Shown: piece after piece, positions 1-64,000 of the stretch
Position numbering within the stretch: position 1 is the stretch's first letter
Layout: the number at the start of each line of letters is the position of its first letter
Assembly: GCF_001644605.1 (NCBI RefSeq)
Contig: NZ_CP011388.1
Location: 1,597,001 to 1,661,000, forward strand
Length of the DNA: 64,000 nucleotides
Direction of reading: 5' to 3'
Source of the DNA: Paenibacillus swuensis
GTDB taxonomy: Bacteria; Bacillota; Bacilli; Paenibacillales; DY6
Made by a program: the position numbers and the translations under genes
Notes under the pieces: generated by a model
The model's input: the letters and a program-made list of their open reading frames with translations, nothing else
What the model was told of the DNA's origin: nothing
Databases searched by the model: none

Positions 1-1
1 T

Positions 2-298
2 GCTGTGAATGTATTGCCATGGTCCCTTCGGAACGTCGGGTTTATGCGGTTAAACCAGAGAGATATCTTTGTGAAAATTACGCTGGAGCCCAATATGCAG
101 TTGTCGGATATTATTTTGCACATTAACGGTCATGAGGGGTTGGGGGTTATTAAGACGCTTAAAGTCAAGGATCTGGAATCGGGAATTCAGCAAATGGAGC
201 TTACTCTTTCCTCTCCTCACGTGCGGTTTGCGACAGATATTTATTATGCGATCAAAAAAATGAATCATGTTCGGGATGTGGAAGTCGAGCACTTATAA
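2..298 (+). CDS. C-terminal fragment, possible MgtC/SapB-family protein
   Basis: The frame is open to the left edge, so only the last ~98 residues of the gene are present. What is visible is a soluble alpha/beta segment with alternating beta strands and two amphipathic helices and no membrane segment. This is the arrangement expected of the cytoplasmic ACT-like tail of MgtC/SapB proteins, whose membrane part would lie upstream of the window. The family assignment is by fold-like pattern only and is weak; another membrane protein with a C-terminal regulatory domain would look similar. The gene is followed by a ~115-bp gap before the next gene on the same strand. Confidence 0.4.
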   Translation, partial: AVNVLPWSLRNVGFMRLNQRDIFVKITLEPNMQLSDIILHINGHEGLGVIKTLKVKDLESGIQQMELTLSSPHVRFATDIYYAIKKMNHVRDVEVEHL

Positions 299-414
299 CG
301 AATTATAGGCTCCTGTGATCTAGTATAATTTTGTTATATCAAACAATAAGTACCAATCTTGTCTGGAATAAGGTACAATAAGTTTTAGTTTTCTAACGGT
401 AACCAGGGGGTCCC

Positions 415-1470
415 ATGAAGAAACATACAATGAAATTCGCACTTACGGTCACAACGATCTTGATATTATTGACGGCAACAGGTTCAGCCGTTTTCGGGGC
501 AAGCGCGGCTTCAACGCCCGTTACAATGATGTTCGCGGGAGATATTCTGCTGGACGGCTATGTCGGCACGCAAATCAAGAAATTCGGTATCCATTATCCA
601 TGGATGAAAGTGGCGCCCTCCTTACGCAAAGCCGATATTGCATTCGCGAATTTGGAAACATCGGTTTCCGTACGCGGTAAACCCGAAGCGAATAAGATGT
701 TCACGTTTCGCTCCGAGCCGAAAACGCTCGATGGCTTGAAAGCTGCCGGGGTCGACGGGGTAAGCTTGGCGAATAATCATATTCTGGATTATGGAACACA
801 GGCTATGTTGGATACGATGGTCCATCTGGACCGCCGAGGAATCGGAAGGACCGGCGCGGGCAGCAGCAGGGATCAGGCCTTTAAGCCTTATGTCAAGACG
901 GTGAAAGGCAAGAAAATAGCTATTCTAGGCGTCAGCAATGTGTTCAGCAGCAGCAGTTGGGCAGCAGGCGCCGAAAAGCCCGGGGCGGCCTCAGCCTTAA
1001 CGGAAGAACCTCTGTTGTCCCACGTCCAAAAAATCTCCTCCGGCAGTGACTTCACGGTCGTTTATCTGCACTGGAACAAAGAGTTTCAATATACCCCTGA
1101 GGGGTATTCGCGCACGCTGGCCAAGAAGCTTATTGATCACGGTGCGGATCTGATCGTTGGCGCGCACAGCCATACGGTCATGGGCGGTGAATTTTACAAG
1201 CATAAGCCGATTTACTATTCCCTTGGGAATTTCATCTTTAATCAGTCCGCGAGAGGCGGCCCAAAAACGGTTCTCTCCATGATGCTGTCCGTCACCGTAT
1301 TAGACGGTAAAGTTACAGGCCGGATTATCCCCGCCAAGATTATTGGCGGTCAGCCGAGATTAATGGACGCCAAGTTTAACGCGGCGATGTATGCTCACTT
1401 TAACAAGTACTCTTACAACGCCAAGGCTTCGGCCACAGGAATCGTTACCGAGAAAACTTCCGGTAAGTAA
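415..1470 (+). CDS. CapA-family secreted metallophosphatase-like protein
   Basis: Secreted protein of 351 residues with a signal peptide (positively charged start, hydrophobic stretch about residues 8-30, Ala-rich cleavage region). The family signatures are in order: MMFAGDILLDGY near residue 40, ANLETSVS near 80, LANNHILDYG near 118, and VGAHSHTVMGGE near 245 followed by YYSLGNFIFN. These His/Asp/Asn residues form the dinuclear metal site of the calcineurin-like CapA (PGA_cap) family, linked in Bacillus to poly-gamma-glutamate capsule export or tethering. No capB, capC or capE is next to it, so the substrate here is unknown. The ATG follows AGGGGG at a short distance. A hairpin terminator follows directly. 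Confidence 0.9.
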   Translation: MKKHTMKFALTVTTILILLTATGSAVFGASAASTPVTMMFAGDILLDGYVGTQIKKFGIHYPWMKVAPSLRKADIAFANLETSVSVRGKPEANKMFTFRSEPKTLDGLKAAGVDGVSLANNHILDYGTQAMLDTMVHLDRRGIGRTGAGSSRDQAFKPYVKTVKGKKIAILGVSNVFSSSSWAAGAEKPGAASALTEEPLLSHVQKISSGSDFTVVYLHWNKEFQYTPEGYSRTLAKKLIDHGADLIVGAHSHTVMGGEFYKHKPIYYSLGNFIFNQSARGGPKTVLSMMLSVTVLDGKVTGRIIPAKIIGGQPRLMDAKFNAAMYAHFNKYSYNAKASATGIVTEKTSGK

Positions 1471-1486
1471 AGATATTAACAAGAAC

Positions 1487-1538
1487 AAGCCCCTGTTATG
1501 GAACCTTGTGTAAAGCAGGTTCATGACAGGGGCTTTAT
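1487..1538. terminator. bidirectional intrinsic terminator
   Basis: A long near-perfect inverted repeat (arms around AAGCCCCTGT and ACAGGGGCTT, with further pairing of GGAACC/GGTTC) followed by a T-rich run on the plus strand. It lies between the plus-strand CapA gene and the convergent minus-strand gene, whose stop codon lies inside it. Confidence 0.85.
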
Positions 1539-1886
1539 TTGGCGTGAAAGTGCGGCCATAAGTTCGGTTAAGGTTGTGAGTCTGTTCATTTCCTCCGCGC
1601 TGATGAGTTCCTCGTATCCCGTATTCGTTCGGGCAATTGCACAAGGATATCGGGTGGATGGCAAACCCGGTGCGAGCTCATCCAAATGCAAGAAGGTTAC
1701 AGGGTAGCCCAGACTATGAACATATCTCTTCCATTCCTTGCGCATACCGGTCATGCCATAGGTGATTTCACATAGTTTGCAGGGATAGGTAGACGGAGAT
1801 ACGGTTTTGTGAATGAGGTCCATCAGACCATGAAGCATCCCGCTTTTGGCATTATAAACAAACAGGATTTCTTGAACTTGAGCCAT
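1521..1886 (-). CDS. conserved hypothetical protein with a CxxC motif
   Basis: About 121 residues, single soluble domain. It opens with a beta strand, EILFVYNAKSG, then a helix, then a C-x-x-C pair (PCKLCEITYG), a pattern that could bind a metal or be redox-active. I do not recognise a functionally characterised family. The start is uncertain: ATG at 1886 has a weak GAAAGG upstream, while an ATG at 1910 has no ribosome site. The gene ends inside the shared terminator with the CapA gene and stands alone, divergent from the next plus-strand gene. Confidence 0.6.
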   Translation of the reverse strand: MAQVQEILFVYNAKSGMLHGLMDLIHKTVSPSTYPCKLCEITYGMTGMRKEWKRYVHSLGYPVTFLHLDELAPGLPSTRYPCAIARTNTGYEELISAEEMNRLTTLTELMAALSRQIKPLS

Positions 1887-2048
1887 GGCAGGTTCCAGCC
1901 TTTCGGGCATTTATAAAGTAATCATTACACCTATCTTAGCAAATCCAATGCTTCGTTGCACAGAACGTCCGAATTGGGTCAGATCTGTATTTGCTGTATA
2001 ATATAGTTGAGATTGATGTATCGACTGACCCCGAAATGAGGTAGACCT

Positions 2049-2351
2049 ATGGCGTTTGGTATTAAACGAGCAGAATTAACCGCATGGAAGAACACCGTGG
2101 CGAGCGGCAATATCGCCTTTCTTACCCACTATTGGGTAGAGCCCCGATTTCCGGGCATTCGTACCGTTACGAAGGTTGGTTGTTCGGATTTGAGACGATT
2201 AAAGGCCTGGTGCGTGGAGAACGGACTGAATCCAGCGTATATCCATCACCGTGAAGCTTATCCCCACTTTGACCTCATAGGACCCAAACAGAAAGAAATA
2301 ATGCGTAAAGAGCAGTTGTGGGAACAATTGGAGCGATTCGGAGTGAACTGA
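2049..2351 (+). CDS. conserved small protein, resembles YneQ of Bacillus
   Basis: 100-residue soluble protein with no cysteines beyond two scattered ones and no membrane segment. The order of conserved blocks (MAFGIKR at the start, LTHYWVEPRFPG, TVTKVGC, HHREAYPHFDL) resembles what I recall of the uncharacterised Bacillus YneQ proteins of about 100 residues. No biochemical function is known to me. The start is well supported: GAGG is seven bases before the ATG. It stands alone between a divergent hypothetical gene and gerE, which runs towards it. Confidence 0.7.
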   Translation: MAFGIKRAELTAWKNTVASGNIAFLTHYWVEPRFPGIRTVTKVGCSDLRRLKAWCVENGLNPAYIHHREAYPHFDLIGPKQKEIMRKEQLWEQLERFGVN

Positions 2352-2363
2352 GTGACATCAAAA

Positions 2364-2404
2364 AACCTCCCCGCTGTCTCCCGCAGGATTCAGACAAGAA
2401 GGTT
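2364..2404 (-). terminator. possible terminator of gerE
   Basis: On the minus strand, AACCT...TGTCT pairs with AGACA...AGGTT and is followed by TTTTTTGATG. The stem is imperfect with internal loops, so this is a tentative call. It would also separate gerE from the convergent yneQ-like gene. Confidence 0.4.
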
Positions 2405-2425
2405 GATCTAGAGGAAATAAAGGTG

Positions 2426-2650
2426 TCAGATCTTTAATTCCCCAAGCTTAATAAGTTCGACTACCGCTTGTGAACGACCTTTTACGTTTAATTTCTGCAT
2501 AACGTTGGAGATGTGGTTACGAACAGTTTTTTCGCTGATGAATAATTGCTGAGCGATATCCCTTGTCGTCTTATCTTGGACCAATAGTTCGAATACTTCC
2601 CGTTCACGGTTAGTTAATAAAAATTTGCTTTTGTGGTCGCTACCCTTCAT
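2426..2650 (-). CDS. gerE: GerE, late mother-cell sporulation regulator
   Basis: A 74-residue stand-alone LuxR/GerE-type helix-turn-helix protein, the same length as Bacillus subtilis GerE and very close to it in sequence. The core LTNREREVFELLVQ and the recognition helix region SEKTVRNHISNVMQKL are essentially the family consensus. GerE acts in the mother cell with sigma-K RNA polymerase, activating late coat and crust genes and repressing others. It is monocistronic here, with an AGGAGGGG ribosome site about 11 bases before the ATG. Its presence suggests, but does not prove, that the spore-surface island 30-50 kb away belongs to its regulon. Confidence 0.95.
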   Translation of the reverse strand: MKGSDHKSKFLLTNREREVFELLVQDKTTRDIAQQLFISEKTVRNHISNVMQKLNVKGRSQAVVELIKLGELKI

Positions 2651-2780
2651 TTGTGCTCACCCCTCCTTGCTCGGGCTATGTTTGGTATACAAGGTAAAGG
2701 GATACAGTCAAATTCAGTTTATGAAGAAATGGGGGTATTGGTGCGATTGTCAAGAAAAATAGGCGGGTTCAAGGATTTCA

Positions 2781-2816
2781 AAAAAAACTCAACCCTCAGT
2801 ATCGCTAAAGGTTGAG
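2781..2816 (-). terminator. intrinsic terminator of the yhcN-like gene
   Basis: On the minus strand CTCAACC pairs with GGTTGAG across a ~15-base loop and is followed by seven T residues. It sits just downstream of the sporulation lipoprotein gene and upstream of gerE. Confidence 0.8.
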
Positions 2817-2830
2817 CCAGATGGCTGGGT

Positions 2831-3403
2831 TTATGGGGTTGTAGCAGGAAACATCCGCTCTGCCATAGCGTTAAATTCTTCTACAAAAGCCTGAATCGCG
2901 TGCCCCTTGCCCGCTTCCTCCGAAATCCGGTTGACCCGTGATACGAAATCCGGATTAGCTGAAACATAGATGTTCTTCATTCCGGGAGTCATCGCCGTAA
3001 CTTGCTTGGAAATGCGCTGCTTTATCTCATCCGCCACGTCATCATAGCGACTCGTTTCGCTGTTCCGGGAGGTTATATCGGCTTTAGCGTTCATCCCCTT
3101 CTTCTGTTCCTTCTCATCCAGTACAACAGCCACGTAGACGTTCTGATCGGTAACCAGCACGTTCGCCGAGCGTACTTCCGGCATCGCCGCAATCCTTCTG
3201 GCCATTTGCCGGCTGACCTGCATCTTCGTATTATGATGAGTGTCCACGTCATGATTCGGTGATTGCAGCGTGCGGAAATCGGCCGGACCGGAATGAGCGT
3301 CGTCGTATTTCTGTGTCTCCCGATGACCATCCCCTCCGCAGGCCGTTAAACTCAAAGTAAGCCATACTCCCGCCGCAACGCTCATCCATTTGTTTCGTTT
3401 CAT
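2831..3403 (-). CDS. YhcN/YlaJ-family sporulation lipoprotein
   Basis: About 190 residues. The N-terminus has a lipoprotein signal with the lipobox LTAC, so the mature protein would be anchored by a diacylglyceryl-cysteine. The body contains the repeated pattern of the YhcN/YlaJ family: ARRIAAMPEVRSANVLVTDQ, then YVAVVLDE, then a helix and DEIKQRISKQV followed by IYVSANPDFVSRV. Family members sit in the forespore inner membrane and contribute to germination or spore outgrowth. ATG at 3403 is preferred because GGAGC lies ten bases upstream; the GTG at 3412 overlaps that site. It is transcribed toward gerE but separated from it by a terminator. Confidence 0.85.
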   Translation of the reverse strand: MKRNKWMSVAAGVWLTLSLTACGGDGHRETQKYDDAHSGPADFRTLQSPNHDVDTHHNTKMQVSRQMARRIAAMPEVRSANVLVTDQNVYVAVVLDEKEQKKGMNAKADITSRNSETSRYDDVADEIKQRISKQVTAMTPGMKNIYVSANPDFVSRVNRISEEAGKGHAIQAFVEEFNAMAERMFPATTP

Positions 3404-3628
3404 CGTGCTCACGCTCCAGTCAGATCAATAGGAAATCTCTCCCTTATCTTTCAACCGAAGCCTTGGCCTTATTCGTATTATTTCACAGCAATGAATAAAA
3501 GTAATAGCTCCATCGCCAACGTTTCGTTCAATGAACAGTAAACGCGGATCCCGTCTTCAGGCACAATAGAGTTGTCAGTTCTCTTTACGCAGAACCATAA
3601 CTCTAGGCTGAAGGAGATGGATGAATTT

Positions 3629-6271
3629 ATGAAGAACAAGTCCTCCAACAAGACGATCATCAGCTTGCTCTTGTCGCTGACGATGATCATGACAGCAACC
3701 CCGCTAACCGGATCCGCCGCTTCGCCGTCTACGCTGTCCGTTAGGGACTACGGAGCGAACGGGACGGACACGCTCGATGACAAAGCGGCGATTCAAGCCG
3801 CGATCGACAACGCCGCTTCGGGGGATACGGTATTTATTCCGGACGGAACGTATCATCTTAACGGTACCGTCAGAGGCAAGACAGGCGTTGCCATACGTGG
3901 ACAATCGCGTGATCACACGGTCATCCGGTATGTGGACAGCCCGGAAACGTATATGTTCTATTTCTACAACGTGACGAACGCATCTATTAAGAATATGACG
4001 CTGGACGGCGGCAACAGCCTGGTCGCCATGTCGGCGGTGGTTTCCGAGTTCGGAGACCATAATGAAATGAGCGGATTGAAGGTCAAGGATTTCGCGGCGG
4101 TCGAAGGCTTCGGTCCCCACGCCCTCTACGTCATCGGATCCAATCATGTCCGGATTACGGACAACAATGTCTCCAACATCGGAGCGGGCTCCATCTGGGG
4201 CGCCGCGGTTCGCGCGGGCTGGGACTCCAAGAATGTCGCAGTCGAACGAAATGTTATCGCGAATACGGGACGCGGAGGCATTCTTATCAACGACGGAAGT
4301 TCCGGAGCCATCGTGCGGGGCAATCAGATCACAGGCTCGGGGCTGAAGGAACATGGACTGTCCATTGAACTTCATACGAATACGGATAACTCGATCATTG
4401 AGGATAATCAGGTGGATTTCTGGATCAGCGCCGTTCGTTCCAAGAACATCGCGGTGCGCCGAAATATCATTCATCCGACAGACGGACGTGTCGGCTCAAT
4501 CGGACTAGAGATCATGGCGGAGAATGCCGTAACGACGGACAACGTGGTTAACGGGGGACAACAGGTCGGCATCCAGCAGTCGCCGGGAACGGGACACCAA
4601 TTGTGGGGCTATAACGTCGTTAAGAACATGGTCATGTGGGGTATGCAGCTTCAAGGCGCAGGCTCCGGAGAGACGGAACAATACCAGTACTTCTACAGAA
4701 ACTCCTTTATTAACACACAGCTTGGCAATCCGAAAGCCGCTTACCCGGGGTATGAAGGAAATGGCGTGCGCATTCACGGCAATTCGGAAAATCTGTCGTT
4801 CGACAGCAACCTTATTTCGAACAACGGGCGCAAGGCCATTGAAATCACGGGGGCACCAGGGGTCGATAAGCTCAGCTTCACGAACAATATCATTTATGGA
4901 AACAAGGACGTGACGATGGATCCTTATCCGGTTGCCGCGCAGCATCTGGAATGGTCGGGCAACATCGTGCACAAGAACGGCGCCAACGCACAACCTGTAT
5001 CTCGCGGATTCACGAATCCGAAGCCCATTGCCGGCTTTACAAATCCAATCCTCGTTCGTGTGGGTGAACCGGTTACGTTTAGCAGCACCTCGACGGATAA
5101 CGGATCAATCTCGACTTTTCTGTGGGATTTCGGCGCCGGTCTTCCAAGCGCTTCAGCCAATCCTACTTACGTCTACGACAAAGCAGGCGTCTATCGGGTA
5201 ACGTTGGTTGTATGGGACAACGAAGGACGTTCAAACTTGAAAGAGAAACTCATTCTGGTTAGTCCTACTCGCCCGGACATGCAGAAACCGACCCCGCCAA
5301 CGAATCTTACGTCTCCGTCTCTCACGGATGAAACTGTAACGTTAACCTGGAGCCCGGCTACCGACAATATCGGGGTTGTCGCCTATGACGTGTATAAGGA
5401 CGGAACCCTTGCAGGTTCTTCGGCCCCGGGCGAAACTTTATTCACGATTACGGGCTTGTCGCCGACAACGAATTACGCCATCACGTTGCGCGCTCGTGAC
5501 GCAGCGGGTAACGTATCGGATGCCAGCTCCGCTCTAAGCATAACGACAGAGCTCCCGGATTCAACTGCACCAACTACGCCGACCGGTCTATCCGTCGGTT
5601 CCGTAACCGGAACCAGTGCATCTCTGACATGGACGGCCTCAACCGATAACAAAGGTGTAACGAGTTATGTCATTTACCGCAACGGATCCCAGATTGGCGT
5701 GACATCCGGCGCGTCCAGCACTTCGTATACGGCAAATGGCCTCATTCCAGGAACAGCAAGCGCATTTACTGTGAAAGCCAGTGATGCGGCGGGCAACTTC
5801 TCCGAAGCAAGTAATGAGGTTACCGCCGTGCTGGCTCCTCCGGCATCCGGCACCGTCTATTTAAGTGACTACAGTTGGGATTACGGTGTGGCGGGCTGGG
5901 GCAATATCCAGAAAGATAAATCTTCCGACGGCAAGCCGATCACACTTAATGATGTCGTATACGCCAAAGGCTTGGGTACGCATGCCGCATCGACCATCAT
6001 CTACACGCTCGGGGGAGAATACGATCGGTTCCAATCCGCCGTCGGCGTCGATGACGAAACATACGGCAATGGCGAAGTCAGCTTCGAAGTGTGGCTGGAC
6101 GGCGTAAGGGCGTTCGATAGCGGCGTCATGAACGCAACTTCCGAGACGCAGCTCATCGACGTGGATGTAAACGGCGTGAACGAACTGAAGCTGATCGTAA
6201 CGGGCGGCATCGCCGGAAGCGATTGGGACCATGCGGACTGGGGAGATGCCCGCATTATCTATCCGGAATGA
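3629..6271 (+). CDS. secreted beta-helix carbohydrate-active protein with PKD, FN3 x2 and NPCBM domains
   Basis: Large secreted protein (about 880 residues). The start at 3629 gives a good signal peptide (MKNKSS then a hydrophobic run ending GSAA) and has AAGGAG twelve bases upstream; upstream in-frame starts would put extra polar residues ahead of the signal. Domains in order: pectate-lyase-superfamily right-handed beta-helix (VRDYGANGTDTLDDKAAIQ opening, residues ~35-470), PKD (PIAGFTNP to VVWDNEG, ~475-560), two fibronectin III domains (~565-655 and ~660-745), and a C-terminal NPCBM-type carbohydrate-binding domain (YLSDYSW to GDARI, ~750-880). It probably cleaves or binds an extracellular polysaccharide; the exact activity cannot be read. 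The sugar uptake operon lies just beyond, convergent. Confidence 0.85.
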   Translation: MKNKSSNKTIISLLLSLTMIMTATPLTGSAASPSTLSVRDYGANGTDTLDDKAAIQAAIDNAASGDTVFIPDGTYHLNGTVRGKTGVAIRGQSRDHTVIRYVDSPETYMFYFYNVTNASIKNMTLDGGNSLVAMSAVVSEFGDHNEMSGLKVKDFAAVEGFGPHALYVIGSNHVRITDNNVSNIGAGSIWGAAVRAGWDSKNVAVERNVIANTGRGGILINDGSSGAIVRGNQITGSGLKEHGLSIELHTNTDNSIIEDNQVDFWISAVRSKNIAVRRNIIHPTDGRVGSIGLEIMAENAVTTDNVVNGGQQVGIQQSPGTGHQLWGYNVVKNMVMWGMQLQGAGSGETEQYQYFYRNSFINTQLGNPKAAYPGYEGNGVRIHGNSENLSFDSNLISNNGRKAIEITGAPGVDKLSFTNNIIYGNKDVTMDPYPVAAQHLEWSGNIVHKNGANAQPVSRGFTNPKPIAGFTNPILVRVGEPVTFSSTSTDNGSISTFLWDFGAGLPSASANPTYVYDKAGVYRVTLVVWDNEGRSNLKEKLILVSPTRPDMQKPTPPTNLTSPSLTDETVTLTWSPATDNIGVVAYDVYKDGTLAGSSAPGETLFTITGLSPTTNYAITLRARDAAGNVSDASSALSITTELPDSTAPTTPTGLSVGSVTGTSASLTWTASTDNKGVTSYVIYRNGSQIGVTSGASSTSYTANGLIPGTASAFTVKASDAAGNFSEASNEVTAVLAPPASGTVYLSDYSWDYGVAGWGNIQKDKSSDGKPITLNDVVYAKGLGTHAASTIIYTLGGEYDRFQSAVGVDDETYGNGEVSFEVWLDGVRAFDSGVMNATSETQLIDVDVNGVNELKLIVTGGIAGSDWDHADWGDARIIYPE

Positions 6272-6281
6272 AATAAGAAAT

Positions 6282-6326
6282 AAGCAAACGTCCGACTCCT
6301 TGGAGTGCGGACGTTTGCTTTTGTAT
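6282..6326. terminator. strong bidirectional terminator
   Basis: Perfect 13-base arms AAGCAAACGTCCG and CGGACGTTTGCTT with a short inner stem and T runs on both sides. It serves both the beta-helix gene and the convergent solute-binding protein gene. Confidence 0.92.
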
Positions 6327-6332
6327 TCCATA

Positions 6333-7880
6333 TTATTTCTTGGAATTGTACCATTCTGTCGCTTGCTTGATTAAATCTTCTCCGCCCTGCTTCTTCCAAT
6401 TGCTTACGTAAGTGTCGAAATAGTCCACCGGCTGATCTCCAAGAACAATCTTCGAGGCGGCTTCAACGAACATCGTTGTAGCGGTTCCAAACTCGCCCAC
6501 TTCCGGAAGCGAAGATTTAATCGCGGGCATCCCTAATGTAACGGAATCATACCCGTCCAGCTTGCCGACTTCGTATGTTGCTCCTAGCAATTTAACGGCT
6601 TCTTCGCCAACCTGAATTTTCATATGCGCTTCGTTCCAACCCGCTAAGTTAAACGCCAGTCCACGCCAAACCGAAGTTTTGTTATCGACATCCAGTTGTT
6701 TATTGTAGAAGATGTTGCCATTCTCTTTCGTATACGTGATACCCGGAACGCCGAAGTTCACAAATTCCTGACCTTCTTCCGTTACCAACCAATCAAAAAA
6801 TTTAATGATAGCTTCCGGATTTTTGGCGGCTGTTGTAATATTAAATGTTTTGTTGAACGGCAATCTGCCGTATCCCGCTTGTTCCACACCCGGCGCTTTA
6901 GGCGTCGGAATGACAGCTACCTGCGCGCCCGCACCCGGAAGAGATTTGTTCAGACGGTCTTGCCAGTCCACCACAAGATCGGGAGCATGCGACCATACCG
7001 CGACTTGACCGCTTTGAATTTTCTGCTCCCATGTGTTGCGTTTGTTTGTCATGAATTCGCTGTCAATCAACTTCTCATCATAAAGCTGCTTTACAAAGGC
7101 AAGAGCTTCTTTCATCTTGGCGCTCGTATTGCTAGGAATGACTTGACCGTCTTGCAGCGTCCCGCCATGAACGGAAGTACCGAACATCCCCAGAATACTG
7201 TCCAACCAACTGAAATTTTCACGCGCGGAGAACGGGATTAAATTCGGATCCGCCGCTTTTAACTTGCGAAGCATATCCAGAAACTCATCGGAAGTTTTCG
7301 GAGCTGCGGTCACACCGGCCTTATCCATCAGATCCTTACGCACGTAAAGTACACGGTTTACAAGCGAATCACCTTTAGGGGCTTCGGGAATGCCATAAAT
7401 TTTACCGTCAAGTTTAACACCGTCCCAGGCCGCCTGAGGGATGACTTTCTTCAGATTCGGTCCATACTGATCAATGAGTTCGTCAAGCGGAATCAGTTGT
7501 TTATTGATGTATAATTCGCCGTCCACGCCGTATCCTTGGACTACATCCGGAATTTCGCCGGCGGCGAATTTAATACGGCGTTGGTTATCCGCTTGACCTT
7601 GCGGCAAGAAGATCACTTCTAAATCCGTGTTCGTCTTCTCAGCCAGATACTTCAGTGTAGGATCATCCATCGACTTCCCGCCCGGAACAGGCTGGCTGAA
7701 GTCATTGGTCATAATCGACAGTTTAGCTGGCTTCACCGCCGTTTCTGCAGGAGGAGCTGAATTGTTCTTAGCAGCCTCTTTTACCTCATTTCCCCCGTTG
7801 TTGCCCGACGAACATGCCGCCATGGAACCCATAAGTGTTAATACAACAAGAGCGCTGACCCACTTTTTTGTTGCTTTCAT
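6333..7880 (-). CDS. sugar ABC transporter substrate-binding lipoprotein (LplA type)
   Basis: 515 residues with a lipoprotein signal; the lipobox ends in AAC with the modified cysteine near residue 23. The mature part is a family-1-type extracellular solute-binding protein of the long LplA/YtcQ class: LSIMTNDFSQP at the mature N-terminus, IPEAPKGDSLVNRVLYVRKDLMDKAG in the middle and FFDWLVTEEGQEFVNFG toward the end. It would bind an oligosaccharide, probably a plant or microbial polysaccharide fragment, for two permeases encoded just upstream. Strong GGGGAGG ribosome site. It is the last gene of the transport operon, ~90 bp after the second permease. Confidence 0.92.
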   Translation of the reverse strand: MKATKKWVSALVVLTLMGSMAACSSGNNGGNEVKEAAKNNSAPPAETAVKPAKLSIMTNDFSQPVPGGKSMDDPTLKYLAEKTNTDLEVIFLPQGQADNQRRIKFAAGEIPDVVQGYGVDGELYINKQLIPLDELIDQYGPNLKKVIPQAAWDGVKLDGKIYGIPEAPKGDSLVNRVLYVRKDLMDKAGVTAAPKTSDEFLDMLRKLKAADPNLIPFSARENFSWLDSILGMFGTSVHGGTLQDGQVIPSNTSAKMKEALAFVKQLYDEKLIDSEFMTNKRNTWEQKIQSGQVAVWSHAPDLVVDWQDRLNKSLPGAGAQVAVIPTPKAPGVEQAGYGRLPFNKTFNITTAAKNPEAIIKFFDWLVTEEGQEFVNFGVPGITYTKENGNIFYNKQLDVDNKTSVWRGLAFNLAGWNEAHMKIQVGEEAVKLLGATYEVGKLDGYDSVTLGMPAIKSSLPEVGEFGTATTMFVEAASKIVLGDQPVDYFDTYVSNWKKQGGEDLIKQATEWYNSKK

Positions 7881-7971
7881 TTCTTTTTCCTCCCCGGGAT
7901 AACTTTGATTAAACTATATATGGAGATCCGTTGGATCGACATACCGTACACTAAATTGACACAATTAGTCT

Positions 7972-8850
7972 TTATTCTTTCACAGAACCCAATGTTGCCC
8001 CTTTGACAAAATGCTTTTGAAAGAAAGGATACAGTACTACAATCGGAGCGGTGGCCAGCACAATCGTTGCCATCTCAAGCGCTTTAGGAACCATGGACAA
8101 GCTGGATTCGGCTGAAGCTCCGGCGGCGATATCCGACATGGATCCCTGCATCAGGAAATAGAGATACATTTGAAGCGTTTGCATACCGCGATCGGTAATA
8201 TAAAGTAACGGCGTAAAATAGCTGTTCCAATGACCTACGGCGTAGAATAACAGAAGCGTGAACAAGATAGGCTTGGAAAGCGGGACCGCGATCTGCCAGA
8301 CAATGCGATAATCACTCATGCCGTCCACTTTGGCAGCCTCGAACAATTCTTCAGGCAAACTTCTAAAAAACGTAATGCACAGAATCATATTGAACGCGCT
8401 GATGGCGCCTGGAATGACTAATGCCCAGATGGTGTTCAGCATGTGGAGTTCCTTCACAACCATATAGACCGGAATCATCGGTGCCTGGAAAATCATCGTG
8501 AAAATCACGAACATCATGAGAACTTTGCGGCCGCGAAGGTGCATCTTTGAAAGCGGATAGGACGCGAACACGGTTAACACCATGTTGATTAGTGTCCCGA
8601 TAACGACGACCTGAATGGTCATCCACGCGGCGCTCCAGAAAGCATCCGTGTTGGCGACCAGCTTGAAATGCTGCAGAGTGGGCTCCACGGGCCATAAAAA
8701 CACTTCATTATGGATAATCGCCGAAGGTGAGCTTAAGGACCCTGCAATTACATGAAGAATAGGGATTAGAGCTATGATGCTGAGAAGCGACAATAATATA
8801 ATGTTGAATCCGTCGAATAACCGTTCACCTGCGGATTGTTTAATTTGCAT
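7972..8850 (-). CDS. carbohydrate ABC transporter permease (LplC/YtcP type)
   Basis: 292 residues, six predicted membrane helices. The cytoplasmic EAA loop is clear: EELFEAAKVDGMSDYRIVWQ followed by IAVPLSKPI, where the ATPase docks. The N-terminal SAGERLFDGFNIILLSLLSI is typical of the YtcP/LplC subgroup, which pairs with LplB-type permeases. There is no ATPase gene in the operon, as usual for this class, which relies on a shared MsmX-like ATPase elsewhere in the genome. It follows the other permease after 17 bases. Confidence 0.93.
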   Translation of the reverse strand: MQIKQSAGERLFDGFNIILLSLLSIIALIPILHVIAGSLSSPSAIIHNEVFLWPVEPTLQHFKLVANTDAFWSAAWMTIQVVVIGTLINMVLTVFASYPLSKMHLRGRKVLMMFVIFTMIFQAPMIPVYMVVKELHMLNTIWALVIPGAISAFNMILCITFFRSLPEELFEAAKVDGMSDYRIVWQIAVPLSKPILFTLLLFYAVGHWNSYFTPLLYITDRGMQTLQMYLYFLMQGSMSDIAAGASAESSLSMVPKALEMATIVLATAPIVVLYPFFQKHFVKGATLGSVKE

Positions 8851-8867
8851 AGGTTGATTCCTCCTGT

Positions 8868-9839
8868 TTAGTATAGGCCTTCCCCGGTTAATGACTTGCT
8901 TATGCGGTTCGCGCCTACCAGCAAGATGAATCCGATGACGGATTTAAACAATCCGATCGCGGTTGTAATACTGAATTGTCCGTTGATAATACCCGCGCGA
9001 TAGGAATAGGTATCCAACACTTCACCGATTTCAAGCGTCATCGGACTGAGGAAGATGTAGATTTGCTCAAATCCAACGTCCATGACATTACCGATCTTGA
9101 GAAGCAGCAAGATTACAATCGCGGGAAGTAATCCTGGAAAGGTGATATGAACAAATTGCTTCCATCGGTTCGCTCCATCCATCTTGGCGGCTTCGTACAG
9201 CGAAGGATTAATGCCTGATAGTGCGGCCAGGAAAATGATGGCGCTCCAACCCATCTCCTTCCATACACCCGCCCCCACCACAACTGAGCGGAAGTATTCC
9301 TTGGAATTCAGAAAGTTTACCGCTGGATCGCCCATAGAAGTAATTAAATTATTGACTAAACCGGATTGTGTGGAGAACATCATATAAGCAAGACCGTACA
9401 CAAGCGTCCATGACAGGAAATGGGGCAAGTATAACAAAGTCTGTATGGAGCGCTTGAACATCATGTGGCGCAGTTCATTCAGAAGACAAGCAAGCAGAAT
9501 CGGCGCAGGGAAAGCGAATGCAATCTGATAGAAACTGATGACAAGCGTATTCTTAATAATCCCGTAGTACTGCGGATTCGTGAACATGACTTTGAACCAT
9601 TGCAAACCCACCCACTCGCTGTCGGCGAAGCCTCTGAAGATGTTATAGTCTTGGAAAGCGATTACACTCCCGAGCAAAGGAAGATATTTAAACATAATGA
9701 AAAACACAATCATGGGAATTAGCATCACATAGAGCGCGTGGTTCTTCCTGACATATCTCCAGAAAGACTCTCTCTTGACAGGTTTGCGCAGCGCCTGATT
9801 CATGCTGATCGCTCCCGGCAACGCTTGTTCATTACTCAT
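8868..9839 (-). CDS. carbohydrate ABC transporter permease (LplB/YteP type)
   Basis: 323 residues with a ~35-residue cytoplasmic N-terminus (RESFWRYVRKNHALYVMLIP leads into the first membrane helix) and six membrane spans. The EAA loop reads YEAAKMDGANRWKQFVHITFPG. This is the LplB/YteP partner of the following permease. It is the first gene of the three-gene transport operon, with AAGGAG nine bases before the ATG. It is separated from the upstream response regulator gene by a terminator, so the operon has its own promoter in the ~175-bp gap, probably controlled by that regulator. Confidence 0.93.
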   Translation of the reverse strand: MSNEQALPGAISMNQALRKPVKRESFWRYVRKNHALYVMLIPMIVFFIMFKYLPLLGSVIAFQDYNIFRGFADSEWVGLQWFKVMFTNPQYYGIIKNTLVISFYQIAFAFPAPILLACLLNELRHMMFKRSIQTLLYLPHFLSWTLVYGLAYMMFSTQSGLVNNLITSMGDPAVNFLNSKEYFRSVVVGAGVWKEMGWSAIIFLAALSGINPSLYEAAKMDGANRWKQFVHITFPGLLPAIVILLLLKIGNVMDVGFEQIYIFLSPMTLEIGEVLDTYSYRAGIINGQFSITTAIGLFKSVIGFILLVGANRISKSLTGEGLY

Positions 9840-9952
9840 CTTGCTCCACTCCTTCTCTGTTATATGTTTATTATAAATCGCGGTCTTTTGAAATCGAATA
9901 GAGGATGTTTAGCCGTTACTATGACGATATTTGGGAGTTGGAGAAGAATCAC

Positions 9953-9995
9953 AAAAAAACCGAAGCTCTCCATACTGGAGCGCTCCGGCTTAAGC
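9953..9995 (-). terminator. terminator after the response regulator gene
   Basis: Minus-strand stem AAGCCGGAGCGCTCC / GGAGAGCTTCGGTT with a five-base loop, followed by a run of seven T. It separates the two-component operon from the transport operon. Confidence 0.85.
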
Positions 9996-10014
9996 CTGAC
10001 GTCATAGACCTTCT

Positions 10015-11103
10015 CTATGAATCCATTCGCCTTTTATAATCATTAGGCGTCATTCCGTAATGCTTTTTGAACAATTGAGAGAAATAAGCGACATCTTCAT
10101 AGCCTACCGCATTGGCGATTTCATAGACACGATCTTTGGTCTGCAGAAGCAGATCCCTTGCCTTCTTCATACGCTCCGCGACAATATAGGACCAAATTGT
10201 CATCTTGGTCTCCTGTTTAAACAGCGTGCACATATACGATTTATTCATAGCTGCCTCGTCCGCCAGGTCCTGAAGGTTAATCTGTTCACAGAAATGTTCC
10301 CCGATATAACGCTTGATCTGGCTGATGGCTTTAATCGTGGGCTGATCCCTTGCCCCGCGCATCGTGTCCATAATCCGGTTGCCGCCCTCTTCCAGCCGTC
10401 TTACAGCACATAAGCGGAAATAACTCCGAAGTCTCAATACCGGAAGTTTGGCTTCACCCAGACCCAGATCTTTACCTTCATCCAGCTCAAGTATGAATTG
10501 TTCTGTTGTTAATTCCTCTATAATCGTCCTAAGCCACAGGTTGGAAAGCGCATTGAGCAGATAATAGTTTCCGTTCACCCAATTCTCCAGCATATCCAGC
10601 GTGTCCACGATGAGTAACGGCAAAGTTGCCGCATTAAGCGTACGAATCTGCTCCAACCATGAATTCATCATCCCGTGATGATGGGGAAGCTTTCGTAAAA
10701 TCAAGTCAGCCGCCACGCGGTCCCGATCCCGGGTGATGCTCATCTGTGCTTTCAGCAACGCTTCGTTCAGCAGATCCTCATCCACAGGTTTCAGAATATA
10801 ATCCAACGCGTTAAGCTGAATACTCTGTTTGGCATATTGGAAATCATTGTAGCTGGAGACAACCATGCATTTCATCCAGGGATATTTCGCATTTATCTGT
10901 TCAATTAATTGCAGCCCGTCCATAATAGGCATCCGAATATCCGTAATACAGATATCAGCGTAACATTCCTCAAGCCAGTTCAGAGCCGCCTGTCCGTTCT
11001 CCTCCAACCCCGCAACGATGATTGTATCTGTACATTCCTCAACAGAGACACTCAGGCTCTCGCGAATGACAGGAGCATCATCGACTACCAATACACGGAT
11101 CAT
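10015..11103 (-). CDS. YesN-type response regulator with AraC DNA-binding domain
   Basis: 362 residues: an N-terminal receiver domain (VVDDAPVIRESL; phospho-acceptor Asp in ICITDIRMPIMDG near residue 55; conserved Lys in YILKPVDE near 106), a short linker, and a C-terminal pair of AraC helix-turn-helix motifs (QINLQDLADEAAMNKSYMCTLF and VYEIANAVGYEDVAYFSQLF). Most YesN proteins are about 500 residues, so the linker is short here. The start overlaps the kinase stop by four bases (ATGA). It presumably activates the downstream lplBC-type operon and perhaps the glycosidase gene in response to the sugar. Confidence 0.93.
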   Translation of the reverse strand: MIRVLVVDDAPVIRESLSVSVEECTDTIIVAGLEENGQAALNWLEECYADICITDIRMPIMDGLQLIEQINAKYPWMKCMVVSSYNDFQYAKQSIQLNALDYILKPVDEDLLNEALLKAQMSITRDRDRVAADLILRKLPHHHGMMNSWLEQIRTLNAATLPLLIVDTLDMLENWVNGNYYLLNALSNLWLRTIIEELTTEQFILELDEGKDLGLGEAKLPVLRLRSYFRLCAVRRLEEGGNRIMDTMRGARDQPTIKAISQIKRYIGEHFCEQINLQDLADEAAMNKSYMCTLFKQETKMTIWSYIVAERMKKARDLLLQTKDRVYEIANAVGYEDVAYFSQLFKKHYGMTPNDYKRRMDS

Positions 11104-12917
11104 AAGCCATCATCCTCCCTTGCGCTGTCTTGAGCCACCCGGTAGGGAAACGTAAGACTAACCTTTGCTCCTCCATACGTCGAGCGGTCGACTTCAAGTG
11201 TCGCCGAATGATCTCCGTAAAACGTCATAAGCCGGTAACATACGTTAAGTACGCCTATGTTCGATAATTGTGTGAAGTTCTGTTCGGGTTGTTGCCTGTT
11301 CAGTTTGTTCCTGAGCTCCCGAAGCTTCTCATCCGTGAAGCCGATTCCGTTATCCAGAATATCAATACGCAGCGTAAGATCATTTAACCGATAAGCATTC
11401 ACTTCCACGATCAGCCCTCTTCCGGTCACTTCGTACCCATGCTTTATGCAATTCTCTACAAACGGCTGAACAATCGCCTTCAGACACTGCGCTTCTTCAA
11501 TGAAAGGATCGGTATGAATTCTAAAATCAACCGCATCGCGATATACGCTTTCCATAACCCGGATATAGTCCGCCAGATGCTTCATTTCCTGCTTAATGGT
11601 AACAACCGCTTCCTGATAGTTGGAAGTATATCTAAGCATGTTGGATAGCGCTACCGTTGTTCTTCTGATTTCCTTGTGACCTGCCAGATGAGCCATGGAA
11701 TTAATGGATTCCAGCGCGTTGTAGAAGAAATGGGAATGGATTTGGGATTGCAGCGCGGACAGAACCGCCCTCTGCTGGACAAGCCGTGTCTCCGCAAGTT
11801 GAATGACCGAAGAATCAATACGCTCCAGCAAGTGATTATAAGCGGCTCCGAGTTCGGCCACCTCATCCGTGCCTTGCACATTCAGGCGAATGTCGAAATT
11901 CCCCATTCTTGTCTGTTTAATCGTTCTTCGCAGATCCTTGAGCCGCTTTGTAATTGAGTTCGCCAACCATACTACCAGAATGACAGCGAGCAGAAGCCCC
12001 GTTCCCGTCATGATAATAGTCCAGTTGCGAATATCGGTAATACTCTTGGCCAAATCACTGTATGGTATCAACACGAGAACCTTCCAGCCGATCCGGGGGA
12101 TGGACTCATAAACCATCATTTCCTTGGTTTCCGGAATATATTGAGACCCATGGGCTTTCGGTTTCAATCGTTCTTCAAGCGAGTTATGGATCTTCGTTGT
12201 GATCCGCTCGGACTCCGGTGAAGATACAATAATGCCTTTCTCATCAACAAGCATGGCATACCCGTTATGACCCAGGTCAATTTCATCCAGAATCTCCCTG
12301 ATCGCCAACAGCGATAAATCCATAACAACATATACCATGTGCCCGTTATATATAAGTTTGTGATAATAACGCAGCACCGGTACTTCAACCGGATAGGACT
12401 TGCTGTCGGTATAACTTGGAGAGAAGAGAATCTTTCGGCCGGTTGTCGGATTTGACGGGTCATTCAGTACATTTAACTCATCTTTTAATGAATATTTGGT
12501 GTTGAGATAGATTTGATTGTTCTTATCGCTCCTGAAAATACTTTCATACCCGTTCACATGATAGATCATGATGGAAAGCATTTCTGGATGATAGGTGACG
12601 AATGGTTCTATAAATCGGGAAGCCATCGTCTGATAAGCGGAAACCGATTGATATTTGTTACGCGCCACCGCCCATTGTCTCAACTCTTCACTGCTGATCA
12701 ATGTTTGGAAAAAATGCTGGCTGTCGTTCATGTACCGTCCCAAATTCAAATTAGCCTGCTTCAGGATTTGGCTGCTGAAACGCTCCACATCATGATCAAT
12801 CGCCTGTGAACTCTTAATGAAGCTGAAACTTCCGATGACGGTCACAACGAAAACAATAATAGATGTAATCATAAGCATGAGCTTCCACTGCAGTGAACTC
12901 CTGATGATATTCAGCAT
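11100..12917 (-). CDS. YesM-type sensor histidine kinase
   Basis: 605 residues. A membrane helix near residues 13-35, a large extracellular cache-like sensor (~40-295, containing HNGYAMLVDEKGIIVSSPE), a second membrane helix (~298-320), HAMP, then a His_kinase domain with the phospho-acceptor in QIHSHFFYNALESI and an ATP-binding domain (NCIKHGY N-box; DNGIGF). It is the membrane partner of the response regulator that overlaps its stop codon. It probably reads an extracellular sugar or the loaded binding protein. It is preceded by the glycosidase gene after ~87 bp on the same strand. Confidence 0.93.
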   Translation of the reverse strand: MLNIIRSSLQWKLMLMITSIIVFVVTVIGSFSFIKSSQAIDHDVERFSSQILKQANLNLGRYMNDSQHFFQTLISSEELRQWAVARNKYQSVSAYQTMASRFIEPFVTYHPEMLSIMIYHVNGYESIFRSDKNNQIYLNTKYSLKDELNVLNDPSNPTTGRKILFSPSYTDSKSYPVEVPVLRYYHKLIYNGHMVYVVMDLSLLAIREILDEIDLGHNGYAMLVDEKGIIVSSPESERITTKIHNSLEERLKPKAHGSQYIPETKEMMVYESIPRIGWKVLVLIPYSDLAKSITDIRNWTIIMTGTGLLLAVILVVWLANSITKRLKDLRRTIKQTRMGNFDIRLNVQGTDEVAELGAAYNHLLERIDSSVIQLAETRLVQQRAVLSALQSQIHSHFFYNALESINSMAHLAGHKEIRRTTVALSNMLRYTSNYQEAVVTIKQEMKHLADYIRVMESVYRDAVDFRIHTDPFIEEAQCLKAIVQPFVENCIKHGYEVTGRGLIVEVNAYRLNDLTLRIDILDNGIGFTDEKLRELRNKLNRQQPEQNFTQLSNIGVLNVCYRLMTFYGDHSATLEVDRSTYGGAKVSLTFPYRVAQDSAREDDGL

Positions 12918-13004
12918 ATAGATCCCCTATCCTGCATTCAGCTGTTAGTCTATTTATACTAACAGCTTCATCATTTCCCGTATAGATTGCAGCATAGAAC
13001 ATCC

Positions 13005-15188
13005 TTATATGTTGATGGATGGGGGTAATTCATAGATGATGCGGCCGTCTAGCAATTCGGTTGTAACTTTCGGCGCGGTTCCCGTATGCCAGTCCGCGAA
13101 TAACAGAAGCGGAATACTCATCGAACCGCGAAGCGGATTAACGAGCATCTTCCCTTCCACAGCATCGCAGACGAATCCTGCGGCCGCATCCATATATCCA
13201 TAAACGGCAACCCCGCGCGGATAGAAGCTTAAATTATTACCGTAGAACGTTTCAAAGAACATAGCGGTCTCTTGGGTGTTGGTTGTACATTGCCAACTCC
13301 AATAATTCTCCGCAAGTGTTATCAAGTCAATTCCTCGATAAGCTGCGGCTATATCGCGTATCAAATTCATAGAAATCCAGCCTACTTTGGGGGAATGACT
13401 GGCAAGTCCAGGAACGAACACACTTGTGTCCTCCTGTTCGATATAGCTCGTATGCCGGCTGCCGTAGCGACCCAAAGTCTTCTCTGTTGACGATACCAGG
13501 TCACTCTTCAGTCTGCTTGACTCGAGTCCGGTATCATGTCCGACCATATCCAGCAGGGCGAGGCCGTTGGCTGTATAGATGTGGTGAGCATCCCAGCCCG
13601 CCAGTTCTCCGGATTTCGGCTCCCCTGTCCAAGGATCGATTGTACCGTCCAACGTTCTGGTTAACGTTGCCGCGTAATGATCTTCCAGCCAACCTTCATC
13701 TTCAATCGTTTCCAATGCTTTCTGCTGAAATTCGCGGAAATCTTCCAATTCGCCATGACCTGCATATTCCAACATCTTTATACCTGCCTGACATGCGGCG
13801 AGCGACTTCACACCAAGATATACTTGTTCCGATCCGTATTGAATTGCCGGCGAAGCGTCATCCAGTGTGTTGGCGCAGCCTTTATTCGGGATTCCGTTGC
13901 CGGTCGTATCGCATTTGACAATGAAGGACATCAACTTACGAATAAATGCTTTGTGCGTGTTCAGAACATCGGATTTACCTGTTCTTCGCCAATGCGTGTA
14001 AGCAAGCAGAATGTAGTTGGCGCTTTCTTCCACTTCCATTTCATGAGGGTAAAATTGTTTGGTGCTGTCCCCCATCACACCCATATCATGCGAAAGGAAT
14101 ACCGTATCTCTGCCTCTTTCTCCAAGGCAACTCTCCCCGTCCTTAGCAAACAACGGCCACTGGTGTAATTCATATTCAAGCAGTTCCGGCCAAACGGTCA
14201 GATAGAACGGTCCTTGCGTATATTCTACGTCCACCGTGGAATGGAAATAACAATTGCCTTCCCAAACCGTGAACCAATCTTGTCCGTTCTCTCTGACAAC
14301 CCACCAAGTATTCATCAGCCATGAGTGTAATGTTTGAATCAGAAGTTTCGTCACGGAATCACCCAGCGTATGGTTAGACAGGATATCATGAATCCTGACT
14401 GCATTGGCCTGAACTTCTAACGCGTTCAAAATAGCCCATTCCACAACCTGTTCCAGATTCTCAAATCGTCTTGTGTACTCGAACGGGCAGTTGTGACCCA
14501 GCACATTCAGCAAAGGCTGATCGTAAACGCACCAAGCAAGAGACAGAACCGAACCTTTCTCACCTTTGGAAAGGGAAAATGGAGCGGCAACGCCTTGCCC
14601 CTTCCATTCCCCTTGCAATATCGCTACTTGATCCGTACATGAAAATCGCTCTTCATGATAGCGAATCTCTCTGCGCGTATCATCCTCTTCATATGGACGA
14701 TAGATGGCGGAGTCATATCCGACCTCTGCCACCCTGCCTCTAGAGTTCCATGAAAATCCCTCACCATGGATTTCCAGAAATGCATCACCTTCCACAAGGT
14801 CTTCCGTTTGCGCAATCCAACGGAAAGAGGATGGCATTCGGTCTACGGCAAGCTCTGTGTAAATTACCGGAACCGTACTGAATGCGGCATCTCTTGGGCG
14901 AAAAGGAATCGTAACCGTCAGTTTCACACGAATACCCGTTGCGGCATCAATGCCGCTCAGTTTCATGGAGCAAGCGCTTGAATCCTGATCCATAAACTCG
15001 AACAGATTCCCTTCGGCCGTCAGCGGAAGAACCAACTCCCGTTCTTGCAGTTTCACACCTGCTTTTATATGTAAAGGGATGCCCGGATGCTTACCATGCC
15101 TGATCAAATAAGCCTGCCGGTTCACAGGATCCCAAGTCATTCCAAGTCTCGAACCCAATACACTTAAACAATCTCCCATAAGCTGCAT
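13005..15188 (-). CDS. six-hairpin glycosidase, GH52-like
   Basis: 727 residues, cytoplasmic (no signal peptide), so it would act on imported oligosaccharides. Motifs in the second half, VWEGNCYFHSTVDVEY, FLSHDMGVMGDS, VGWISMNLIRDIAAAYRG and LSFYPRGVAVYGYMDA, line up by eye with GH52 beta-xylosidases (NEG-Y..NT.D, FTHDMGV, WLSKIYL.QFIARR, YYPRGV), which have an (alpha/alpha)6 barrel. The glutamate in WEG and an aspartate downstream are the candidate catalytic pair. The N-terminal ~270 residues form a beta-sandwich. A DUF4965/GH116-type relative is also possible. GGGAGGAG lies twelve bases before the ATG. It heads the kinase-regulator unit. Confidence 0.6.
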   Translation of the reverse strand: MQLMGDCLSVLGSRLGMTWDPVNRQAYLIRHGKHPGIPLHIKAGVKLQERELVLPLTAEGNLFEFMDQDSSACSMKLSGIDAATGIRVKLTVTIPFRPRDAAFSTVPVIYTELAVDRMPSSFRWIAQTEDLVEGDAFLEIHGEGFSWNSRGRVAEVGYDSAIYRPYEEDDTRREIRYHEERFSCTDQVAILQGEWKGQGVAAPFSLSKGEKGSVLSLAWCVYDQPLLNVLGHNCPFEYTRRFENLEQVVEWAILNALEVQANAVRIHDILSNHTLGDSVTKLLIQTLHSWLMNTWWVVRENGQDWFTVWEGNCYFHSTVDVEYTQGPFYLTVWPELLEYELHQWPLFAKDGESCLGERGRDTVFLSHDMGVMGDSTKQFYPHEMEVEESANYILLAYTHWRRTGKSDVLNTHKAFIRKLMSFIVKCDTTGNGIPNKGCANTLDDASPAIQYGSEQVYLGVKSLAACQAGIKMLEYAGHGELEDFREFQQKALETIEDEGWLEDHYAATLTRTLDGTIDPWTGEPKSGELAGWDAHHIYTANGLALLDMVGHDTGLESSRLKSDLVSSTEKTLGRYGSRHTSYIEQEDTSVFVPGLASHSPKVGWISMNLIRDIAAAYRGIDLITLAENYWSWQCTTNTQETAMFFETFYGNNLSFYPRGVAVYGYMDAAAGFVCDAVEGKMLVNPLRGSMSIPLLLFADWHTGTAPKVTTELLDGRIIYELPPSINI

Positions 15189-15326
15189 AATTTACGCTGT
15201 CTCCTCCCGAAATTACCGATGTACCCTTTAATTATAGCCACTCTATAGGATGTGCTGTACTGGGCAGTATTTCGGTAATTGTAGGAGAATGTTTGGCAAT
15301 GCGACAATACTTGCGGCAACGGATGA

Positions 15327-15365
15327 GAAAAGCAGCTCCCTGAGAGATTCTCAAGGAACTGCTTC
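15327..15365 (-). terminator. terminator of the PhyH gene
   Basis: Minus-strand stem AGCAGTTCCTTGAGA / TCTCAGGGAGCTGCT, tight loop, followed by TTTTC. It closes the dioxygenase transcript before the glycosidase gene. Confidence 0.8.
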
Positions 15366-15381
15366 TAATCAGTACTGCATA

Positions 15382-16218
15382 CTAACATTCAGCACCTGTC
15401 ATCTCGTTGGTGAATACTCTCTTATACTCCTTCGGAGGAAGCTTTGTCGCGGACTCGCCCGCGTAGTGAAACTGTAACGCCCTGCGTCGCTTCGGCGAAA
15501 GATTGTAGGGTGTGCCGTGCTTTAGCAGACCATGGAAAAACATTAGCCCACCGGATTTCAAAGGAACAGCAACATCCTTCTCTACCGCAATCCCCGAATC
15601 ACACAGTTGCCAATCGCGTATCGCGTAATGCGGCGTTGCTCCTTCGGCATGTGAACCCAGAAGAACATGCATACAACCGTTATCGAGTTCCGCCTCATCG
15701 AGTGCGATCCATACCCCTACGACAGGTTTATTGAATGCGAGATTCCCATAGGCCATATCTTGATGCCAAGGCTTCTCGCCTCCGCCCATCGGCGGTTTCA
15801 ACAAGGCCATCTCCTGAACGAGCTTAGGTTTTTCCCCTAAAATCATTTCAACTTTTTGCAAAATTTCCGGATGATAAGCGATTCGTTTCAGACGTTCATC
15901 ATTTTCCACAAAGTTCGTCACTTTTCTTACAGCTGACTCGCGTTCCTCATCTGTTTTTAATTCACTTACAGGTTTCACGAATTGCAGCGCAGCGCCCTTC
16001 GAATCGACAAAGATCATTTCCATTAAAGCGTTGGTGGCATCCTGGACCTCCGTCATATGGAGCACTTCCTCAATTGCCAAAAAACCGTTGACCGAATATT
16101 CCTTCAGATGATCGGAAGTAACCTCTTCCGGACGCGCATACTTGTGAGCAATTCGGTCATATCGATATAACCGGCTCGATATTTCTTCAGGAGTTAATTC
16201 AACTGACATATAACACAC
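15382..16218 (-). CDS. PhyH-family Fe(II)/2-oxoglutarate dioxygenase
   Basis: 278 residues. The double-stranded beta-helix core holds the expected iron ligands: HxD in PWHQDMAYGN (near residue 147) and the distal His in FFHGLLKHGTPYN (near 232), with the 2-oxoglutarate-binding Arg in KRRRALQFHY. GVWIALDEAELDNGCM is the usual family segment. The substrate is unknown; members hydroxylate small metabolites. It is divergent from an AraC regulator, 127 bp apart, which is the likely controller. Confidence 0.88.
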   Translation of the reverse strand: MCYMSVELTPEEISSRLYRYDRIAHKYARPEEVTSDHLKEYSVNGFLAIEEVLHMTEVQDATNALMEMIFVDSKGAALQFVKPVSELKTDEERESAVRKVTNFVENDERLKRIAYHPEILQKVEMILGEKPKLVQEMALLKPPMGGGEKPWHQDMAYGNLAFNKPVVGVWIALDEAELDNGCMHVLLGSHAEGATPHYAIRDWQLCDSGIAVEKDVAVPLKSGGLMFFHGLLKHGTPYNLSPKRRRALQFHYAGESATKLPPKEYKRVFTNEMTGAEC

Positions 16219-16345
16219 CGCCCATTTATAAAATTTGTTTGCTGCCTGAATTCAGTTTAAGTGAATTAAGAGCGAAAACAAATGTACTTTCTAGTGATTT
16301 AATTTATACTATATGACATAAATTACTCATAGGAGTTGAAGTTTC

Positions 16346-17137
16346 ATGTACAATCCGGCATTCGAATCTATTCAGATCGCATCCATCTACGGTAAAATTG
16401 CTTGTGAGCGAACCTGGAGATGGAACCGCGGCAGTATTCCCTTTGAAGACTTTGACCTTTGGTATATATGGAACGGCGAGGGCGAGATCGTCCTGAATGG
16501 AAATAAACAGCGACTGGGCAGGCATCAATGCTTCTTGTTCCGTCCCGGCGACAGGGTGGATGCCTGGCATCATCCGGAGCGGCCGTTAACCGTAACCTAT
16601 ATTCATTTCTCTATAGACTCGATTACGGATGAGTTCCCCGGTCTGTTATCTAATCATGAATTCAGGACTCCCTTCTATTTCGAAGCTTACCTGGAACGCT
16701 TTGTTCATGTGATGACTATGAAAGAATTGAACCATCATGATGAAGCTCGATTGCTGCTCAGACTTATTCTTCTTGCCTTCGAACGAGAGTGCGTCAGCGC
16801 ACTGTCTTCATTAACGCGAAGCAACCACCCTCATTATGCCGTCATGACCGAAATTGCCGCGTTAATACGCGAAAATCCTGCGAATGTAAATAGTGTTGCC
16901 GAGTTGGCGGAGCGGGCATATCTGTCTCCAAGATACTTCTCGCTCAAGTTCAAAGAAGTAATGGGACAAACCGTAGAGAGGTATATCATCGAGAAAAGAA
17001 TTGAGAGAGCTGAGCTTCTTCTAAGCACGCATGGTATGTCCGTGGGGGAAGTGGCGGATGCCTTGGGTTATCAAAATATTTATTATTTCAGCAAACAATT
17101 CAAAAAGGTAAGAGGCATAAGTCCGTCCAAAATATAA
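16346..17137 (+). CDS. AraC-family transcriptional regulator
   Basis: 263 residues: an N-terminal cupin-like sensor (ERTWRWNRGSIPFEDFDLWYIWNGEGE, residues ~20-110), then two C-terminal helix-turn-helix motifs (VNSVAELAERAYLSPRYFSLKF and VGEVADALGYQNIYYFSKQF). GGAG lies ten bases before the ATG. It is divergent from the PhyH dioxygenase, so it most likely regulates that gene, perhaps responding to a sugar or other small ligand bound by the cupin domain. Confidence 0.9.
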   Translation: MYNPAFESIQIASIYGKIACERTWRWNRGSIPFEDFDLWYIWNGEGEIVLNGNKQRLGRHQCFLFRPGDRVDAWHHPERPLTVTYIHFSIDSITDEFPGLLSNHEFRTPFYFEAYLERFVHVMTMKELNHHDEARLLLRLILLAFERECVSALSSLTRSNHPHYAVMTEIAALIRENPANVNSVAELAERAYLSPRYFSLKFKEVMGQTVERYIIEKRIERAELLLSTHGMSVGEVADALGYQNIYYFSKQFKKVRGISPSKI

Positions 17138-17138
17138 C

Positions 17139-17176
17139 AAACCCGCCAACTCCAAAGGGAGTTGGCGGGTTCTTAG
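17139..17176 (+). terminator. terminator between convergent genes
   Basis: Perfect stem AACCCGCCAACTCC / GGAGTTGGCGGGTT with a four-base loop followed by a T-rich stretch. It serves the AraC gene and probably also the convergent CsoR-like gene. Confidence 0.88.
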
Positions 17177-17185
17177 GATTATGCA

Positions 17186-17548
17186 TTATTTAAGCCATTT
17201 CTCAAGCATGTTATTCAGCTGCTTCGCGGCCTTATCCGGACTGCCGGTTTCCACGGCTTGGGCAAGGGTTTCCTCGGTCTGACGTTCCAACAGGTTTAAG
17301 CCTACTTTGTTCAGAGCGGACTTTACAGCGGAGAGCTGCACCAGTATATCCTCGGAACCGCGTCCTTCTTCAATCATCTTGTGAATGCCCCGCACTTGCC
17401 CTTCCACCCGCTTCAGCCGATTTAACAGCTTTACGTCGCCTGTCCGGGTTACGACAGATTCCGCATCCATGAGTGCGGAATCCATTTCCGAGAATTGCTC
17501 GCCTTGTTCGATCTTCTTGTTTTTCTTGGACGGTTTATCTTTAGCCAT
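17186..17548 (-). CDS. CsoR/RcnR-like (DUF156) repressor lacking metal ligands
   Basis: 120 residues: a ~38-residue charged N-terminal extension (Lys-rich), then the all-helical CsoR/RcnR fold, recognisable by LLNRLKRVEGQVRGIHKMIEEG and ILVQLSAVKSALNKVGLNLLE. In copper sensors the ligands are Cys (YCxDIL), His and Cys (EDHxxHC). Here the aligned positions read Ser, Gln and Thr, and the protein contains no cysteine at all. It therefore cannot sense Cu(I), persulfide or formaldehyde in the known way. ATG at 17548 is chosen for AGGAGG seven bases upstream. Next to it is a ferritin-like gene on the same strand. Confidence 0.88.
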   Translation of the reverse strand: MAKDKPSKKNKKIEQGEQFSEMDSALMDAESVVTRTGDVKLLNRLKRVEGQVRGIHKMIEEGRGSEDILVQLSAVKSALNKVGLNLLERQTEETLAQAVETGSPDKAAKQLNNMLEKWLK

Positions 17549-17620
17549 AGACATCCCTCCTAGCTTCTTACGGATACTATAGCGGGTTTTGTCCATAAAC
17601 GTCAATGTTTTCCAAACCGA

Positions 17621-18085
17621 TCAGGTTGATTTCAAAAAAGACAAAGCCGACGTGTGCAAAGCCTCATCCGCCATCATGACACAAAACAACATTTGCAAAC
17701 GGGTGTCATGGAGTTGCCCCAGTAACTTCCTGAAGATTTTCCCCGCCTCCACCTCTTGTACGAAAGCCAATTGCAACGCGTGGGAATAGTTGCGAAATAA
17801 AGGTTTGGTCAATGTCCTTTCAAATCTTTTGCCTGTAGCCGCGGTGTACATCTGATGTAACAGGTTGAAATGATGAACCTCGTCGTTCCGCAGCCCTGCC
17901 AAAACCCGCTGATGAAACTCGGTCGGTGCCAAATCCTCCAAACGATCATAGAATCCGATACTCTCCGTTTTCCGTTGCAATGCTTCTCGCAGCCCCGCGA
18001 CAAATTGATGATACCCTGCGAACGATTTACCAAATCCGTGCATGAGCGGCAATGCTGAAGCTTCCTTTCTTGCTGTCCCTTCCAT
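17621..18085 (-). CDS. ferritin-like four-helix protein
   Basis: About 154 residues, helical. Two carboxylate/His motifs, LRNDEVHHFNLL near the middle and QEVEAGKIF ... MADEALHTSAL near the end, have the spacing of a ferritin-like di-iron bundle (E..H pairs on helices 2 and 4), and TESIGFYDRLE supplies a candidate Glu on helix 1. This points to rubrerythrin/ferritin-like relatives; the function is unknown. ATG at 18085 is preferred because GGAGG lies eight bases upstream; an in-frame ATG at 18169 has no ribosome site. It lies between the MFS exporter and the CsoR-like gene, all on the same strand. Confidence 0.6.
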   Translation of the reverse strand: MEGTARKEASALPLMHGFGKSFAGYHQFVAGLREALQRKTESIGFYDRLEDLAPTEFHQRVLAGLRNDEVHHFNLLHQMYTAATGKRFERTLTKPLFRNYSHALQLAFVQEVEAGKIFRKLLGQLHDTRLQMLFCVMMADEALHTSALSFLKST

Positions 18086-18178
18086 CCGCTGTCCCTCCAA
18101 CGCTCCAAATGGGTGTATATCTACGTTATGCGGTTCAGCGGCGTTTTTGACAACTAATTTCGATTTCATTTTACTTTG

Positions 18179-19609
18179 TTACCGCGACGGGGCCGTCTCT
18201 GTTTTCGAAGGGATCTTGCTGCCAGCCTTCTTGCCGTATGTCCACCGATAGATCATGGCTAAACACATTAACCCCCCGGCCAGAATCAAATAAATGTTAC
18301 TAAACACCGCCGCGTTACCATATGGATTCAGCACATTCCAAGGTACTTCGGCTCCTTGATCGACTATTTTGCTGTATACACCGGCAGCGATGGCCGCGGC
18401 TATGAAGTTCAACATGGACAGAAGTCCCATGCCCACCCCGGTTTGATCCTTTGGCAATGTTCGGGAAACGGTGTTGGAAAGGGCTACCATCATTGAAATC
18501 TGACCCAGTTGGCCGAAAATCAGGAATACCGCAATCCACAGAGCGTGAGCACCAGAAAGAACGGAGAGGAGCATGAGGCCGATGAACATGAGACCGGACG
18601 CCACGAAGAACAGAAAAGCACTTCCTTTCGTATCCGCGAGTTTGCCCGCTTTGCGTCCCAGTAAAGCCGAGAAAACGGCCGCAGGCACCAGGACTAATCC
18701 AACCCATCCCGGCGGAAGCTGATTCACTTGAGCAAGCAGTAAAGGGCTGAGAAACGGAAGCGAAAAACCAATGATGTTGATTCCGAATGCGATGAACAGC
18801 CCCCACGTATATTGTTTGTTGCGAAACAGCTTTGGCTGGACAAAAGGAGCCTTGACGGCATGAATCCGCCACAAGAATAACACGAACAAGATCGCGCCAG
18901 TTCCGCCGGGAAGCCAGGATTCATTCGTTACAGCTAACAGAAGCGAGGCAACAGCGCCTGCCAGTAACCCGCCGCCCAGCCAATCCATCGACACCTGCTT
19001 CACCGTTGTATCCGTAAGATATTTACGATAGAAAGGCAATGTGAATAACGTCAGCAGCGGCAGGCAGAACAGCCACCGCCAATCCAGCACACTGACGATG
19101 AACGCGGACAGCATAGGACCCAGGGCGCCTCCCAGCGCTAACCCGGCCGCAGCCGTTCCCAGTGCCCTGCCCCGCTCCCCTTCAGGAAAATATCGCAGGG
19201 GAATTAACATCCCGGTGGCCGGAATCACCGACGCGCCCATCGCTTGAAGTACGCGTCCGACCAGCACCATGCTGTAAGCTTGTGACGTGAGACCGAGTAA
19301 TGATCCGCCGACAAAGATCAGAATCCCGAAGGTAATCAGATTCCGTAACGGGAACCGGTCAGCCAGTTTACCGTAAATCACAGCGCCCATCGCATAAACA
19401 AGCATATAAGCCGACGTTACCCAACTCACCTGAGCGAGAGACAACTGAAATTCCATACTGATTTCCGTCAGCACAATATTAAACATGGTCGCGCTCATCA
19501 CGGATAGAATTAAAGTAAATACAAGCGTCTTCAACAACCGTTCACGATGTTCAAAAGGGGATGAGGCTGCTGCATCGATTAACTCTTCCTTGCCTTGGTT
19601 GGTTTCCAT
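18179..19609 (-). CDS. MFS drug-type exporter
   Basis: 476 residues with about 14 hydrophobic helices, DHA2/EmrB-QacA type. Helix 1 begins LVFTLILSVMSATMFNIVLTEI, and the loop-2 motif is YGKLADRFPLRNLI. Antiporter motif C can be seen as a Gly/Ala-rich helix 5 (LGTAAAGLALGGALGPML). It would export a lipophilic compound using the proton gradient. GGAGG lies eight bases before the ATG. A perfect 20-bp palindrome sits 22 bp ahead of the start, and a TetR gene lies upstream on the same strand, so it is probably repressed by that regulator. Confidence 0.9.
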   Translation of the reverse strand: METNQGKEELIDAAASSPFEHRERLLKTLVFTLILSVMSATMFNIVLTEISMEFQLSLAQVSWVTSAYMLVYAMGAVIYGKLADRFPLRNLITFGILIFVGGSLLGLTSQAYSMVLVGRVLQAMGASVIPATGMLIPLRYFPEGERGRALGTAAAGLALGGALGPMLSAFIVSVLDWRWLFCLPLLTLFTLPFYRKYLTDTTVKQVSMDWLGGGLLAGAVASLLLAVTNESWLPGGTGAILFVLFLWRIHAVKAPFVQPKLFRNKQYTWGLFIAFGINIIGFSLPFLSPLLLAQVNQLPPGWVGLVLVPAAVFSALLGRKAGKLADTKGSAFLFFVASGLMFIGLMLLSVLSGAHALWIAVFLIFGQLGQISMMVALSNTVSRTLPKDQTGVGMGLLSMLNFIAAAIAAGVYSKIVDQGAEVPWNVLNPYGNAAVFSNIYLILAGGLMCLAMIYRWTYGKKAGSKIPSKTETAPSR

Positions 19610-19630
19610 TTTTATAGCCTCCTCCAGGTT

Positions 19631-19650
19631 GTTAGTTAGTACTAACTAAC
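19631..19650. promoter_or_regulatory. palindromic operator upstream of the MFS gene
   Basis: A perfect 20-bp palindrome, GTTAGTTAGT followed by its reverse complement, 22 bp before the exporter start. It shares the GTTAGT/ACTAAC half-sites with the palindrome ahead of tetR, so it is the likely TetR operator. Confidence 0.75.
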
Positions 19651-19668
19651 ATTCAATCTTCAAAAAAA

Positions 19669-20259
19669 CTAGGGTTGCAACGCCCTAGTGTACATCTCCA
19701 CACTGATTTCAATAAACGTATCCATGGTCATATTCATCACCGACGACGGGGAGTGGAGATTGGTCATGGCCGCGCCGTAATTCATGTACATAAATGCCAG
19801 CGCCTGGCCCTCAACAGGTGTATTTCCCACAAGACCCTTGGCCTGCATCTTAACCAAATAATCTTTCAATAGCTCCAGAAGTTGCTGCGGATGCTTGCTC
19901 GACTGCTTCCTAAGTTCCGGCAACTGATGACTTTCCTTGTTCATAATCTGAATCAGTTTGCGATTCCGTTTCATGATTTCCTGATAAGTCCGGCTTACCA
20001 AGAGCAGATCCGTCTTTAAATCCCACACCATCTCCTCGGAGAAAATGCGCCGCATCGCTCCCGCATAGTAGAAACGTTCCAGCGCTTCTTCAAGCAGTTT
20101 CTGTTTATTGCCAAACTTACGGAACAAGGTCATTTCACTAACCCCTGCCATAGCGGCGATTTCTTTGGTTGTTACGCCGTTGTAGCCCTTCTCCGACATT
20201 AAGTCGATAGCGGCAAGCAGCAATTTATCATGTGTTGTGGCAGCGACAGAGGTGTCCAT
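19669..20259 (-). CDS. TetR-family repressor
   Basis: 196 residues. The N-terminal helix-turn-helix is typical: LLAAIDLMSEKGYNGVTTKEIAAMAGVSE then MTLFRKFGNKQKLLEEALERF. The C-terminal ~130 residues are the helical ligand-binding and dimerisation part, with MKRNRKLIQIMNKE and a run of aromatic/Met residues near the end. It lies upstream of the MFS exporter on the same strand, and both genes have matching palindromes ahead of them. It therefore probably represses itself and the exporter until a toxic ligand binds. Confidence 0.92.
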   Translation of the reverse strand: MDTSVAATTHDKLLLAAIDLMSEKGYNGVTTKEIAAMAGVSEMTLFRKFGNKQKLLEEALERFYYAGAMRRIFSEEMVWDLKTDLLLVSRTYQEIMKRNRKLIQIMNKESHQLPELRKQSSKHPQQLLELLKDYLVKMQAKGLVGNTPVEGQALAFMYMNYGAAMTNLHSPSSVMNMTMDTFIEISVEMYTRALQP

Positions 20260-20281
20260 TCCTTAAGCCTTCCTTCCATAA

Positions 20282-20299
20282 TGTTAGTGATCACTAACA
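20282..20299. promoter_or_regulatory. palindromic operator upstream of tetR
   Basis: A perfect 18-bp palindrome, TGTTAGTGA followed by its reverse complement, 23 bp ahead of the TetR start codon. Half-sites match those of the operator ahead of the MFS gene, but with a different spacing. Confidence 0.75.
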
Positions 20300-20493
20300 A
20301 CCTAACATGAGTGTAATCCTTAGGGAAAAGATTGTCAATAGTCAAAGAAATAACATTTGGATTATGGAAGGTGTGATGTGTTCTATGCCCTTTTTTGCAC
20401 GGAGAATACCGGTCCTTTATGATTCAGTTATCCTTTACAGCTATTCTTCCTTAGCATACAATTTACCTATTACATCGACTAGGAGTAAAAGCA

Positions 20494-21300
20494 ATGAGTC
20501 CGGTTGACTACGTAAATAGCAATTTTCGAATTACTGCCTACTCACATGCTCTCAGAAGAGAGCAATTCGCCTTCGGCGAAGCTACTTATGATGGTTGGTT
20601 CCTGTTGGCGTTAGAGTTAGGTACATTCCGTTACACCATTGGAAATGAAACCGGTATTGCCAGTGTCGGCGATCTTATAATTTGCCCACCTGGTTTACGT
20701 TTTTGCCGACAAGCCTTGGGCGTACTCAGCTTTCATATGTTTGAATTCGAATGGACGACAACTGCCGGTCTCCCCGTCCTCGCTAGCGAAATTCACCTCT
20801 GTGGCAAAAAAAGCTTGCAACACCTTGACAGGTTTGCAAGCACTCTGGACTTACTTAGCAAGCTTGAGATTCATCCTGGTTCAGACAGCCGTGTGTGGCA
20901 GGAATCCATGTTACGCGACCTTGTACTGTTAGTGCTGTTAGAAGATCACTTGTCTCCTTACAAAGAGGACAGTCGGGACCGGCCATTCATCGCTCAAGCG
21001 ATGAAACTGCTGCAACGGCACGCTTTCGACAACACCGGGCTTGCCGCAGTCGCTTCGCAGCTCGGTCTGTCCTTGTCTCATTTCTCTGTTAAATACAAGC
21101 AACTAACTGGCAGTTCTCCTTCACAATACGTGACCGCACTACGCATGCAGAAAGCAAAGATGTTATTAATTGATACACAGGAACCGCTTGAGTGCATTGC
21201 CCCTCAATGCGGATATCAGAACGGGTTTTATTTAAGCCGAGTGTTCCAGCAGTTCTATCAGACCAGTCCATCGGAGTATCGCAGGCGCAATCGTGTTTAA
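20494..21300 (+). CDS. AraC-family transcriptional regulator
   Basis: 268 residues. An N-terminal beta-rich sensor (FRYTIGNETGIASVGDLIICPPGLRF, about residues 45-80, AraC_binding-like) and two C-terminal helix-turn-helix motifs (TGLAAVASQLGLSLSHFSVKYKQ and LECIAPQCGYQNGFYLSRVFQQ). GGAG lies about nine bases upstream of the ATG. It is convergent with the Rieske/amidohydrolase pair (stop codons four bases apart), and could regulate them. Confidence 0.88.
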   Translation: MSPVDYVNSNFRITAYSHALRREQFAFGEATYDGWFLLALELGTFRYTIGNETGIASVGDLIICPPGLRFCRQALGVLSFHMFEFEWTTTAGLPVLASEIHLCGKKSLQHLDRFASTLDLLSKLEIHPGSDSRVWQESMLRDLVLLVLLEDHLSPYKEDSRDRPFIAQAMKLLQRHAFDNTGLAAVASQLGLSLSHFSVKYKQLTGSSPSQYVTALRMQKAKMLLIDTQEPLECIAPQCGYQNGFYLSRVFQQFYQTSPSEYRRRNRV

Positions 21301-21304
21301 TCAA

Positions 21305-21655
21305 CTAGATGTCTATAAGAATATCCTCACCTTGCACCACAACAGGATATGTTTTTATTCTCTCTTTCATGTTGCAAACAGCCCTGCCCGAAGGAAGTTC
21401 GAACTCCCAATGGTGCCACGGACAGCGGAGTACACGCCGATCGTGTTGATAGTCAAAAATTCCGACTTGCGGAGCGATTAAAGTTCCCTCAATATGGCCT
21501 GAACAAATCGGTGCTTTGGCATGGGGGCAAATATTGAGAACCGCGTAATACTGATTGTGATCCAATAAAATTCCGATTTCCTTGCGCTCAACTTGTACGA
21601 GAAAGGTTTTGTTTGCGACAATGTCCGATGTTTTGGCGACGGTTACAAGTGTCAT
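21305..21655 (-). CDS. Rieske-type [2Fe-2S] ferredoxin
   Basis: 116 residues, essentially one Rieske domain. The cluster-binding motifs are C-P-H in NICPHAKAPICSGH (near residue 43) and C-P-W-H in LRCPWHHWEF (near 80), i.e. the two-Cys/two-His set. It would pass electrons to an oxygenase or similar enzyme. GAGGAGG precedes the ATG. It begins 15 bases after the amidohydrolase stop, so the two form an operon; the oxygenase partner is not in the window. Confidence 0.9.
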   Translation of the reverse strand: MTLVTVAKTSDIVANKTFLVQVERKEIGILLDHNQYYAVLNICPHAKAPICSGHIEGTLIAPQVGIFDYQHDRRVLRCPWHHWEFELPSGRAVCNMKERIKTYPVVVQGEDILIDI

Positions 21656-21670
21656 AAGAATTCCTCCTCT

Positions 21671-22723
21671 CTAAGCTTTAAGTCCAAAGAAATTAGCGGC
21701 GTTATCGAATAAAATTTTCTGCTTCGCGGTTTCAGACAGCTTTCTTGGCAGAATGTTGGGCTCATCGAAATCCCAATGCGGGTAATCACTGGCATACATG
21801 AGAATATTCTCGGCATCGATCATGTCAAATAACTGGATCAGATGCTCTTCCTTCTTCGGCTCTTCGAGAGGCTGGGTCGTCAACCGCACATGATCCGCTA
21901 TATACTCGCTCGGCAGACGCTTCAGATAAGGCGCCTGTTGGCGAAGTCCTTTGAAATGAGAATCCATCCGCCAGAGCAGATGAGGCAACCAAGCAAATCC
22001 GCCTTCTACCAGAAAGAATTGAAGCTGCGGGAATTTCTCAAACGTTCCTTCCAGAATCAGGTTAGTCAGATGAGCCATATAGATTTGCGGCACACAAACA
22101 TGCCACTCGAGATACGTTCTGGCCATTCCAGCAGCCGTCGGAGATGCCTGTGCCATCATTGCGCCGCCTTGGCCCGGATGAATGCCGATCGGGAGCCCTT
22201 TGCGCTGGGCTGCTTCATATATCGGGTGATAGAACCGGTTGCCAAAAGGGATTTTACTTGTGGAAGAGAACCATACAGCTATGACATCGGGATGGTCGCC
22301 AAGTCTGTCAATCTCACGGGCAGCCAGGTGAGGATCCTGATGAGCGACCCATAAAGCCATTTTGAAACGTTTGTCTTGGGGCAGCCAATGTTCCATCGTA
22401 TGATCGTTATATGCGGAGCAAACGGCCTGGGCATAGTCAGGATCCGGAATGCCGGTGATATGATGCCCTGTCCCTGTAAGAAGCGCGTATGTATAGTTAT
22501 ATTTGTCAAGCAACTGCGTCTTCAGAAACGTCGGGTTTGATCCGGGGGCGCTTCCATCCGGAGGTACTGAATCCCAGCGCATACCCCCTTCTTGCTGCAG
22601 AATACCTGATGCAAGATGGCGTTCTCCATACTTGGCAACCTCGGTTTTCCAAGGCTCTTGTAGATAAGGCAGCAGGTCTTGACTGGTCCTCCTGCAATGA
22701 TGCACGTCGCAATCGAATATCAT
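21671..22723 (-). CDS. amidohydrolase-2 family metal-dependent hydrolase or decarboxylase
   Basis: 350 residues with the TIM-barrel of the amidohydrolase_2/ACMSD-like family. It starts MIFDCDVHHC (the D-x-H metal motif on strand 1), has PIGIHPGQGG (His on strand 5), FFLVEGGFAWLPHLLWRMDSH and MYASDYPHWDFDEP (the catalytic Asp on strand 8). Relatives hydrolyse amides or decarboxylate aromatic or semialdehyde acids. The pairing with a Rieske ferredoxin suggests a catabolic step on an aromatic or cyclic compound. The ribosome site GAGGAGG is clear. Confidence 0.88.
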   Translation of the reverse strand: MIFDCDVHHCRRTSQDLLPYLQEPWKTEVAKYGERHLASGILQQEGGMRWDSVPPDGSAPGSNPTFLKTQLLDKYNYTYALLTGTGHHITGIPDPDYAQAVCSAYNDHTMEHWLPQDKRFKMALWVAHQDPHLAAREIDRLGDHPDVIAVWFSSTSKIPFGNRFYHPIYEAAQRKGLPIGIHPGQGGAMMAQASPTAAGMARTYLEWHVCVPQIYMAHLTNLILEGTFEKFPQLQFFLVEGGFAWLPHLLWRMDSHFKGLRQQAPYLKRLPSEYIADHVRLTTQPLEEPKKEEHLIQLFDMIDAENILMYASDYPHWDFDEPNILPRKLSETAKQKILFDNAANFFGLKA

Positions 22724-22842
22724 GAGAGAGGCCTCCTCTAAGAATGTTTAATGTCTATAGGCTAAGTATAGATAGGCCTTCCCTCTATGAACATGCAGTT
22801 ATTTTGCTGAAAGCATATCTTTTTTTTAGATTTGGGAGCGCC

Positions 22843-22873
22843 CAAAAAGGACAGCCCTCCTCGGCTGTCCTTC
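22843..22873 (-). terminator. terminator of the epimerase gene
   Basis: Minus-strand stem AAGGACAGCC / GGCTGTCCTT with a six-base loop, followed by TTTTGGGC. It ends the transcript of the downstream-reading epimerase gene. Confidence 0.82.
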
Positions 22874-22875
22874 TC

Positions 22876-23793
22876 TTATATCCCCATAAAATACCCATAT
22901 GTTCGGGCGATCCCTTCCCTCACACCGGTTACGGGCGCCCAGCCCAACTGCTCGCGGGCGCGGGCGTTATCCAGGCAGCTGTGCCGGATATCCCCCGTTC
23001 GCGCCGGTTTGTGCACGACCGCTGTGGACGGCCCGTGAAGCTCTCGCACCAGCGCGACGAGCTCATTCACGGACGTCCGCTCCCCTGTGCTCACATGCAG
23101 TGTCGCCCCCGTTCCCGCACCTCTGCCGGCGGCCATCAGAGCCTCGACCACATCACCGACGTAGATGAAGTCCCGCGTCTGCTCCCCGTCCCCGTGGACG
23201 GTTAACGGCAGCCCTTTCGCCAACTGCTCCATGAACACGGCTGCAACGCCGCCTTCGCCTTTCGCTGTCTGCTTCGGGCCATATACGTTCGCGAAGCGAA
23301 GCACCGTGTAATCCAGCCCGAACAAATCGCGGTACACCTTGCAATAGCGCTCCGCTGCCAGCTTGGACAACCCATAGAAGGACACCGGCTCCGCCAGATC
23401 CGTCTCTGTGAGCAGATCGCGCTCCAAGTTGCCGTATACGGCCGAAGTCGAAGCGATAACAACCTTGACCGCTCCGCAATCTCGAGCGGCCTCCAGAACC
23501 CGCAGCGTACCGACTATATTAATCCCGGCATCATAGGCCGGATCATCTATGGAACGTTTCACATCAGCCTGCGCGGCCAAATGATACACAACATCCGGCC
23601 GTATGCCCCCGAAAATCTCCGACAGCCCCGCTTCCGTTATATCTACGGCATGTAATACCGCATTTTGCGGAATATAGGCTTTGCGCCCCGTAGTCAGATT
23701 ATCTGCCACATGCACTTCCCAACCTTCGGCCAGAAGGGCTTCCGCCAAATGCGATCCGATAAACCCGGCACCGCCTGTTACCACAGCTTTCAT
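22876..23793 (-). CDS. NAD-dependent sugar epimerase/dehydratase (UDP-glucose 4-epimerase-like)
   Basis: 305 residues, extended SDR. The N-terminal nucleotide site is TGGAGFIGSHLAEALL, the strand-2 acidic residue is in VADNLTTGR, and the active site shows Ser-x-x-Val-Tyr (ASTSAVYGN) and YGLSKLAAERY (YxxxK). The C-terminal GERTSVNELV and GWAPVTGVREGI are typical of GalE-like enzymes. It would interconvert a UDP-hexose for the adjacent glycan genes. It is divergent from a glycosyltransferase gene; the ~215-bp gap should hold both promoters. Confidence 0.88.
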   Translation of the reverse strand: MKAVVTGGAGFIGSHLAEALLAEGWEVHVADNLTTGRKAYIPQNAVLHAVDITEAGLSEIFGGIRPDVVYHLAAQADVKRSIDDPAYDAGINIVGTLRVLEAARDCGAVKVVIASTSAVYGNLERDLLTETDLAEPVSFYGLSKLAAERYCKVYRDLFGLDYTVLRFANVYGPKQTAKGEGGVAAVFMEQLAKGLPLTVHGDGEQTRDFIYVGDVVEALMAAGRGAGTGATLHVSTGERTSVNELVALVRELHGPSTAVVHKPARTGDIRHSCLDNARAREQLGWAPVTGVREGIARTYGYFMGI

Positions 23794-24010
23794 TCACCTG
23801 ACGCCTCCCTACAACGTTTCTGTAGTGTACGCGCCGGGAATCCATTGCGCCTAGGACATAAGCCCGTTTGCGCCAAATAAAGTGGGATACCTGTCTGTGG
23901 AATTGTACGAATGTACGAGGGTAATTGTCGTGTCCACCGATGCCCGCTGACAATATATTGTACTACCTAAACAAAAGGAGGTGAAACCATACCTGTTCCT
24001 TTGGGTAGGT

Positions 24011-25828
24011 ATGTCCCGTATGTCAGCTGCTCATTCGAAAGTGATGTTGTTTTCCCATATATGTAACGCTGAACATATTACCGGGGCGGAGAAGTTGCTG
24101 CTGTTCTTCGCGCAGGAGCTGCGTCCGCATCACGAAGTAGCGTTGGTCGTTCCGACCGAAGGCGTCCTCTCCGCGCAGGCGAGGAGTATGGGCCTCACCG
24201 TCATCGTGCATCATTACCCGGTGTTATGGGAGGTGTATGATCCCGGCCCCGGTTTATTTGAAGCGATGGACCGATTGCTCCACGAGCCCGTTTTCTTTTC
24301 TTTAATGGAGCTCATTCGAACGTACCAGCCGGATCTCGCTATTGTGAACACTTCGGTAAACCCGCTTCCGGCGGCAGCGGCTAAAGCAGCCGGTATACCG
24401 ACGGCATGGATGCTGACTGAAGTCATTACACAGAATGCCCACTCCTCCCTTTCGGCACTGTTAATTGACAGATACTCCGATTGGATTATAGGAATTTCGC
24501 AAGCCGTCTTCTGGTTGTTTCAAGGCTCCATCTTTCAGGACAAAAAAGTGCTGCTCTACCCTTCCTGGCATGAGGATACGCTGGACCCGGGGCATTGGCC
24601 GGCCCACCGGCAAAGCAAGAGAGCGATGCTGGGCATCGGAATGGACCGAACGGTTGTCGGATATATCTCATCCGATATTTACCCGAATAAAGGCTTGGAT
24701 CATTTCATTCGTATGGCCGTACATCTCGGGACCAAATATGACCGTCTTTCCTTCCTCATAGCAGGGAAACCGACGGATACCGATTACTACCAATCCTGCC
24801 TGCGAAGCATTCAGAGTTCGGGACTCGCCTCCCGGTTTCATCATGTTCGTTTCGAGAAAAGTATCCAGCAGCTATATCCCGCTATGGATATTGTCGTCAT
24901 TCCCAGTCTGATCGGGGAAGGATTCGGGATGACCGCCATGGAAGGGCTGATTTTCGGCAAACCTGTTGTGACCTATCGATCCGGCGGACTTCAGGAAATT
25001 GCCCAACTCACCGGCAATGACCGATACGTCGTGCCGACAGGCGATATTCTCGGACTAGCGGGCAAAGTGGAAACCTTGCTGCGTTCCCCTTCCGAAGCTT
25101 CAGAGACAGGCGGCCGCAACTTTACAGCGGTGCGGGAAGCTTTCGGAGTCGGAGCTTACCGAATTCGCCTTCACCATTTCTGGCAAAAGGTGGCTTCTCA
25201 CCTCATTCGGGTGCGTACGGAACATATGCTGTCGCCAAAGCCGTTTCCCGACGGTTTCCTGGTAAAGAGCCGCTCTTATCCAACCGTATTTCTGTTGGAA
25301 CACGGGCACAAGCGGCCCGTGGATACGGGGGAAACCTTCCGATATTACAAGCTTCATCTTGCCCCGATCACGGAAGGAACGGATGCCGAGCTTTCCCGGT
25401 ACCCCTTAGGCAGGCAAATCTCCATGTCTGCGCCATTCCGGCTTCACAGCCCTTCCGTCATGTTGATGAAAGGCAGCGGAACGACCGTGTATTTAACCGC
25501 GCTGGGGATGAAGAGGCCTTTCCCTTCCGGTGAAGCTCTCCGCGCTTACGGCGATCCCGAACGCATTGTCGATTTGCCGAACGAGTTCTTAGGCGAATAC
25601 ACGGACGGAGAACCGATGCCGGAACCTGCTGCTCACGTTCATCCCGTTTTGCCGCATGACGGGAGTATCCGCGCAAGACGGGGTCGGGTACGGAAGAGCA
25701 CGCTTGGCAAGCGGAAACGCAGGGGTAAACTGCGCTTGAAGCGGGAAAACCGCCGCAAAAACCGCCGTTCCCTGAGGCGCCGCGGCTTGCGCGCCACGCG
25801 CACGTTAAAACGCCGAAAGAGAAATTAA
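24011..25828 (+). CDS. GT4 glycosyltransferase with C-terminal beta repeats and Arg/Lys tail
   Basis: About 605 residues. Residues ~10-390 are a GT-B glycosyltransferase (HITGAEKLLLFFAQEL opening; IPSLIGEGFGMTAMEGLIFGKPVV as the sugar-nucleotide E-x7-E region). Two ~65-residue repeats follow (LVKSRSYPTVFLLEHGHKRPV and RLHSPSVMLMKGSGTTVYLTALGMKRPF), resembling the small beta repeats of some S-layer or cell-wall proteins. The last ~50 residues are almost half Arg/Lys. The start is uncertain: AAAGGAGGTG at 23974-23983 is too far from the ATG at 24011, while an in-frame CTG lies at 23993. It heads a run of nucleotide-sugar genes. Confidence 0.85.
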   Translation: MSRMSAAHSKVMLFSHICNAEHITGAEKLLLFFAQELRPHHEVALVVPTEGVLSAQARSMGLTVIVHHYPVLWEVYDPGPGLFEAMDRLLHEPVFFSLMELIRTYQPDLAIVNTSVNPLPAAAAKAAGIPTAWMLTEVITQNAHSSLSALLIDRYSDWIIGISQAVFWLFQGSIFQDKKVLLYPSWHEDTLDPGHWPAHRQSKRAMLGIGMDRTVVGYISSDIYPNKGLDHFIRMAVHLGTKYDRLSFLIAGKPTDTDYYQSCLRSIQSSGLASRFHHVRFEKSIQQLYPAMDIVVIPSLIGEGFGMTAMEGLIFGKPVVTYRSGGLQEIAQLTGNDRYVVPTGDILGLAGKVETLLRSPSEASETGGRNFTAVREAFGVGAYRIRLHHFWQKVASHLIRVRTEHMLSPKPFPDGFLVKSRSYPTVFLLEHGHKRPVDTGETFRYYKLHLAPITEGTDAELSRYPLGRQISMSAPFRLHSPSVMLMKGSGTTVYLTALGMKRPFPSGEALRAYGDPERIVDLPNEFLGEYTDGEPMPEPAAHVHPVLPHDGSIRARRGRVRKSTLGKRKRRGKLRLKRENRRKNRRSLRRRGLRATRTLKRRKRN

Positions 25829-25883
25829 TAACGCATACCAACCGCTGTACAATCCAATGGAAGAAAACAGGTGATCCAAACTT

Positions 25884-26966
25884 ATGAATATTGTCACGAT
25901 CCTCGGCACGAGGCCGGAAATCATTCGACTAAGCCTCATTCTGGGCAAGTTGGACCGAATGGCCGCAAGCCATACCGTCATCCATACCGGACAAAACTTC
26001 ACATTCACGTTGAGCGATGTCTTCTTCCAGCAACTTCGTCTGCGAACGCCTGATCACATGCTCAGTTCCCAGCAGTTGTCGCTTGGAGGACAGTTGGCCA
26101 CCATGTTCGGTCAAATTGAAACGCTTCTGCAACAAATCAAGCCGGATAAAGTGCTCCTGCTCGGCGATACAAACAGCGCGCTAAGCGCCATTCTGGCAGA
26201 ACGGATGGGGATTCCCGTCATCCATATGGAAGCGGGCAACCGCTGCTACGACCTGACGGTGCCGGAAGAGAAGAACCGCAAGGTGATTGATGCCATATCC
26301 AGCATTAACATGCCGTATACGCCGCAAAGCAAGCAGAATCTCCTTCGGGAAGGCATTCCCGTGAACCGAATTATGCTCTCGGGCAACCCCATCTACGAGG
26401 TGCTAGACCATTATGCGCCTGAAATCGACGCCAGCCCGGTATTGGAACACCTGAACCTGAAGCCAGGCTCCTACTTCCTGGTGACGACACATCGCGCCGA
26501 GAACGTGGATGATCCGGTTCATCTCACCGAGATTATGAACGCGCTCAACGGCATTGCCGAGCATTACGGGGAACGGCTGATTTGCAGCATTCACCCCCGC
26601 ACCCGGACGCGGATCAAGCAGAACCCTCAGCTGGTTATGCATCCGCTGGTGGAGTTCCACGAGCCTTTCGGCTTCTTCGAATTCGTAAAGCTCGAGAAGC
26701 ACGCCCGCTGCGCCATCACGGATAGCGGGACCGTACAAGAGGAATGCTGTCTGTTTCATGTTCCTACCGTAACGATTCGAAATACGACAGAGCGGCCCGA
26801 AACCGTGGATTGCGGGAGCAACGTCGTAACCGGACTGCAAGCTGAGCGTATCGTGGAGGCCGTTAAGCTGATGTCCTCCTTGCCAAGACATTGGGAAATT
26901 CCCGAAGGTTACAACGACCCGAATGTTTCCGATAAAGTTGTCAAATTTTTATTAGGAGGGAAATAA
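25884..26966 (+). CDS. UDP-GlcNAc 2-epimerase family, FnlC-like
   Basis: 360 residues, non-hydrolysing 2-epimerase fold: TILGTRPEIIRLS, HTGQNFTFTLSDVFF, LLGDTNSALSAILAERMGIPV, IHMEAGNRCYDLTVPEEKNR, TTHRAENVDD and ITDSGTVQEECC. The GNRC...PEE variant of the HMEAG motif is, as I recall it, characteristic of FnlC/Cap5G enzymes, which make the last epimerisation to UDP-N-acetyl-L-fucosamine, rather than of WecB proper. It is directly followed by fnlA- and fnlB-like genes, supporting this. AGGTGAT lies about eight bases before the ATG. Soluble, cytoplasmic. Confidence 0.85.
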   Translation: MNIVTILGTRPEIIRLSLILGKLDRMAASHTVIHTGQNFTFTLSDVFFQQLRLRTPDHMLSSQQLSLGGQLATMFGQIETLLQQIKPDKVLLLGDTNSALSAILAERMGIPVIHMEAGNRCYDLTVPEEKNRKVIDAISSINMPYTPQSKQNLLREGIPVNRIMLSGNPIYEVLDHYAPEIDASPVLEHLNLKPGSYFLVTTHRAENVDDPVHLTEIMNALNGIAEHYGERLICSIHPRTRTRIKQNPQLVMHPLVEFHEPFGFFEFVKLEKHARCAITDSGTVQEECCLFHVPTVTIRNTTERPETVDCGSNVVTGLQAERIVEAVKLMSSLPRHWEIPEGYNDPNVSDKVVKFLLGGK

Positions 26967-27953
26967 ATGTATCAGAATAAAACTCTGTTAGTCACCGGAG
27001 GAACCGGATCTTGGGGGCATGAGCTTGTGCATCAGTTACTTCCCCTGGGTCCTAAAGAAATCATTATTTTCTCCCGTAACGAATCCAGCCAAGTGGCTAT
27101 GAAACGCATGTTTGAGGATGACCGCTTAAGCTTCTGCATCGGGGATGTCCGTGATAAAGAGGCTCTGATGAAAGCTTGCCAAGGTGTGGATTACGTGTTC
27201 CATCTTGCGGCGCTGAAACATGTGCCTGTCTGCGAGGATCAACCTTATGAGGCGCTCAAAACCAATGTGCTGGGGACACAAAACATCATCGAGGCCGCAA
27301 TCGAAAATAAAGTCAAAAAAGTCATCAACATCTCTACGGATAAAGCCGCGAATCCTTCCAATTTCTACGGGATGACCAAAGCCATCGGCGAGAAGTTAAT
27401 TGTATACGCCAACCTGCAGAGATCCCAGACGGAATTCGTTTGTGTACGCGGAGGCAATGTGCTTGGAACGAACGGCAGCGTCATCCACTTGTTTATGAAG
27501 CAGATCAAGGAACGCAATCAGATCGGGATTACGGATAAAGCGATGACCCGATTCTTCCTCACCATGCAGGAAGCGATCGGTCTGTTGCTTCGCGCCAGTG
27601 AAGTGGGTGTGGGCGGAGAAATTTTCGTCATGACCATGCCGGCTTGCAAAATACTGGATTTGGCGGAAGTGCTTATGGAATCGCTGGATAAAACCGACGT
27701 TGAAGTCATTGAGCTGGGCATTCGTCCGGGCGAAAAAATTCATGAGGTGCTCTACTCCGATTATGAAAGCTTAACTACGGTCCATTACGATGAAGAATAT
27801 CTTGTGATCCTGCCGACGCTGCCGATCCCGGGCCTGAAGGAGAAATACGAGCATTGCCCTCCTGTCGCTCTTACCAACTTCAACTCCGGCGACTCTTTGA
27901 TGACGAAAGATGAGATCAAAGAGCTGTTAATTAAAGGCAGGTTTTTGGCATGA
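26967..27953 (+). CDS. UDP-GlcNAc 4,6-dehydratase/epimerase, FnlA/CapE-like
   Basis: 328 residues, SDR of the CapD/FnlA group: nucleotide site LVTGGTGSWGHELV, active-site ISTDKAANPSNFYGMTKAIGEKL in which the usual Tyr-x-x-x-Lys is YGMTK, and a DVRDKEAL segment. The enzyme of this type converts UDP-GlcNAc to the 4-keto-6-deoxy-L-sugar intermediates. It begins right at the preceding stop codon with GGAGG seven bases upstream, and its stop overlaps the next start by four bases, showing tight translational coupling in the operon. Confidence 0.88.
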   Translation: MYQNKTLLVTGGTGSWGHELVHQLLPLGPKEIIIFSRNESSQVAMKRMFEDDRLSFCIGDVRDKEALMKACQGVDYVFHLAALKHVPVCEDQPYEALKTNVLGTQNIIEAAIENKVKKVINISTDKAANPSNFYGMTKAIGEKLIVYANLQRSQTEFVCVRGGNVLGTNGSVIHLFMKQIKERNQIGITDKAMTRFFLTMQEAIGLLLRASEVGVGGEIFVMTMPACKILDLAEVLMESLDKTDVEVIELGIRPGEKIHEVLYSDYESLTTVHYDEEYLVILPTLPIPGLKEKYEHCPPVALTNFNSGDSLMTKDEIKELLIKGRFLA

Positions 27954-28774
27954 AATTGCTGATTCTCGGCGGAAACGGGATGGCGGGACATCTGCTCGTG
28001 GACTATTTCCGTAAGCACACCGATCATGAGGTGTACTTCACATCGAGAGATCGCCGTCTGCCTGGCGGACTTCTGCTGGATGTTCGCGAACCGGCACAGG
28101 TGGAAGCGGTCGTTCGCGCCGTTTCGCCTGATGTCATCATTAACGCGGTAGGCATCCTGAATGAAAGCGCCCGCTTGCATGAAGTGGATGCTTATAAAGT
28201 AAACGCTATGTTGCCGCATCAATTGGCAACCGTAGCGGATACACTCGGTGCGCGCGTCATTCATATCAGCACCGATTGCGTATTCTCCGGCGCCAAGGGC
28301 GATTATACCGAATCCGACTTTACGGACGGCGATTCCGTCTATGCTAAATCCAAGGCTCTTGGTGAACTCAAGGGTTCGCCGCACATGACTTTGCGAACTT
28401 CCATTATTGGCCCGGAAACTCGCGGAAACGGCATCGGACTTCTCGACTGGTTCTTGAAGCAGAGCGGCACTGTCAAGGGATATACAGGCGTGTTATGGAA
28501 CGGAATCACAACCTTGGAGCTTGCCAAGGCGGTTCGGCACTTTGTGAAGCACCCTATAGACGGACTTGTACAACTAACAGCCCCGGAGAAAGTCAGTAAA
28601 CATGATTTACTGATTCTGTTCCGAGACATCTGGAACAAGGAAGATGTCCGGATTATCCCGGACGGGGAGATGGTCCTCGATCGGACATTACGCAGTACGC
28701 GTACCGATCTGAATTATAACGTTCCCGAATATGAAGTGATGTTGCGTGAATTGTATGAATGGATGAACGGATAA
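27950..28774 (+). CDS. SDR reductase, FnlB/RmlD-like
   Basis: 274 residues. NAD(P)-binding start LLILGGNGMAGHLLVDYF, ISTDCVFSGAKGDYTESD, and YAKSKALGEL as the Tyr-x-x-x-Lys. Generic annotation would be dTDP-4-dehydrorhamnose reductase, but the position right after FnlC- and FnlA-like genes points to the FnlB role, reducing the 4-keto intermediate to UDP-N-acetyl-L-pneumosamine. Overlaps the previous gene by ATGA and the next by TAATG. No C-terminal cupin is present, unlike the staphylococcal CapF version. Confidence 0.85.
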   Translation: MKLLILGGNGMAGHLLVDYFRKHTDHEVYFTSRDRRLPGGLLLDVREPAQVEAVVRAVSPDVIINAVGILNESARLHEVDAYKVNAMLPHQLATVADTLGARVIHISTDCVFSGAKGDYTESDFTDGDSVYAKSKALGELKGSPHMTLRTSIIGPETRGNGIGLLDWFLKQSGTVKGYTGVLWNGITTLELAKAVRHFVKHPIDGLVQLTAPEKVSKHDLLILFRDIWNKEDVRIIPDGEMVLDRTLRSTRTDLNYNVPEYEVMLRELYEWMNG

Positions 28775-29679
28775 TGAGCGCCCGTCTCCTCATTACAGGC
28801 GGCGGCGGGTTCACAGGCAGACATGCCTGTGAACACTTTATCCGGCGCGGAGTGCAGGTGGTGCCGGCGGTACGCCGGAAGAGCGGGCTTGCCCATGAGG
28901 TCATCTGTGATTTATCCCGCGCGGAGGAAACTTCGGCTTTGCTTGGCGAAGTGCGACCGGACTTCGTGCTTCATCTCGCGGGACGCAACGCCGTTCCGGA
29001 TTCCTGGGCAGATCCCGCCGGCCATCTGGAAACCAACTTGATGTCCACGGTTTATGTGCTGGAAGCGGTTCGGCGGCACGTCCCCCAAGCCCGGGTTCTT
29101 GTGGTCGGCTCCATGCTGGCATCCCCGCTGGGTGGGAAGCCGGAGCCGCCGCATCCGTATGCGTTGAGCAAATCCTTTCAACGCGCGGCATCTTTGGCCT
29201 GGGGCCATCTCTACCAACTGAAGCTGTGTGTGGCGCAACCTTCCAATCTGATCGGCCCCGGGAATTCAGCCGGTTTATGCGGGTTGATCGGCCGCCGAAT
29301 CGCCGCTCTGGAGAAAGGCGGCGATCCCACGCCTTTTAGGCTGTCTTCACGCACTGAAACGCGTGACTTTCTCGATGTTCGTGATGCGGTGAACGCCTAT
29401 GAAACCATTCTGTTGCACGGCGTCACAGGTCACACGTATGCTGTGGCGTCTGGACTAAGCCGTTCGCTCGGCGATATAGCCGACGGATTCACAGCGCTGG
29501 CTAAGGTGCCGTTGCCGTTTGAAGTGAGCTCGCCTGCCGCCGGAGCTGATTCCAACCCGGGTGCCGCCCGTCCCGTCCTTGAAATCGATACAGCTTCACT
29601 CCGTCAACTCGGATGGTCACCTCAAATTCCTTTGGCCCAATCCCTAACGGATATTTTAAATTATTACCGCCATCATTGA
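28774..29679 (+). CDS. NAD-dependent sugar epimerase/dehydratase
   Basis: 301 residues, extended SDR: LLITGGGGFTGRHACEHF at the N-terminus, VLVVGSML for the catalytic Ser strand, and HPYALSKSFQRA for Tyr-x-x-x-Lys. The sequence is like GDP-mannose dehydratase/4-reductase (Rmd) relatives but shorter, and the substrate cannot be read. The start at 28774 shares one base with the preceding stop. It is the fourth enzyme of the nucleotide-sugar operon, so it probably makes a further modified sugar. Confidence 0.82.
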   Translation: MSARLLITGGGGFTGRHACEHFIRRGVQVVPAVRRKSGLAHEVICDLSRAEETSALLGEVRPDFVLHLAGRNAVPDSWADPAGHLETNLMSTVYVLEAVRRHVPQARVLVVGSMLASPLGGKPEPPHPYALSKSFQRAASLAWGHLYQLKLCVAQPSNLIGPGNSAGLCGLIGRRIAALEKGGDPTPFRLSSRTETRDFLDVRDAVNAYETILLHGVTGHTYAVASGLSRSLGDIADGFTALAKVPLPFEVSSPAAGADSNPGAARPVLEIDTASLRQLGWSPQIPLAQSLTDILNYYRHH

Positions 29680-29704
29680 TCCTTTCGGAAAGGAGGCTAT
29701 GTGA

Positions 29705-30424
29705 ATGCATCTTCCCAAAGTTACGATCGTTATTCCCTTCTACAACTGTCCCTATATAGAACAGGCCATTCAAAGCGCGCTAAACCAGACCTATCCCAAC
29801 ATTGAGATTGTGGTGGTTGACGACGGGTCCACACGGCATGCGGAACGCATTCAGCCTTATGCGCACAAGATCAATTATATCGGTAAGGCCAACGGAGGCA
29901 CCGCAAGCGCGCTTAATTACGGCATCCGGATCTCATCGGGTGAATATTTCGCGTGGCTGAGCTCAGATGATCTGTTCTATCCGCATAAAATTGCCCGCCA
30001 AATGGAATACATGTTGGCCCGGAATGCACAGATCAGTTATACGTCCTTCGACCTCATTAATGAATACAACGCCATTACCGGACGCCATGTGGCCACATCG
30101 TTCCGAAACGTCATTGAGTTCTACAGTTCCCTGCACAATTCCAATCCTATCAATGGCTGCACGGTTATTATGAAGAAGCAGACGATCGAAGCCTTAGGGT
30201 ATTTTGATGAAAATCTTCCGTTTACCCATGATTATGATCTGTGGCTTCGAGCCATCTTGACCGGTTACGATTTCCACTACATTCATGAGCCGCTGACGCT
30301 GTATCGCTGGCATTCCAATATGGGTACCATGCGCCACCGTCCTGCTATTGATCTTGAAGTCGCTGCAACCCGATCCCGATATAAGCATTCGTTGGAGCAC
30401 TATCTGTATCGGTTGACCCATTAA
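29705..30424 (+). CDS. GT2 glycosyltransferase
   Basis: 239 residues, single GT-A domain: TIVIPFYNCPYIEQAIQSAL, VVVDDGSTRHAERI, metal-binding Asp pair in WLSSDDLFYP, and an acceptor region FTHDYDLWLRAILTGYDF. AGGAGG lies eight bases before the ATG. Last gene of the plus-strand sugar operon; it presumably transfers the new sugar onto a spore or cell-surface glycan. A long terminator follows. Confidence 0.9.
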   Translation: MHLPKVTIVIPFYNCPYIEQAIQSALNQTYPNIEIVVVDDGSTRHAERIQPYAHKINYIGKANGGTASALNYGIRISSGEYFAWLSSDDLFYPHKIARQMEYMLARNAQISYTSFDLINEYNAITGRHVATSFRNVIEFYSSLHNSNPINGCTVIMKKQTIEALGYFDENLPFTHDYDLWLRAILTGYDFHYIHEPLTLYRWHSNMGTMRHRPAIDLEVAATRSRYKHSLEHYLYRLTH

Positions 30425-30435
30425 CTTTTTTTGCC

Positions 30436-30492
30436 CAAAAAAAACGAGGTTTTCTCGTAGGTCGAAAGAGACCTGCAAGAGAACCTCGTTTC
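30436..30492. terminator. bidirectional terminator
   Basis: A long palindrome with AACGAGGTT arms and an inner stem AGGTC/GACCT, flanked by an A-tract on one side and T-rich sequence on the other. It separates the GT2 gene from the convergent enoyl-CoA hydratase gene. Confidence 0.88.
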
Positions 30493-30499
30493 TGTTCGA

Positions 30500-31279
30500 T
30501 TAACAGCCTTTAAAGACAGGAGCTCTCTTCTCCAAGAATGCCGTAACCCCCTCTTTATGATCCTCGGTCCTCCCCATAAGCCGCTGCCCCGCTTCCTCCC
30601 AGCCCAATACTGTGTTCAAGTCATGATCCATACTCTTATACATAATCTCTTTCATTTGTCCAAAAGCCTCCGTCGGCATGCTCACGAGATGCTGTGTAAA
30701 CCGTTGAACTTCCGCATCCATCTGATCCTGAGGTAACAGCTTATTGGCCAGCCCTATGCTTACGGCTTCGGCACCGCCGATCACAGTGCCCAGCGCGGAT
30801 AATTCCAAAGCTTTGGACAGCCCGACCAGTCTGGGAAGGAAGAAGTGTGCCCCCGCATCCGGAATCAGTCCGATCTTGATAAAGGCGACTGTCAGCTTGG
30901 CCTCTGCCGTTACAAGCCGAAAATCGCAGGCCAACGCCAGACTTAAACCCGCGCCGGCGGCAACACCGTGGATGGCCGCGACGATCGGCTTGCGGATGCT
31001 CATCATATAACGCAGAAGCTTGTTATACGTCTGGGCTAAATATTCGCCATAATCCGTTTCTCCCTGAACCCGTATACTGGATAAATCCGCTCCCGAGGAG
31101 AAGCCTTTACCTGCGCCCGTAAGCACGATACAGCGAACATCCGCATCTTCGTTCGCCGCTGTAAAAGCGGCGTAGAGGTCGCGGTGCATGCCCAGATGGA
31201 TCGCGTTCAGCGTATTAGGATTATTCATCGCGATTGTAGCAACCCCGCTGTCAACGCTGTAATTTACGGTATCAAACAT
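30500..31279 (-). CDS. enoyl-CoA hydratase/isomerase
   Basis: 259 residues, crotonase fold: VATIAMNNPNTLNAI, the oxyanion-hole segment FSSGADLSSI and IHGVAAGAGLSLALACDFRL. One catalytic Glu of classic hydratases appears replaced in the IPDAGAHFFLPRLVG region, where Asp sits, as in PaaG-like isomerases/hydratases. It would act on an enoyl-CoA in fatty-acid or aromatic degradation. AAGGAG lies nine bases upstream; the start overlaps the preceding monooxygenase gene by 16 bases. A FadR-like operator lies upstream of that operon. Confidence 0.9.
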   Translation of the reverse strand: MFDTVNYSVDSGVATIAMNNPNTLNAIHLGMHRDLYAAFTAANEDADVRCIVLTGAGKGFSSGADLSSIRVQGETDYGEYLAQTYNKLLRYMMSIRKPIVAAIHGVAAGAGLSLALACDFRLVTAEAKLTVAFIKIGLIPDAGAHFFLPRLVGLSKALELSALGTVIGGAEAVSIGLANKLLPQDQMDAEVQRFTQHLVSMPTEAFGQMKEIMYKSMDHDLNTVLGWEEAGQRLMGRTEDHKEGVTAFLEKRAPVFKGC

Positions 31280-32238
31280 TGCGCCATTCTCCTTTCGGCT
31301 TGTTTGTATTCCTGCCTCAGCTCTTCAACCAGCGCCGCTGTCGACATAACCCGCTTGATGGTGTTGATTCCCTGTCCCGCCGACCAAATATCCCGCCAGG
31401 CTTTGGCATCCTGCTTCTCCATCTGCGAGAAATTAACCGATGCCTTCTTCTCAAGCAGCTCTGGATCCAGACCCGCGTTTCGCAAGCTTGGAATTAAATA
31501 GTTGGCTTTAACGCCGCTAAAGGCGTCCGTATAAATCAGGTCGTCCGAACTCGACGCAATCAGCATCTCCTGATACGCAACGCTTGCATAGCCTTCACTC
31601 GCGGCAATAAACCGCGTTCCCATATAAGCGAAGTCCGCACCGAGAGCCGCGGCGGCAAACACATCCTGACCTGTCGTTATACTGCCCGCCAGGATGACGG
31701 TACCGGTCCAGAATTCCCGCACGGCTCCCATAAATGCGAACGGATGAAGCGTTCCCGCATGCCCCCCCGCTCCGTGACAGACAAGTATCAGTCCGTCCAC
31801 GCCGGTCTGCGCCGCTTTTCTGGCGTGGGTTAAATTACTGACGTCCGAATAGACCAATCCACCGTACTGATGCACAATGTCTACAACGGGTCCCGGGGCG
31901 CCAAGGGAGGTGATGACGATCGGAGGTTGATGTTTCTTTATTAGCTCCACGTCGGCTTCATACCGCGTATTCGTTTTGTGAACGATAAGATTGACCGCCC
32001 AGGGAGCGACGCGCCGACCGGGTTCCTGAGCCCTGCTCTGCTTCAATTGTTCTGCAATCCGTTTCATCCAGTCCTCAAGAATGTCGGTTGTTCTAGCATT
32101 CAACAACGGGAAGGAGCCGATAATTCCTGCTCTGCAGCATTCAATCACCAACTCCGGACTGGAAATAAGAAACATCGGCGCCGCAATAACGGGGAGACTC
32201 ATCTGTTCTTTCATTTTATGCTGTGTTTCGGTTGTCAA
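31264..32238 (-). CDS. nitronate monooxygenase-type FMN enzyme
   Basis: 324 residues, TIM-barrel flavoprotein of the 2-nitropropane dioxygenase family: PVIAAPMFLISSPELVIECCRAG at the N-terminus, the FMN/catalytic motif LVCHGAGGHAGTLHPF, AGSITTGQDVFAAAALGADFAYMGTRF near the end. It would detoxify alkyl nitronates or act on a related substrate. The start is TTG at 32238 with GAGGGTGAG upstream. First gene of a two-gene unit with the enoyl-CoA hydratase. Confidence 0.9.
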   Translation of the reverse strand: MTTETQHKMKEQMSLPVIAAPMFLISSPELVIECCRAGIIGSFPLLNARTTDILEDWMKRIAEQLKQSRAQEPGRRVAPWAVNLIVHKTNTRYEADVELIKKHQPPIVITSLGAPGPVVDIVHQYGGLVYSDVSNLTHARKAAQTGVDGLILVCHGAGGHAGTLHPFAFMGAVREFWTGTVILAGSITTGQDVFAAAALGADFAYMGTRFIAASEGYASVAYQEMLIASSSDDLIYTDAFSGVKANYLIPSLRNAGLDPELLEKKASVNFSQMEKQDAKAWRDIWSAGQGINTIKRVMSTAALVEELRQEYKQAERRMAQCLIP

Positions 32239-32301
32239 TGGAACTCACCCTCTCAACTTAAACTAGTAGTCGTAAAGCGCTTCCATAAATTGAGCTTAAA
32301 G

Positions 32302-32319
32302 TGAATGAATAGTCATTCA
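32302..32319. promoter_or_regulatory. predicted FadR operator
   Basis: TGAATGAATAGTCATTCA, an 18-bp near-palindrome that fits the Bacillus FadR (fatty-acid degradation repressor) consensus TGAATGANTANTCATTCA at every fixed position. It lies 64-81 bp before the nitronate monooxygenase start codon. Confidence 0.78.
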
Positions 32320-32463
32320 TTATTAATATATTTTATCATCTCTATGATCAGGTGACAATACTTTGTGAAGTTACATTTGCTGCAAAAAGTAAGAATAATT
32401 GCTGTTTGGCCTGAGGTACGATAGAATGAATATCTTAAACTAAAGAGCGCGAAGGTGACCAGA

Positions 32464-32868
32464 ATGATTGAAATTAAAAGATCCAAACTTGGCAACGGGG
32501 AATTTAACAGAGGTGTATTTGCGACAAGGAACATTGCCAAAGGTGAGCTTATTCACGAAGCGCCGGTTGTTCCTTACCCGAATGAGGAGCATGAGTTCAT
32601 CGAGAAGACGATGCTTGCGGACTATGTTTTCGAATATGGCATGAATCATACCGCTATTCTCCTGGGATATGGCAGTTTGTTTAATCATTCGTACAAACCT
32701 AACGCCACCTATGAGATTAACTTTGATCAACATACCTTTGATTTCTATGCTTATACCGATATTCAGTCCGGGGATGAAATTCTGATTAACTATAACGGAG
32801 ATGAAGATTGTAACGACCCTTTGTGGTTCTACGAAGACTATAAACCAACTCCCGATGATTCGGAATAA
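32464..32868 (+). CDS. small SET-domain protein
   Basis: 134 residues, consisting only of a SET domain: GRGVFATRN-like opening (NRGVFATRNIAKGELI), the pseudoknot motif LFNHSYKPNATYEI and GDEILINYNGDED at the end. The NHSxxPN and GxEIxxxY blocks carry the S-adenosylmethionine site and the active Tyr of protein-lysine methyltransferases. Substrate in this bacterium unknown. ATG at 32464 is chosen: GAAGGTG ends seven bases upstream, and the in-frame GTG at 32455 overlaps that site. Confidence 0.88.
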   Translation: MIEIKRSKLGNGEFNRGVFATRNIAKGELIHEAPVVPYPNEEHEFIEKTMLADYVFEYGMNHTAILLGYGSLFNHSYKPNATYEINFDQHTFDFYAYTDIQSGDEILINYNGDEDCNDPLWFYEDYKPTPDDSE

Positions 32869-32872
32869 TGAA

Positions 32873-32910
32873 CACAGGCAGCCGCCTCTTGACGGCTGCC
32901 TGTTTCTTTA
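32873..32910 (+). terminator. terminator of the SET-domain gene
   Basis: ACAGGCAGCCG pairs with CGGCTGCCTGT across an eight-base loop and is followed by TTTCTTT on the plus strand. It also ends close to the stop of the convergent HHH gene. Confidence 0.85.
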
Positions 32911-33120
32911 GTCGCGAAAGGATTTACCTTGGGCAACAAGCGCTTGTCCAAGCCGCTCGACCGCCTTGGGTCCTACGCCGTGCAGCTTGAGAAGCTCTTG
33001 CTGAGTTATTTGGGTTAGTTGTCCGAGCTTGAAATAACCCGCAGCCCGTAAAGCCCTTGTTGCGGGTTGCCCTATATTCGAGGGTAAATCACTCTCTTGA
33101 TTACTAGGATCCACGTTCAT
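32908..33120 (-). CDS. small helix-hairpin-helix protein
   Basis: 70 residues with a helix-hairpin-helix pattern: LPSNIGQPATRALRAAGYF then LKLHGVGPKAVERLGQAL, the G-V-G-P turn being the DNA-phosphate contact of HhH motifs. Resembles the C-terminal region of RNA polymerase alpha subunits or DNA-ligase HhH units. It may bind DNA non-specifically. ATG at 33120 is preceded by AAGGAG; upstream in-frame residues overlap the neighbouring gene. Confidence 0.8.
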   Translation of the reverse strand: MNVDPSNQESDLPSNIGQPATRALRAAGYFKLGQLTQITQQELLKLHGVGPKAVERLGQALVAQGKSFRD

Positions 33121-33143
33121 TTCACCAACAACTCCTTTCAATA

Positions 33144-33626
33144 TTAACGATACCTTAGAGCTATAATGAATGTAACCAACGAAGCAATACTGGCGAGCGT
33201 TCGAACATGGTTCCAAGCCGTCCACTCGGTAACATAGCGGCTCCAGAGATCAATGCTTCCCGCACTGTTCGGTAGGACGGCTGCCAGCTTGTCGTTCATC
33301 GGTACGTTGAATACCATCGTCACCACAACGACAAGGAGATAAAGCAGGCTGCCTGCAAGTACATAAGCTGCACCGGCTTCCCCTCGTTTAATTAACGAGA
33401 AGATCGCCAAGACGACACAAGCCAGAGTCGTTCCAGAGAATACAAGGCCGAACACAGGATTTAATATCGTGCTGTTAATGGATTGCATAGCAGCAATGCC
33501 TTGCCCGTGCGGGAGACGCCCTAAGGCCGTCATGATACATACAGAAAAGGCAAAGAACAGGCCGGCCATCAGTCCGGTTCCCACAGCTGAGAACCAGGTC
33601 AATCCGAATAGTAACCGATCGATCAT
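33144..33626 (-). CDS. DUF1772 integral membrane protein
   Basis: 160 residues, four membrane helices (near 5-27, 45-70, 80-100 and 135-155). The polar segment FNVPMNDKLAAVLP and RYVTEWTAWNHVRTLAS are typical of the DUF1772/anthrone-oxygenase-like family, whose conserved N..W..N.H residues suggest an enzyme or a small-molecule site. Function unknown here. The start at 33626 has GGGGGGATT just ahead. It precedes the HhH gene by 23 bp on the same strand. Confidence 0.8.
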   Translation of the reverse strand: MIDRLLFGLTWFSAVGTGLMAGLFFAFSVCIMTALGRLPHGQGIAAMQSINSTILNPVFGLVFSGTTLACVVLAIFSLIKRGEAGAAYVLAGSLLYLLVVVVTMVFNVPMNDKLAAVLPNSAGSIDLWSRYVTEWTAWNHVRTLASIASLVTFIIALRYR

Positions 33627-33669
33627 CTTAATCCCCCCAAATACATTACAGATACACGTCAACATCTAA

Positions 33670-34544
33670 CTACAGCGAAGCTTGCTCAGGCAATGGCAAC
33701 CACCGAAGAACATCCTGGATTCGCGCATCCCAATAGCCCCATTCGTGGTTACCCGGACCCTCTTCGTAAGTAAGCGGAAGCCCCAGCTTACGTGCGTGGT
33801 TCAAGAAACGTTGATTATCTTCGTACAGGAAATCCTCCGTACCGCAGCACTGATACAATAACGGCACCTTCTCCTTCCCCGCAGCTAGTCCGTCTGCAAG
33901 AAAAAACAAATCCAACCCGCTTCCTTCTACTTCTGCGGTATTACCTACAATTCCCCTATATTCCTTCTCATTCATCGTTTTCATCACTGTGATATCCAAT
34001 GCGCCTGACAGACTTGCCGCGGCGGCGTAGCGGTCCGGATGGGAAAGCGCGAGCTTGAAAGCTCCATAACCGCCCATGGAAAGGCCCGCAACATAATTAT
34101 GCGTCCGTTCGGCGGACAGTGGAAAGAACGAACGGGCGATGGAGGGCAGTTCCTCCGCGATAAACGTGCTTTTGCCGGAACCGTTGTTGCCTATGATTGC
34201 TGTCCATGAATCGGTTTACAGCTGAATTCCACTTGAAGCTTCTCCCGAGTATCAAAGGTCCAATAGGCTCCGCCCTGCGCCATATCCGTATAATAGCTGC
34301 GATGAACGGAAGGCATGACAACGGCTAACCCCAGCTGAGAAACATATCTCTCAATTGAAGTTCTGCGCATCCAGATCGTGTGATCATCGGATAAACCATG
34401 AAGTAAATACAGCACCGGAAATTGGCCTGTTGGAGCATGTCCTTGCAGTCCGATTTGAGACGATGTTTCTTGGGGCAAAATAACATTCATAGAGCAAGAT
34501 AGTCCAAGCACTTCAGAGAAAAAATCACATTGTATGAAAGCCAT
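33670..34544 (-). pseudogene. esterase (FrmB/EstA-like) disrupted by a P-loop-encoding insert
   Basis: An alpha/beta-hydrolase esterase in two pieces. The upstream part (34544 to about 34254) gives [34 protein letters not shown] and [10 protein letters not shown]. The downstream part (about 34158 to 33670) starts [15 protein letters not shown] and contains the nucleophile motif [10 protein letters not shown] and the terminal His of GNHEWGYWD. Relatives run YWTF straight into xSEELP, so about 92 bp (roughly 34162-34253) are extra. The insert shifts the frame and brings a TAG stop, and one of its frames encodes [12 protein letters not shown], a Walker A motif. The esterase is therefore predicted inactive. 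Confidence 0.82.
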
Positions 34545-34624
34545 GAACAACACCTCTTCAGTAAGGTTATGATATGCACCAGTATATCTCATAATCTTGC
34601 GGCTGTAATGCACTAAATCATCGA

Positions 34625-34658
34625 CAAAAAAACCTCATCGAAACCCGAAGAGGTTATT
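34625..34658 (-). terminator. terminator of the methyltransferase gene
   Basis: Minus-strand stem AACCTC / GAGGTT with an inner pairing and a run of seven T, 25-55 bases after the methyltransferase stop codon. Confidence 0.75.
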
Positions 34659-34681
34659 TCATCCACAATGGAACGTACAAT

Positions 34682-35323
34682 TTATTTCTCACAGACCAAC
34701 AGAATAATGGGACCTCCGCTTCCCTTGATTACCGTTCCTTCCGGCAATTGTGTGTAATGTTCCAGCACTCGCAGTCCACTCCGCATAACCAACCGTTCCA
34801 ACTCCGCCGGGCGGTAGTGACGATAATGGTAAGGATTTACGCCGCCGGGATACCAAGGATTATTCTGATGGGGCACCACGTCCTCATTAGGCGCGGATAT
34901 GAGAAGCTTCCCGCTGGGACGCAGTAACCGCGACAGGATGCGGACGAAAGCGACGTCGTCCTCTATATGTTCCACGGTCTCGAAGCAAGTGATGGTCTGG
35001 TATCGGTGAATCCCGACGATTGACTCGAACTCTCCGGCAAAGTCGGCCTGAATGTAATAAATATGTTCTTTGGCAAAGTGTTGTCTCGCCCAATTCAATG
35101 CATCTTCCGACCGGTCGACCGAAGCGATAAATTCCGCTTGCGTATGAACACCCATATAATAAGATCCGTATCCGGAACCGCACGCGGCATCCAGAACGCC
35201 TCCAGAAGGACCGATAAATCGTGTGGCGAAGCGATATCGTTCGGCGTGATCTTTACTGATTCGCAGAGCCTCCTCGAACGTAGCGGCATACAATCGCTCG
35301 CCTTCCGTGAAATCCGCGCTCAT
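34682..35323 (-). CDS. class I SAM-dependent methyltransferase
   Basis: 213 residues. Motif I is VLDAACGSGYGSYYM near residue 50, the adenosine-binding acidic residue is in ASVDRSEDALNWA, and TITCFETVEHIEDDVAFVRIL is motif post-I/II. The closest general type is the UbiG/small-molecule or sugar O-methyltransferase group. As the last gene of the glycosylation island it could methylate a glycan. GGAGGGAGG lies before the ATG. Confidence 0.88.
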   Translation of the reverse strand: MSADFTEGERLYAATFEEALRISKDHAERYRFATRFIGPSGGVLDAACGSGYGSYYMGVHTQAEFIASVDRSEDALNWARQHFAKEHIYYIQADFAGEFESIVGIHRYQTITCFETVEHIEDDVAFVRILSRLLRPSGKLLISAPNEDVVPHQNNPWYPGGVNPYHYRHYRPAELERLVMRSGLRVLEHYTQLPEGTVIKGSGGPIILLVCEK

Positions 35324-35338
35324 GAACCTCCCTCCTTC

Positions 35339-35514
35339 TTACATGTATTTCATAAATGCTTCGATGATGGCGAAATCCGGCATCGTATAGCCCGACGGCA
35401 ATCCGGTCATAATCCGGTTCCAGACCACAGAGTCTACTTCCAATTCCGGTTCGGAGACATAGATCGTGAATAATGAATCGTACAGCACAGAAGGTACTTT
35501 TACCTCTTCCATGA
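35339..35514 (-). pseudogene. small gene with an apparent frameshift
   Basis: ATG at 35514, eight to ten bases after AAGAGGGGG, opens MEEVKVPSVLYDSLFTIYM and then loses coding sense, stopping after 26 codons. One frame over, a segment continues VSEPELEVDSVV, WNRIMTGLPSGYTM and PDFAIIEAFMKYM to a TAA at 35339, 15 bases before the methyltransferase start. A single missing base around 35455-35463 would join them into a ~57-residue protein. I do not recognise it. It may be a sequencing error or a real decay. Confidence 0.45.
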
Positions 35515-35521
35515 TAGTTCG

Positions 35522-36724
35522 TTACCCCCTCTTGGCCAAAGCTTGCGAGTATACGTCTAACGTATTCTCAAAGTTACGCTCCAGCAACCAATATGTTCTG
35601 CCCCATTCCGCCGCATTACGACCCAGATCCTTGCGGAAACCGTCATTAGCCAATAGCAAGTGAAGATGTTGATATAATAATTCGGCTTCGGAATGCGGAG
35701 AAATAAGTCCCGTGACGCCATGCTGCACCATTTCCGGCAGTCCTCCGGCATAAGTCGTTACCACAGGTTTCCCGGCCACTTGAGCTTCTATGACGGAATA
35801 GGGTTGATTATCCTGTAAACTAGGTTGTACATATATATCGCACATTCCCATCAGAGCAGGGATATCGTTCCGGCTGCCCAGGAACTTTACGTATTCTGAC
35901 AATCCCAGTTCCATTGAAAAACTTATGAGATTGTTGCCCATCTCACCTTCGCCCACAATCCAGCATTCCCAATCACTTCTGGCTTTGTGAAGCTTGGACA
36001 GTGCTACCAGCAAATATTGAATGCCCTTCAGATGAACAAGTCGTCCTGTATACATAATGACTTTTTTGCCTTTAGGCTTCACAATGTCGGACTTCTCCCG
36101 CATTCGCTTGGAAAAATGATTTACATCCAAACCATAGGGGAACACGGTAATCTGTTCCGGAGTTACCCCCTGAGAAGTTAATATATTCTTCATCCACTGG
36201 GAGGAAGCAATTGTAACGGTTGAGGATTGTACGCCTTCAAGCTCTAATGTCTGGTAGAAATCCACAAGCTGCTCCTTCTGGACAGGGGTTAACCCATTCG
36301 TTTTCGGCAGCAATCGAATTTCGTTCGGCAATGAACCATGAAGGCTGGCCACAAGAGGCGTATGAGACGCCTTGACCCTGGACAGGGCACGGGAAGAAAT
36401 GGCATCATGCGTATGGATTAAATCATAGTTCGCGATACCGAAATAAGCGGCCGAGAGCTCCATACAATAGCGGTCTGCCTCCGTCTGCATGATCCAAGGG
36501 CTCAAAGCGAGACAACTTCGGGATAATTTGGATAGGATTAACGGCATCAAAGTTTCTTTATGAAGACGCTCATTTTTATTGATGATATGAAAGTAATCAT
36601 TGGAGTTCCCCATAATATCCACTTCGTGACCGCGGCTTTCCAGACTTTCTTTCAGTTGGGACATTAACGGCCAGACTCCCCCGAGATGGGGAAGCTCCCA
36701 ATAGGTGGCCAGCAGTATTTTCAC
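35522..36724 (-). CDS. GT4 glycosyltransferase
   Basis: About 400 residues, GT-B: Gly-rich N-terminal HLGGVWPLMSQLKESL, HTHDAISSRAL, VIMYTGRLVHLKGIQYLL and PYSVIEAQVAGKPVVTTYAGGLPEM (E-x7-E site for the nucleotide sugar). The GTG at 36724 is preferred, with GAGGAAGG eight bases upstream; the longer reading frame adds 40 residues that look non-native. Cytoplasmic or peripheral. It is divergent from the small 36894 gene and heads the 35522-34682 segment of the island. Confidence 0.88.
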   Translation of the reverse strand: MKILLATYWELPHLGGVWPLMSQLKESLESRGHEVDIMGNSNDYFHIINKNERLHKETLMPLILSKLSRSCLALSPWIMQTEADRYCMELSAAYFGIANYDLIHTHDAISSRALSRVKASHTPLVASLHGSLPNEIRLLPKTNGLTPVQKEQLVDFYQTLELEGVQSSTVTIASSQWMKNILTSQGVTPEQITVFPYGLDVNHFSKRMREKSDIVKPKGKKVIMYTGRLVHLKGIQYLLVALSKLHKARSDWECWIVGEGEMGNNLISFSMELGLSEYVKFLGSRNDIPALMGMCDIYVQPSLQDNQPYSVIEAQVAGKPVVTTYAGGLPEMVQHGVTGLISPHSEAELLYQHLHLLLANDGFRKDLGRNAAEWGRTYWLLERNFENTLDVYSQALAKRG

Positions 36725-36893
36725 CGGATGCACCTTCCTCAAGAGATTTAGTCTACTAATACTATATTCCTGTTGGCCGTTTCCGTATGGTTGATTTCCC
36801 TGCGGCTTAACAAAAATAGACAACCCGTCCCTATCGCCTTTCAATCATTGAAGCATATGCTGTCATATCTGTTCATAACAGGAGGTAAAGTAT

Positions 36894-37247
36894 ATGGCTA
36901 CAAGGATCTTGAAACAAATCACCAATCCTCCCGTTGACGGGGGATATTATATCACGGAGGCCAACCTTCATTTGATGAATCCCGGAAACCTCACCTTTAA
37001 TGTATTAATCCGGGTGCTTACCGGCACCACGGTGCGGGGACAGTATCTGCATGAACTGGAATCCGTACATTCCGCTAAATCCAGCGTGGTTCTTTATGGC
37101 ATTCCCCTGCTTTACGACGACATTTCGTTCATCATTTACACTTCCGTTACAGGTTCACACCCGCTTCATATCCGGCTGAATATACTGGATGTGTACCATA
37201 ACGAGATTTTGAGATATACGGAAGATGACTTTGTCATGCTGGGCTAA
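36894..37247 (+). CDS. small beta-rich protein of unknown function
   Basis: 117 residues, no signal peptide and no cysteine. The sequence is dense in Val/Ile/Thr/Tyr with short alternating strands (NLTFNVLIRVLTGTTVRG, SSVVLYGIPLLYDDISFIIY, HPLHIRLNILDVYH), which suggests an all-beta sandwich. I do not recognise the family. The ribosome site GGAGG is strong. It is the only plus-strand gene inside the glycosylation island and ends with its stop overlapping the stop of the convergent GT4 gene by three or four bases. Possibly a structural or lectin-like spore-surface protein; this is inference. Confidence 0.75.
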   Translation: MATRILKQITNPPVDGGYYITEANLHLMNPGNLTFNVLIRVLTGTTVRGQYLHELESVHSAKSSVVLYGIPLLYDDISFIIYTSVTGSHPLHIRLNILDVYHNEILRYTEDDFVMLG

Positions 37248-38314
37248 TAAACCCCCAACGTATTTAACATGGCAATAAACCTGTCTGTGTACAGCGAAGG
37301 CGCGAATGTAGTTGCGATATGAGTTTGCGCGTGATCGCGAAGACTGGCGCGATAATTGGGACTGCTCATCATGGTACGCGCTTCGTGCACCGCCTGAGGA
37401 ATGTTGCCCAGCGGATAAAACTGACCTGTTACTTCCGGAATAATAAAGATTTTTACACCGTCTGAATCAGTGGACAACACCGGGCATCGGCAACTCATCG
37501 CTTCCGCTACGGCATAGCCGAATCCCTCTACCTTAGAGGTGGAAATGACAAGACCGCCAGAGTCCCCGATCATGGATAAGTAGTCGGCCATCTCATCGTG
37601 AGGCACATTGGACCTTCGCACGATATGCGGCAACAAATGTAAGGCGTCAACCATTAGGTTGTATTTGTGCAGTTCTGCGGGATCATAAAGATTGGCATCC
37701 TCAAACATCCATAGCTTTAACACGGGAAATTCCTTTAGCAGCCAGTAACCGATCTCCAGAAAGTCGGACCAATTCTTGTTGGCTTCAATCCTTCCCACCC
37801 ATCCGATAATCGGATATGCCGCGGGCACTTGAGGTCGATACGTAAACCTTGAGGTGTCCAGCAAGTTGGTGAAACAGAAATGCTTTACGGTCGGAAACAT
37901 CGATTGGAACAAATGAATCAAATGCGGCGTTGTCGGGTACAGAACCGCGTCACAACAAGATCGAATGTACTCTGCCCCTTGATGTAATGAAAGCTCCGCT
38001 TGTTCCATTGAGCCCAAGCCCTGCGCTTCATATACCAATGGTCCGCGATACCCGAGCCGGCGGAGTCTTGCCAGCATTTCGAAATCGGAGCCCACGAAGA
38101 CGGCATCGTATCCTTCGGTCATGATCAGTGCGTGAATGGCCGCATCCTGGTTAGTTACATGAATCGGTGTGCCTCGGTTGTTCTGCGTTCCCGCACCGCT
38201 CATTGTATATAGAATTTGGCAGACTACACCGCGCTCCTGGAGCGCTTCGCACCTTAACCGGTTCAAGGTTTCCATCCCGCCGCTGGGTACGAAATAGGTA
38301 AACAAGATTTTCAT
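37244..38314 (-). CDS. GT4 glycosyltransferase
   Basis: About 356 residues: opening ILFTYFVPSGGMETLNRLRCEAL, IGWVGRIEANKNWSDFLEIG before the second Rossmann domain, and VEGFGYAVAEAMSCRCPVLSTDSDGVK as the E-x7-E nucleotide-sugar site. ATG at 38314 (after AAAGAGG) is preferred to an earlier one at 38353. It follows the small basic protein gene by 45 bp on the same strand. Role in the glycan cannot be assigned further. Confidence 0.88.
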   Translation of the reverse strand: MKILFTYFVPSGGMETLNRLRCEALQERGVVCQILYTMSGAGTQNNRGTPIHVTNQDAAIHALIMTEGYDAVFVGSDFEMLARLRRLGYRGPLVYEAQGLGSMEQAELSLHQGAEYIRSCCDAVLYPTTPHLIHLFQSMFPTVKHFCFTNLLDTSRFTYRPQVPAAYPIIGWVGRIEANKNWSDFLEIGYWLLKEFPVLKLWMFEDANLYDPAELHKYNLMVDALHLLPHIVRRSNVPHDEMADYLSMIGDSGGLVISTSKVEGFGYAVAEAMSCRCPVLSTDSDGVKIFIIPEVTGQFYPLGNIPQAVHEARTMMSSPNYRASLRDHAQTHIATTFAPSLYTDRFIAMLNTLGVY

Positions 38315-38358
38315 ATGCATGCCTCTTTTCCCTTGAGAAAATGAACCAGACACTGGGG

Positions 38359-38613
38359 TTATATATGATGAGCCCCTTCGGCTAAACCTTGCGCGAATCC
38401 GGTATGAAATCCTTGATTATATCCCTCGTTAAACGCTCTGTGGTTTACAACGGCTCGCTTGGGAACCCGTTTGGCCGTGATCACCTTACGTTTGCGACCC
38501 TGCTTCCGAGCTAATCTTCGTCCTGTCAATTGCCGTTTCAGGACTCGTTTTCTGGTGACAACGGCACGACTTTTCCTTGCCGATTTACGGCCTATTTGAA
38601 CCCGTTTCTTCAT
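38359..38613 (-). CDS. tag-only basic protein (Lys/Arg stretch plus GYxxGF motif)
   Basis: About 84 residues. The first ~60 are mainly Lys/Arg with interspersed Val/Ala/Leu (RKSARKSR, RKQGRKRKV), and the last 24 read RAFNEGYNQGFHTGFAQGLAEG, an aromatic-glycine motif with a four-residue period. The same combination opens the CgeB, GT2 and GT-D enzymes of this island. No enzymatic domain. GGAGGTG lies 15 bases before the ATG; an ATT 9 bases upstream in frame is an alternative start. It is followed by GT4 and preceded, overlapping, by a CgeB gene. A structural or docking role is inferred. Confidence 0.65.
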   Translation of the reverse strand: MKKRVQIGRKSARKSRAVVTRKRVLKRQLTGRRLARKQGRKRKVITAKRVPKRAVVNHRAFNEGYNQGFHTGFAQGLAEGAHHI

Positions 38614-38656
38614 TTTGCGAATGATAATCACCTCCGAACTCCTGCGTCTTAAGCAT

Positions 38657-39781
38657 CTATAACGCTCCAAATATTAAAGTTAACGCTTGATGAAGTCTGT
38701 GCGCGTAAGTATGTTCACTCATGGTTCTGCGCAATCCCCTCAAAGCGATCGCGCGCCGCTCATTCTCATGGATGAGATAATGCTCAAGCTTGTGCAGCAT
38801 TTCCTCAGGTGAAGAATAAGTTGCGATTTCATGTCCCGGTACATAGAACCTCTCCAAATCGGCTCTGGCATCCGTTAATTGCAGCGTTCCGGTTGCCGAT
38901 ATTTCAAACGTTCGCGGATTCGGCGAAAGCGCACCGATCTTTCGTGTATTGTGGTTGTACGTTTCATCATCGGGATCTCTGTGAAGGTTGATCACAATTT
39001 TGGTGCCGCTGTAATGCTCCGCTGTTTCTGCGGGGCCCAGCCATTTTCCCAGATCTATTTTGGAAGCGAGGCGTTTATAGTTCTGCAATCGATCCCACCA
39101 AATTCCGGTAAAGCGAATATCTTTGGACGCCAGCGGGCCCGCAATCTGGTCGAAGAAAGCGATACGATTCCAATATCCGCTACCTATAAAGGCGATATCT
39201 CTGCGGGCATGACGCCCGACCTGCCTGGGCCGATAAACGGAGGATTGCGCGCCGAAGGGCAAATAATGAACCTGCGCGCAGCCATTCTGTTGATAGAACT
39301 CCACACAGCTGAGCTCGAGGGTAAATACATGATCATAATGCCTGGCGATCCAGATCGTAACGTCTGTATAGTACGGGTCATCGGCGAGCCATAGTGCGGT
39401 TAATATGCCTAATTCCCGAATGCGGTCAATCTGGGCTACCTGCAAGGTCATACCGTCCAATACGAACACCAGATTCGGCCGCAATTGTTGGGACAAAGCC
39501 GCGATATCCTGTGTCGGATCACCCAAATGCAGTTCCCGGACAAGCCCGCGCAACGCTTCTATGATCGCATCATCAATAGGGTTATAGGGAAAGCCCTTTC
39601 CGGAGGATACATAGAGGACGCTCATCTCCCGTATGGGTATATTCAAAGGCGCGGTTTCCCGTATGATGGATTCGCATTGACCCATGTAATAGCCGTCATT
39701 CAGACCAAATTTGTATCCGGAATGCCAGCGGCTCTTGCGATGTTCCGAAGGTTTACGCATACCGGCGCTCTTCTTACGCAT
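38657..39781 (-). CDS. CgeB-type glycosyltransferase with basic/GYxxG tag
   Basis: 374 residues. Residues 1-20 are basic, 21-38 carry the tag SGYKFGLNDGYYMGQCES, and the remainder is a CgeB-family GT-B-like domain: LVFVLDGMTLQVAQIDRIRE, ALWLADDPYYTDVT, VHYLPFGAQSSVYRPRQVG, IAFIGSGYWNRIAFFDQ and PRTFEISATGTLQLTDARAD. CgeB of Bacillus acts in the mother cell on the outermost spore layer. AGGTGAG precedes the ATG. It is paralogous to the adjacent upstream gene, sharing most motifs. Overlaps the next (small tag) gene region. Confidence 0.88.
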   Translation of the reverse strand: MRKKSAGMRKPSEHRKSRWHSGYKFGLNDGYYMGQCESIIRETAPLNIPIREMSVLYVSSGKGFPYNPIDDAIIEALRGLVRELHLGDPTQDIAALSQQLRPNLVFVLDGMTLQVAQIDRIRELGILTALWLADDPYYTDVTIWIARHYDHVFTLELSCVEFYQQNGCAQVHYLPFGAQSSVYRPRQVGRHARRDIAFIGSGYWNRIAFFDQIAGPLASKDIRFTGIWWDRLQNYKRLASKIDLGKWLGPAETAEHYSGTKIVINLHRDPDDETYNHNTRKIGALSPNPRTFEISATGTLQLTDARADLERFYVPGHEIATYSSPEEMLHKLEHYLIHENERRAIALRGLRRTMSEHTYAHRLHQALTLIFGAL

Positions 39782-39800
39782 AATCTCACCTGCCTTATCA

Positions 39801-40904
39801 TCATGAACTGTACATCATTTGCAGCATCTGATTCAGACGCTTGTGAAAGGTGTGTTCCGCATAGGTCCGTTTAAGTCCCCGCAGCGCAATGGTCCTTCGT
39901 TCATCTTCATGATTAAGATAATACTGGATTTTGTCCGTAAGCTCAGCCGCGTTACTAAATGTCACAATATCATGCCCCGGTGTATAAAATTGGCTTAAAT
40001 CCTGCCTGATATCCGTTAATTGCAGCGTGCCGCAGGCCGAAATCTCATAGGTTCGGGGGTTAATCGAGTGGGCGGGTATTTTTAACCGGTTTCGGTTATA
40101 AATTTCATCATCCGCCGCACGATGCAGATTGATGACGATTTTGGCACCGCTGTAATATTTCACGGATTCTTCCGTAGGGATCCATTCCAGCCGAATTCGT
40201 TTCTGCAGCAATTTATAATTACGCATCTTTTCCCATTGGGAACCGGCGATAACCGTATGAATCCGGGACAGATACGGTGCCATCTGATCAAAAAGCGCTG
40301 TTCGGTTTGTAAATCCGTTTCCGATGAAACATACATCTGAGCGGTATTCAGCCCCTACATGCTGCGGTCTGTAAACGGCCGGGTTTACTCCTAAAGGCAG
40401 ATAGTGAACCTGAGCGCAGCCCAGCGAGGTATAATACGGTATGCAACTAAGTTCGTGTGTAAATACGACATCATACTGGACAGCAATCGCTCCGGAGAAA
40501 TCCGTAAAGTAGGGATCATCCGCAAACCACACCGCGGTTTTAATGCCCATGGCGCGAACGGCCTGGATTTGCATCGGGTGATCGGGAGGAAACGTGTGCA
40601 AACCGTTGATGACCAGTACCAGATCGGGACGGTGCATCGCCGCAAGCCCTTGAATATCTTGTTGATTTCCCACAATCGTTTCGGTTACCAGCGTACGCAA
40701 TGCCGTAATTACCCCGTTATCAATCCCTTCAAAGCCTTGGGGGATGAGCAGCACCCGCAGATTTCGAAGAGGATACGCTTCGGGCGGCAAACTGTGAAGT
40801 ATGGCTTGACCCGCGCCGTGCATATACCCATGCGACCAACCTAGCTGAAACCCGCTGTCACGGCTGGACGTCTGGATTCTGCGGGCTTTCCTGTGAGCTG
40901 CCAT
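39801..40904 (-). CDS. CgeB-type glycosyltransferase (paralog) with basic/GYxxG tag
   Basis: 367 residues. Basic opening (MAAHRKARRIQ), tag SGFQLGWSHGYMHGAGQAIL at about residues 17-36, then the CgeB domain: LVLVINGLHTFPPDHPMQIQAVRA, TAVWFADDPYFTDF, VHYLPLGVNPAVYRPQHVG, VCFIGNGFTNRTALFDQM and RTYEISACGTLQLTDIRQD. GAGGAGGTGATG leads to the ATG. It lies 19 bp upstream of the other CgeB gene and 16 bp after a GT2-like gene, so all are co-transcribed. The two paralogs probably act on different sugars or positions. Confidence 0.88.
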   Translation of the reverse strand: MAAHRKARRIQTSSRDSGFQLGWSHGYMHGAGQAILHSLPPEAYPLRNLRVLLIPQGFEGIDNGVITALRTLVTETIVGNQQDIQGLAAMHRPDLVLVINGLHTFPPDHPMQIQAVRAMGIKTAVWFADDPYFTDFSGAIAVQYDVVFTHELSCIPYYTSLGCAQVHYLPLGVNPAVYRPQHVGAEYRSDVCFIGNGFTNRTALFDQMAPYLSRIHTVIAGSQWEKMRNYKLLQKRIRLEWIPTEESVKYYSGAKIVINLHRAADDEIYNRNRLKIPAHSINPRTYEISACGTLQLTDIRQDLSQFYTPGHDIVTFSNAAELTDKIQYYLNHEDERRTIALRGLKRTYAEHTFHKRLNQMLQMMYSS

Positions 40905-40920
40905 TTCATCACCTCCTCTT

Positions 40921-42042
40921 TCATGAGCTGCCTTTCCATTTGCGCTTGCGCATCCGGTCCTGATAGTGGAAACGTCCGTCCGTCATCGCCAAGTAGGCTT
41001 CCATCGCTTCCAAGTGATCGCCGATACGCAGTTCCATTTCTTCCGTGCCTCTGGAACGCAAGGCCCATTTCGATTGCGATAAATGAATCATGCGACACGC
41101 GCTTACTATTAAGTTGGCGCGAAGAGCTGTAAGTTGAGCTTTGGGAGGTATCATCAGCAGCTCGGCTCCTATGACCTCCAGCGCCTTTCGCGAAAGCGCG
41201 TGAGGCAGAGTCGCCATCGAATTCGCTGCGAGGTCTTCTCGCCCCATCGCATGATTCATAAATTCTTGCAGAACACTGACCCGGTCCCTCAGATGAAAGA
41301 AGGGAAGCAGCGGTGTCATATCCGCAAGCGCGATATCCACGCCTTTTCCCGCTGCGGCAAGGAGAGGAATGAAAAAGTCGGCTTGAGCGGGAACGCTCCC
41401 GTCCGTGAACAGCAGAATGTCTCCAGTCGCTTTCAGCGCGCCCAGGGTACGTCCTACATCCTGGCCCAGAGCATCCGGATAATACAGGGTGAGGATGCCA
41501 TCCGGTTCTGAGGCTGCCTCAGTCCCGGGATTCGGCGTCCCGTCCTGCACGATGATGATCTCGTGCAGGGACATCCGCCGCAGCTCCCGAAGCAGCTGCG
41601 GGTGCGCTCCCTGTCCGCCGCTTACCGTTACGACGGCGGACACGGTTTGCCCGGTGGGCAGCAAGAGCCACGGCGGCGGATCCGCAGGGCCGAACACCCC
41701 GCGCAGGTAAGCGCCCACCAGCTGCGCGTAGCGGGCGGGCGGAGCTTGGCGACGCCCCGCCGCGCCGTACCAGGACACCCATAAACGGGCAAGGCTCCGT
41801 TTATGGGTGTCCGCGGGGGCCGCAGCCAGCAACGCGCGGTGGCTGCGGCCCGCCCGGTGCGCGGCTGCGAGCAGCGCCGCGCTGAGCCGGGTGCCGCCGG
41901 AGGTTGCGCGGTCGGCGGCACCCGGTCCGCGGCCCCGCGAGCGGCCGCGGCCGGGGGAGCGCCCGCTGCGCTTCAGCGGGCGTGAGGCTCTGCCGGCGGG
42001 CTTGCGGCCGGCGGCGCGGGAAGCGGGCTTGCGCGGCTTCAT
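40921..42042 (-). CDS. GT2-like protein with GC-rich basic N-terminus and altered DXD
   Basis: 373 residues. The first ~130 are Arg/Ala/Gly/Pro-rich (PGRGRSRGRGPG), strongly basic, encoded by DNA of very high G+C. The C-terminal ~240 form a GT2-type domain paralogous to the next gene upstream: IIIVQDGTPNPG, GQDVGRTLGALKATGDILLF and TLPHALSRKALEVIG match it. The metal site that reads DGD in the paralog is DGS here, so activity may be lost or changed. A perfect 16-bp inverted repeat lies inside the coding sequence (41773-41812). GGGAGGTG precedes the ATG. Confidence 0.78.
   Translation of the reverse strand: MKPRKPASRAAGRKPAGRASRPLKRSGRSPGRGRSRGRGPGAADRATSGGTRLSAALLAAAHRAGRSHRALLAAAPADTHKRSLARLWVSWYGAAGRRQAPPARYAQLVGAYLRGVFGPADPPPWLLLPTGQTVSAVVTVSGGQGAHPQLLRELRRMSLHEIIIVQDGTPNPGTEAASEPDGILTLYYPDALGQDVGRTLGALKATGDILLFTDGSVPAQADFFIPLLAAAGKGVDIALADMTPLLPFFHLRDRVSVLQEFMNHAMGREDLAANSMATLPHALSRKALEVIGAELLMIPPKAQLTALRANLIVSACRMIHLSQSKWALRSRGTEEMELRIGDHLEAMEAYLAMTDGRFHYQDRMRKRKWKGSS
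41773..41812. repeat. perfect 16-bp inverted repeat inside a coding sequence
   Basis: GGACACCCATAAACGG and its exact reverse complement flank an eight-base loop GCAAGGCT. The stem lies within the GC-rich N-terminal part of the GT2-like gene, in frame through HKRSLARL. There is no T run after it on either strand. Confidence 0.9.
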
Positions 42043-42049
42043 GAGGCGG

Positions 42050-42850
42050 TCACCTCCCGACGGTGCGTTGCCGATTCAGGTCTGGCCGGTTGCCGCGCGG
42101 GTCCGTCATGCGAATGTACCAATGGATCGCTTCCAGGTGATCCCCCATGATCAAATGCTGCAACGGATCCACCGCAAAAGCCTTGCGCCTTCGCGGATTT
42201 TTCCGTCCCACATCAATACGGTGTACCGCGCTGACGTATAATCCGTTATGGATGGCCATGGACAGAGCAAGCGGGGGAACCGCGAGGTTCTCGCAGCCGA
42301 TCGACTCCAAGGCGCGGCGGCTTAACGCATGCGGAATGGTAGTCAGGGAAGCGCCCTTGAGATCCGGCCGGTTCAACGCTGCAGACATCGCATGCTTCGC
42401 CAGCACGACCGGATGTACGATCTTCCGTTTGGTATAGCCCAAATACTGATTTAACGCGACGTCCACACCCTGTTCAACGGCTCGCACCAGAGGAATAAGA
42501 TCCTTCGCCGGTATAACAATGTCTCCGTCGATGAACAAGAGGATATCGCCTCTGGCGGCTTGAGCTCCCACCCCGCGTCCCACATCATGCCCCAGCGGCT
42601 CGTCAAAGCTGATAACCTTCGCCCCCATACGGACGGCGAGTTCTCGAGTACCGTCTTTAGAACCGTTGGCGACGACTATAATCTCCGTTTCCGGGTGGAC
42701 TCTGGCGGCTTGGGTAATGATGCGGCTGATCGTCTTGATCTCGTTCATAACCGGAATGATTACGGATACTTTAGGAGAAAGAGAGTTGACGAACGTAAAG
42801 GAACGGCGTTGCCTGTTGGATTTGCGGACGGCTTTATGGCGATGATGCAT
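42050..42850 (-). CDS. GT2 glycosyltransferase with basic N-terminus
   Basis: 266 residues: a basic N-terminus (HHRHKAVRKSNRQRR), then a GT-A fold: KVSVIIPVMNEIKTISRII, IIVVANGSKDGTRELA, GHDVGRGVGAQAARGDILLF and the metal-binding DGD in FIDGDIVIP. The C-terminus is again basic. It is the first gene of a six-gene run (42850 to 37244), with AAAGGAGG before the ATG. The likely reaction is transfer of a sugar to a spore-surface acceptor, role otherwise unknown. Confidence 0.88.
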   Translation of the reverse strand: MHHRHKAVRKSNRQRRSFTFVNSLSPKVSVIIPVMNEIKTISRIITQAARVHPETEIIVVANGSKDGTRELAVRMGAKVISFDEPLGHDVGRGVGAQAARGDILLFIDGDIVIPAKDLIPLVRAVEQGVDVALNQYLGYTKRKIVHPVVLAKHAMSAALNRPDLKGASLTTIPHALSRRALESIGCENLAVPPLALSMAIHNGLYVSAVHRIDVGRKNPRRRKAFAVDPLQHLIMGDHLEAIHWYIRMTDPRGNRPDLNRQRTVGR

Positions 42851-43414
42851 CTCTTTTCAGCCTCCTTAAAGCTTTTTCACCCACAGTGTATGTGTATAGG
42901 GTATTTGTGTAACGGCTTTAGCACATCCACGTTTATATTGGTGCGAATGCCCGCGGTACAAGTGCGGATAAGCATTAGGGAAGGGGAAAACATCCCGTTT
43001 TTTGGGCAAAATAATCGCATCCAGCCACGAAGTGTGTATAAAGGTAACGATTTATTTTGAGAAGTTGCCCGTTTACGCTATTTCCGGATCTTTAAACACG
43101 ACCCCAACAAATAGATAAACGAACTTCCTTCGTGTGTCGTCAAAACTGCACATGAAGGAACTTCGTTTCTTCGTTTACCTATGATTACTTAAATGCACTA
43201 AATATAGAGAAATTCTGCTGCTTAAGAGTGTAAATAGTTACCTTGCCCGTTGAAGCACAAACATAACCTTCGCAACACACCGCGTGTTCGGATCGATGCG
43301 GGACAGACGTAACGATATATGGATATATGTATTTCCTCGGCGCAATGCGTTGCCCCGGTTGCCCATTAAACGTATTCCTTGTAAAATAATCCCCCTCAAA
43401 CTGAGCAAGGGGGA
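42851..43414. other. 564-bp intergenic region with one long hairpin
   Basis: No open reading frame of quality on either strand. It should contain the promoter of the 42850-37244 unit, but I could not pick a convincing -10/-35 pair; a sigma-K-type promoter would be expected. It holds an 18-bp imperfect inverted repeat (43117-43168), and the terminator of the small tag gene at its left side (minus-strand view). Confidence 0.5.
43117..43168. repeat. long imperfect hairpin in the intergenic gap
   Basis: AAACGAACTTCCTTCGTG pairs with CATGAAGGAACTTCGTTT (16 of 18 positions) around a 16-base loop. It could be a leftover terminator or an RNA structure; no gene reads into it on the plus strand, and the T-run is weak. 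Confidence 0.55.
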
Positions 43415-43417
43415 TTA
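43384..43417 (-). terminator. terminator of the small-gene operon
   Basis: TAATCCCCCT and its complement AGGGGGATTA flank a ten-base loop with T-rich sequence after it on the minus strand. The stop codon of the tag-only gene is inside the stem. Confidence 0.82.
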
Positions 43418-43687
43418 CAACGATTGATTTAAATAGGCTTCCTCATAACTTCGCTCATAAGCAACGGCATGGCCTTCCGCATACCCTCGGCGATATCCGG
43501 ACGCATAGACGTCTTGCTTACGCATTCTCTTCCCTGATTTCTTCCTTAAGCTCTTTCCAGCATTTTTCCCCGAGCTCTTCCTCGTGCTCTTCCCGGGTTT
43601 CTTCCTGCTCCTGACCTTCGGAGTTGCTGTTCCTGCGCCCGTGTTTACCTTAGCACGTATTGCTGACTTCTTACCTAATTTACTCAT
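43415..43687 (-). CDS. tag-only basic protein (second copy type)
   Basis: 90 residues. About 60 residues of Lys/Arg/Ser/Gly (GKSTRKSSGKNAGKSLRKK) are followed by VYASGYRRGYAEGHAVAYERSYEEAY, again the G-Y-x-x-G-Y-x-x-G pattern. No enzymatic domain. ATG at 43687 is chosen for AAGGAG six bases upstream; it overlaps the end of the preceding helical-protein gene by eight bases. It is the last gene of a seven-gene run starting with the RmlA-like gene, which argues for co-expression with the tagged GT2 and GT-D enzymes. Confidence 0.7.
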   Translation of the reverse strand: MSKLGKKSAIRAKVNTGAGTATPKVRSRKKPGKSTRKSSGKNAGKSLRKKSGKRMRKQDVYASGYRRGYAEGHAVAYERSYEEAYLNQSL

Positions 43688-44174
43688 CTTCAAGCTCCTT
43701 CCCCACAACAACGCCACGAATTTTCCTGCGCGGATGTTGCCCCTCACTCATGGTGGTGGTTGGAACGTCTCCCTCCAATTTCATTTTTAAATCCCGCTGT
43801 AGCGCTGGATTCCGCTTATTCTTTGAAACACTCACAGGACGGCGTTCTCCCGCTTTAATTCTCACATTCCGCCGATCCCCTTGCTTACCCTCGTTTTCCG
43901 AACCGTCCTCAGGGAAGCTTCCTCTCACATCAGCCCGCAACCACACCGCCCCTGGAAGACCGCGGCGGCGGCGCTTTATACGTATGCCGATCATCTTCAA
44001 CATGATGGAGCGCTGATAATGGCTGATCGATTGGATATTGTCGCAGAGATGACCTGCTGTCTTATGCGACCGTTCTGTGACATCGGCTACTTGCTCGATC
44101 ATACGGGCAAGCGCTTTTTGGCTTCTGGCCAAGGATCGGAGGATGTCCAGCTTGATTGCGTTCTCCGTTTCCAT
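43680..44174 (-). CDS. small helical protein, island family member 3, with basic tail
   Basis: 164 residues. The first ~60 are helical with the pattern LRSLARSQKALARMIEQVADV and a later segment DNIQSISHYQRSIMLKMIGI; residues ~65-164 are polar and rich in Arg/Lys (IRIKRRRRGLPG, NVRIKAGERRP). The helical part aligns by eye with the two genes just upstream (LAxSxxxxARxIE). No catalytic motif. Start ATG overlaps the previous stop (TGATG). Unknown function; a structural adaptor in the island is possible. Confidence 0.65.
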   Translation of the reverse strand: METENAIKLDILRSLARSQKALARMIEQVADVTERSHKTAGHLCDNIQSISHYQRSIMLKMIGIRIKRRRRGLPGAVWLRADVRGSFPEDGSENEGKQGDRRNVRIKAGERRPVSVSKNKRNPALQRDLKMKLEGDVPTTTMSEGQHPRRKIRGVVVGKELEDE

Positions 44175-44512
44175 CAGTCACTGTCCTCCAGATCAAACAA
44201 CCCTTCCGGGAAGCCGGAACCGCCGCCGCCTTCCGAATCACCGTCTTGATCCAGCACAACTTTAAGATTTTTGGTCAGCCCGTTTTCAAGCTTGGTCAAC
44301 CCTTCAATGACTTCAATCATCTGTTCATGAATGTTCATGCTTTGCTTTAATTGATCACTATGATCCGCAAAGACCTCGCCTGACAGATGATTGACAATCC
44401 AGTTCCGCGATTTCTCCGCCTCTAATGCTTTCGCTTCCAGAATGAGCGCAATATTCCATTGAAATTTGGCGGCCGCCGCTAACATCTGACGAAACGATTC
44501 CTCCCGATTCAT
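44174..44512 (-). CDS. small helical protein, island family member 2
   Basis: 112 residues, helical and acidic: FRQMLAAAAKFQWNIALILEAKALEAEKS then HSDQLKQSMNIHEQMIEVIEGL. The pattern of an N-terminal helix with IxxILEAK and a second coiled-coil-like helix repeats that of its two neighbours. The end is Gly/Asp-rich (DGDSEGGGG). ATG at 44512 has AAGGTG eight bases upstream. Unknown function. Confidence 0.65.
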   Translation of the reverse strand: MNREESFRQMLAAAAKFQWNIALILEAKALEAEKSRNWIVNHLSGEVFADHSDQLKQSMNIHEQMIEVIEGLTKLENGLTKNLKVVLDQDGDSEGGGGSGFPEGLFDLEDSD

Positions 44513-44570
44513 GACGAACACCTTCTCCCTGATCACCTGAATTCATTCAACCTATATCCGTTGATAACGA

Positions 44571-44858
44571 TTATTCTTCTTCCTTCTCCTTGACTTCCTT
44601 CATGACCACACCCATTGTTTCCGCGAGCGACTCTTGAAAGTCCGCCAAGGAATTCAGGTAAGACACGACACTTTTAGTAATGGTACCCGAGTGTTCAATA
44701 AGCTCATCTATGCCTTCCACGTTCGGATATGAATTCGGCAGCGTATCTACGATTTGTGCCATTCGCACGGCTACCATCCGCTTAGCCTCTATAATCCTTG
44801 CCATCTCATTATGGGATTTGGCCAGATGCGCTATAATTTCCGTCACTTGTTGTTGCAC
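44571..44858 (-). CDS. small helical protein, island family member 1
   Basis: 95 residues starting with GTG after GGGAGG. Helical: VTEIIAHLAKSHNEMARIIEAKRMVAVRM, a loop with NVEGIDELIEHS, then SVVSYLNSLADFQESLAETMGVVMKE and a charged end. Similar short proteins are found near spore-surface glycosyltransferase genes in Paenibacillus in my recollection, sometimes mislabelled as sugar epimerases, but no function is known. First of three tandem members (44858 to 43680). Confidence 0.7.
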   Translation of the reverse strand: MQQQVTEIIAHLAKSHNEMARIIEAKRMVAVRMAQIVDTLPNSYPNVEGIDELIEHSGTITKSVVSYLNSLADFQESLAETMGVVMKEVKEKEEE

Positions 44859-44940
44859 GACTTATGACCTCCCAAATATCCCGTTTATCCATACCATATG
44901 CCGCAAAGAACAGGGATGAGCGGTACATTCGCCCATCCCG

Positions 44941-46386
44941 CTATAAATTCGGCGCTTTTAACACCGGCGCCGCAATCAGCGGCAATCCTTCAGCGGCGTG
45001 TCGCGCGGCTTCAGGCCATGTCCCCCACTCGCGAACAGGACGATGAACAAAGTTCCAGAATCGTAACGTGTAGTCACTTGTCCATCGACGTCTTGCGCCT
45101 AGGATAATCTGGTAACATACGCCCTCCGCATCCCGCAGTAACTGCCCCTCCGCCACTTCCCCTTGCTGACCACATACAGCCGCATAGGCGGTTTCCACCT
45201 CATTCAAAGTCATGGGATTACCGGTAACACAACTCCTTAAATCCCGCAAGGACAATAGTGTGGAGGGCCCAGCCCATCGTTCACCTGCCTGGACAATAAG
45301 CGGGTGCTTCAAACCGCTCTGCAACCAATACTGTTGTCCGTTCCACCCATGAACCATATGATGTGAAGGATAGAAATCGGCAGCTTTGGCATGAAGTTCG
45401 GGGTTCCCGCGGGCAAAGGTCAACAGGGCGTCCCGGGAGGGCCATTTTTCACTGAAAAAGTCCGCATTCCGCTCGTTTACTTCCTGATAAGCAGGTCCGA
45501 AATCCCGTATGCTCCGGTTACCGTAATGATGTATGAACGTATCTCTAGCAATGACAAGCCGCATTCCCGACATGCCTACCCTGAGACAGTAGTCATCATC
45601 CTCATAGTTCCCAAATTGATATCCTTCATCTAAGTACCCGACCCGGTCCAATAAATCCCGGCGAAACAGCATGCAGAAGCCCGTCACCCTTTCGGCCGTT
45701 TCCCATCGCGATGAATCCGACTGATTGTTCTGTGCAGCATACCTCTGCATTTCATTAAGGTTACGATACTTCTTCTCCACCAACTGATCTCCGCTGATGA
45801 AATTGGTGACCGGACCGACGATCCCGATACGCGGATCGCTGTGCAGACATTGGAGCATATTGCCCAGCCAGTTGCGTGTTACGACGGTATCATTATTTAA
45901 CAGGAGAACCGTGCTCCCCCTGGCCATCATCAACCCTTGATTCACCGCACCGGCAAAACCCGCGTTATACCCCAATCGTTTATAACGGACGCGGCCTGTT
46001 TCTGCTACGGACCGAAGAAAAGCTTCTGTTCCGTCCGTTGAACCGTTATCCACTACAATAATCTCATAGGGCAGGGGGGTATATTCGCGAATACTGTTTA
46101 CACATTCTTTCAGATATCCATACTTGTTATAGGTAGGAATGATAATGCTTGTTCCTTCCCATGCAGTTTCGTAGCCCGCCTGACCGGCCGCGGTCCCTTC
46201 TGCGGCGCCGGTGCTGAAGCCCGCTTCATAGCCGTTCTGATACAGGAGAGAACCCCGTTGGTCCCTTGTTCCGGAAGAACGCTTGTTCTTATTTCTGCTT
46301 CTGCGACGTTTACCAGTGCCGCTTCCTGAAGCAGGACGCCGAGCGGTTGCCCGAATCTTCACCGCGCCTGATACTCTTGTTTTCAC
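44941..46386 (-). CDS. GT2 glycosyltransferase with basic/GYxxG tag
   Basis: 481 residues. Residues ~1-46 basic (GTGKRRRSRNKNKRS), ~48-68 the tag LYQNGYEAGFSTGAAEGTAAG, then GT-A: SIIIPTYNKYGYLKECVNSIREY, IIVVDNGSTDGTEAF, LLLNNDTVVTRNWLG (metal-site NND) and NYEDDDYCLRVGMSG, as in rhamnosyltransferase-like GT2 enzymes; a ~140-residue C-terminal extension follows. Start overlaps the upstream gene's stop by four bases (ATGA). No membrane segment. Confidence 0.88.
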   Translation of the reverse strand: MKTRVSGAVKIRATARRPASGSGTGKRRRSRNKNKRSSGTRDQRGSLLYQNGYEAGFSTGAAEGTAAGQAGYETAWEGTSIIIPTYNKYGYLKECVNSIREYTPLPYEIIVVDNGSTDGTEAFLRSVAETGRVRYKRLGYNAGFAGAVNQGLMMARGSTVLLLNNDTVVTRNWLGNMLQCLHSDPRIGIVGPVTNFISGDQLVEKKYRNLNEMQRYAAQNNQSDSSRWETAERVTGFCMLFRRDLLDRVGYLDEGYQFGNYEDDDYCLRVGMSGMRLVIARDTFIHHYGNRSIRDFGPAYQEVNERNADFFSEKWPSRDALLTFARGNPELHAKAADFYPSHHMVHGWNGQQYWLQSGLKHPLIVQAGERWAGPSTLLSLRDLRSCVTGNPMTLNEVETAYAAVCGQQGEVAEGQLLRDAEGVCYQIILGARRRWTSDYTLRFWNFVHRPVREWGTWPEAARHAAEGLPLIAAPVLKAPNL

Positions 46387-47459
46387 AGGGTACCCTCCCC
46401 GCGATCCGGTTGCTTCCCATAGGCGATGTAATCCGCCATATGTCCGAAATCCAGCGCTACTTTACCCAGTTCACGGGCAATTCTGCTGACAATAACTACC
46501 GCGGGCACGCCTGCGGATACCAAAGCGATGTCATATTGGAATCCTGCGATTTCTCCCATGACCCGGTCCATATCTCTCATTCCATTTACCGGAGAGACGG
46601 TCCCGGTAACAGCGATTCCATGGTGTTCAACGAGCTTAACCGCAAGATCAGGCGCGGCATCACCCACCAATAACACCCGGCGACCCGTCAGTAAGGGAAG
46701 AAGCAGCCCCATTTCGTACAGTTGATAATTTATCGTCGACAGCGTCAGGGGCATAGACCGAAAATCCAGGTGATGGGCACGGAATACGGGGAACATCAGC
46801 TTTTGAAAATGCGGGTGTCTGGATTGCGGAATACCGACTCTGTCGGCCTGAGACACCGCTTGAACCAACAGCTCACGAGCAGATGAATCGGGAATGGCAA
46901 CACCGGCGTAGGCGAGAAACGGACCTGCTTTTAGCACATCATGAGCCGGCATGAGTACATCCTGCGCCATCGTCAATAATTCTCCGTCTCCCAACCTTAC
47001 GATGGCGTAAGGTCTGTGTTCATCCATTGCCGCCCGAAGCTCCTCGGCAATCTGAGCCGGTTCGGCAACTTTATGCATATGGGGATAGAAAGTTTGCACT
47101 CCTGCCGTAACAATCTGTTCGATACTGATGTCCCCCAAAATATGAAACGGCGGCAAATGTTGTTCCGCAATCCGGTCACCCCCGTCATACAGCCCCTGCG
47201 CATAGGCCTTCTCCGTTGTTCGTTCTTGAACGGAAGGCAATGTCACAGCCGGAGTCAAGACTTTGCGCTGCCGTCGGCCTGACCCTTTACGACGTAACGG
47301 TTTTCGATTATTTTTTGCGCTGCGATAGAGGAATGTACGTTGTTTGCTCTTATTCCCCTTAGACGCGTATGCCCTCGCCAACCCTCCTCCCGTGACCCGA
47401 GACAAGCCACGCTTGCGTGTTGTTTTGGTGCCCGCAGCGGCATGGATGGTTTTCGTCAT
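46383..47459 (-). CDS. GT-D fold glycosyltransferase with basic/tag N-terminus
   Basis: About 358 residues. The first ~80 are basic (KGNKSKQRTFLYRSAKNN, RRKGSGRRQRK), followed by EKAYAQGLYDGGDRI, a reduced form of the tag. The rest matches the DUF1792/GT-D fold: YAIVRLGDGELLTMAQDVLM, GIPQSRHPHFQKLMFP, RVLLVGDAAPDLAVKL and DIALVSAGVPAVVIVSRIA. ATG at 47459 with GAGGAGG twelve bases upstream. Directly coupled to the GT2 gene downstream. Confidence 0.85.
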   Translation of the reverse strand: MTKTIHAAAGTKTTRKRGLSRVTGGGLARAYASKGNKSKQRTFLYRSAKNNRKPLRRKGSGRRQRKVLTPAVTLPSVQERTTEKAYAQGLYDGGDRIAEQHLPPFHILGDISIEQIVTAGVQTFYPHMHKVAEPAQIAEELRAAMDEHRPYAIVRLGDGELLTMAQDVLMPAHDVLKAGPFLAYAGVAIPDSSARELLVQAVSQADRVGIPQSRHPHFQKLMFPVFRAHHLDFRSMPLTLSTINYQLYEMGLLLPLLTGRRVLLVGDAAPDLAVKLVEHHGIAVTGTVSPVNGMRDMDRVMGEIAGFQYDIALVSAGVPAVVIVSRIARELGKVALDFGHMADYIAYGKQPDRGEGTL

Positions 47460-47508
47460 GACTATTTCTAACCTCCTCGGCAGTTCAATCGCAGTCACGT
47501 GACGTTAT

Positions 47509-48234
47509 TTATTTCTCCTGTTCTGCGCGAATAAGCTTGGCGGCCTCATCCAAGGATTCAAACGTGCCGGCATCAGTCCACCAACCTTGCAGAATATTCC
47601 ACGCAAGTTTGCCCTCACGGGTATACACATTGTTTACATCCGTAATCTCCAATTCCCCGCGAGCCGAAGGTTCAATATCTCCGATGATGGCAAAAACTCG
47701 GCTGTCGTACATATAGATGCCCGTCACGGAATAATCTGACTTGGGCTCGGAAGGCTTTTCCTCAATAGCTGTAATATGGCCCTCGGCATTAAAGACAGGC
47801 ACACCATATCGCTTAGGATCATGTACTTTCTTTAACAACACCATGGCGCCGCTTTCCTGAGCCTTAAACTGCTCTACATAGGATCCAAGGGAGTCTTCAA
47901 ACAGGTTATCGCCCAGAATAACAACGAACTTCTCGTGTTCGTCAATGAATCCCTGAGCCAGTGATAAAGCTTCGGCGATGCCGCCTGCTTTCTCCTGAAT
48001 CCGATAAGTCAGATTGACTCCGTACGCTTCGCCTGAACCCAGAAAGTCCACATAAAGTCCGGCGCTGAACTTCCCTGTAATCAACATAATTTCGGTGATA
48101 CCCGCTTCTTTCAATTTGTCGACGGCGTAATATATCATCGGATATCGGCCTACGGGTAGCAGGTGTTTGTTGATCATATTCGTCAATGGACGAAGCCGTG
48201 TCCCGGTACCGCCCGCCAGTATAATTCCCTTCAA
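47509..48234 (-). CDS. RmlA-like sugar-phosphate nucleotidyltransferase
   Basis: 241 residues: GIILAGGTGTRLRPLTNMINKHLLPVG is the nucleotide-binding signature, with FVVILGDNLFEDSLG (Asp binding metal) and VTGIYMYDSRVF. It would activate glucose-1-phosphate or a similar sugar with TTP or UTP. Length is short compared with ~290-residue RmlA, resembling SpsI-type and short archaeal-like thymidylyltransferases. Start is TTG at 48234 (GGGAGGA seven bases upstream); in-frame ATG codons at 48255 and 48294 are less well placed. It leads the 48234-43415 operon. Confidence 0.85.
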   Translation of the reverse strand: MKGIILAGGTGTRLRPLTNMINKHLLPVGRYPMIYYAVDKLKEAGITEIMLITGKFSAGLYVDFLGSGEAYGVNLTYRIQEKAGGIAEALSLAQGFIDEHEKFVVILGDNLFEDSLGSYVEQFKAQESGAMVLLKKVHDPKRYGVPVFNAEGHITAIEEKPSEPKSDYSVTGIYMYDSRVFAIIGDIEPSARGELEITDVNNVYTREGKLAWNILQGWWTDAGTFESLDEAAKLIRAEQEK

Positions 48235-48374
48235 TTCCGATTCCTCCCGTGTCATATAATGATGATGCGCATGCCCGCGGCCGGATTTTGGCAAGCCGCT
48301 TATCCCCCCATTGTATGTACACCCGTCAGGGACCGAAACGGCTATGGTACAGTTTGGGAATAACGATCATGAAT

Positions 48375-48404
48375 AAGGGCACCGCCATGGCTGGCAGTGC
48401 CCTT
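48375..48404 (-). terminator. hairpin after the giant repeat gene
   Basis: AAGGGCACTGCC pairs with GGCGGTGCCCTT around a six-base loop, on the minus strand followed by ATTCATG, i.e. no clear T run. Likely terminator or transcript-end stem for the repeat gene. Confidence 0.55.
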
Positions 48405-48418
48405 CATTCATAATGGTC

Positions 48419-51400
48419 TTATAGTCCGTCGCCCATCGCGATCCAGTTTAGCACCCCTGAAGTTTCCGGTGTGAACTTGGTGCGAACGACTTGTAATGTA
48501 GCGGTTGTGGACGTTTTGTTTATGACGCAAACCTGATAAGCCGCCGCATTGCTGTTAGCAACGAGCACATAGCTGTTATTTGTATAAGCTTCATCGAAGG
48601 TCACCATAATGTCCACACTTTCCTCATGGCCGGCAAACAGGAAACTGGCCAAACCGTATTGCTGCAATGAGGAGCGCTTGTTAACTGGTAAGCGTACTGT
48701 CGAGAACGACAGCTTATCAGCGGTCACCGCCCGGTTAGCCAGCTTACCTTCCGTTACAGCCTGGTCCGCCAGATGGGATTCCTCGATGCATTCGTTTTGC
48801 AAGTGCTCGGAACCGACAGCCGCCTCTGTAATCTGTGCGGAACCAACGGCTTCTTCCGCAATATGGCTGCTCTGGATACTTTCAAAAGCGATTTTCTCAG
48901 CCGTAACAGCTCCGAAAGCCAAGTGCTGTCCCTCCACGGCTCCTTCTTGCAAGTGCGTGTTTCCGATGATTTCTTGCGCGAGATGTCCCGCATGCACACT
49001 GCCAAAGGCAAGTTTCTCAGCCGTCACCGAGCCAGCGGATAAGTGTTGAACATGAACGGCCCGTTCCTGCAGTTGCAACGTACCCACCGCTTTATTGGCA
49101 ATATGCCCGAATTGAACACTGCCCGCCGCGATTTTATCGTTAGTCACACACCCGGATCCAAGGTGCCCGCTCTGTACAGATTCCGATTGTATTTGAACCG
49201 AACCAACCGAATTCGCTCCAAGCTCGGGAAACTCGATGGCGCCTTCCGCAAAGTGTCTTGCTTCGATGCTTCCGCTCGCAATATGATCACTTTGAATACT
49301 TTCACGGGTCAAATGACCTGCTTCAATCGTTCCAGTCTGCAGTTTGGATCCGCTGATCGCAGCTTCCCCAATATGCTCGGTTTGAACCGCCTCCGGAGTC
49401 AAGTGATAAGCGAAGACCGCTCCTTTGCGCAAGTGAAACCCCTGAATCAGCTCTGCTTGAAGATGCTTTGAGCCCAGCGCCTCCAGAGCGATCTTATCAC
49501 CGGTCACGGCTCCGTCCGCCAGCTTCTCACCGCTGACCGCGCCCGCTTGCAGCGCCGCTTCGCTCACCGCGTCCGACGCCACGTGCCGCGCCTCCACCGC
49601 GCCGTCCGCGAGGTGCGCCGCCGCTACGGCTCTGCCAGCCAGCTTCGCGCCGCTGACCGCGCCCGCTTGCAGCGCCGCTTCGCTCACCGCGTCCGCCGCC
49701 ACGTGCCGCGCCTCCACCGCGCCGTCCGCGAGGTGCGCCGCCGCTACGGCTCCGTCCGCCAGCTTCGCGCCGCTGACCGCGCCCGCTTGCAGCGCCGCCT
49801 CGCTCACCGCGTCCGCCGCCACGTGCCGCGCCTTCACCGCGCCGTCCGCGAGGTGCGCCGCCGCTACGGCTCCGTCCGCCAGCTTCGCGCCGCTGACCGC
49901 GCCCGCTTGCAGCGCCGCTTCGCTCACCGCGTCCGCCGCCACGTGCCGCGCCTTCACCGCGCCGTCCGCGAGGTGCGCCGCCGTCACGGCTCCGTCCGCC
50001 AGCTTCGCGCCGCTGACCGCGCCCGCCTGCAGCGCCGCCTCGCTCACCGCGTCCGCCGCCACGTGCCGCGCCTCCACCGCGCCGTCCGCGAGGTGCGCCG
50101 CCGCTACGGCTCCGCCCGCCAGCTTCGCGCCGCTGACCGAACCCGCTTGCAGCGCCGCCTCGCTCACCGCGTCCGCCGCCACGTGCCGCGCCTCCACCGC
50201 GCCGTCCGCGAGGTGCGCCGCCGACACGGCTCCGTCCGCCAGCTTCGCGCCGCTGACCGCGCCCGCTTGCAGCGCCGCCTCGCTCACCGCGTCCGCCGCC
50301 ACGTGCCGCGCCTCCACCGCGCCGTCCGCGAGGTGCGCCGCCGTCACGGCTCCGTCCGCCAGCTTCGCGCCGCTGACCGCGCCCGTTTGCAGCGCCGCCT
50401 CGCTCACCGCGTCCGCCGCCACGTGCCGCGCCTTCACCGCGCCGTCCGCGAGGTGCGCCGCCGTCACGGCTCCGTCCGCCAGCTTCGCGCCGCTGACCGC
50501 GCCCGCTTGCAGCGCCGCCTCGCTCACCGCGTCCGCCGACACGTGCCGCGCGGACACCGCTTCGTCGGCGATGTGCGCGGACTGCACGGCATTCGGCGCT
50601 ATCTTGACGGCGCTCACGGATCCCGCTTGCAAGGCCGCGCTGCCAATCGCTTCCTCAGCCAAATATCGAGCGGTCACCACACCGTCGGTAAGATGACGGC
50701 CTTGAATGACGGTATCCTGCAACAAAGCGCCGGTAATGCTTCCTTCCGCCAAGTGCTGCGATCTGACGGCTCCGGTTTCGATATGGAACGATTTAATCGT
50801 TCCCTGTTGGATATGGAACCCTTTGACGGCCTCCGGCTTCAAGTGACGGCTTTCCAGCGTTTCTTTTGCGATCTTATCCCCTGTCACAGCGCCTCCGGCC
50901 AAAGTTTGCTCCGTGACAGCCTCTGCCTGCAATTGCTCTGAACCTACGGCTGCCAGGGCAATATGGCGGTGTTCTATGCTCCCTTGAGCGATGATGCGCG
51001 AATTTACCGCGTCACTGGCCAGCTGCTGCTCCGTTATGGCATAATTCGCGATTTTGGCGGATGTCACAGCTTCATTGTTGAGATGGCGGGTGTCCACCGC
51101 GTAATCAACAATCTGATTGCTGCCTACGGCTCGAGGGGCCAATTTATCCGACGTGACGGCCGCATTCGCCAGTTGCTTCTCTCCCACTGTGCCCTCAGCC
51201 ATGTGTTTAGCATAGATGGATCCGCCCGCAACCGCGCGCTCCGTGACCGCCCCTTCGGCCAAATGACTCGGTAACACGCTGTCTTCGATCAGATGTCCCG
51301 AAGTGATGGTTCCGGGCTGAATATGTTTCCCTAGAACCGCATCCTGGGCAATCTTTGAAGTGCCCACCGCCCCGTCCGCTATTACCCAATTGGTCACACT

Positions 51401-53566
51401 GCCTCCGGCCAATTGCACCGAACCGATGGCGCCGGGCTGCACATGCGCGCTTTGAACGGCGGAAGCGGCGATTTTCTCCCCGTTAATCGCTCCGTTTGCC
51501 AGCGTTTCTGTCGTAATCGCGCCTGCGGACAGGTGAGCCGATGTAATCGCGCCCGCCTGTACATGGCCGCCGGTGATGGCGGAATGTCCGATCTTCTCTC
51601 CGGTAACCGAACTGTTCGCCAGCGCTTCCGCTGTTACCGCCCCGTTCGCCAGCTTTGATGCTTTCACGGCTCCGTCCGAGAGCTGCGCCTCACCGACTGC
51701 GCCAAGCTGCAGATTGGTGGAAGCTACGGCTCCTTCCGTAAGATGAAGTGAACCTACCGCACCTAAGGCGATCGATTCCGCGGTAACCGCTCCGGTCCCC
51801 AGATGTTCGGACTGAATTAACCCCTTGGTCAGCTTCTCCGTCGTCACTGAGCCGTCCGCCAGCTTAGCTGCCGTTACGGACCGTTCTGTAAGCTTGTCGG
51901 TGGATACGCATTCCTGAGCTAATTTGGAAGTTGTAATGCTATGATCCGAGACATGATGCGTCAATATGGATGAAGCGTTTAAATGAATTCCTTCAATGGC
52001 CGCAGGCGCAATTTTATCGGAAGTTACGCTTGATTCTTTTAGCAAGGCGTTCGTGATCGACTCCGGCCGGATATGCGGCGTAGCTACGATATGTTCACCC
52101 AAGTGCCGCGATTCCACCGTACTGTCCGCAAGATGCGGGCCTGCAAGAGAACCAGCTACGAGATGCTCGCCAAGTACGGAACCCGTTGCCAGCTTCTGTC
52201 CTGTCACCGCGCCGTCCGCAAGCTGAGAAGTACCGATCACTTCGTCCGCAAGCTTCAATGACGTAACCGCTCCATCGGCTAATTGCTCCGCGGTAACGGC
52301 ATAAGCTGCGATATGCGCAGTTTCAACAGCACCACGGGTCAGGTGGCGAGCTCCCACTTGCTCCGTTCCGATGTGCCGGTCCTGAACGGTGCCCTCCGCC
52401 ACATGTTCACTTTCAATCAGCCCGCCGATGAGATGATGGGGGCGAATGCTGCCGGGTGCCAGCTTATCCGCGGTCACCGCACTGTCGCGCAATTTATCTG
52501 TAAGGATGGCTCCGTCCGCGATTTTAGCGGCTTCCACCGCTTCATTCACAAGATGGACCGCTTGAATCGTTCCCGCGACAAGCTTCTCCGCGGTTACCGC
52601 GCCATTTTGGATTAACTCGGAAGTAATGATTAAATCGGATAAATGCTTGGCTTCAATGGAACCCTCCGCAATTTTCATCGCGTCGATTGTCCGGTCCGCC
52701 AACTTCTCGGAGGTTATGGAGTTTTCCTGCAACTTGTCGCCGGAGATGGAACGATCCTTAAGCTTATTCCCGGAAATTGAACCCATGGCCAGATGGTGTT
52801 CATCCACAGAGGATGAAGCCAGCTTCTGTCCTGTCACCGAACCGTCCGCCAATTTCCCGCCCGTAACGGCGTAATCAATCAGAGCGCCGGTACCCACACT
52901 GTCCGAACGAAGCTTATCGCCGCTGATGGTGTGCTCCGCTAATTTGCTGCCCGTGATCGTTCCATCCGCGACATCATCACCGTAAATAAACGGGACATTG
53001 CGCTCATCTTTCCGCTGGAGCAATACCGTCCCTTCGGAGACCGCTGCTGCCTCATCCGATTCCCTTTCATCTGTGAACTCTCCAGCTTCCTCCATGACGT
53101 AGGCTTCCACATCCGTAACTTGATCCGAATCCCTAAACAGTTCCTCAAAGGTGTCCGATGAAGATGGACCGTGTGCATCCCACACCGTTTCCATACCGGC
53201 CTCCAAATTTTCTATCCATTGCCTGACGGCACCGGAAGCCGCTGTTTCGGCATCGTCGGTGGTAGGCTCGTAGGCGAGGATGGTCTCCACTCCCAACTGC
53301 AGCCGTTCCCTTAGATCCCCATGCAACATGGATTGCTGCAACAGCTGTGCCAGCAGGTCGGGACGTATTTCGTCCAGACTCTGCGCAACTTCATTCTTCG
53401 GTCCCTCCGCAACAGAAATAGAGCGGATGCCCACTTCATTTTTGGGTGACCGCTCGATCTTCTTCACTTTAGCTTTATTCTGCATGACTTCATCAATCAT
53501 TTTTAGTTCATCTACTACAAAAGGCTGTTTAACCTTTTTCGATTTATTAGGACGCTTTTTATTCAT
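48419..53566 (-). CDS. giant decapeptide-repeat protein with lectin-like tail
   Basis: About 1,715 residues. A basic start (MNKKRPNKSKK) and an acidic linker (~1-190) lead into roughly 140 tandem decapeptides of the pattern [AS]-[VI]-x-x-x-[KH]-[LI]-x-x-G, predicted as a beta-helix or fibre, including a block of near-identical 40-residue repeats. The last ~90 residues are a beta domain (VDIMVTFDEAYTNNSYVLVA, ending LNWIAMGDGL) resembling the H-type lectin and tail domains called WIAG tails. No signal peptide or membrane helix. AAGGAG lies seven bases before ATG at 53566. A spore-surface fibre is the most likely role. Confidence 0.8.
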   Translation of the reverse strand: MNKKRPNKSKKVKQPFVVDELKMIDEVMQNKAKVKKIERSPKNEVGIRSISVAEGPKNEVAQSLDEIRPDLLAQLLQQSMLHGDLRERLQLGVETILAYEPTTDDAETAASGAVRQWIENLEAGMETVWDAHGPSSSDTFEELFRDSDQVTDVEAYVMEEAGEFTDERESDEAAAVSEGTVLLQRKDERNVPFIYGDDVADGTITGSKLAEHTISGDKLRSDSVGTGALIDYAVTGGKLADGSVTGQKLASSSVDEHHLAMGSISGNKLKDRSISGDKLQENSITSEKLADRTIDAMKIAEGSIEAKHLSDLIITSELIQNGAVTAEKLVAGTIQAVHLVNEAVEAAKIADGAILTDKLRDSAVTADKLAPGSIRPHHLIGGLIESEHVAEGTVQDRHIGTEQVGARHLTRGAVETAHIAAYAVTAEQLADGAVTSLKLADEVIGTSQLADGAVTGQKLATGSVLGEHLVAGSLAGPHLADSTVESRHLGEHIVATPHIRPESITNALLKESSVTSDKIAPAAIEGIHLNASSILTHHVSDHSITTSKLAQECVSTDKLTERSVTAAKLADGSVTTEKLTKGLIQSEHLGTGAVTAESIALGAVGSLHLTEGAVASTNLQLGAVGEAQLSDGAVKASKLANGAVTAEALANSSVTGEKIGHSAITGGHVQAGAITSAHLSAGAITTETLANGAINGEKIAASAVQSAHVQPGAIGSVQLAGGSVTNWVIADGAVGTSKIAQDAVLGKHIQPGTITSGHLIEDSVLPSHLAEGAVTERAVAGGSIYAKHMAEGTVGEKQLANAAVTSDKLAPRAVGSNQIVDYAVDTRHLNNEAVTSAKIANYAITEQQLASDAVNSRIIAQGSIEHRHIALAAVGSEQLQAEAVTEQTLAGGAVTGDKIAKETLESRHLKPEAVKGFHIQQGTIKSFHIETGAVRSQHLAEGSITGALLQDTVIQGRHLTDGVVTARYLAEEAIGSAALQAGSVSAVKIAPNAVQSAHIADEAVSARHVSADAVSEAALQAGAVSGAKLADGAVTAAHLADGAVKARHVAADAVSEAALQTGAVSGAKLADGAVTAAHLADGAVEARHVAADAVSEAALQAGAVSGAKLADGAVSAAHLADGAVEARHVAADAVSEAALQAGSVSGAKLAGGAVAAAHLADGAVEARHVAADAVSEAALQAGAVSGAKLADGAVTAAHLADGAVKARHVAADAVSEAALQAGAVSGAKLADGAVAAAHLADGAVKARHVAADAVSEAALQAGAVSGAKLADGAVAAAHLADGAVEARHVAADAVSEAALQAGAVSGAKLAGRAVAAAHLADGAVEARHVASDAVSEAALQAGAVSGEKLADGAVTGDKIALEALGSKHLQAELIQGFHLRKGAVFAYHLTPEAVQTEHIGEAAISGSKLQTGTIEAGHLTRESIQSDHIASGSIEARHFAEGAIEFPELGANSVGSVQIQSESVQSGHLGSGCVTNDKIAAGSVQFGHIANKAVGTLQLQERAVHVQHLSAGSVTAEKLAFGSVHAGHLAQEIIGNTHLQEGAVEGQHLAFGAVTAEKIAFESIQSSHIAEEAVGSAQITEAAVGSEHLQNECIEESHLADQAVTEGKLANRAVTADKLSFSTVRLPVNKRSSLQQYGLASFLFAGHEESVDIMVTFDEAYTNNSYVLVANSNAAAYQVCVINKTSTTATLQVVRTKFTPETSGVLNWIAMGDGL
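49502..50560. repeat. tandem 120-bp repeats inside the giant repeat gene
   Basis: About nine copies of a 120-bp unit, nearly identical, G+C-rich, encoding 40 residues (four decapeptides, e.g. ADAVSEAALQAGAVSG). Units differ by single bases such as AAG/GAG or Thr/Ala codons. The DNA outside this block encodes similar decapeptides but is not repeated at nucleotide level. Confidence 0.93.
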
Positions 53567-53689
53567 GTTGAAACTCCTTCCCAGACTCCTTGTTGGTATC
53601 AACATATGCAGGAATCCGGGCAAGAGTCACGAGAAACAGGTTATACACCCAAAAAATAGGCTGCCGACTCATTTCTCCGCAAGCACAAC

Positions 53690-54859
53690 TTATAAGTAAG
53701 CTCTGTACATCCGAAGCAGCCTCTCCGCTGTTCCTCTCCACGTAAAGTGCCTTTCCGCACGCACCTTACTGGCTTCACCCAACTGCCTGCGCAGCTCCGG
53801 ATCCCCTAACAGCCGCAACAACCGGTCGAGCATATCCGCCTGTATCCGGTCCGGTCGCACCAAGTAACCGGTCATGCCTTCCTCCACAATCTCACCCATG
53901 CCTCCGGATCGCGTAGCCACTACCGGTACACCCGCCGCCATGGCTTCAACATTGACCAAACCGAATGCTTCATTCCTGGATGAAGGGACGACTACGACAT
54001 CCGCGATTTGAAACCAGGCCTGCATTTGATCATAGGGGACAAAAGGAATAAATTTCACGTGACGGGAGAGACGGGCCGCCGCTTTAAACAATTTTCTGAC
54101 GTAGGCGGTAGTGCGATGACTTCCGTAAAAAGCGCTTCCTACAATGATCAGCAGTGTATCGGGCTCTCTACCTCTTAAAGTTGACAGAATAGGCAACAGA
54201 TGGTGAACACCTTTAATCGGAATTAAACGTCCCGCGTACAAAATAATTTTCCTGCCGGTTAACCCCAACTCCTCAAGTCTCTGCTGTCGCAATGCTTCTC
54301 CTTCGGGTGTCCACCGGCATATAAACTGAGTCTCATCCACTCCCAGATGGTTCACTTCCACCTTGGAATTGAGAATCGGGTAACGCCGAACGACATAATT
54401 TCTCAAAAAATAACTGTTCACGATAATCCGGTCCGCTTTCATCAAATGCTTCCGGAGCTCGGATGCGCCAATATGCGGTTTCGTTAAGTAAGTAATAGAA
54501 TGAAGAGATAACCATACCGGAATCGAAGGATGCCTCTTCTTAAAAAAAGTAACCGATCTCGGTCGATTTTCAATTTGAATCAGGTTGGGGGCCAATTCTG
54601 AAATTTTACGGCTTACCAGATGCAAGTATCGGTGTTTATCCCCGCCGGGATACCGAAAATACATCATTCCCTCTCGCATTTCGGCCACAGGCAAACCTGG
54701 CTCCGCTTTACCGAATATCCAGAGCGCCGCCTGACCGGTTAAGTAGTGAGTCACGTTCTCCACCACACGTTCCACGGAGCTGCTGCGGGGCGAAGGCACC
54801 GGGAACGTTCCCGGCGTCACTACGGCTACCTTCGGTATGCATCCTTCCGCGATCCCCAT
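53690..54859 (-). CDS. GT4 glycosyltransferase, CotSA-like
   Basis: 389 residues, GT-B: VAVVTPGTFPVPSPRSSSVERVVENV, LSLHSITYLTKPHI, IILYAGRLIPIKGVHHLL and SSRNEAFGLVNVEAMAAGVPVVATRSGGMGEI as the nucleotide-sugar site (E-x7-E). CotSA is the coat-associated GT4 of Bacillus; the match is at the family level. AGGAGGGCG precedes the ATG. It lies just upstream of the giant repeat gene, and divergent from the YheC/D gene. Confidence 0.87.
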   Translation of the reverse strand: MGIAEGCIPKVAVVTPGTFPVPSPRSSSVERVVENVTHYLTGQAALWIFGKAEPGLPVAEMREGMMYFRYPGGDKHRYLHLVSRKISELAPNLIQIENRPRSVTFFKKRHPSIPVWLSLHSITYLTKPHIGASELRKHLMKADRIIVNSYFLRNYVVRRYPILNSKVEVNHLGVDETQFICRWTPEGEALRQQRLEELGLTGRKIILYAGRLIPIKGVHHLLPILSTLRGREPDTLLIIVGSAFYGSHRTTAYVRKLFKAAARLSRHVKFIPFVPYDQMQAWFQIADVVVVPSSRNEAFGLVNVEAMAAGVPVVATRSGGMGEIVEEGMTGYLVRPDRIQADMLDRLLRLLGDPELRRQLGEASKVRAERHFTWRGTAERLLRMYRAYL

Positions 54860-55033
54860 GAGACGCCCTCCTGTCAATGTTGCTATTTAGTAATAGCATA
54901 TGGAACTGCTTCCCGTTGTTGAGAAAAATAGACGAACACATACCACTCTCGTCCATTCCGTTTCCATTCCGCTTTCATACAGTGAACAAGAGCGTAGAAA
55001 GCAAATCTGAAACGTTGGGGGTGGAATTTCATT

Positions 55034-56191
55034 TTGGAACAAGAGATGATCGGCATATTGGTGAATGCTTCCTTGTATAAGGGCATCCCCCGCGGCCGAA
55101 CCGGGCATGAAATTCTTTCCTTCTATGAAGAGGGGGGGAAGCAAGCCGGCTTGACACCGGTATTTCTGTGCTTGGAGTATAACCGGGGTATCGGTTCTGA
55201 CGGGGTTTGGAACGGCTATGTAAGATGCGGGGATCGTTATGTGAAGACCAGGGTGCCTCTTCCGAAAGTCATTCATAATCGCGCGATGTATTTCCGGCGG
55301 GGCTATCAACAACGTATGGCGGCTTTGGCTGCTCAGGGCACAACCGTATACAATGCTTGCAATCGTTATGGCAAAATGGTGATTCACGAGCTGCTCCTGA
55401 CCGATGATCAGCTGCGTCCCCATCTCCCGGTTAGCATGACGGCTACCGTGGCCCATCTGAGAACCATGATGGCGGCTAATGATACGCTCATCATAAAGCC
55501 CGTCAGCGCCAGCGTTGGCCGCGGTGTGATGAAGCTGGCGCGTTCATCCAAAGACTGGGTGCTGACTTATCCGTCCATCCGTCAGCGAAACGGCACCCGG
55601 ACCGTCCGCTTCCGGCGCGCGCTCCCGCAAGTATTGCGCACCCGGATCCGGCAGGAAGCTTATCTGGTACAGCAATGTATCCCGTTGGCGCTCTATCAGG
55701 GAAGACCCTTCGATCTCCGGGTTTCGGTTCAACGAGACGGCACGGGTATATGGCAGGTCACAGGGATCGTCGGGAAAGTGGCGGCAAAGCGCCGGTTCGT
55801 AACGAATGTGGCGCGGGGCGGAAGTGTGGAGACGTTGGACACCTTATTGTCAGGCTATCCCATGCTGCGTCCTGAGCAAGTGAGTGCGGCCGTCCACGCC
55901 CTCGGACTGCGTGTTGCTGAGAAATTAAGCGCGCATCTCCCGCATCTGGCCGATATTGGTTTGGATATCGGTATAACCGCGGACGGATTTCCGATGTTCA
56001 TTGAATGCAACGGCCGCGATCAGCGTTACAGCTTCGGCGAGGGCCGGATGACGGAAACCTGGAAGAGGACTTATATCAATCCGATGGCGTATGGGCGATT
56101 CTTGCTGAACCAAATGAAGCATAGTGGATGCCTATCTTTAAATGGCACCGGCAAGAGCACAGACAACTATTTTGCTCCTCACATAGAATAG
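55034..56191 (+). CDS. YheC/YheD-family spore-coat-associated ATP-grasp protein
   Basis: 385 residues. N-terminal IGILVNASLYKGIPRGRTGHEIL, middle segment LIIKPVSASVGRGVMKLAR and the end DIGLDIGITADGFPMFIECNGRDQRYSF are typical of the YheC/YheD family, with an ATP-grasp ligase-like fold. Members are found in the coat of Bacillus spores; the ligase activity is not known. Start is TTG at 55034; a weaker ATG at 55046 in frame. It is divergent from the CotSA-like gene and near the island end, so it belongs with the spore-surface genes. Confidence 0.88.
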   Translation: MEQEMIGILVNASLYKGIPRGRTGHEILSFYEEGGKQAGLTPVFLCLEYNRGIGSDGVWNGYVRCGDRYVKTRVPLPKVIHNRAMYFRRGYQQRMAALAAQGTTVYNACNRYGKMVIHELLLTDDQLRPHLPVSMTATVAHLRTMMAANDTLIIKPVSASVGRGVMKLARSSKDWVLTYPSIRQRNGTRTVRFRRALPQVLRTRIRQEAYLVQQCIPLALYQGRPFDLRVSVQRDGTGIWQVTGIVGKVAAKRRFVTNVARGGSVETLDTLLSGYPMLRPEQVSAAVHALGLRVAEKLSAHLPHLADIGLDIGITADGFPMFIECNGRDQRYSFGEGRMTETWKRTYINPMAYGRFLLNQMKHSGCLSLNGTGKSTDNYFAPHIE

Positions 56192-56221
56192 TGTAGTTGC
56201 AACGAAAGGAGGCAGGCGATC

Positions 56222-56317
56222 ATGGGTGGAACTGGAGTTGGTGGTTACTCTTCTGCTGGCGTAGTCCTTGTTCTTTTCATACTGCTTGTAATTATCTCCC
56301 GCACGTTCTTGTACTAA
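56222..56317 (+). CDS. YjcZ-like small hydrophobic sporulation protein
   Basis: 31 residues: Gly/Tyr/Ser-rich start (MGGTGVGGYSSAG) followed by a single membrane helix (VVLVLFILLVIIS) and RTFLY at the end. This is the composition of the YjcZ/YuzJ-type mini-proteins abundant in spore formers. GAAAGGAGGCAGGCG precedes the ATG, ideal ribosome site. It ends just before a terminator. It is too short for standard ORF calling but the ribosome site and pattern are convincing. Confidence 0.82.
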   Translation: MGGTGVGGYSSAGVVLVLFILLVIISRTFLY

Positions 56318-56332
56318 TTGCGGACTCAAGCA

Positions 56333-56366
56333 GCCGTCATCCCTTATGGGGATGGCGGTTTTTCTA
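56333..56366 (+). terminator. terminator of the yjcZ-like gene
   Basis: GCCGTCATCCC pairs with GGGGATGGCGG around a TTAT loop, followed by TTTTTC on the plus strand. Confidence 0.88.
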
Positions 56367-56475
56367 TGTGTTTTTGGACCGCAACGTTTGGAACCTCATG
56401 GGAATGTACATAACTTATAGCGTATACCTAAACAGGTCAACCAATATGAATTTCATGAATGGAGAGATTGTACCC

Positions 56476-57036
56476 ATGAGCAGAACACAAGCAACAGCAT
56501 TATCAGTCGTATGCGTCGTAAGCATCATCTTGTTATCCGCTTGCGGATTGAAATCAGCTTCCGTCAGTTCCGAAATTCCCGCGGCCTCCCCCGTTGAAGT
56601 CAAGCTGATCGATACCACGGGCAAACCGGCAGGAACAGCTATGTTAAAGCAACAGGCCAATGGCGTCCTGGTCCATATCCAGGCAACGGGACTAACGAAA
56701 GGCAAGCATGGATTTCACTTCCACGAGGCGGGGAAATGTGAAGCGCCTACTTTTAAGAGTGCGGGCGAACATTTCAACCCGACGCAGAAAGAACATGGCT
56801 TCAATAATCCGAAGGGCTTCCACGGCGGGGATCTTCCGAATCTTGTGGCAGATGCCAAAGGACAAGCGACAGCCGAAATCTTCGTGGATTATGTAACGCT
56901 TGCGGAAGGCAAACCCAACAGCTTGCTTAAAGAAGGCGGAACTTCGATCATCATTCATACCGGCGAAGATGATTATGTGACGAATCCCGCAGGCAATTCC
57001 GGGGATCGCGCATTATGCGGTGTCATCTCCAAGTAA
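56476..57036 (+). CDS. sodC: Cu/Zn superoxide dismutase lipoprotein
   Basis: 186 residues. A lipoprotein signal (ATALSVVCVVSIILLSAC, cysteine near residue 24) leads into a SOD domain with the Cu/Zn ligands: HFH in KHGFHFHEAGKC, His in NPTQKEHGF, His in FHGGDLPNL and His in IIIHTGEDDY, the catalytic Arg and Cys in GDRALCGVI. It is similar to YojM in Bacillus. It would protect the outer face of the membrane from superoxide. ATG at 56476 has GGAGAG nine bases upstream; the longer in-frame extension covers the yjcZ-like gene and a terminator and is not used. Confidence 0.93.
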   Translation: MSRTQATALSVVCVVSIILLSACGLKSASVSSEIPAASPVEVKLIDTTGKPAGTAMLKQQANGVLVHIQATGLTKGKHGFHFHEAGKCEAPTFKSAGEHFNPTQKEHGFNNPKGFHGGDLPNLVADAKGQATAEIFVDYVTLAEGKPNSLLKEGGTSIIIHTGEDDYVTNPAGNSGDRALCGVISK

Positions 57037-57050
57037 GGAAACGAATGCCG

Positions 57051-57085
57051 AAAAAACCTGATCTGTTGTCAGATCAGGTTTTTTG
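57051..57085. terminator. bidirectional terminator
   Basis: Perfect 11-bp arms AACCTGATCTG / CAGATCAGGTT with a four-base loop, flanked by an A-tract on the left and T-tract on the right. Ends both the sodC gene and the convergent membrane-protein gene. Confidence 0.92.
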
Positions 57086-57388
57086 CGCGCTTTGTACGGC
57101 GGCGCGCAACATCAAATGCATGGCGTAAACGCCGAGATACGCGCCGGAGCTCAGGAATAGCGGGTTATCCAGAATGTCATGCACCGTTGTCATAAAGACG
57201 GTATGACTGCTAATGACCTCTTGCAGCATTAGTGCGGCAAGAACGCCGAAGACATAAGCGGATACCGCCGCGAAACCATGAAACGCCGTTCGCCACATAC
57301 GGCTTCGTAAGCTTAGCCACAACATCCCCAAGGGTGCCAGGAATGCGCCTGTAATAATAGCTGCCTTCATCCATAACATATCCATCAC
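57074..57388 (-). CDS. small integral membrane protein of unknown function
   Basis: 104 residues with three hydrophobic helices (about 8-27, 37-57 and 78-97); the loop between the second and third contains HTVFMTTVHDIL. I do not recognise a family. Tail ends within the shared terminator. It lies downstream of the chemoreceptor gene's end on the opposite side, with ~50 bp between. Confidence 0.7.
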   Translation of the reverse strand: MMDMLWMKAAIITGAFLAPLGMLWLSLRSRMWRTAFHGFAAVSAYVFGVLAALMLQEVISSHTVFMTTVHDILDNPLFLSSGAYLGVYAMHLMLRAAVQSAQKT

Positions 57389-57440
57389 CTCATAATAGAA
57401 AGCTTGGACATCCTGTATTCATTACATACTTAGGAATGAA

Positions 57441-59600
57441 CTATAGTTTAAACTGTTGTACCGCTTGCTGCATCTGACCGGCCGAGTCACTGAGCGATTC
57501 AGCCGATGCGGCGATTTCCTCCAGGGAGGCGGTTTGATCTTCCGCACCCGCGGAAACCTGGCGGAATTGCTGGTCCGTCTGTCTGCAGATATCGACGATC
57601 CCGTCCATTGTGGCCGTCACTTGTTGAGTTCCCGCAGACAGTTCTTCCGTAGCGGCTGAAACATCGGTAATTTGATCCGCCACATGGTCGACCTTGATTT
57701 GGATCCGGTCGAACACCTCGCCCGTTTCCGTAATCAGATCCATCCCCCGTCGCACATCCTTCATGCCCAGCTGCATGGAACCGACCGCCTCGTCTGTAGC
57801 TTTCACCATATGATCCATGAGCGCATGGATTTGACTGGCGGAACGTTTGGATTGATCGGCCAGTTTGCTTACTTCGCCGGCTACGACGGCAAACCCGCGG
57901 CCATGTTCGCCCGCGCGCGCCGCCTCAATGGAAGCATTCAGCGCGAGAAGCTGTGTCTGCTTGGAGATATCGGTAATGATATGAACGATTTTACTTACTT
58001 CCTTGGATCTCTTACCCAAATCCAACACGAGCTCCGCTGATTTACCTACAGTATCCTGAATCGAGGTCATTTGCTGCACAGCACTTTGCACGGCATGATA
58101 GCCTTTCTGCGCTTCCTGCGACCCCTCAGCCGCCGCTTCAGACACCGTTGCAGACGTTTCAGCAATACGCTGAATGCCTGTTGCCATCTCGGAGAGGGCG
58201 ATGGCATTTTCACGCGAAGCTTCCATCTGGGCATGGGCTCCCGCCGCCGCCTCTCGGATCGCTCCGGTAATCTGCTCTGTTGTCGCGGCGGCAGCCTGGC
58301 AGGTAGCCGTCAGCTGCTGGGAGGATGCGGCTACATGCTCGGCCGTATCTTTATTCATGCGGATCATCTCGCCGAACGAGTCGATCATCCGGTTAAAGCC
58401 TTCGCTCACATCGGCGAATTCATCCTTCGTAACAACAGGCATCCGAACCTGAAGATTGCCGACCGCCAACGCGGATGCGGTACCGGAGAGAGCCCGCACC
58501 ACACGCATAACCGAGATGTAGAATGCCGTAAACAGGTAGAACGCCACCAGTAAAATAACAATAACCGAAGCGATCAGACCATTACGCTTCATTACAAGAC
58601 CGGCGTTTCGATCATTCAACAGTTTCTCGAACTCCGTAAGGCTGGCATTGGATAATTCAGAAGAAGCGGTAATCGCGGAAGCGGCAATGCCCTCGAATTG
58701 CTCGGGGCTGATTTTCACGCCGCCCATGGCCAGGATTTTGAAATCCAACGTATCCAGGAAAACTTTAATGGATTGTATGTACTTTTGACCGCTTGCGCTT
58801 AAGACTTTATTCAGCTCCGGATTAGCCTCGTAGCTCTGTTGCAGGTACAATCGAATTTCATGATTCATGTCTTCGATTTGGGTCCTTAGCAGCATGAGCT
58901 CGGTCCTGTCTCTGACACTGAGTTGGCCGCCTGCAGCCACCGCTTCTTTACCGTGAATCTTTACTTGCTCCAGATGTTCCATAAACGGCGGCAATTGACC
59001 TATGGTTAGTTGCATTAATGAAAAAGAATCCGCATCCGGATCACGATTTAATCCTGAAGCGTTCTGAGCAATCGATAACAGCGCCAATAATTTCTGGGAT
59101 AAGCTTGTATGACGCGTATCCATTTCCTGCAGTGCCACTTGATCCACATTCACTTTTCCGGTATTCTGCAGAACGACATTCCATTCCACGGGAACTTTCT
59201 TCCAAGCCTCCGTTGTTCCGAAAGAAGCGCCGTAACGCTCGTCCAACTTGGCCTGATCCTTCATTCGTTTGGAAACGGATTCTTCCACCTTCAGCATATC
59301 TTGTCTTGCTTTAGCGTCTCCTTCAAGCGCGGGACCGGTTAATTCGCGATGGGTGCGAAGATCTGCCAGCAATTCCAGCAAACCTGTGGAGTAGCGTAGT
59401 CCCTCCCTCTCCTTCTTGGTGAACTGAAGCGTGTTGCCGATTTCAGTGGAGAACAGGAATAACATGTACGCGATCGGGATGAGGAATACCAGAGAGATGA
59501 GGATAAACTTGCGCGCGTAACGCATTTTGTTCATCAGTCGGACAGAGGGCTCAAAAACTTTAAGCGAAGTTTCTTTAAATTGGGACGGATTGCGCATCAT
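57441..59600 (-). CDS. methyl-accepting chemotaxis protein
   Basis: 719 residues. First membrane helix at about 32-52, a helical ligand-binding part (~55-340), second helix (~345-368), HAMP ([20 protein letters not shown]), then the long signalling coiled coil with the hairpin tip ELSKQTQLL-type segment [20 protein letters not shown] and methylation-type EEIAAS repeats near the end. It would signal to CheA from the membrane. ATG at 59600 has AAGGTGG seven bases upstream; an in-frame GTG at 59624 is less well placed. No other chemotaxis genes adjoin. Confidence 0.94.
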
Positions 59601-59788
59601 GTAATTTCCACCTTTTGCATTCACTATTTGTTTACATTTATATTAAGGTAGAAACAGGGTTTTCGGCAATGAAAATGTTACAAAATATGACACGAAAATC
59701 GACAAAATTTTCATTATCTCACACCAAGCTAAATCCATAAGCAGAGAAATATTTTATCATTGAGAGAAAGAAACGGCCTAAACCTTGT

Positions 59789-60661
59789 TCAGGCTTCGTT
59801 CCACATTCTCTTTAAGTTATCCATGCCGATACGCGAACCCGTGAAAGAATCTTCAATTCCTTCAAACTCCACGGTAACGTATCCGTCATAGCCCGCGTCT
59901 TTTACAATTTTCACGAGACGGGGGATGTTCAGATCCCCTTGTCCCAGTATAGCGCCCCGCAAGTAATTTCCATGAGTGCTTTGAAACCAAGGTCCCTCGC
60001 CGGGCGGTTGGTCATAAGGACGGATATAGAAATCTTTGAAATGAACCACGGAAGCCAGAGAAATGTTGTTCATCACGCCCACCCAGGGTTGCTCATCCAC
60101 GCACAGGAAGTTGCCTACATCCAGCGTGGTTCTGAAATTCGCGCGATCCACCTCTTCAACCACCCGCCGGACCCTGTCGCTCGCCTGCACACAGAATCCG
60201 TGATTTTCAATACTTGTCGTAATGCCGAACGTCGCCGCGTAATCGGCAATGCATCTGCTTCCTTCCACGAGCTCAGGCAGCACACGTTCAAAATAACCGA
60301 TCGAAATTTCCCCCGGCTCCTTACTGAATCCCGTTACATCATGCCGTACATAGGGTATTCTCAGCCGAGCCGCAAGATCCACATGCTTCTTTACGCGTTC
60401 AACTTCTTCCTCAAAAGCCGCTCTAGTCGATTGTACGAAGTTGGCCGAAATACAATAGTTAGAAAGCTCGATTCCGGCTTCATCGGCGCGGATGCGCAGT
60501 TGATCGGCAAGCTGCGGATCATCCAAGAGCGAGTAACCGAGGGGCGCCAATTCCAGGTGTTCTCCGCCGTGTTCCTTAATCCATTGCGGCAAGTCGAGTA
60601 TTGATAGGGTCCCTTCTTCCAACAACCTGACCACACTGTATGAGCTTAATCCAACCTTCAT
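59789..60661 (-). CDS. sugar phosphate isomerase/epimerase-like protein
   Basis: 290 residues, xylose-isomerase-like TIM barrel: VGLSSYSVVRLLEEG at the start, EHLELAPLGYSLL, LRIPYVRHDVTGF, ITTSIENHGFC (metal-site Glu), FRTTLDVGNFLCVDEQP (Asp) and VVHFKDFYIRP (His). These are the metal ligands of the family. Substrate unknown; often inositol or sugar catabolism. ATG at 60661 has GGAGG eight bases upstream. Stands alone. Confidence 0.88.
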   Translation of the reverse strand: MKVGLSSYSVVRLLEEGTLSILDLPQWIKEHGGEHLELAPLGYSLLDDPQLADQLRIRADEAGIELSNYCISANFVQSTRAAFEEEVERVKKHVDLAARLRIPYVRHDVTGFSKEPGEISIGYFERVLPELVEGSRCIADYAATFGITTSIENHGFCVQASDRVRRVVEEVDRANFRTTLDVGNFLCVDEQPWVGVMNNISLASVVHFKDFYIRPYDQPPGEGPWFQSTHGNYLRGAILGQGDLNIPRLVKIVKDAGYDGYVTVEFEGIEDSFTGSRIGMDNLKRMWNEA

Positions 60662-60839
60662 CTGTAAAACCTCCATCCATATAACGGTTTATTTAGCTAA
60701 TTACAGTAATTAGAGTAATTTCAATAAGATAATCATAATGCACTCCGCGGCAATGGTATAGGGAAAAATGTTCGATGAGCCGATGGGATATCCACCGATG
60801 ATCTTATAATCAGGCAGTGTTAAACGATATTGTTAATAT

Positions 60840-60868
60840 TTGACAATAAAGAACAAATGTTCTATTAT
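60840..60868 (+). promoter_or_regulatory. sigma-A promoter with embedded LexA-type box
   Basis: TTGACA (60840-60845), a 17-base spacer and TATTAT (60863-60868). The spacer ends in GAACAAATGTTC (60851-60862), which fits the Gram-positive LexA box GAAC-RNRY-GTTC. A repressor bound there would block the promoter. It lies ~55 bp before the SRPBCC start codon. Confidence 0.78.
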
Positions 60869-60922
60869 AGGGGTAATATCACTTTTATTAAACAAACTAT
60901 TGCAGTTCGAGAGGAGTTAGTC

Positions 60923-61351
60923 ATGGCAAATATCGAGCACTTGCAAACCGTACATGTCCCAGCATTGAAGGTGTATGAAACGTTAACCACCGCTGAGGGG
61001 CTGGCGGAAATATGGACCAATGAACTCATCACTGGTAATCAGATTGGCTTTATTAATGAATTTCGATTCGGCAGCAATGACATAACTAAGATGAGAATAG
61101 AGGAATTGATCCCTAATAAAAAAGTCGTCTGGCATTGTATAGATTCAGATCCAGAATGGATTGGTACGATGATATCCTTTGATATTCAAGAGAAAAACGG
61201 GAAGTCTTATATTACTTTGCGTCATATGAACTGGAAAGAAGTAACGCCATTTTATCGCTCCTGTAACTATAACTGGGCAATTTTCCTTTATAGTCTCAAA
61301 TCCTACTGTGAAGATGGCGAGGGTATCCCCTATCATAAACGTAAGTTTTAA
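60923..61351 (+). CDS. SRPBCC/AHSA1-like protein
   Basis: 142 residues, a START/AHSA1-like helix-grip fold: HLQTVHVPALKVYETLTTAEGLAEIWTNELI, then a beta sheet (KMRIEELIPNKKVVWHCID) and WIGTMISFDIQEKNGKSYI. Members bind hydrophobic ligands or assist stress responses. ATG at 60923 after GAGGAG six bases upstream. The promoter carries a LexA-type box, so it may be induced by DNA damage, which would be unusual for this family. Confidence 0.85.
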   Translation: MANIEHLQTVHVPALKVYETLTTAEGLAEIWTNELITGNQIGFINEFRFGSNDITKMRIEELIPNKKVVWHCIDSDPEWIGTMISFDIQEKNGKSYITLRHMNWKEVTPFYRSCNYNWAIFLYSLKSYCEDGEGIPYHKRKF

Positions 61352-61492
61352 CATAGCCTTTAAAAAAAAACTCTATCGAGGCCTCTATAGATGGCGACCG
61401 TGTTTGGCTCTGTTGGAGTCTAAAGAGTTTACGCGCGAGGCTGGATCATGTTGCTTGGTCAACTGCCACGTATTAAATGCATCTCAGCGCCG

Positions 61493-61565
61493 ATGCTGGG
61501 TTATCCCTAAGAATCAGGTGAACATTATATTAGTTCCAATGCTGGGTTATCCCTAAGAATCAGGT
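61493..61565. repeat. left-end tandem repeats
   Basis: Two direct copies, starting at 61493 and 61539, of ATGCTGGGTTATCCCTAAG followed by AATCAGGT. They invert to the right-end repeats of the element. Confidence 0.9.
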
Positions 61566-61584
61566 AAAAAGTTTCAAAAAACTC

Positions 61585-61613
61585 TTGTAATCAGAACATT
61601 TGTTTGGTATTAT
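61585..61613 (+). promoter_or_regulatory. promoter of the transposase with LexA-type motif
   Basis: TTGTAA (61585-61590), 17-base spacer, TATTAT (61608-61613). The spacer holds GAACATTTGTTT (61594-61605), one base off a LexA-type box. The arrangement is the same as in the SRPBCC promoter. Confidence 0.6.
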
Positions 61614-61625
61614 ATGACATATACA

Positions 61626-61637
61626 GAACATTTGTTC
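61626..61637. promoter_or_regulatory. LexA-type box
   Basis: GAACATTTGTTC, the exact reverse complement of the box in the SRPBCC promoter. It lies just after the predicted start of transcription of the transposase gene. Confidence 0.7.
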
Positions 61638-61664
61638 CTTCATTGCGTAAAGAGAGTGAGGATT

Positions 61665-62563
61665 ATGTCTATTCATGAAGTAACTTTCGATCAATTCAGA
61701 CGTAAGTATCATGATGAGGCTTCATGTATGCCAATCCTGATCTCAGCCAAGTGGCCCAACGGATACCGATGAGTGCGTTAAGGCCAATGTCATTATCACA
61801 CGTCGGCTACCTCTATATGAATGCCGCAACTGCAAGTATCAAGCTTCTCTTCTCGTAGGGACCATTATGCAAGGAAGCCGCACTTTACTTCATAAGTGGT
61901 TTCAAGCTTTATTTCTTATTGCTAACCCACTGGCTACAATTAACGCGGTGCAACTATCTACCATCATTGGAGTCACTTATAAGACGGCTTGGTTAATCCT
62001 TCACAAACTTCGCCATGCCATTCAGCAAGGAGATGCAGAGCAGCTGCTCACAGGACTTGTCGAAGTAATTTCAGCTACGTACAATCCGTGCAATTTCCAT
62101 ATTAAAGGCTTTAAGACGATGCGCAATGAGCAGCCATTTGTTGGAGGGGCCTCTCTTAACTATGGTGAAGTTTCCTATGTCAAGCTGAAGCATGTTTTTA
62201 TACCGAAACATCATCCTAACAAAGAACTTAGTTATTGGGATTATTCCAACTTTATTCAGACTCATGTTAGTCCTTCGGTCCGAGTTCCTTTTATTCATTA
62301 TGGTTTCAGAAAGGAGAACGCTTGTGACACGTTAAATATAATCTGTGATTCTGTTCCTGTTCGAATAAACGAGCGTTACTACGGAGTAAGTGACAAGCAT
62401 TTACAATCGTATCTGGATGAAGTCTCCTATCGTATCAATCATTCGTTTAAACCGAACCGCGCCGTATCGAGGTTATTTCGGCTGTTCATTGTTACACCTG
62501 CTGTTACTTATAAACAACTCATTTCACGCAAACCGATGTGCTTACATGAACAGATTGCCTGAC
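61665..62563 (+). pseudogene. IS1595/ISXO2-type transposase, frameshifted and active-site-defective
   Basis: The gene opens at an ATG at 61665 (MSIHEVTFDQFRRKYHDEA...) and stops at about 61770 by frameshift; coding continues in another frame from about 61775 to 62562 (YECRNCKYQASLLVGTI, NAVQLSTIIGVTYKTAWLILHKLRHAI, VSDKHLQSYLDEVSYRIN). The conserved VEVDExY around the first catalytic Asp is VEVISATY here, so the first Asp is lost and the catalytic core is decayed. Zinc-ribbon cysteines are only partly kept. It is not expected to transpose by itself. Confidence 0.82.
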
Positions 62564-62654
62564 TCACGGACAACCATTTTTTACAATTACATATTTCCTT
62601 CTCTAAACACATTAATACTAATTTTCCAAATATCACTCCATTGCCTTCTTCGAT

Positions 62655-62821
62655 CACACCACTGAGCCTTCGGGATAACCCAGCATTTCAATCTTCGATC
62701 ACACCACTGAGCCTTCGGGATAACCCAGCATTTTAGTCTTTGATCACACCACTGAGCCTTCGGGATAACCCAGCATTTCAGTCTTCGGTCACATCACTGA
62801 GCGTTCGGGATAACCCAGCAT
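62655..62821. repeat. right-end tandem repeats, 45-bp period
   Basis: Four copies of a 45-bp unit containing CTGAGCCTTCGGGATAACC then CAGCAT, ending at 62686, 62731, 62776 and 62821; the last copy has two changes (TCACATCA, GCGTTC). Spacers are almost identical, so this is not a CRISPR array. Confidence 0.9.
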
Positions 62822-62902
62822 TCAAGTTCAAATAAGTATCAATACCCCCCTAAAGAAGTACAAACCCTAGTTATCACTCCTATTTTATATACTTTCTATC
62901 AT
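62822..62902. other. short gap without a gene
   Basis: About 80 bp between the element and the ABC operon's terminator, AT-rich, with no ORF and no feature I can identify. Confidence 0.4.
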
Positions 62903-62927
62903 GAAAAAAGACGCCTATTGGCGTCCT
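62903..62927 (-). terminator. terminator of the ABC operon
   Basis: GACGCC and GGCGTC around a TATT-type loop; on the minus strand it is followed by TTTTTT. Confidence 0.85.
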
Positions 62928-62948
62928 TCTTGATTTTCATAATAACAA

Positions 62949-63730
<782 letters not shown>

Positions 63731-63734
<4 letters not shown>

Positions 63735-64000
63735 TTCTCTTCCTCCTCTCCGGCCCCCGCGTTCCACGGGGTGACCCAACGTTCCAGCGCGCCCATGGCC
63801 GCGAACAACACCAAACTAAGCGCGGCGATAACGCCGATCGCCACAAACACACGGTCGGCCCGGAAGGAGGCCGACGCGAGCGTCATGTAGACGCCGATCC
63901 CCTTCTCGGCGCCCAGCCATTCCGCGATGACCGCTCCCATGACGCTGTAGGTCGCGCCGATCTTCAAGCCCGAGAACAGGTGCGGCAAGGCGCCCGGCAG
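63731..64000 (-). CDS. ABC transporter permease, C-terminal part (ThiX/SsuC-like)
   Basis: Partial: the frame is open to the right edge of the window, and only the last ~89 residues are here. LPGALPHLFSGLKIGATYSVMG is the end of the EAA loop and a membrane helix, followed by AVIAEWLGAEKGIGVYMTLASASF and IGVIAALSLVLFAAMGALERWVTPW. The SVMGAVIAEWLG segment is typical of ThiX-type permeases for pyrimidine precursors, but SsuC/TauC-type sulfonate permeases cannot be excluded. Its stop overlaps the ATPase start. Confidence 0.85.

Follow-up and report, generated by a model that had tools for sequence, protein, structure and literature searches.

A conserved GX3-repeat tag on glycosyltransferases and small basic proteins in a probable spore glycosylation cluster of Paenibacillus swuensis

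Why should glycosyltransferases of unlike folds and small proteins devoid of any known domain carry the same short glycine-aromatic motif within a few kilobases of one bacterial chromosome? The question arises from a 64,000-nt stretch of the Paenibacillus swuensis genome (NZ_CP011388.1, positions 1,597,001 to 1,661,000; hereafter the window), in which an earlier note had described a GYxxGYxxG motif in six proteins, always next to a Lys/Arg-rich stretch. We verified all six segments, which lie in frame on the minus strand (38359-47459; Table 1): the motif reads GYNQGFHTGFAQGLAEG in P1, GYKFGLNDGYYMG in P2, GFQLGWSHGYMHG in P3, GYRRGYAEG in P6, GYEAGFSTGAAEG in P7 and AYAQGLYDGG in P8. When the 64-kb window is translated in all six frames, eight of the nine matches to G[FYW]xxG[FYWLHM]xxG fall inside these six proteins. 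A loose DNA version of the motif occurs at 70 sites across the 5.01-Mb genome, against 45 for a backward control, and four sites lie within the 9.1-kb segment (Poisson P ~1e-5). With a backward control this high, the bare regular expression is weak evidence, and it is a sequence profile that does the discriminating.

The full tag profile, built from 38 peptides of which six come from the window itself, is significant in the whole genome for exactly P1, P2, P3, P6, P7 and P8. The six E-values are 2e-6, 2.7e-5 (P1), 3.4e-5, 7.5e-4, 0.0019 and 0.012 (P8), and the best match outside the six, a 23-aa frame, reaches 0.57. A held-out profile of 32 peptides, drawn from other genomes only and free of window peptides, gives six genomic matches at E<=10, five of which are P1 (0.005), P2 (0.075), P3 (0.25), P6 (0.37) and P7 (2.7); the sole outsider is one 23-aa frame. 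P8 is not recovered in this search and is therefore the weakest of the six, while clear tags, such as GYQVGYYDGG, are present in its homologues. The motif thus stands in all six proteins for which it was originally described, and the notion that random proteins of the genome carry it equally often is excluded by both profiles as well as by the related loci analyzed below. The motif is a real, specific and conserved feature.

Table 1. Tagged proteins, neighbouring genes and promoter-like elements of the cluster (window coordinates)
Feature	Coordinates	Strand	Remarks
P1, tag-only, ~84 aa from ATG at 38613	38359..38613	-	ORF open to 38670
P2, CgeB-type glycosyltransferase, N-terminal tag SGYKFGLNDGYYMGQC	38657..39781	-	Glyco_trans_1_2 + DUF3880
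P3, second CgeB-type glycosyltransferase, N-terminal tag SGFQLGWSHGYMHG	39801..40904	-	Glyco_trans_1_2 + DUF3880
P4, GT2-like, basic N-terminus, without tag	40921..42042	-	GT2 match below cut-off
P5, GT2 glycosyltransferase, without tag	42050..42850	-	heads unit P5-P4-P3-P2-P1
SigE/SigK-like element GCCGTTAC-N-CATACACT	42885..42916	-	upstream of P5
P6, tag-only, ~90 aa	43415..43687	-	K/R-rich region, then tag YASGYRRGYAEGHAVAYERSYEEAY
Three small conserved ORFs, without tag or Pfam family	44571-44858, 44174-44536, 43680-44174	-	unit of P6
SigE/SigK-like -10 CATATGGT	44893..44900	-	upstream of 44858
P7, GT2 (GT-A fold) glycosyltransferase, basic N-terminus + tag YQNGYEAGFSTGAAEG	44941..46386	-	tag glycines conserved
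P8, GT-D fold glycosyltransferase, long basic N-terminus, weak tag KAYAQGLYDGG	46383..47459	-	PF22882 / NF040628
Nucleotidyltransferase, RfbA-like, sugar-nucleotide synthesis	47509..48294	-	PF00483; heads unit rfbA-P8-P7
SigE/SigK-like element GCCGTTTC-N-CATACAAT	48310..48342	-	upstream of rfbA-P8-P7

Carriers of the tag

P2 and P3 are 48% identical and qualify as CgeB-type enzymes by their domain pair and GT-B fold, which in this type is close to that of GT4 enzymes such as BshA. CgeB is classed as a glycosyltransferase, in Pfam as well. P8 scores above the cut-off as a GT-D enzyme (PF22882, 265 bits; NF040628, 237 bits), and its gene overlaps the start of P7 by four bases. A search of PDB sequences returned no match for P2 and no meaningful one for P8. 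Past its GT2 domain, at residues ~340-480, P7 apparently contains two divergent units of the form YWLxxGxRxP / YQxxxGxRR, possibly sugar-binding. No known domain is recognized in the two small proteins, P1 and P6: each consists of a Lys/Arg-rich region followed by the tag, which is C-terminal in P1 (AFNEGYNQGFHTGFAQGLAEG), and this bears out the earlier description of two proteins made of basic stretch and motif alone.

The tag and the basic stretch in related loci

We compared 80 related loci, nearly all from Paenibacillus and one from Cohnella, and sampled further relatives at the level of order and class. The strict motif is present in 175 ORFs of the 80 loci, while shuffling leaves 7 on average. 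At E<0.1, the held-out profile detects the tag in 72 of the 73 P2-type and 69 of the 73 P3-type CgeB proteins, in 22/27 full-length P7-type GT2 enzymes, in 12/19 GT-D enzymes and in ~31 tag-only proteins; no further family in these loci carries it at this threshold. Because the profile peptides were drawn from these very loci, the informative part of the result is the absence of the tag elsewhere together with its near-universality within the families. A six-frame scan of the related loci gives 225 tag domain matches, all of them on the strand of CgeB.

Within the alignment of 67 CgeB sequences, G26, G30 and G34 are invariant. The relative entropy of the tag, 2.35 bits, comes close to that of the enzyme body (2.58), while the linker has 1.30 and the basic N-terminus 0.82. 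Of the 67 sequences, 47 have a cysteine at the position of residue 36 in P2, two residues past the final glycine of the tag. The pattern could in principle be a compositional coincidence, low-complexity G/Y/K/R sequence accumulating in fast-evolving N-termini with no common function, and the shortness of the single motifs and the weakness of P8 would fit such an origin. The excess of motif ORFs over shuffled sequences, the restriction to a few families and the invariance of the CgeB tag glycines despite drifting flanks make this highly improbable.

Among 121 genomes of the order, a tag match is present in 94 and a close CgeB in 91; the two coincide in 84 genomes and are both missing from 20 (Fisher P 4e-10, the species not being independent). 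CgeB occurs with no tag detected in seven genomes, and the tag with no close CgeB in ten. One genus of the order (g8: G007, G016, G021, G025) has close CgeB homologues in which the tag is undetectable. Outside Paenibacillales, the CgeB-type relatives examined lack the tag, and those that are readable begin directly at the enzyme body, which marks the tag as an add-on. The tag is accordingly a lineage-specific module and not a part of the enzyme fold. Matches of the profile beyond the order are mainly to FliH, which accounts for four of the five checked; the fifth is an Rpn-type transposase. This transposase-like protein (L173) carries GYEKGFKEGFEKGFEEGK.

Exactly one tag-only gene is present in 59 of the 69 full related loci, and none is detected within 10 kb in the other ten (six-frame scan), so that the window with its two is unusual among its relatives. 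Under a loose definition, the tag-only proteins have 5-9 consecutive tetrads, mostly 6-8 and most often 7-8, whereas the enzymes mostly have 2-5; the tag-only tetrads begin with a small residue, nearly always followed by Y, F or H. The presence of one such gene per locus, usually with the longest run of tetrads, leads us to favour a scaffold over a competitor as the role of the tag-only protein.

The basic stretch behaves differently from the tag. In the window itself the Lys/Arg-rich neighbourhood described earlier holds with caveats: the stretch is short and modest in P2 and P3, and in P8 it ends ~17-20 residues before the motif. Defined as at least 8 K/R in the 20 residues preceding the tag, it is found in 100% of the tag-only proteins, 92% of GT-D and 45% of GT2 enzymes, but in 17-21% of CgeB relatives, against a background of 11% for untagged ORFs, taken over their first 120 residues. 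The word 'always' therefore fails for the CgeB relatives, and the co-conservation of motif and basic stretch proposed in the earlier note is half borne out, being strong in tag-only, GT-D and GT2 proteins and close to background in CgeB. A linker rich in Pro, Ala and acidic residues separates the two elements in GT-D and in many tag-only proteins. Basic stretch and tag should best be treated as separate modules.

Transcription units and neighbouring genes

The cluster is organized in three units of the same direction: rfbA-P8-P7, the three small ORFs with P6, and P5-P4-P3-P2-P1. A CATAnnnT-type box precedes each of them, the box upstream of the three small ORFs (43680-44858) being among the strongest. 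CATAnnnT is the -10 type of the SigE/SigK mother-cell promoters. The box also lies upstream of homologues in the related loci: in 29/33 cases for the 44571 family, 41/71 for P3, 24/37 for P5 and 17/21 for the 35522 family, compared with 181/1150 for other genes and 149/1150 for a reversed control, counts in which related species are not independent. A conserved -10 of this type upstream of the units is what is expected of a SigE/SigK regulon, and on this sequence evidence we infer sporulation-type (mother-cell) expression of the cluster. Scans for sigma-70 promoters and terminators gave no excess over shuffled sequences.

Of the three genomic copies of a longer element, GCCGTT-N14-21-CATACAMT, one lies upstream of P5, another upstream of rfbA and the third near an AraC-type regulator. 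With CATAAA accepted beside CATACA, relatives have 15 such elements, 12 of them ahead of P5 homologues. The fixed half, GCCGTT, could be a site for a regulator or a variant form of the -35. Two more blocks are conserved upstream of single families: GTCCATGA...CATAT, with 43 of its 48 occurrences upstream of P3-type cgeB (L034-L113), and AGTAAC...CATATG, which occurs 21 times and in 17 cases lies ahead of 44571 homologues.

Promoter boxes of sporulation type would also suit another function of the tag, in which it forms, with the basic stretch, a targeting signal. The reader of this signal would be some other coat or exosporium protein that has no tag itself, and the tag-only proteins would be structural coat components, or the glycosylated acceptor, brought there by the signal and not adaptors. 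The extremely basic, coat-like composition of the tag-only proteins agrees with this, and the sharing of the tag would be accounted for without any contact between tags. Yet no candidate receptor shows a conservation that specifically follows the tag, and the basic part is unconserved in most CgeB members, so that we consider a targeting signal unlikely.

The genes around the tagged ones suggest what the enzymes may produce. Homologues of the three small ORFs (44571-44858, 44174-44536 and 43680-44174) occur in 33, 22 and 18 related loci, and more glycosyltransferases lie further off in the window. Neighbouring genes in relatives include UDP-GlcNAc 2-epimerase, Polysacc_synt_2, RmlD-like and epimerase families. 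The Bacillus subtilis crust loci sps, cgeAB-CDE, yfn and ytd are mother-cell genes for spore-surface glycans and include cgeB and sugar-nucleotide enzymes (PMC7439481). Together with CgeB, the sugar-enzyme neighbours point to a spore-surface glycan of comparable kind, although gene set and order differ from those of B. subtilis.

The window also contains a WIAG-tail protein of 1734 aa (48419-53623, minus strand), composed mostly of tandem repeats of the type GAVTxxKLADGSVTxxHL with an NF012201 domain at the end; an ORF antisense to its repeats (49547-50941, plus strand) is probably an artefact. The protein is a possible surface protein or glycan acceptor. As an acceptor it was set aside: a homologue is found in just 13 of the 80 loci, and the protein is therefore unnecessary for the tag.

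A putative docking helix

In the AlphaFold2 model of P2, residues 13-42 form one helix, with blocks between residues 21 and 40 at pLDDT 92-97. The tag region of P7 is predicted as two helices, 41-58 and 61-72, mostly at pLDDT <50, on a confident enzyme. These predictions and the three invariant glycines of CgeB give a predicted helix with a small residue at every fourth position, and they lend support to the small helical GxxxG surface suggested at first, at low confidence in the case of P7. The net charge of the tag in relatives is -2.7 in tag-only proteins and +1.0 to +1.5 in CgeB and GT2, while GT-D tags are acidic too; this contrast would favour hetero-pairing, but it is phylogenetically non-independent and is not relied on here.

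Long, contiguous, helical GxxxG repeats of the FliH type are very rare in nature, and no helix in the PDB had more than three contiguous ones at the time of that study (PMC2674601). FliH, the only other notable family matched in the class, likewise contains GxxxG repeats and is dimeric (PMC4523923). Our tag profile matches FliH of other Bacilli, whose repeat is of the FliH/YscL type; the homology is limited to the repeat and the flagellar context is absent here. Membership in FliH is rejected by the NCBIfam models, with 17.3 bits for P1 against a cut-off of 192 and 15.8 for P6 against 180. The FliH case nonetheless raises the alternative of a self-association helix, by which each enzyme dimerises or oligomerises on its own, the same helix being reused in the tag-only proteins as small spore-coat proteins with an independent role. 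The confident placement of the tag helix in the CgeB model agrees with this; it also speaks against docking, since in CgeB the tag may pack on its own enzyme. Independent homodimerisation does not predict, however, that the helix should be confined genome-wide to one cluster while occurring in five kinds of protein with different folds, nor that there should be one tag-only gene per locus. On this ground we assign self-association a low probability.

A second family with tandem GX3 tetrads offers a further parallel. Yae1 and Lto1, of eukaryotic cytosolic Fe-S assembly (Yae1_N, PF09811), are soluble and act as small client-recruiting adaptors, and mutating glycines of the Lto1 deca-GX3 motif weakens the Lto1-Yae1 complex (PMC4523923). 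This pair is the precedent for the proposed glycine-dependent pairing of tags. The proteins, the pathway and the kingdom are unrelated, and in Paenibacillales the motif resides on enzymes and an aromatic residue follows each glycine. Assignment to Yae1_N was rejected, with 16 bits for P1 against a cut-off of 27.5 and no match for the others, as was a deca-GX3 motif of ten contiguous repeats, a number that the tag-only proteins do not reach.

The explanation towards which we lean, if only slightly, is that a modular GX3 docking helix joins late-sporulation glycosyltransferases to each other, to a basic adaptor, or to both, at the forming spore. The G-aromatic-x-x tetrads would form a soluble GX3-repeat helix, which four different glycosyltransferases have acquired N-terminally and one or two small basic proteins C-terminally. 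Such helices would pair through their glycine faces, those of the tag-only protein with the tags of the enzymes and perhaps those of the enzymes with one another. The pairing would gather CgeB-type, GT2 and GT-D enzymes at one place with the tag-only protein as hub, whose Lys/Arg-rich tail may hold them against the anionic surface of the forming spore, where they would build a spore-surface glycan. The tag's uniqueness in the genome, its conservation and modularity, its predicted helicity, the single tag-only gene of most loci, the gene neighbourhood and the promoter boxes speak for this reading; against it stand the ten full loci with no tag-only gene detected, the genomes in which tag and CgeB do not coincide and the poor conservation of the basic stretch in CgeB relatives. 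A more general form, which is possible but falls short of probable, is a spore docking system of Paenibacillales in which each cluster has a single small basic adaptor that brings GT-A, GT-B and GT-D enzymes by the same helix into a glycan-building complex.

In dockerin-cohesin systems and with encapsulation peptides, a short module on unrelated enzymes gathers them on a scaffold. The tag has no sequence relation to these modules, and the candidate scaffold here bears the same helix in place of a distinct receptor domain. Our literature search found no description of this tag or of such a use, though subscription journals lay outside its reach and the absence is weak evidence. What we describe is a variant of a known helix-helix interaction type, one that probably serves several proteins of a spore glycosylation cluster as their common tag.

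The positioning of mother-cell glycosyltransferases on the forming spore, like their choice of targets, is for the most part an unanswered question even in Bacillus subtilis, and a tag common to three glycosyltransferase folds and to minimal proteins provides a direct handle on enzyme localisation. A functional context also emerges for small basic proteins that lack other annotation throughout the order. If the docking reading is true, the cluster would exemplify a soluble, heterotypic use of the very rare long GX3 repeats and supply a compact tag for co-localising enzymes; the wider Paenibacillales system, if true, would be a helix-only counterpart of dockerin-scaffold assembly.
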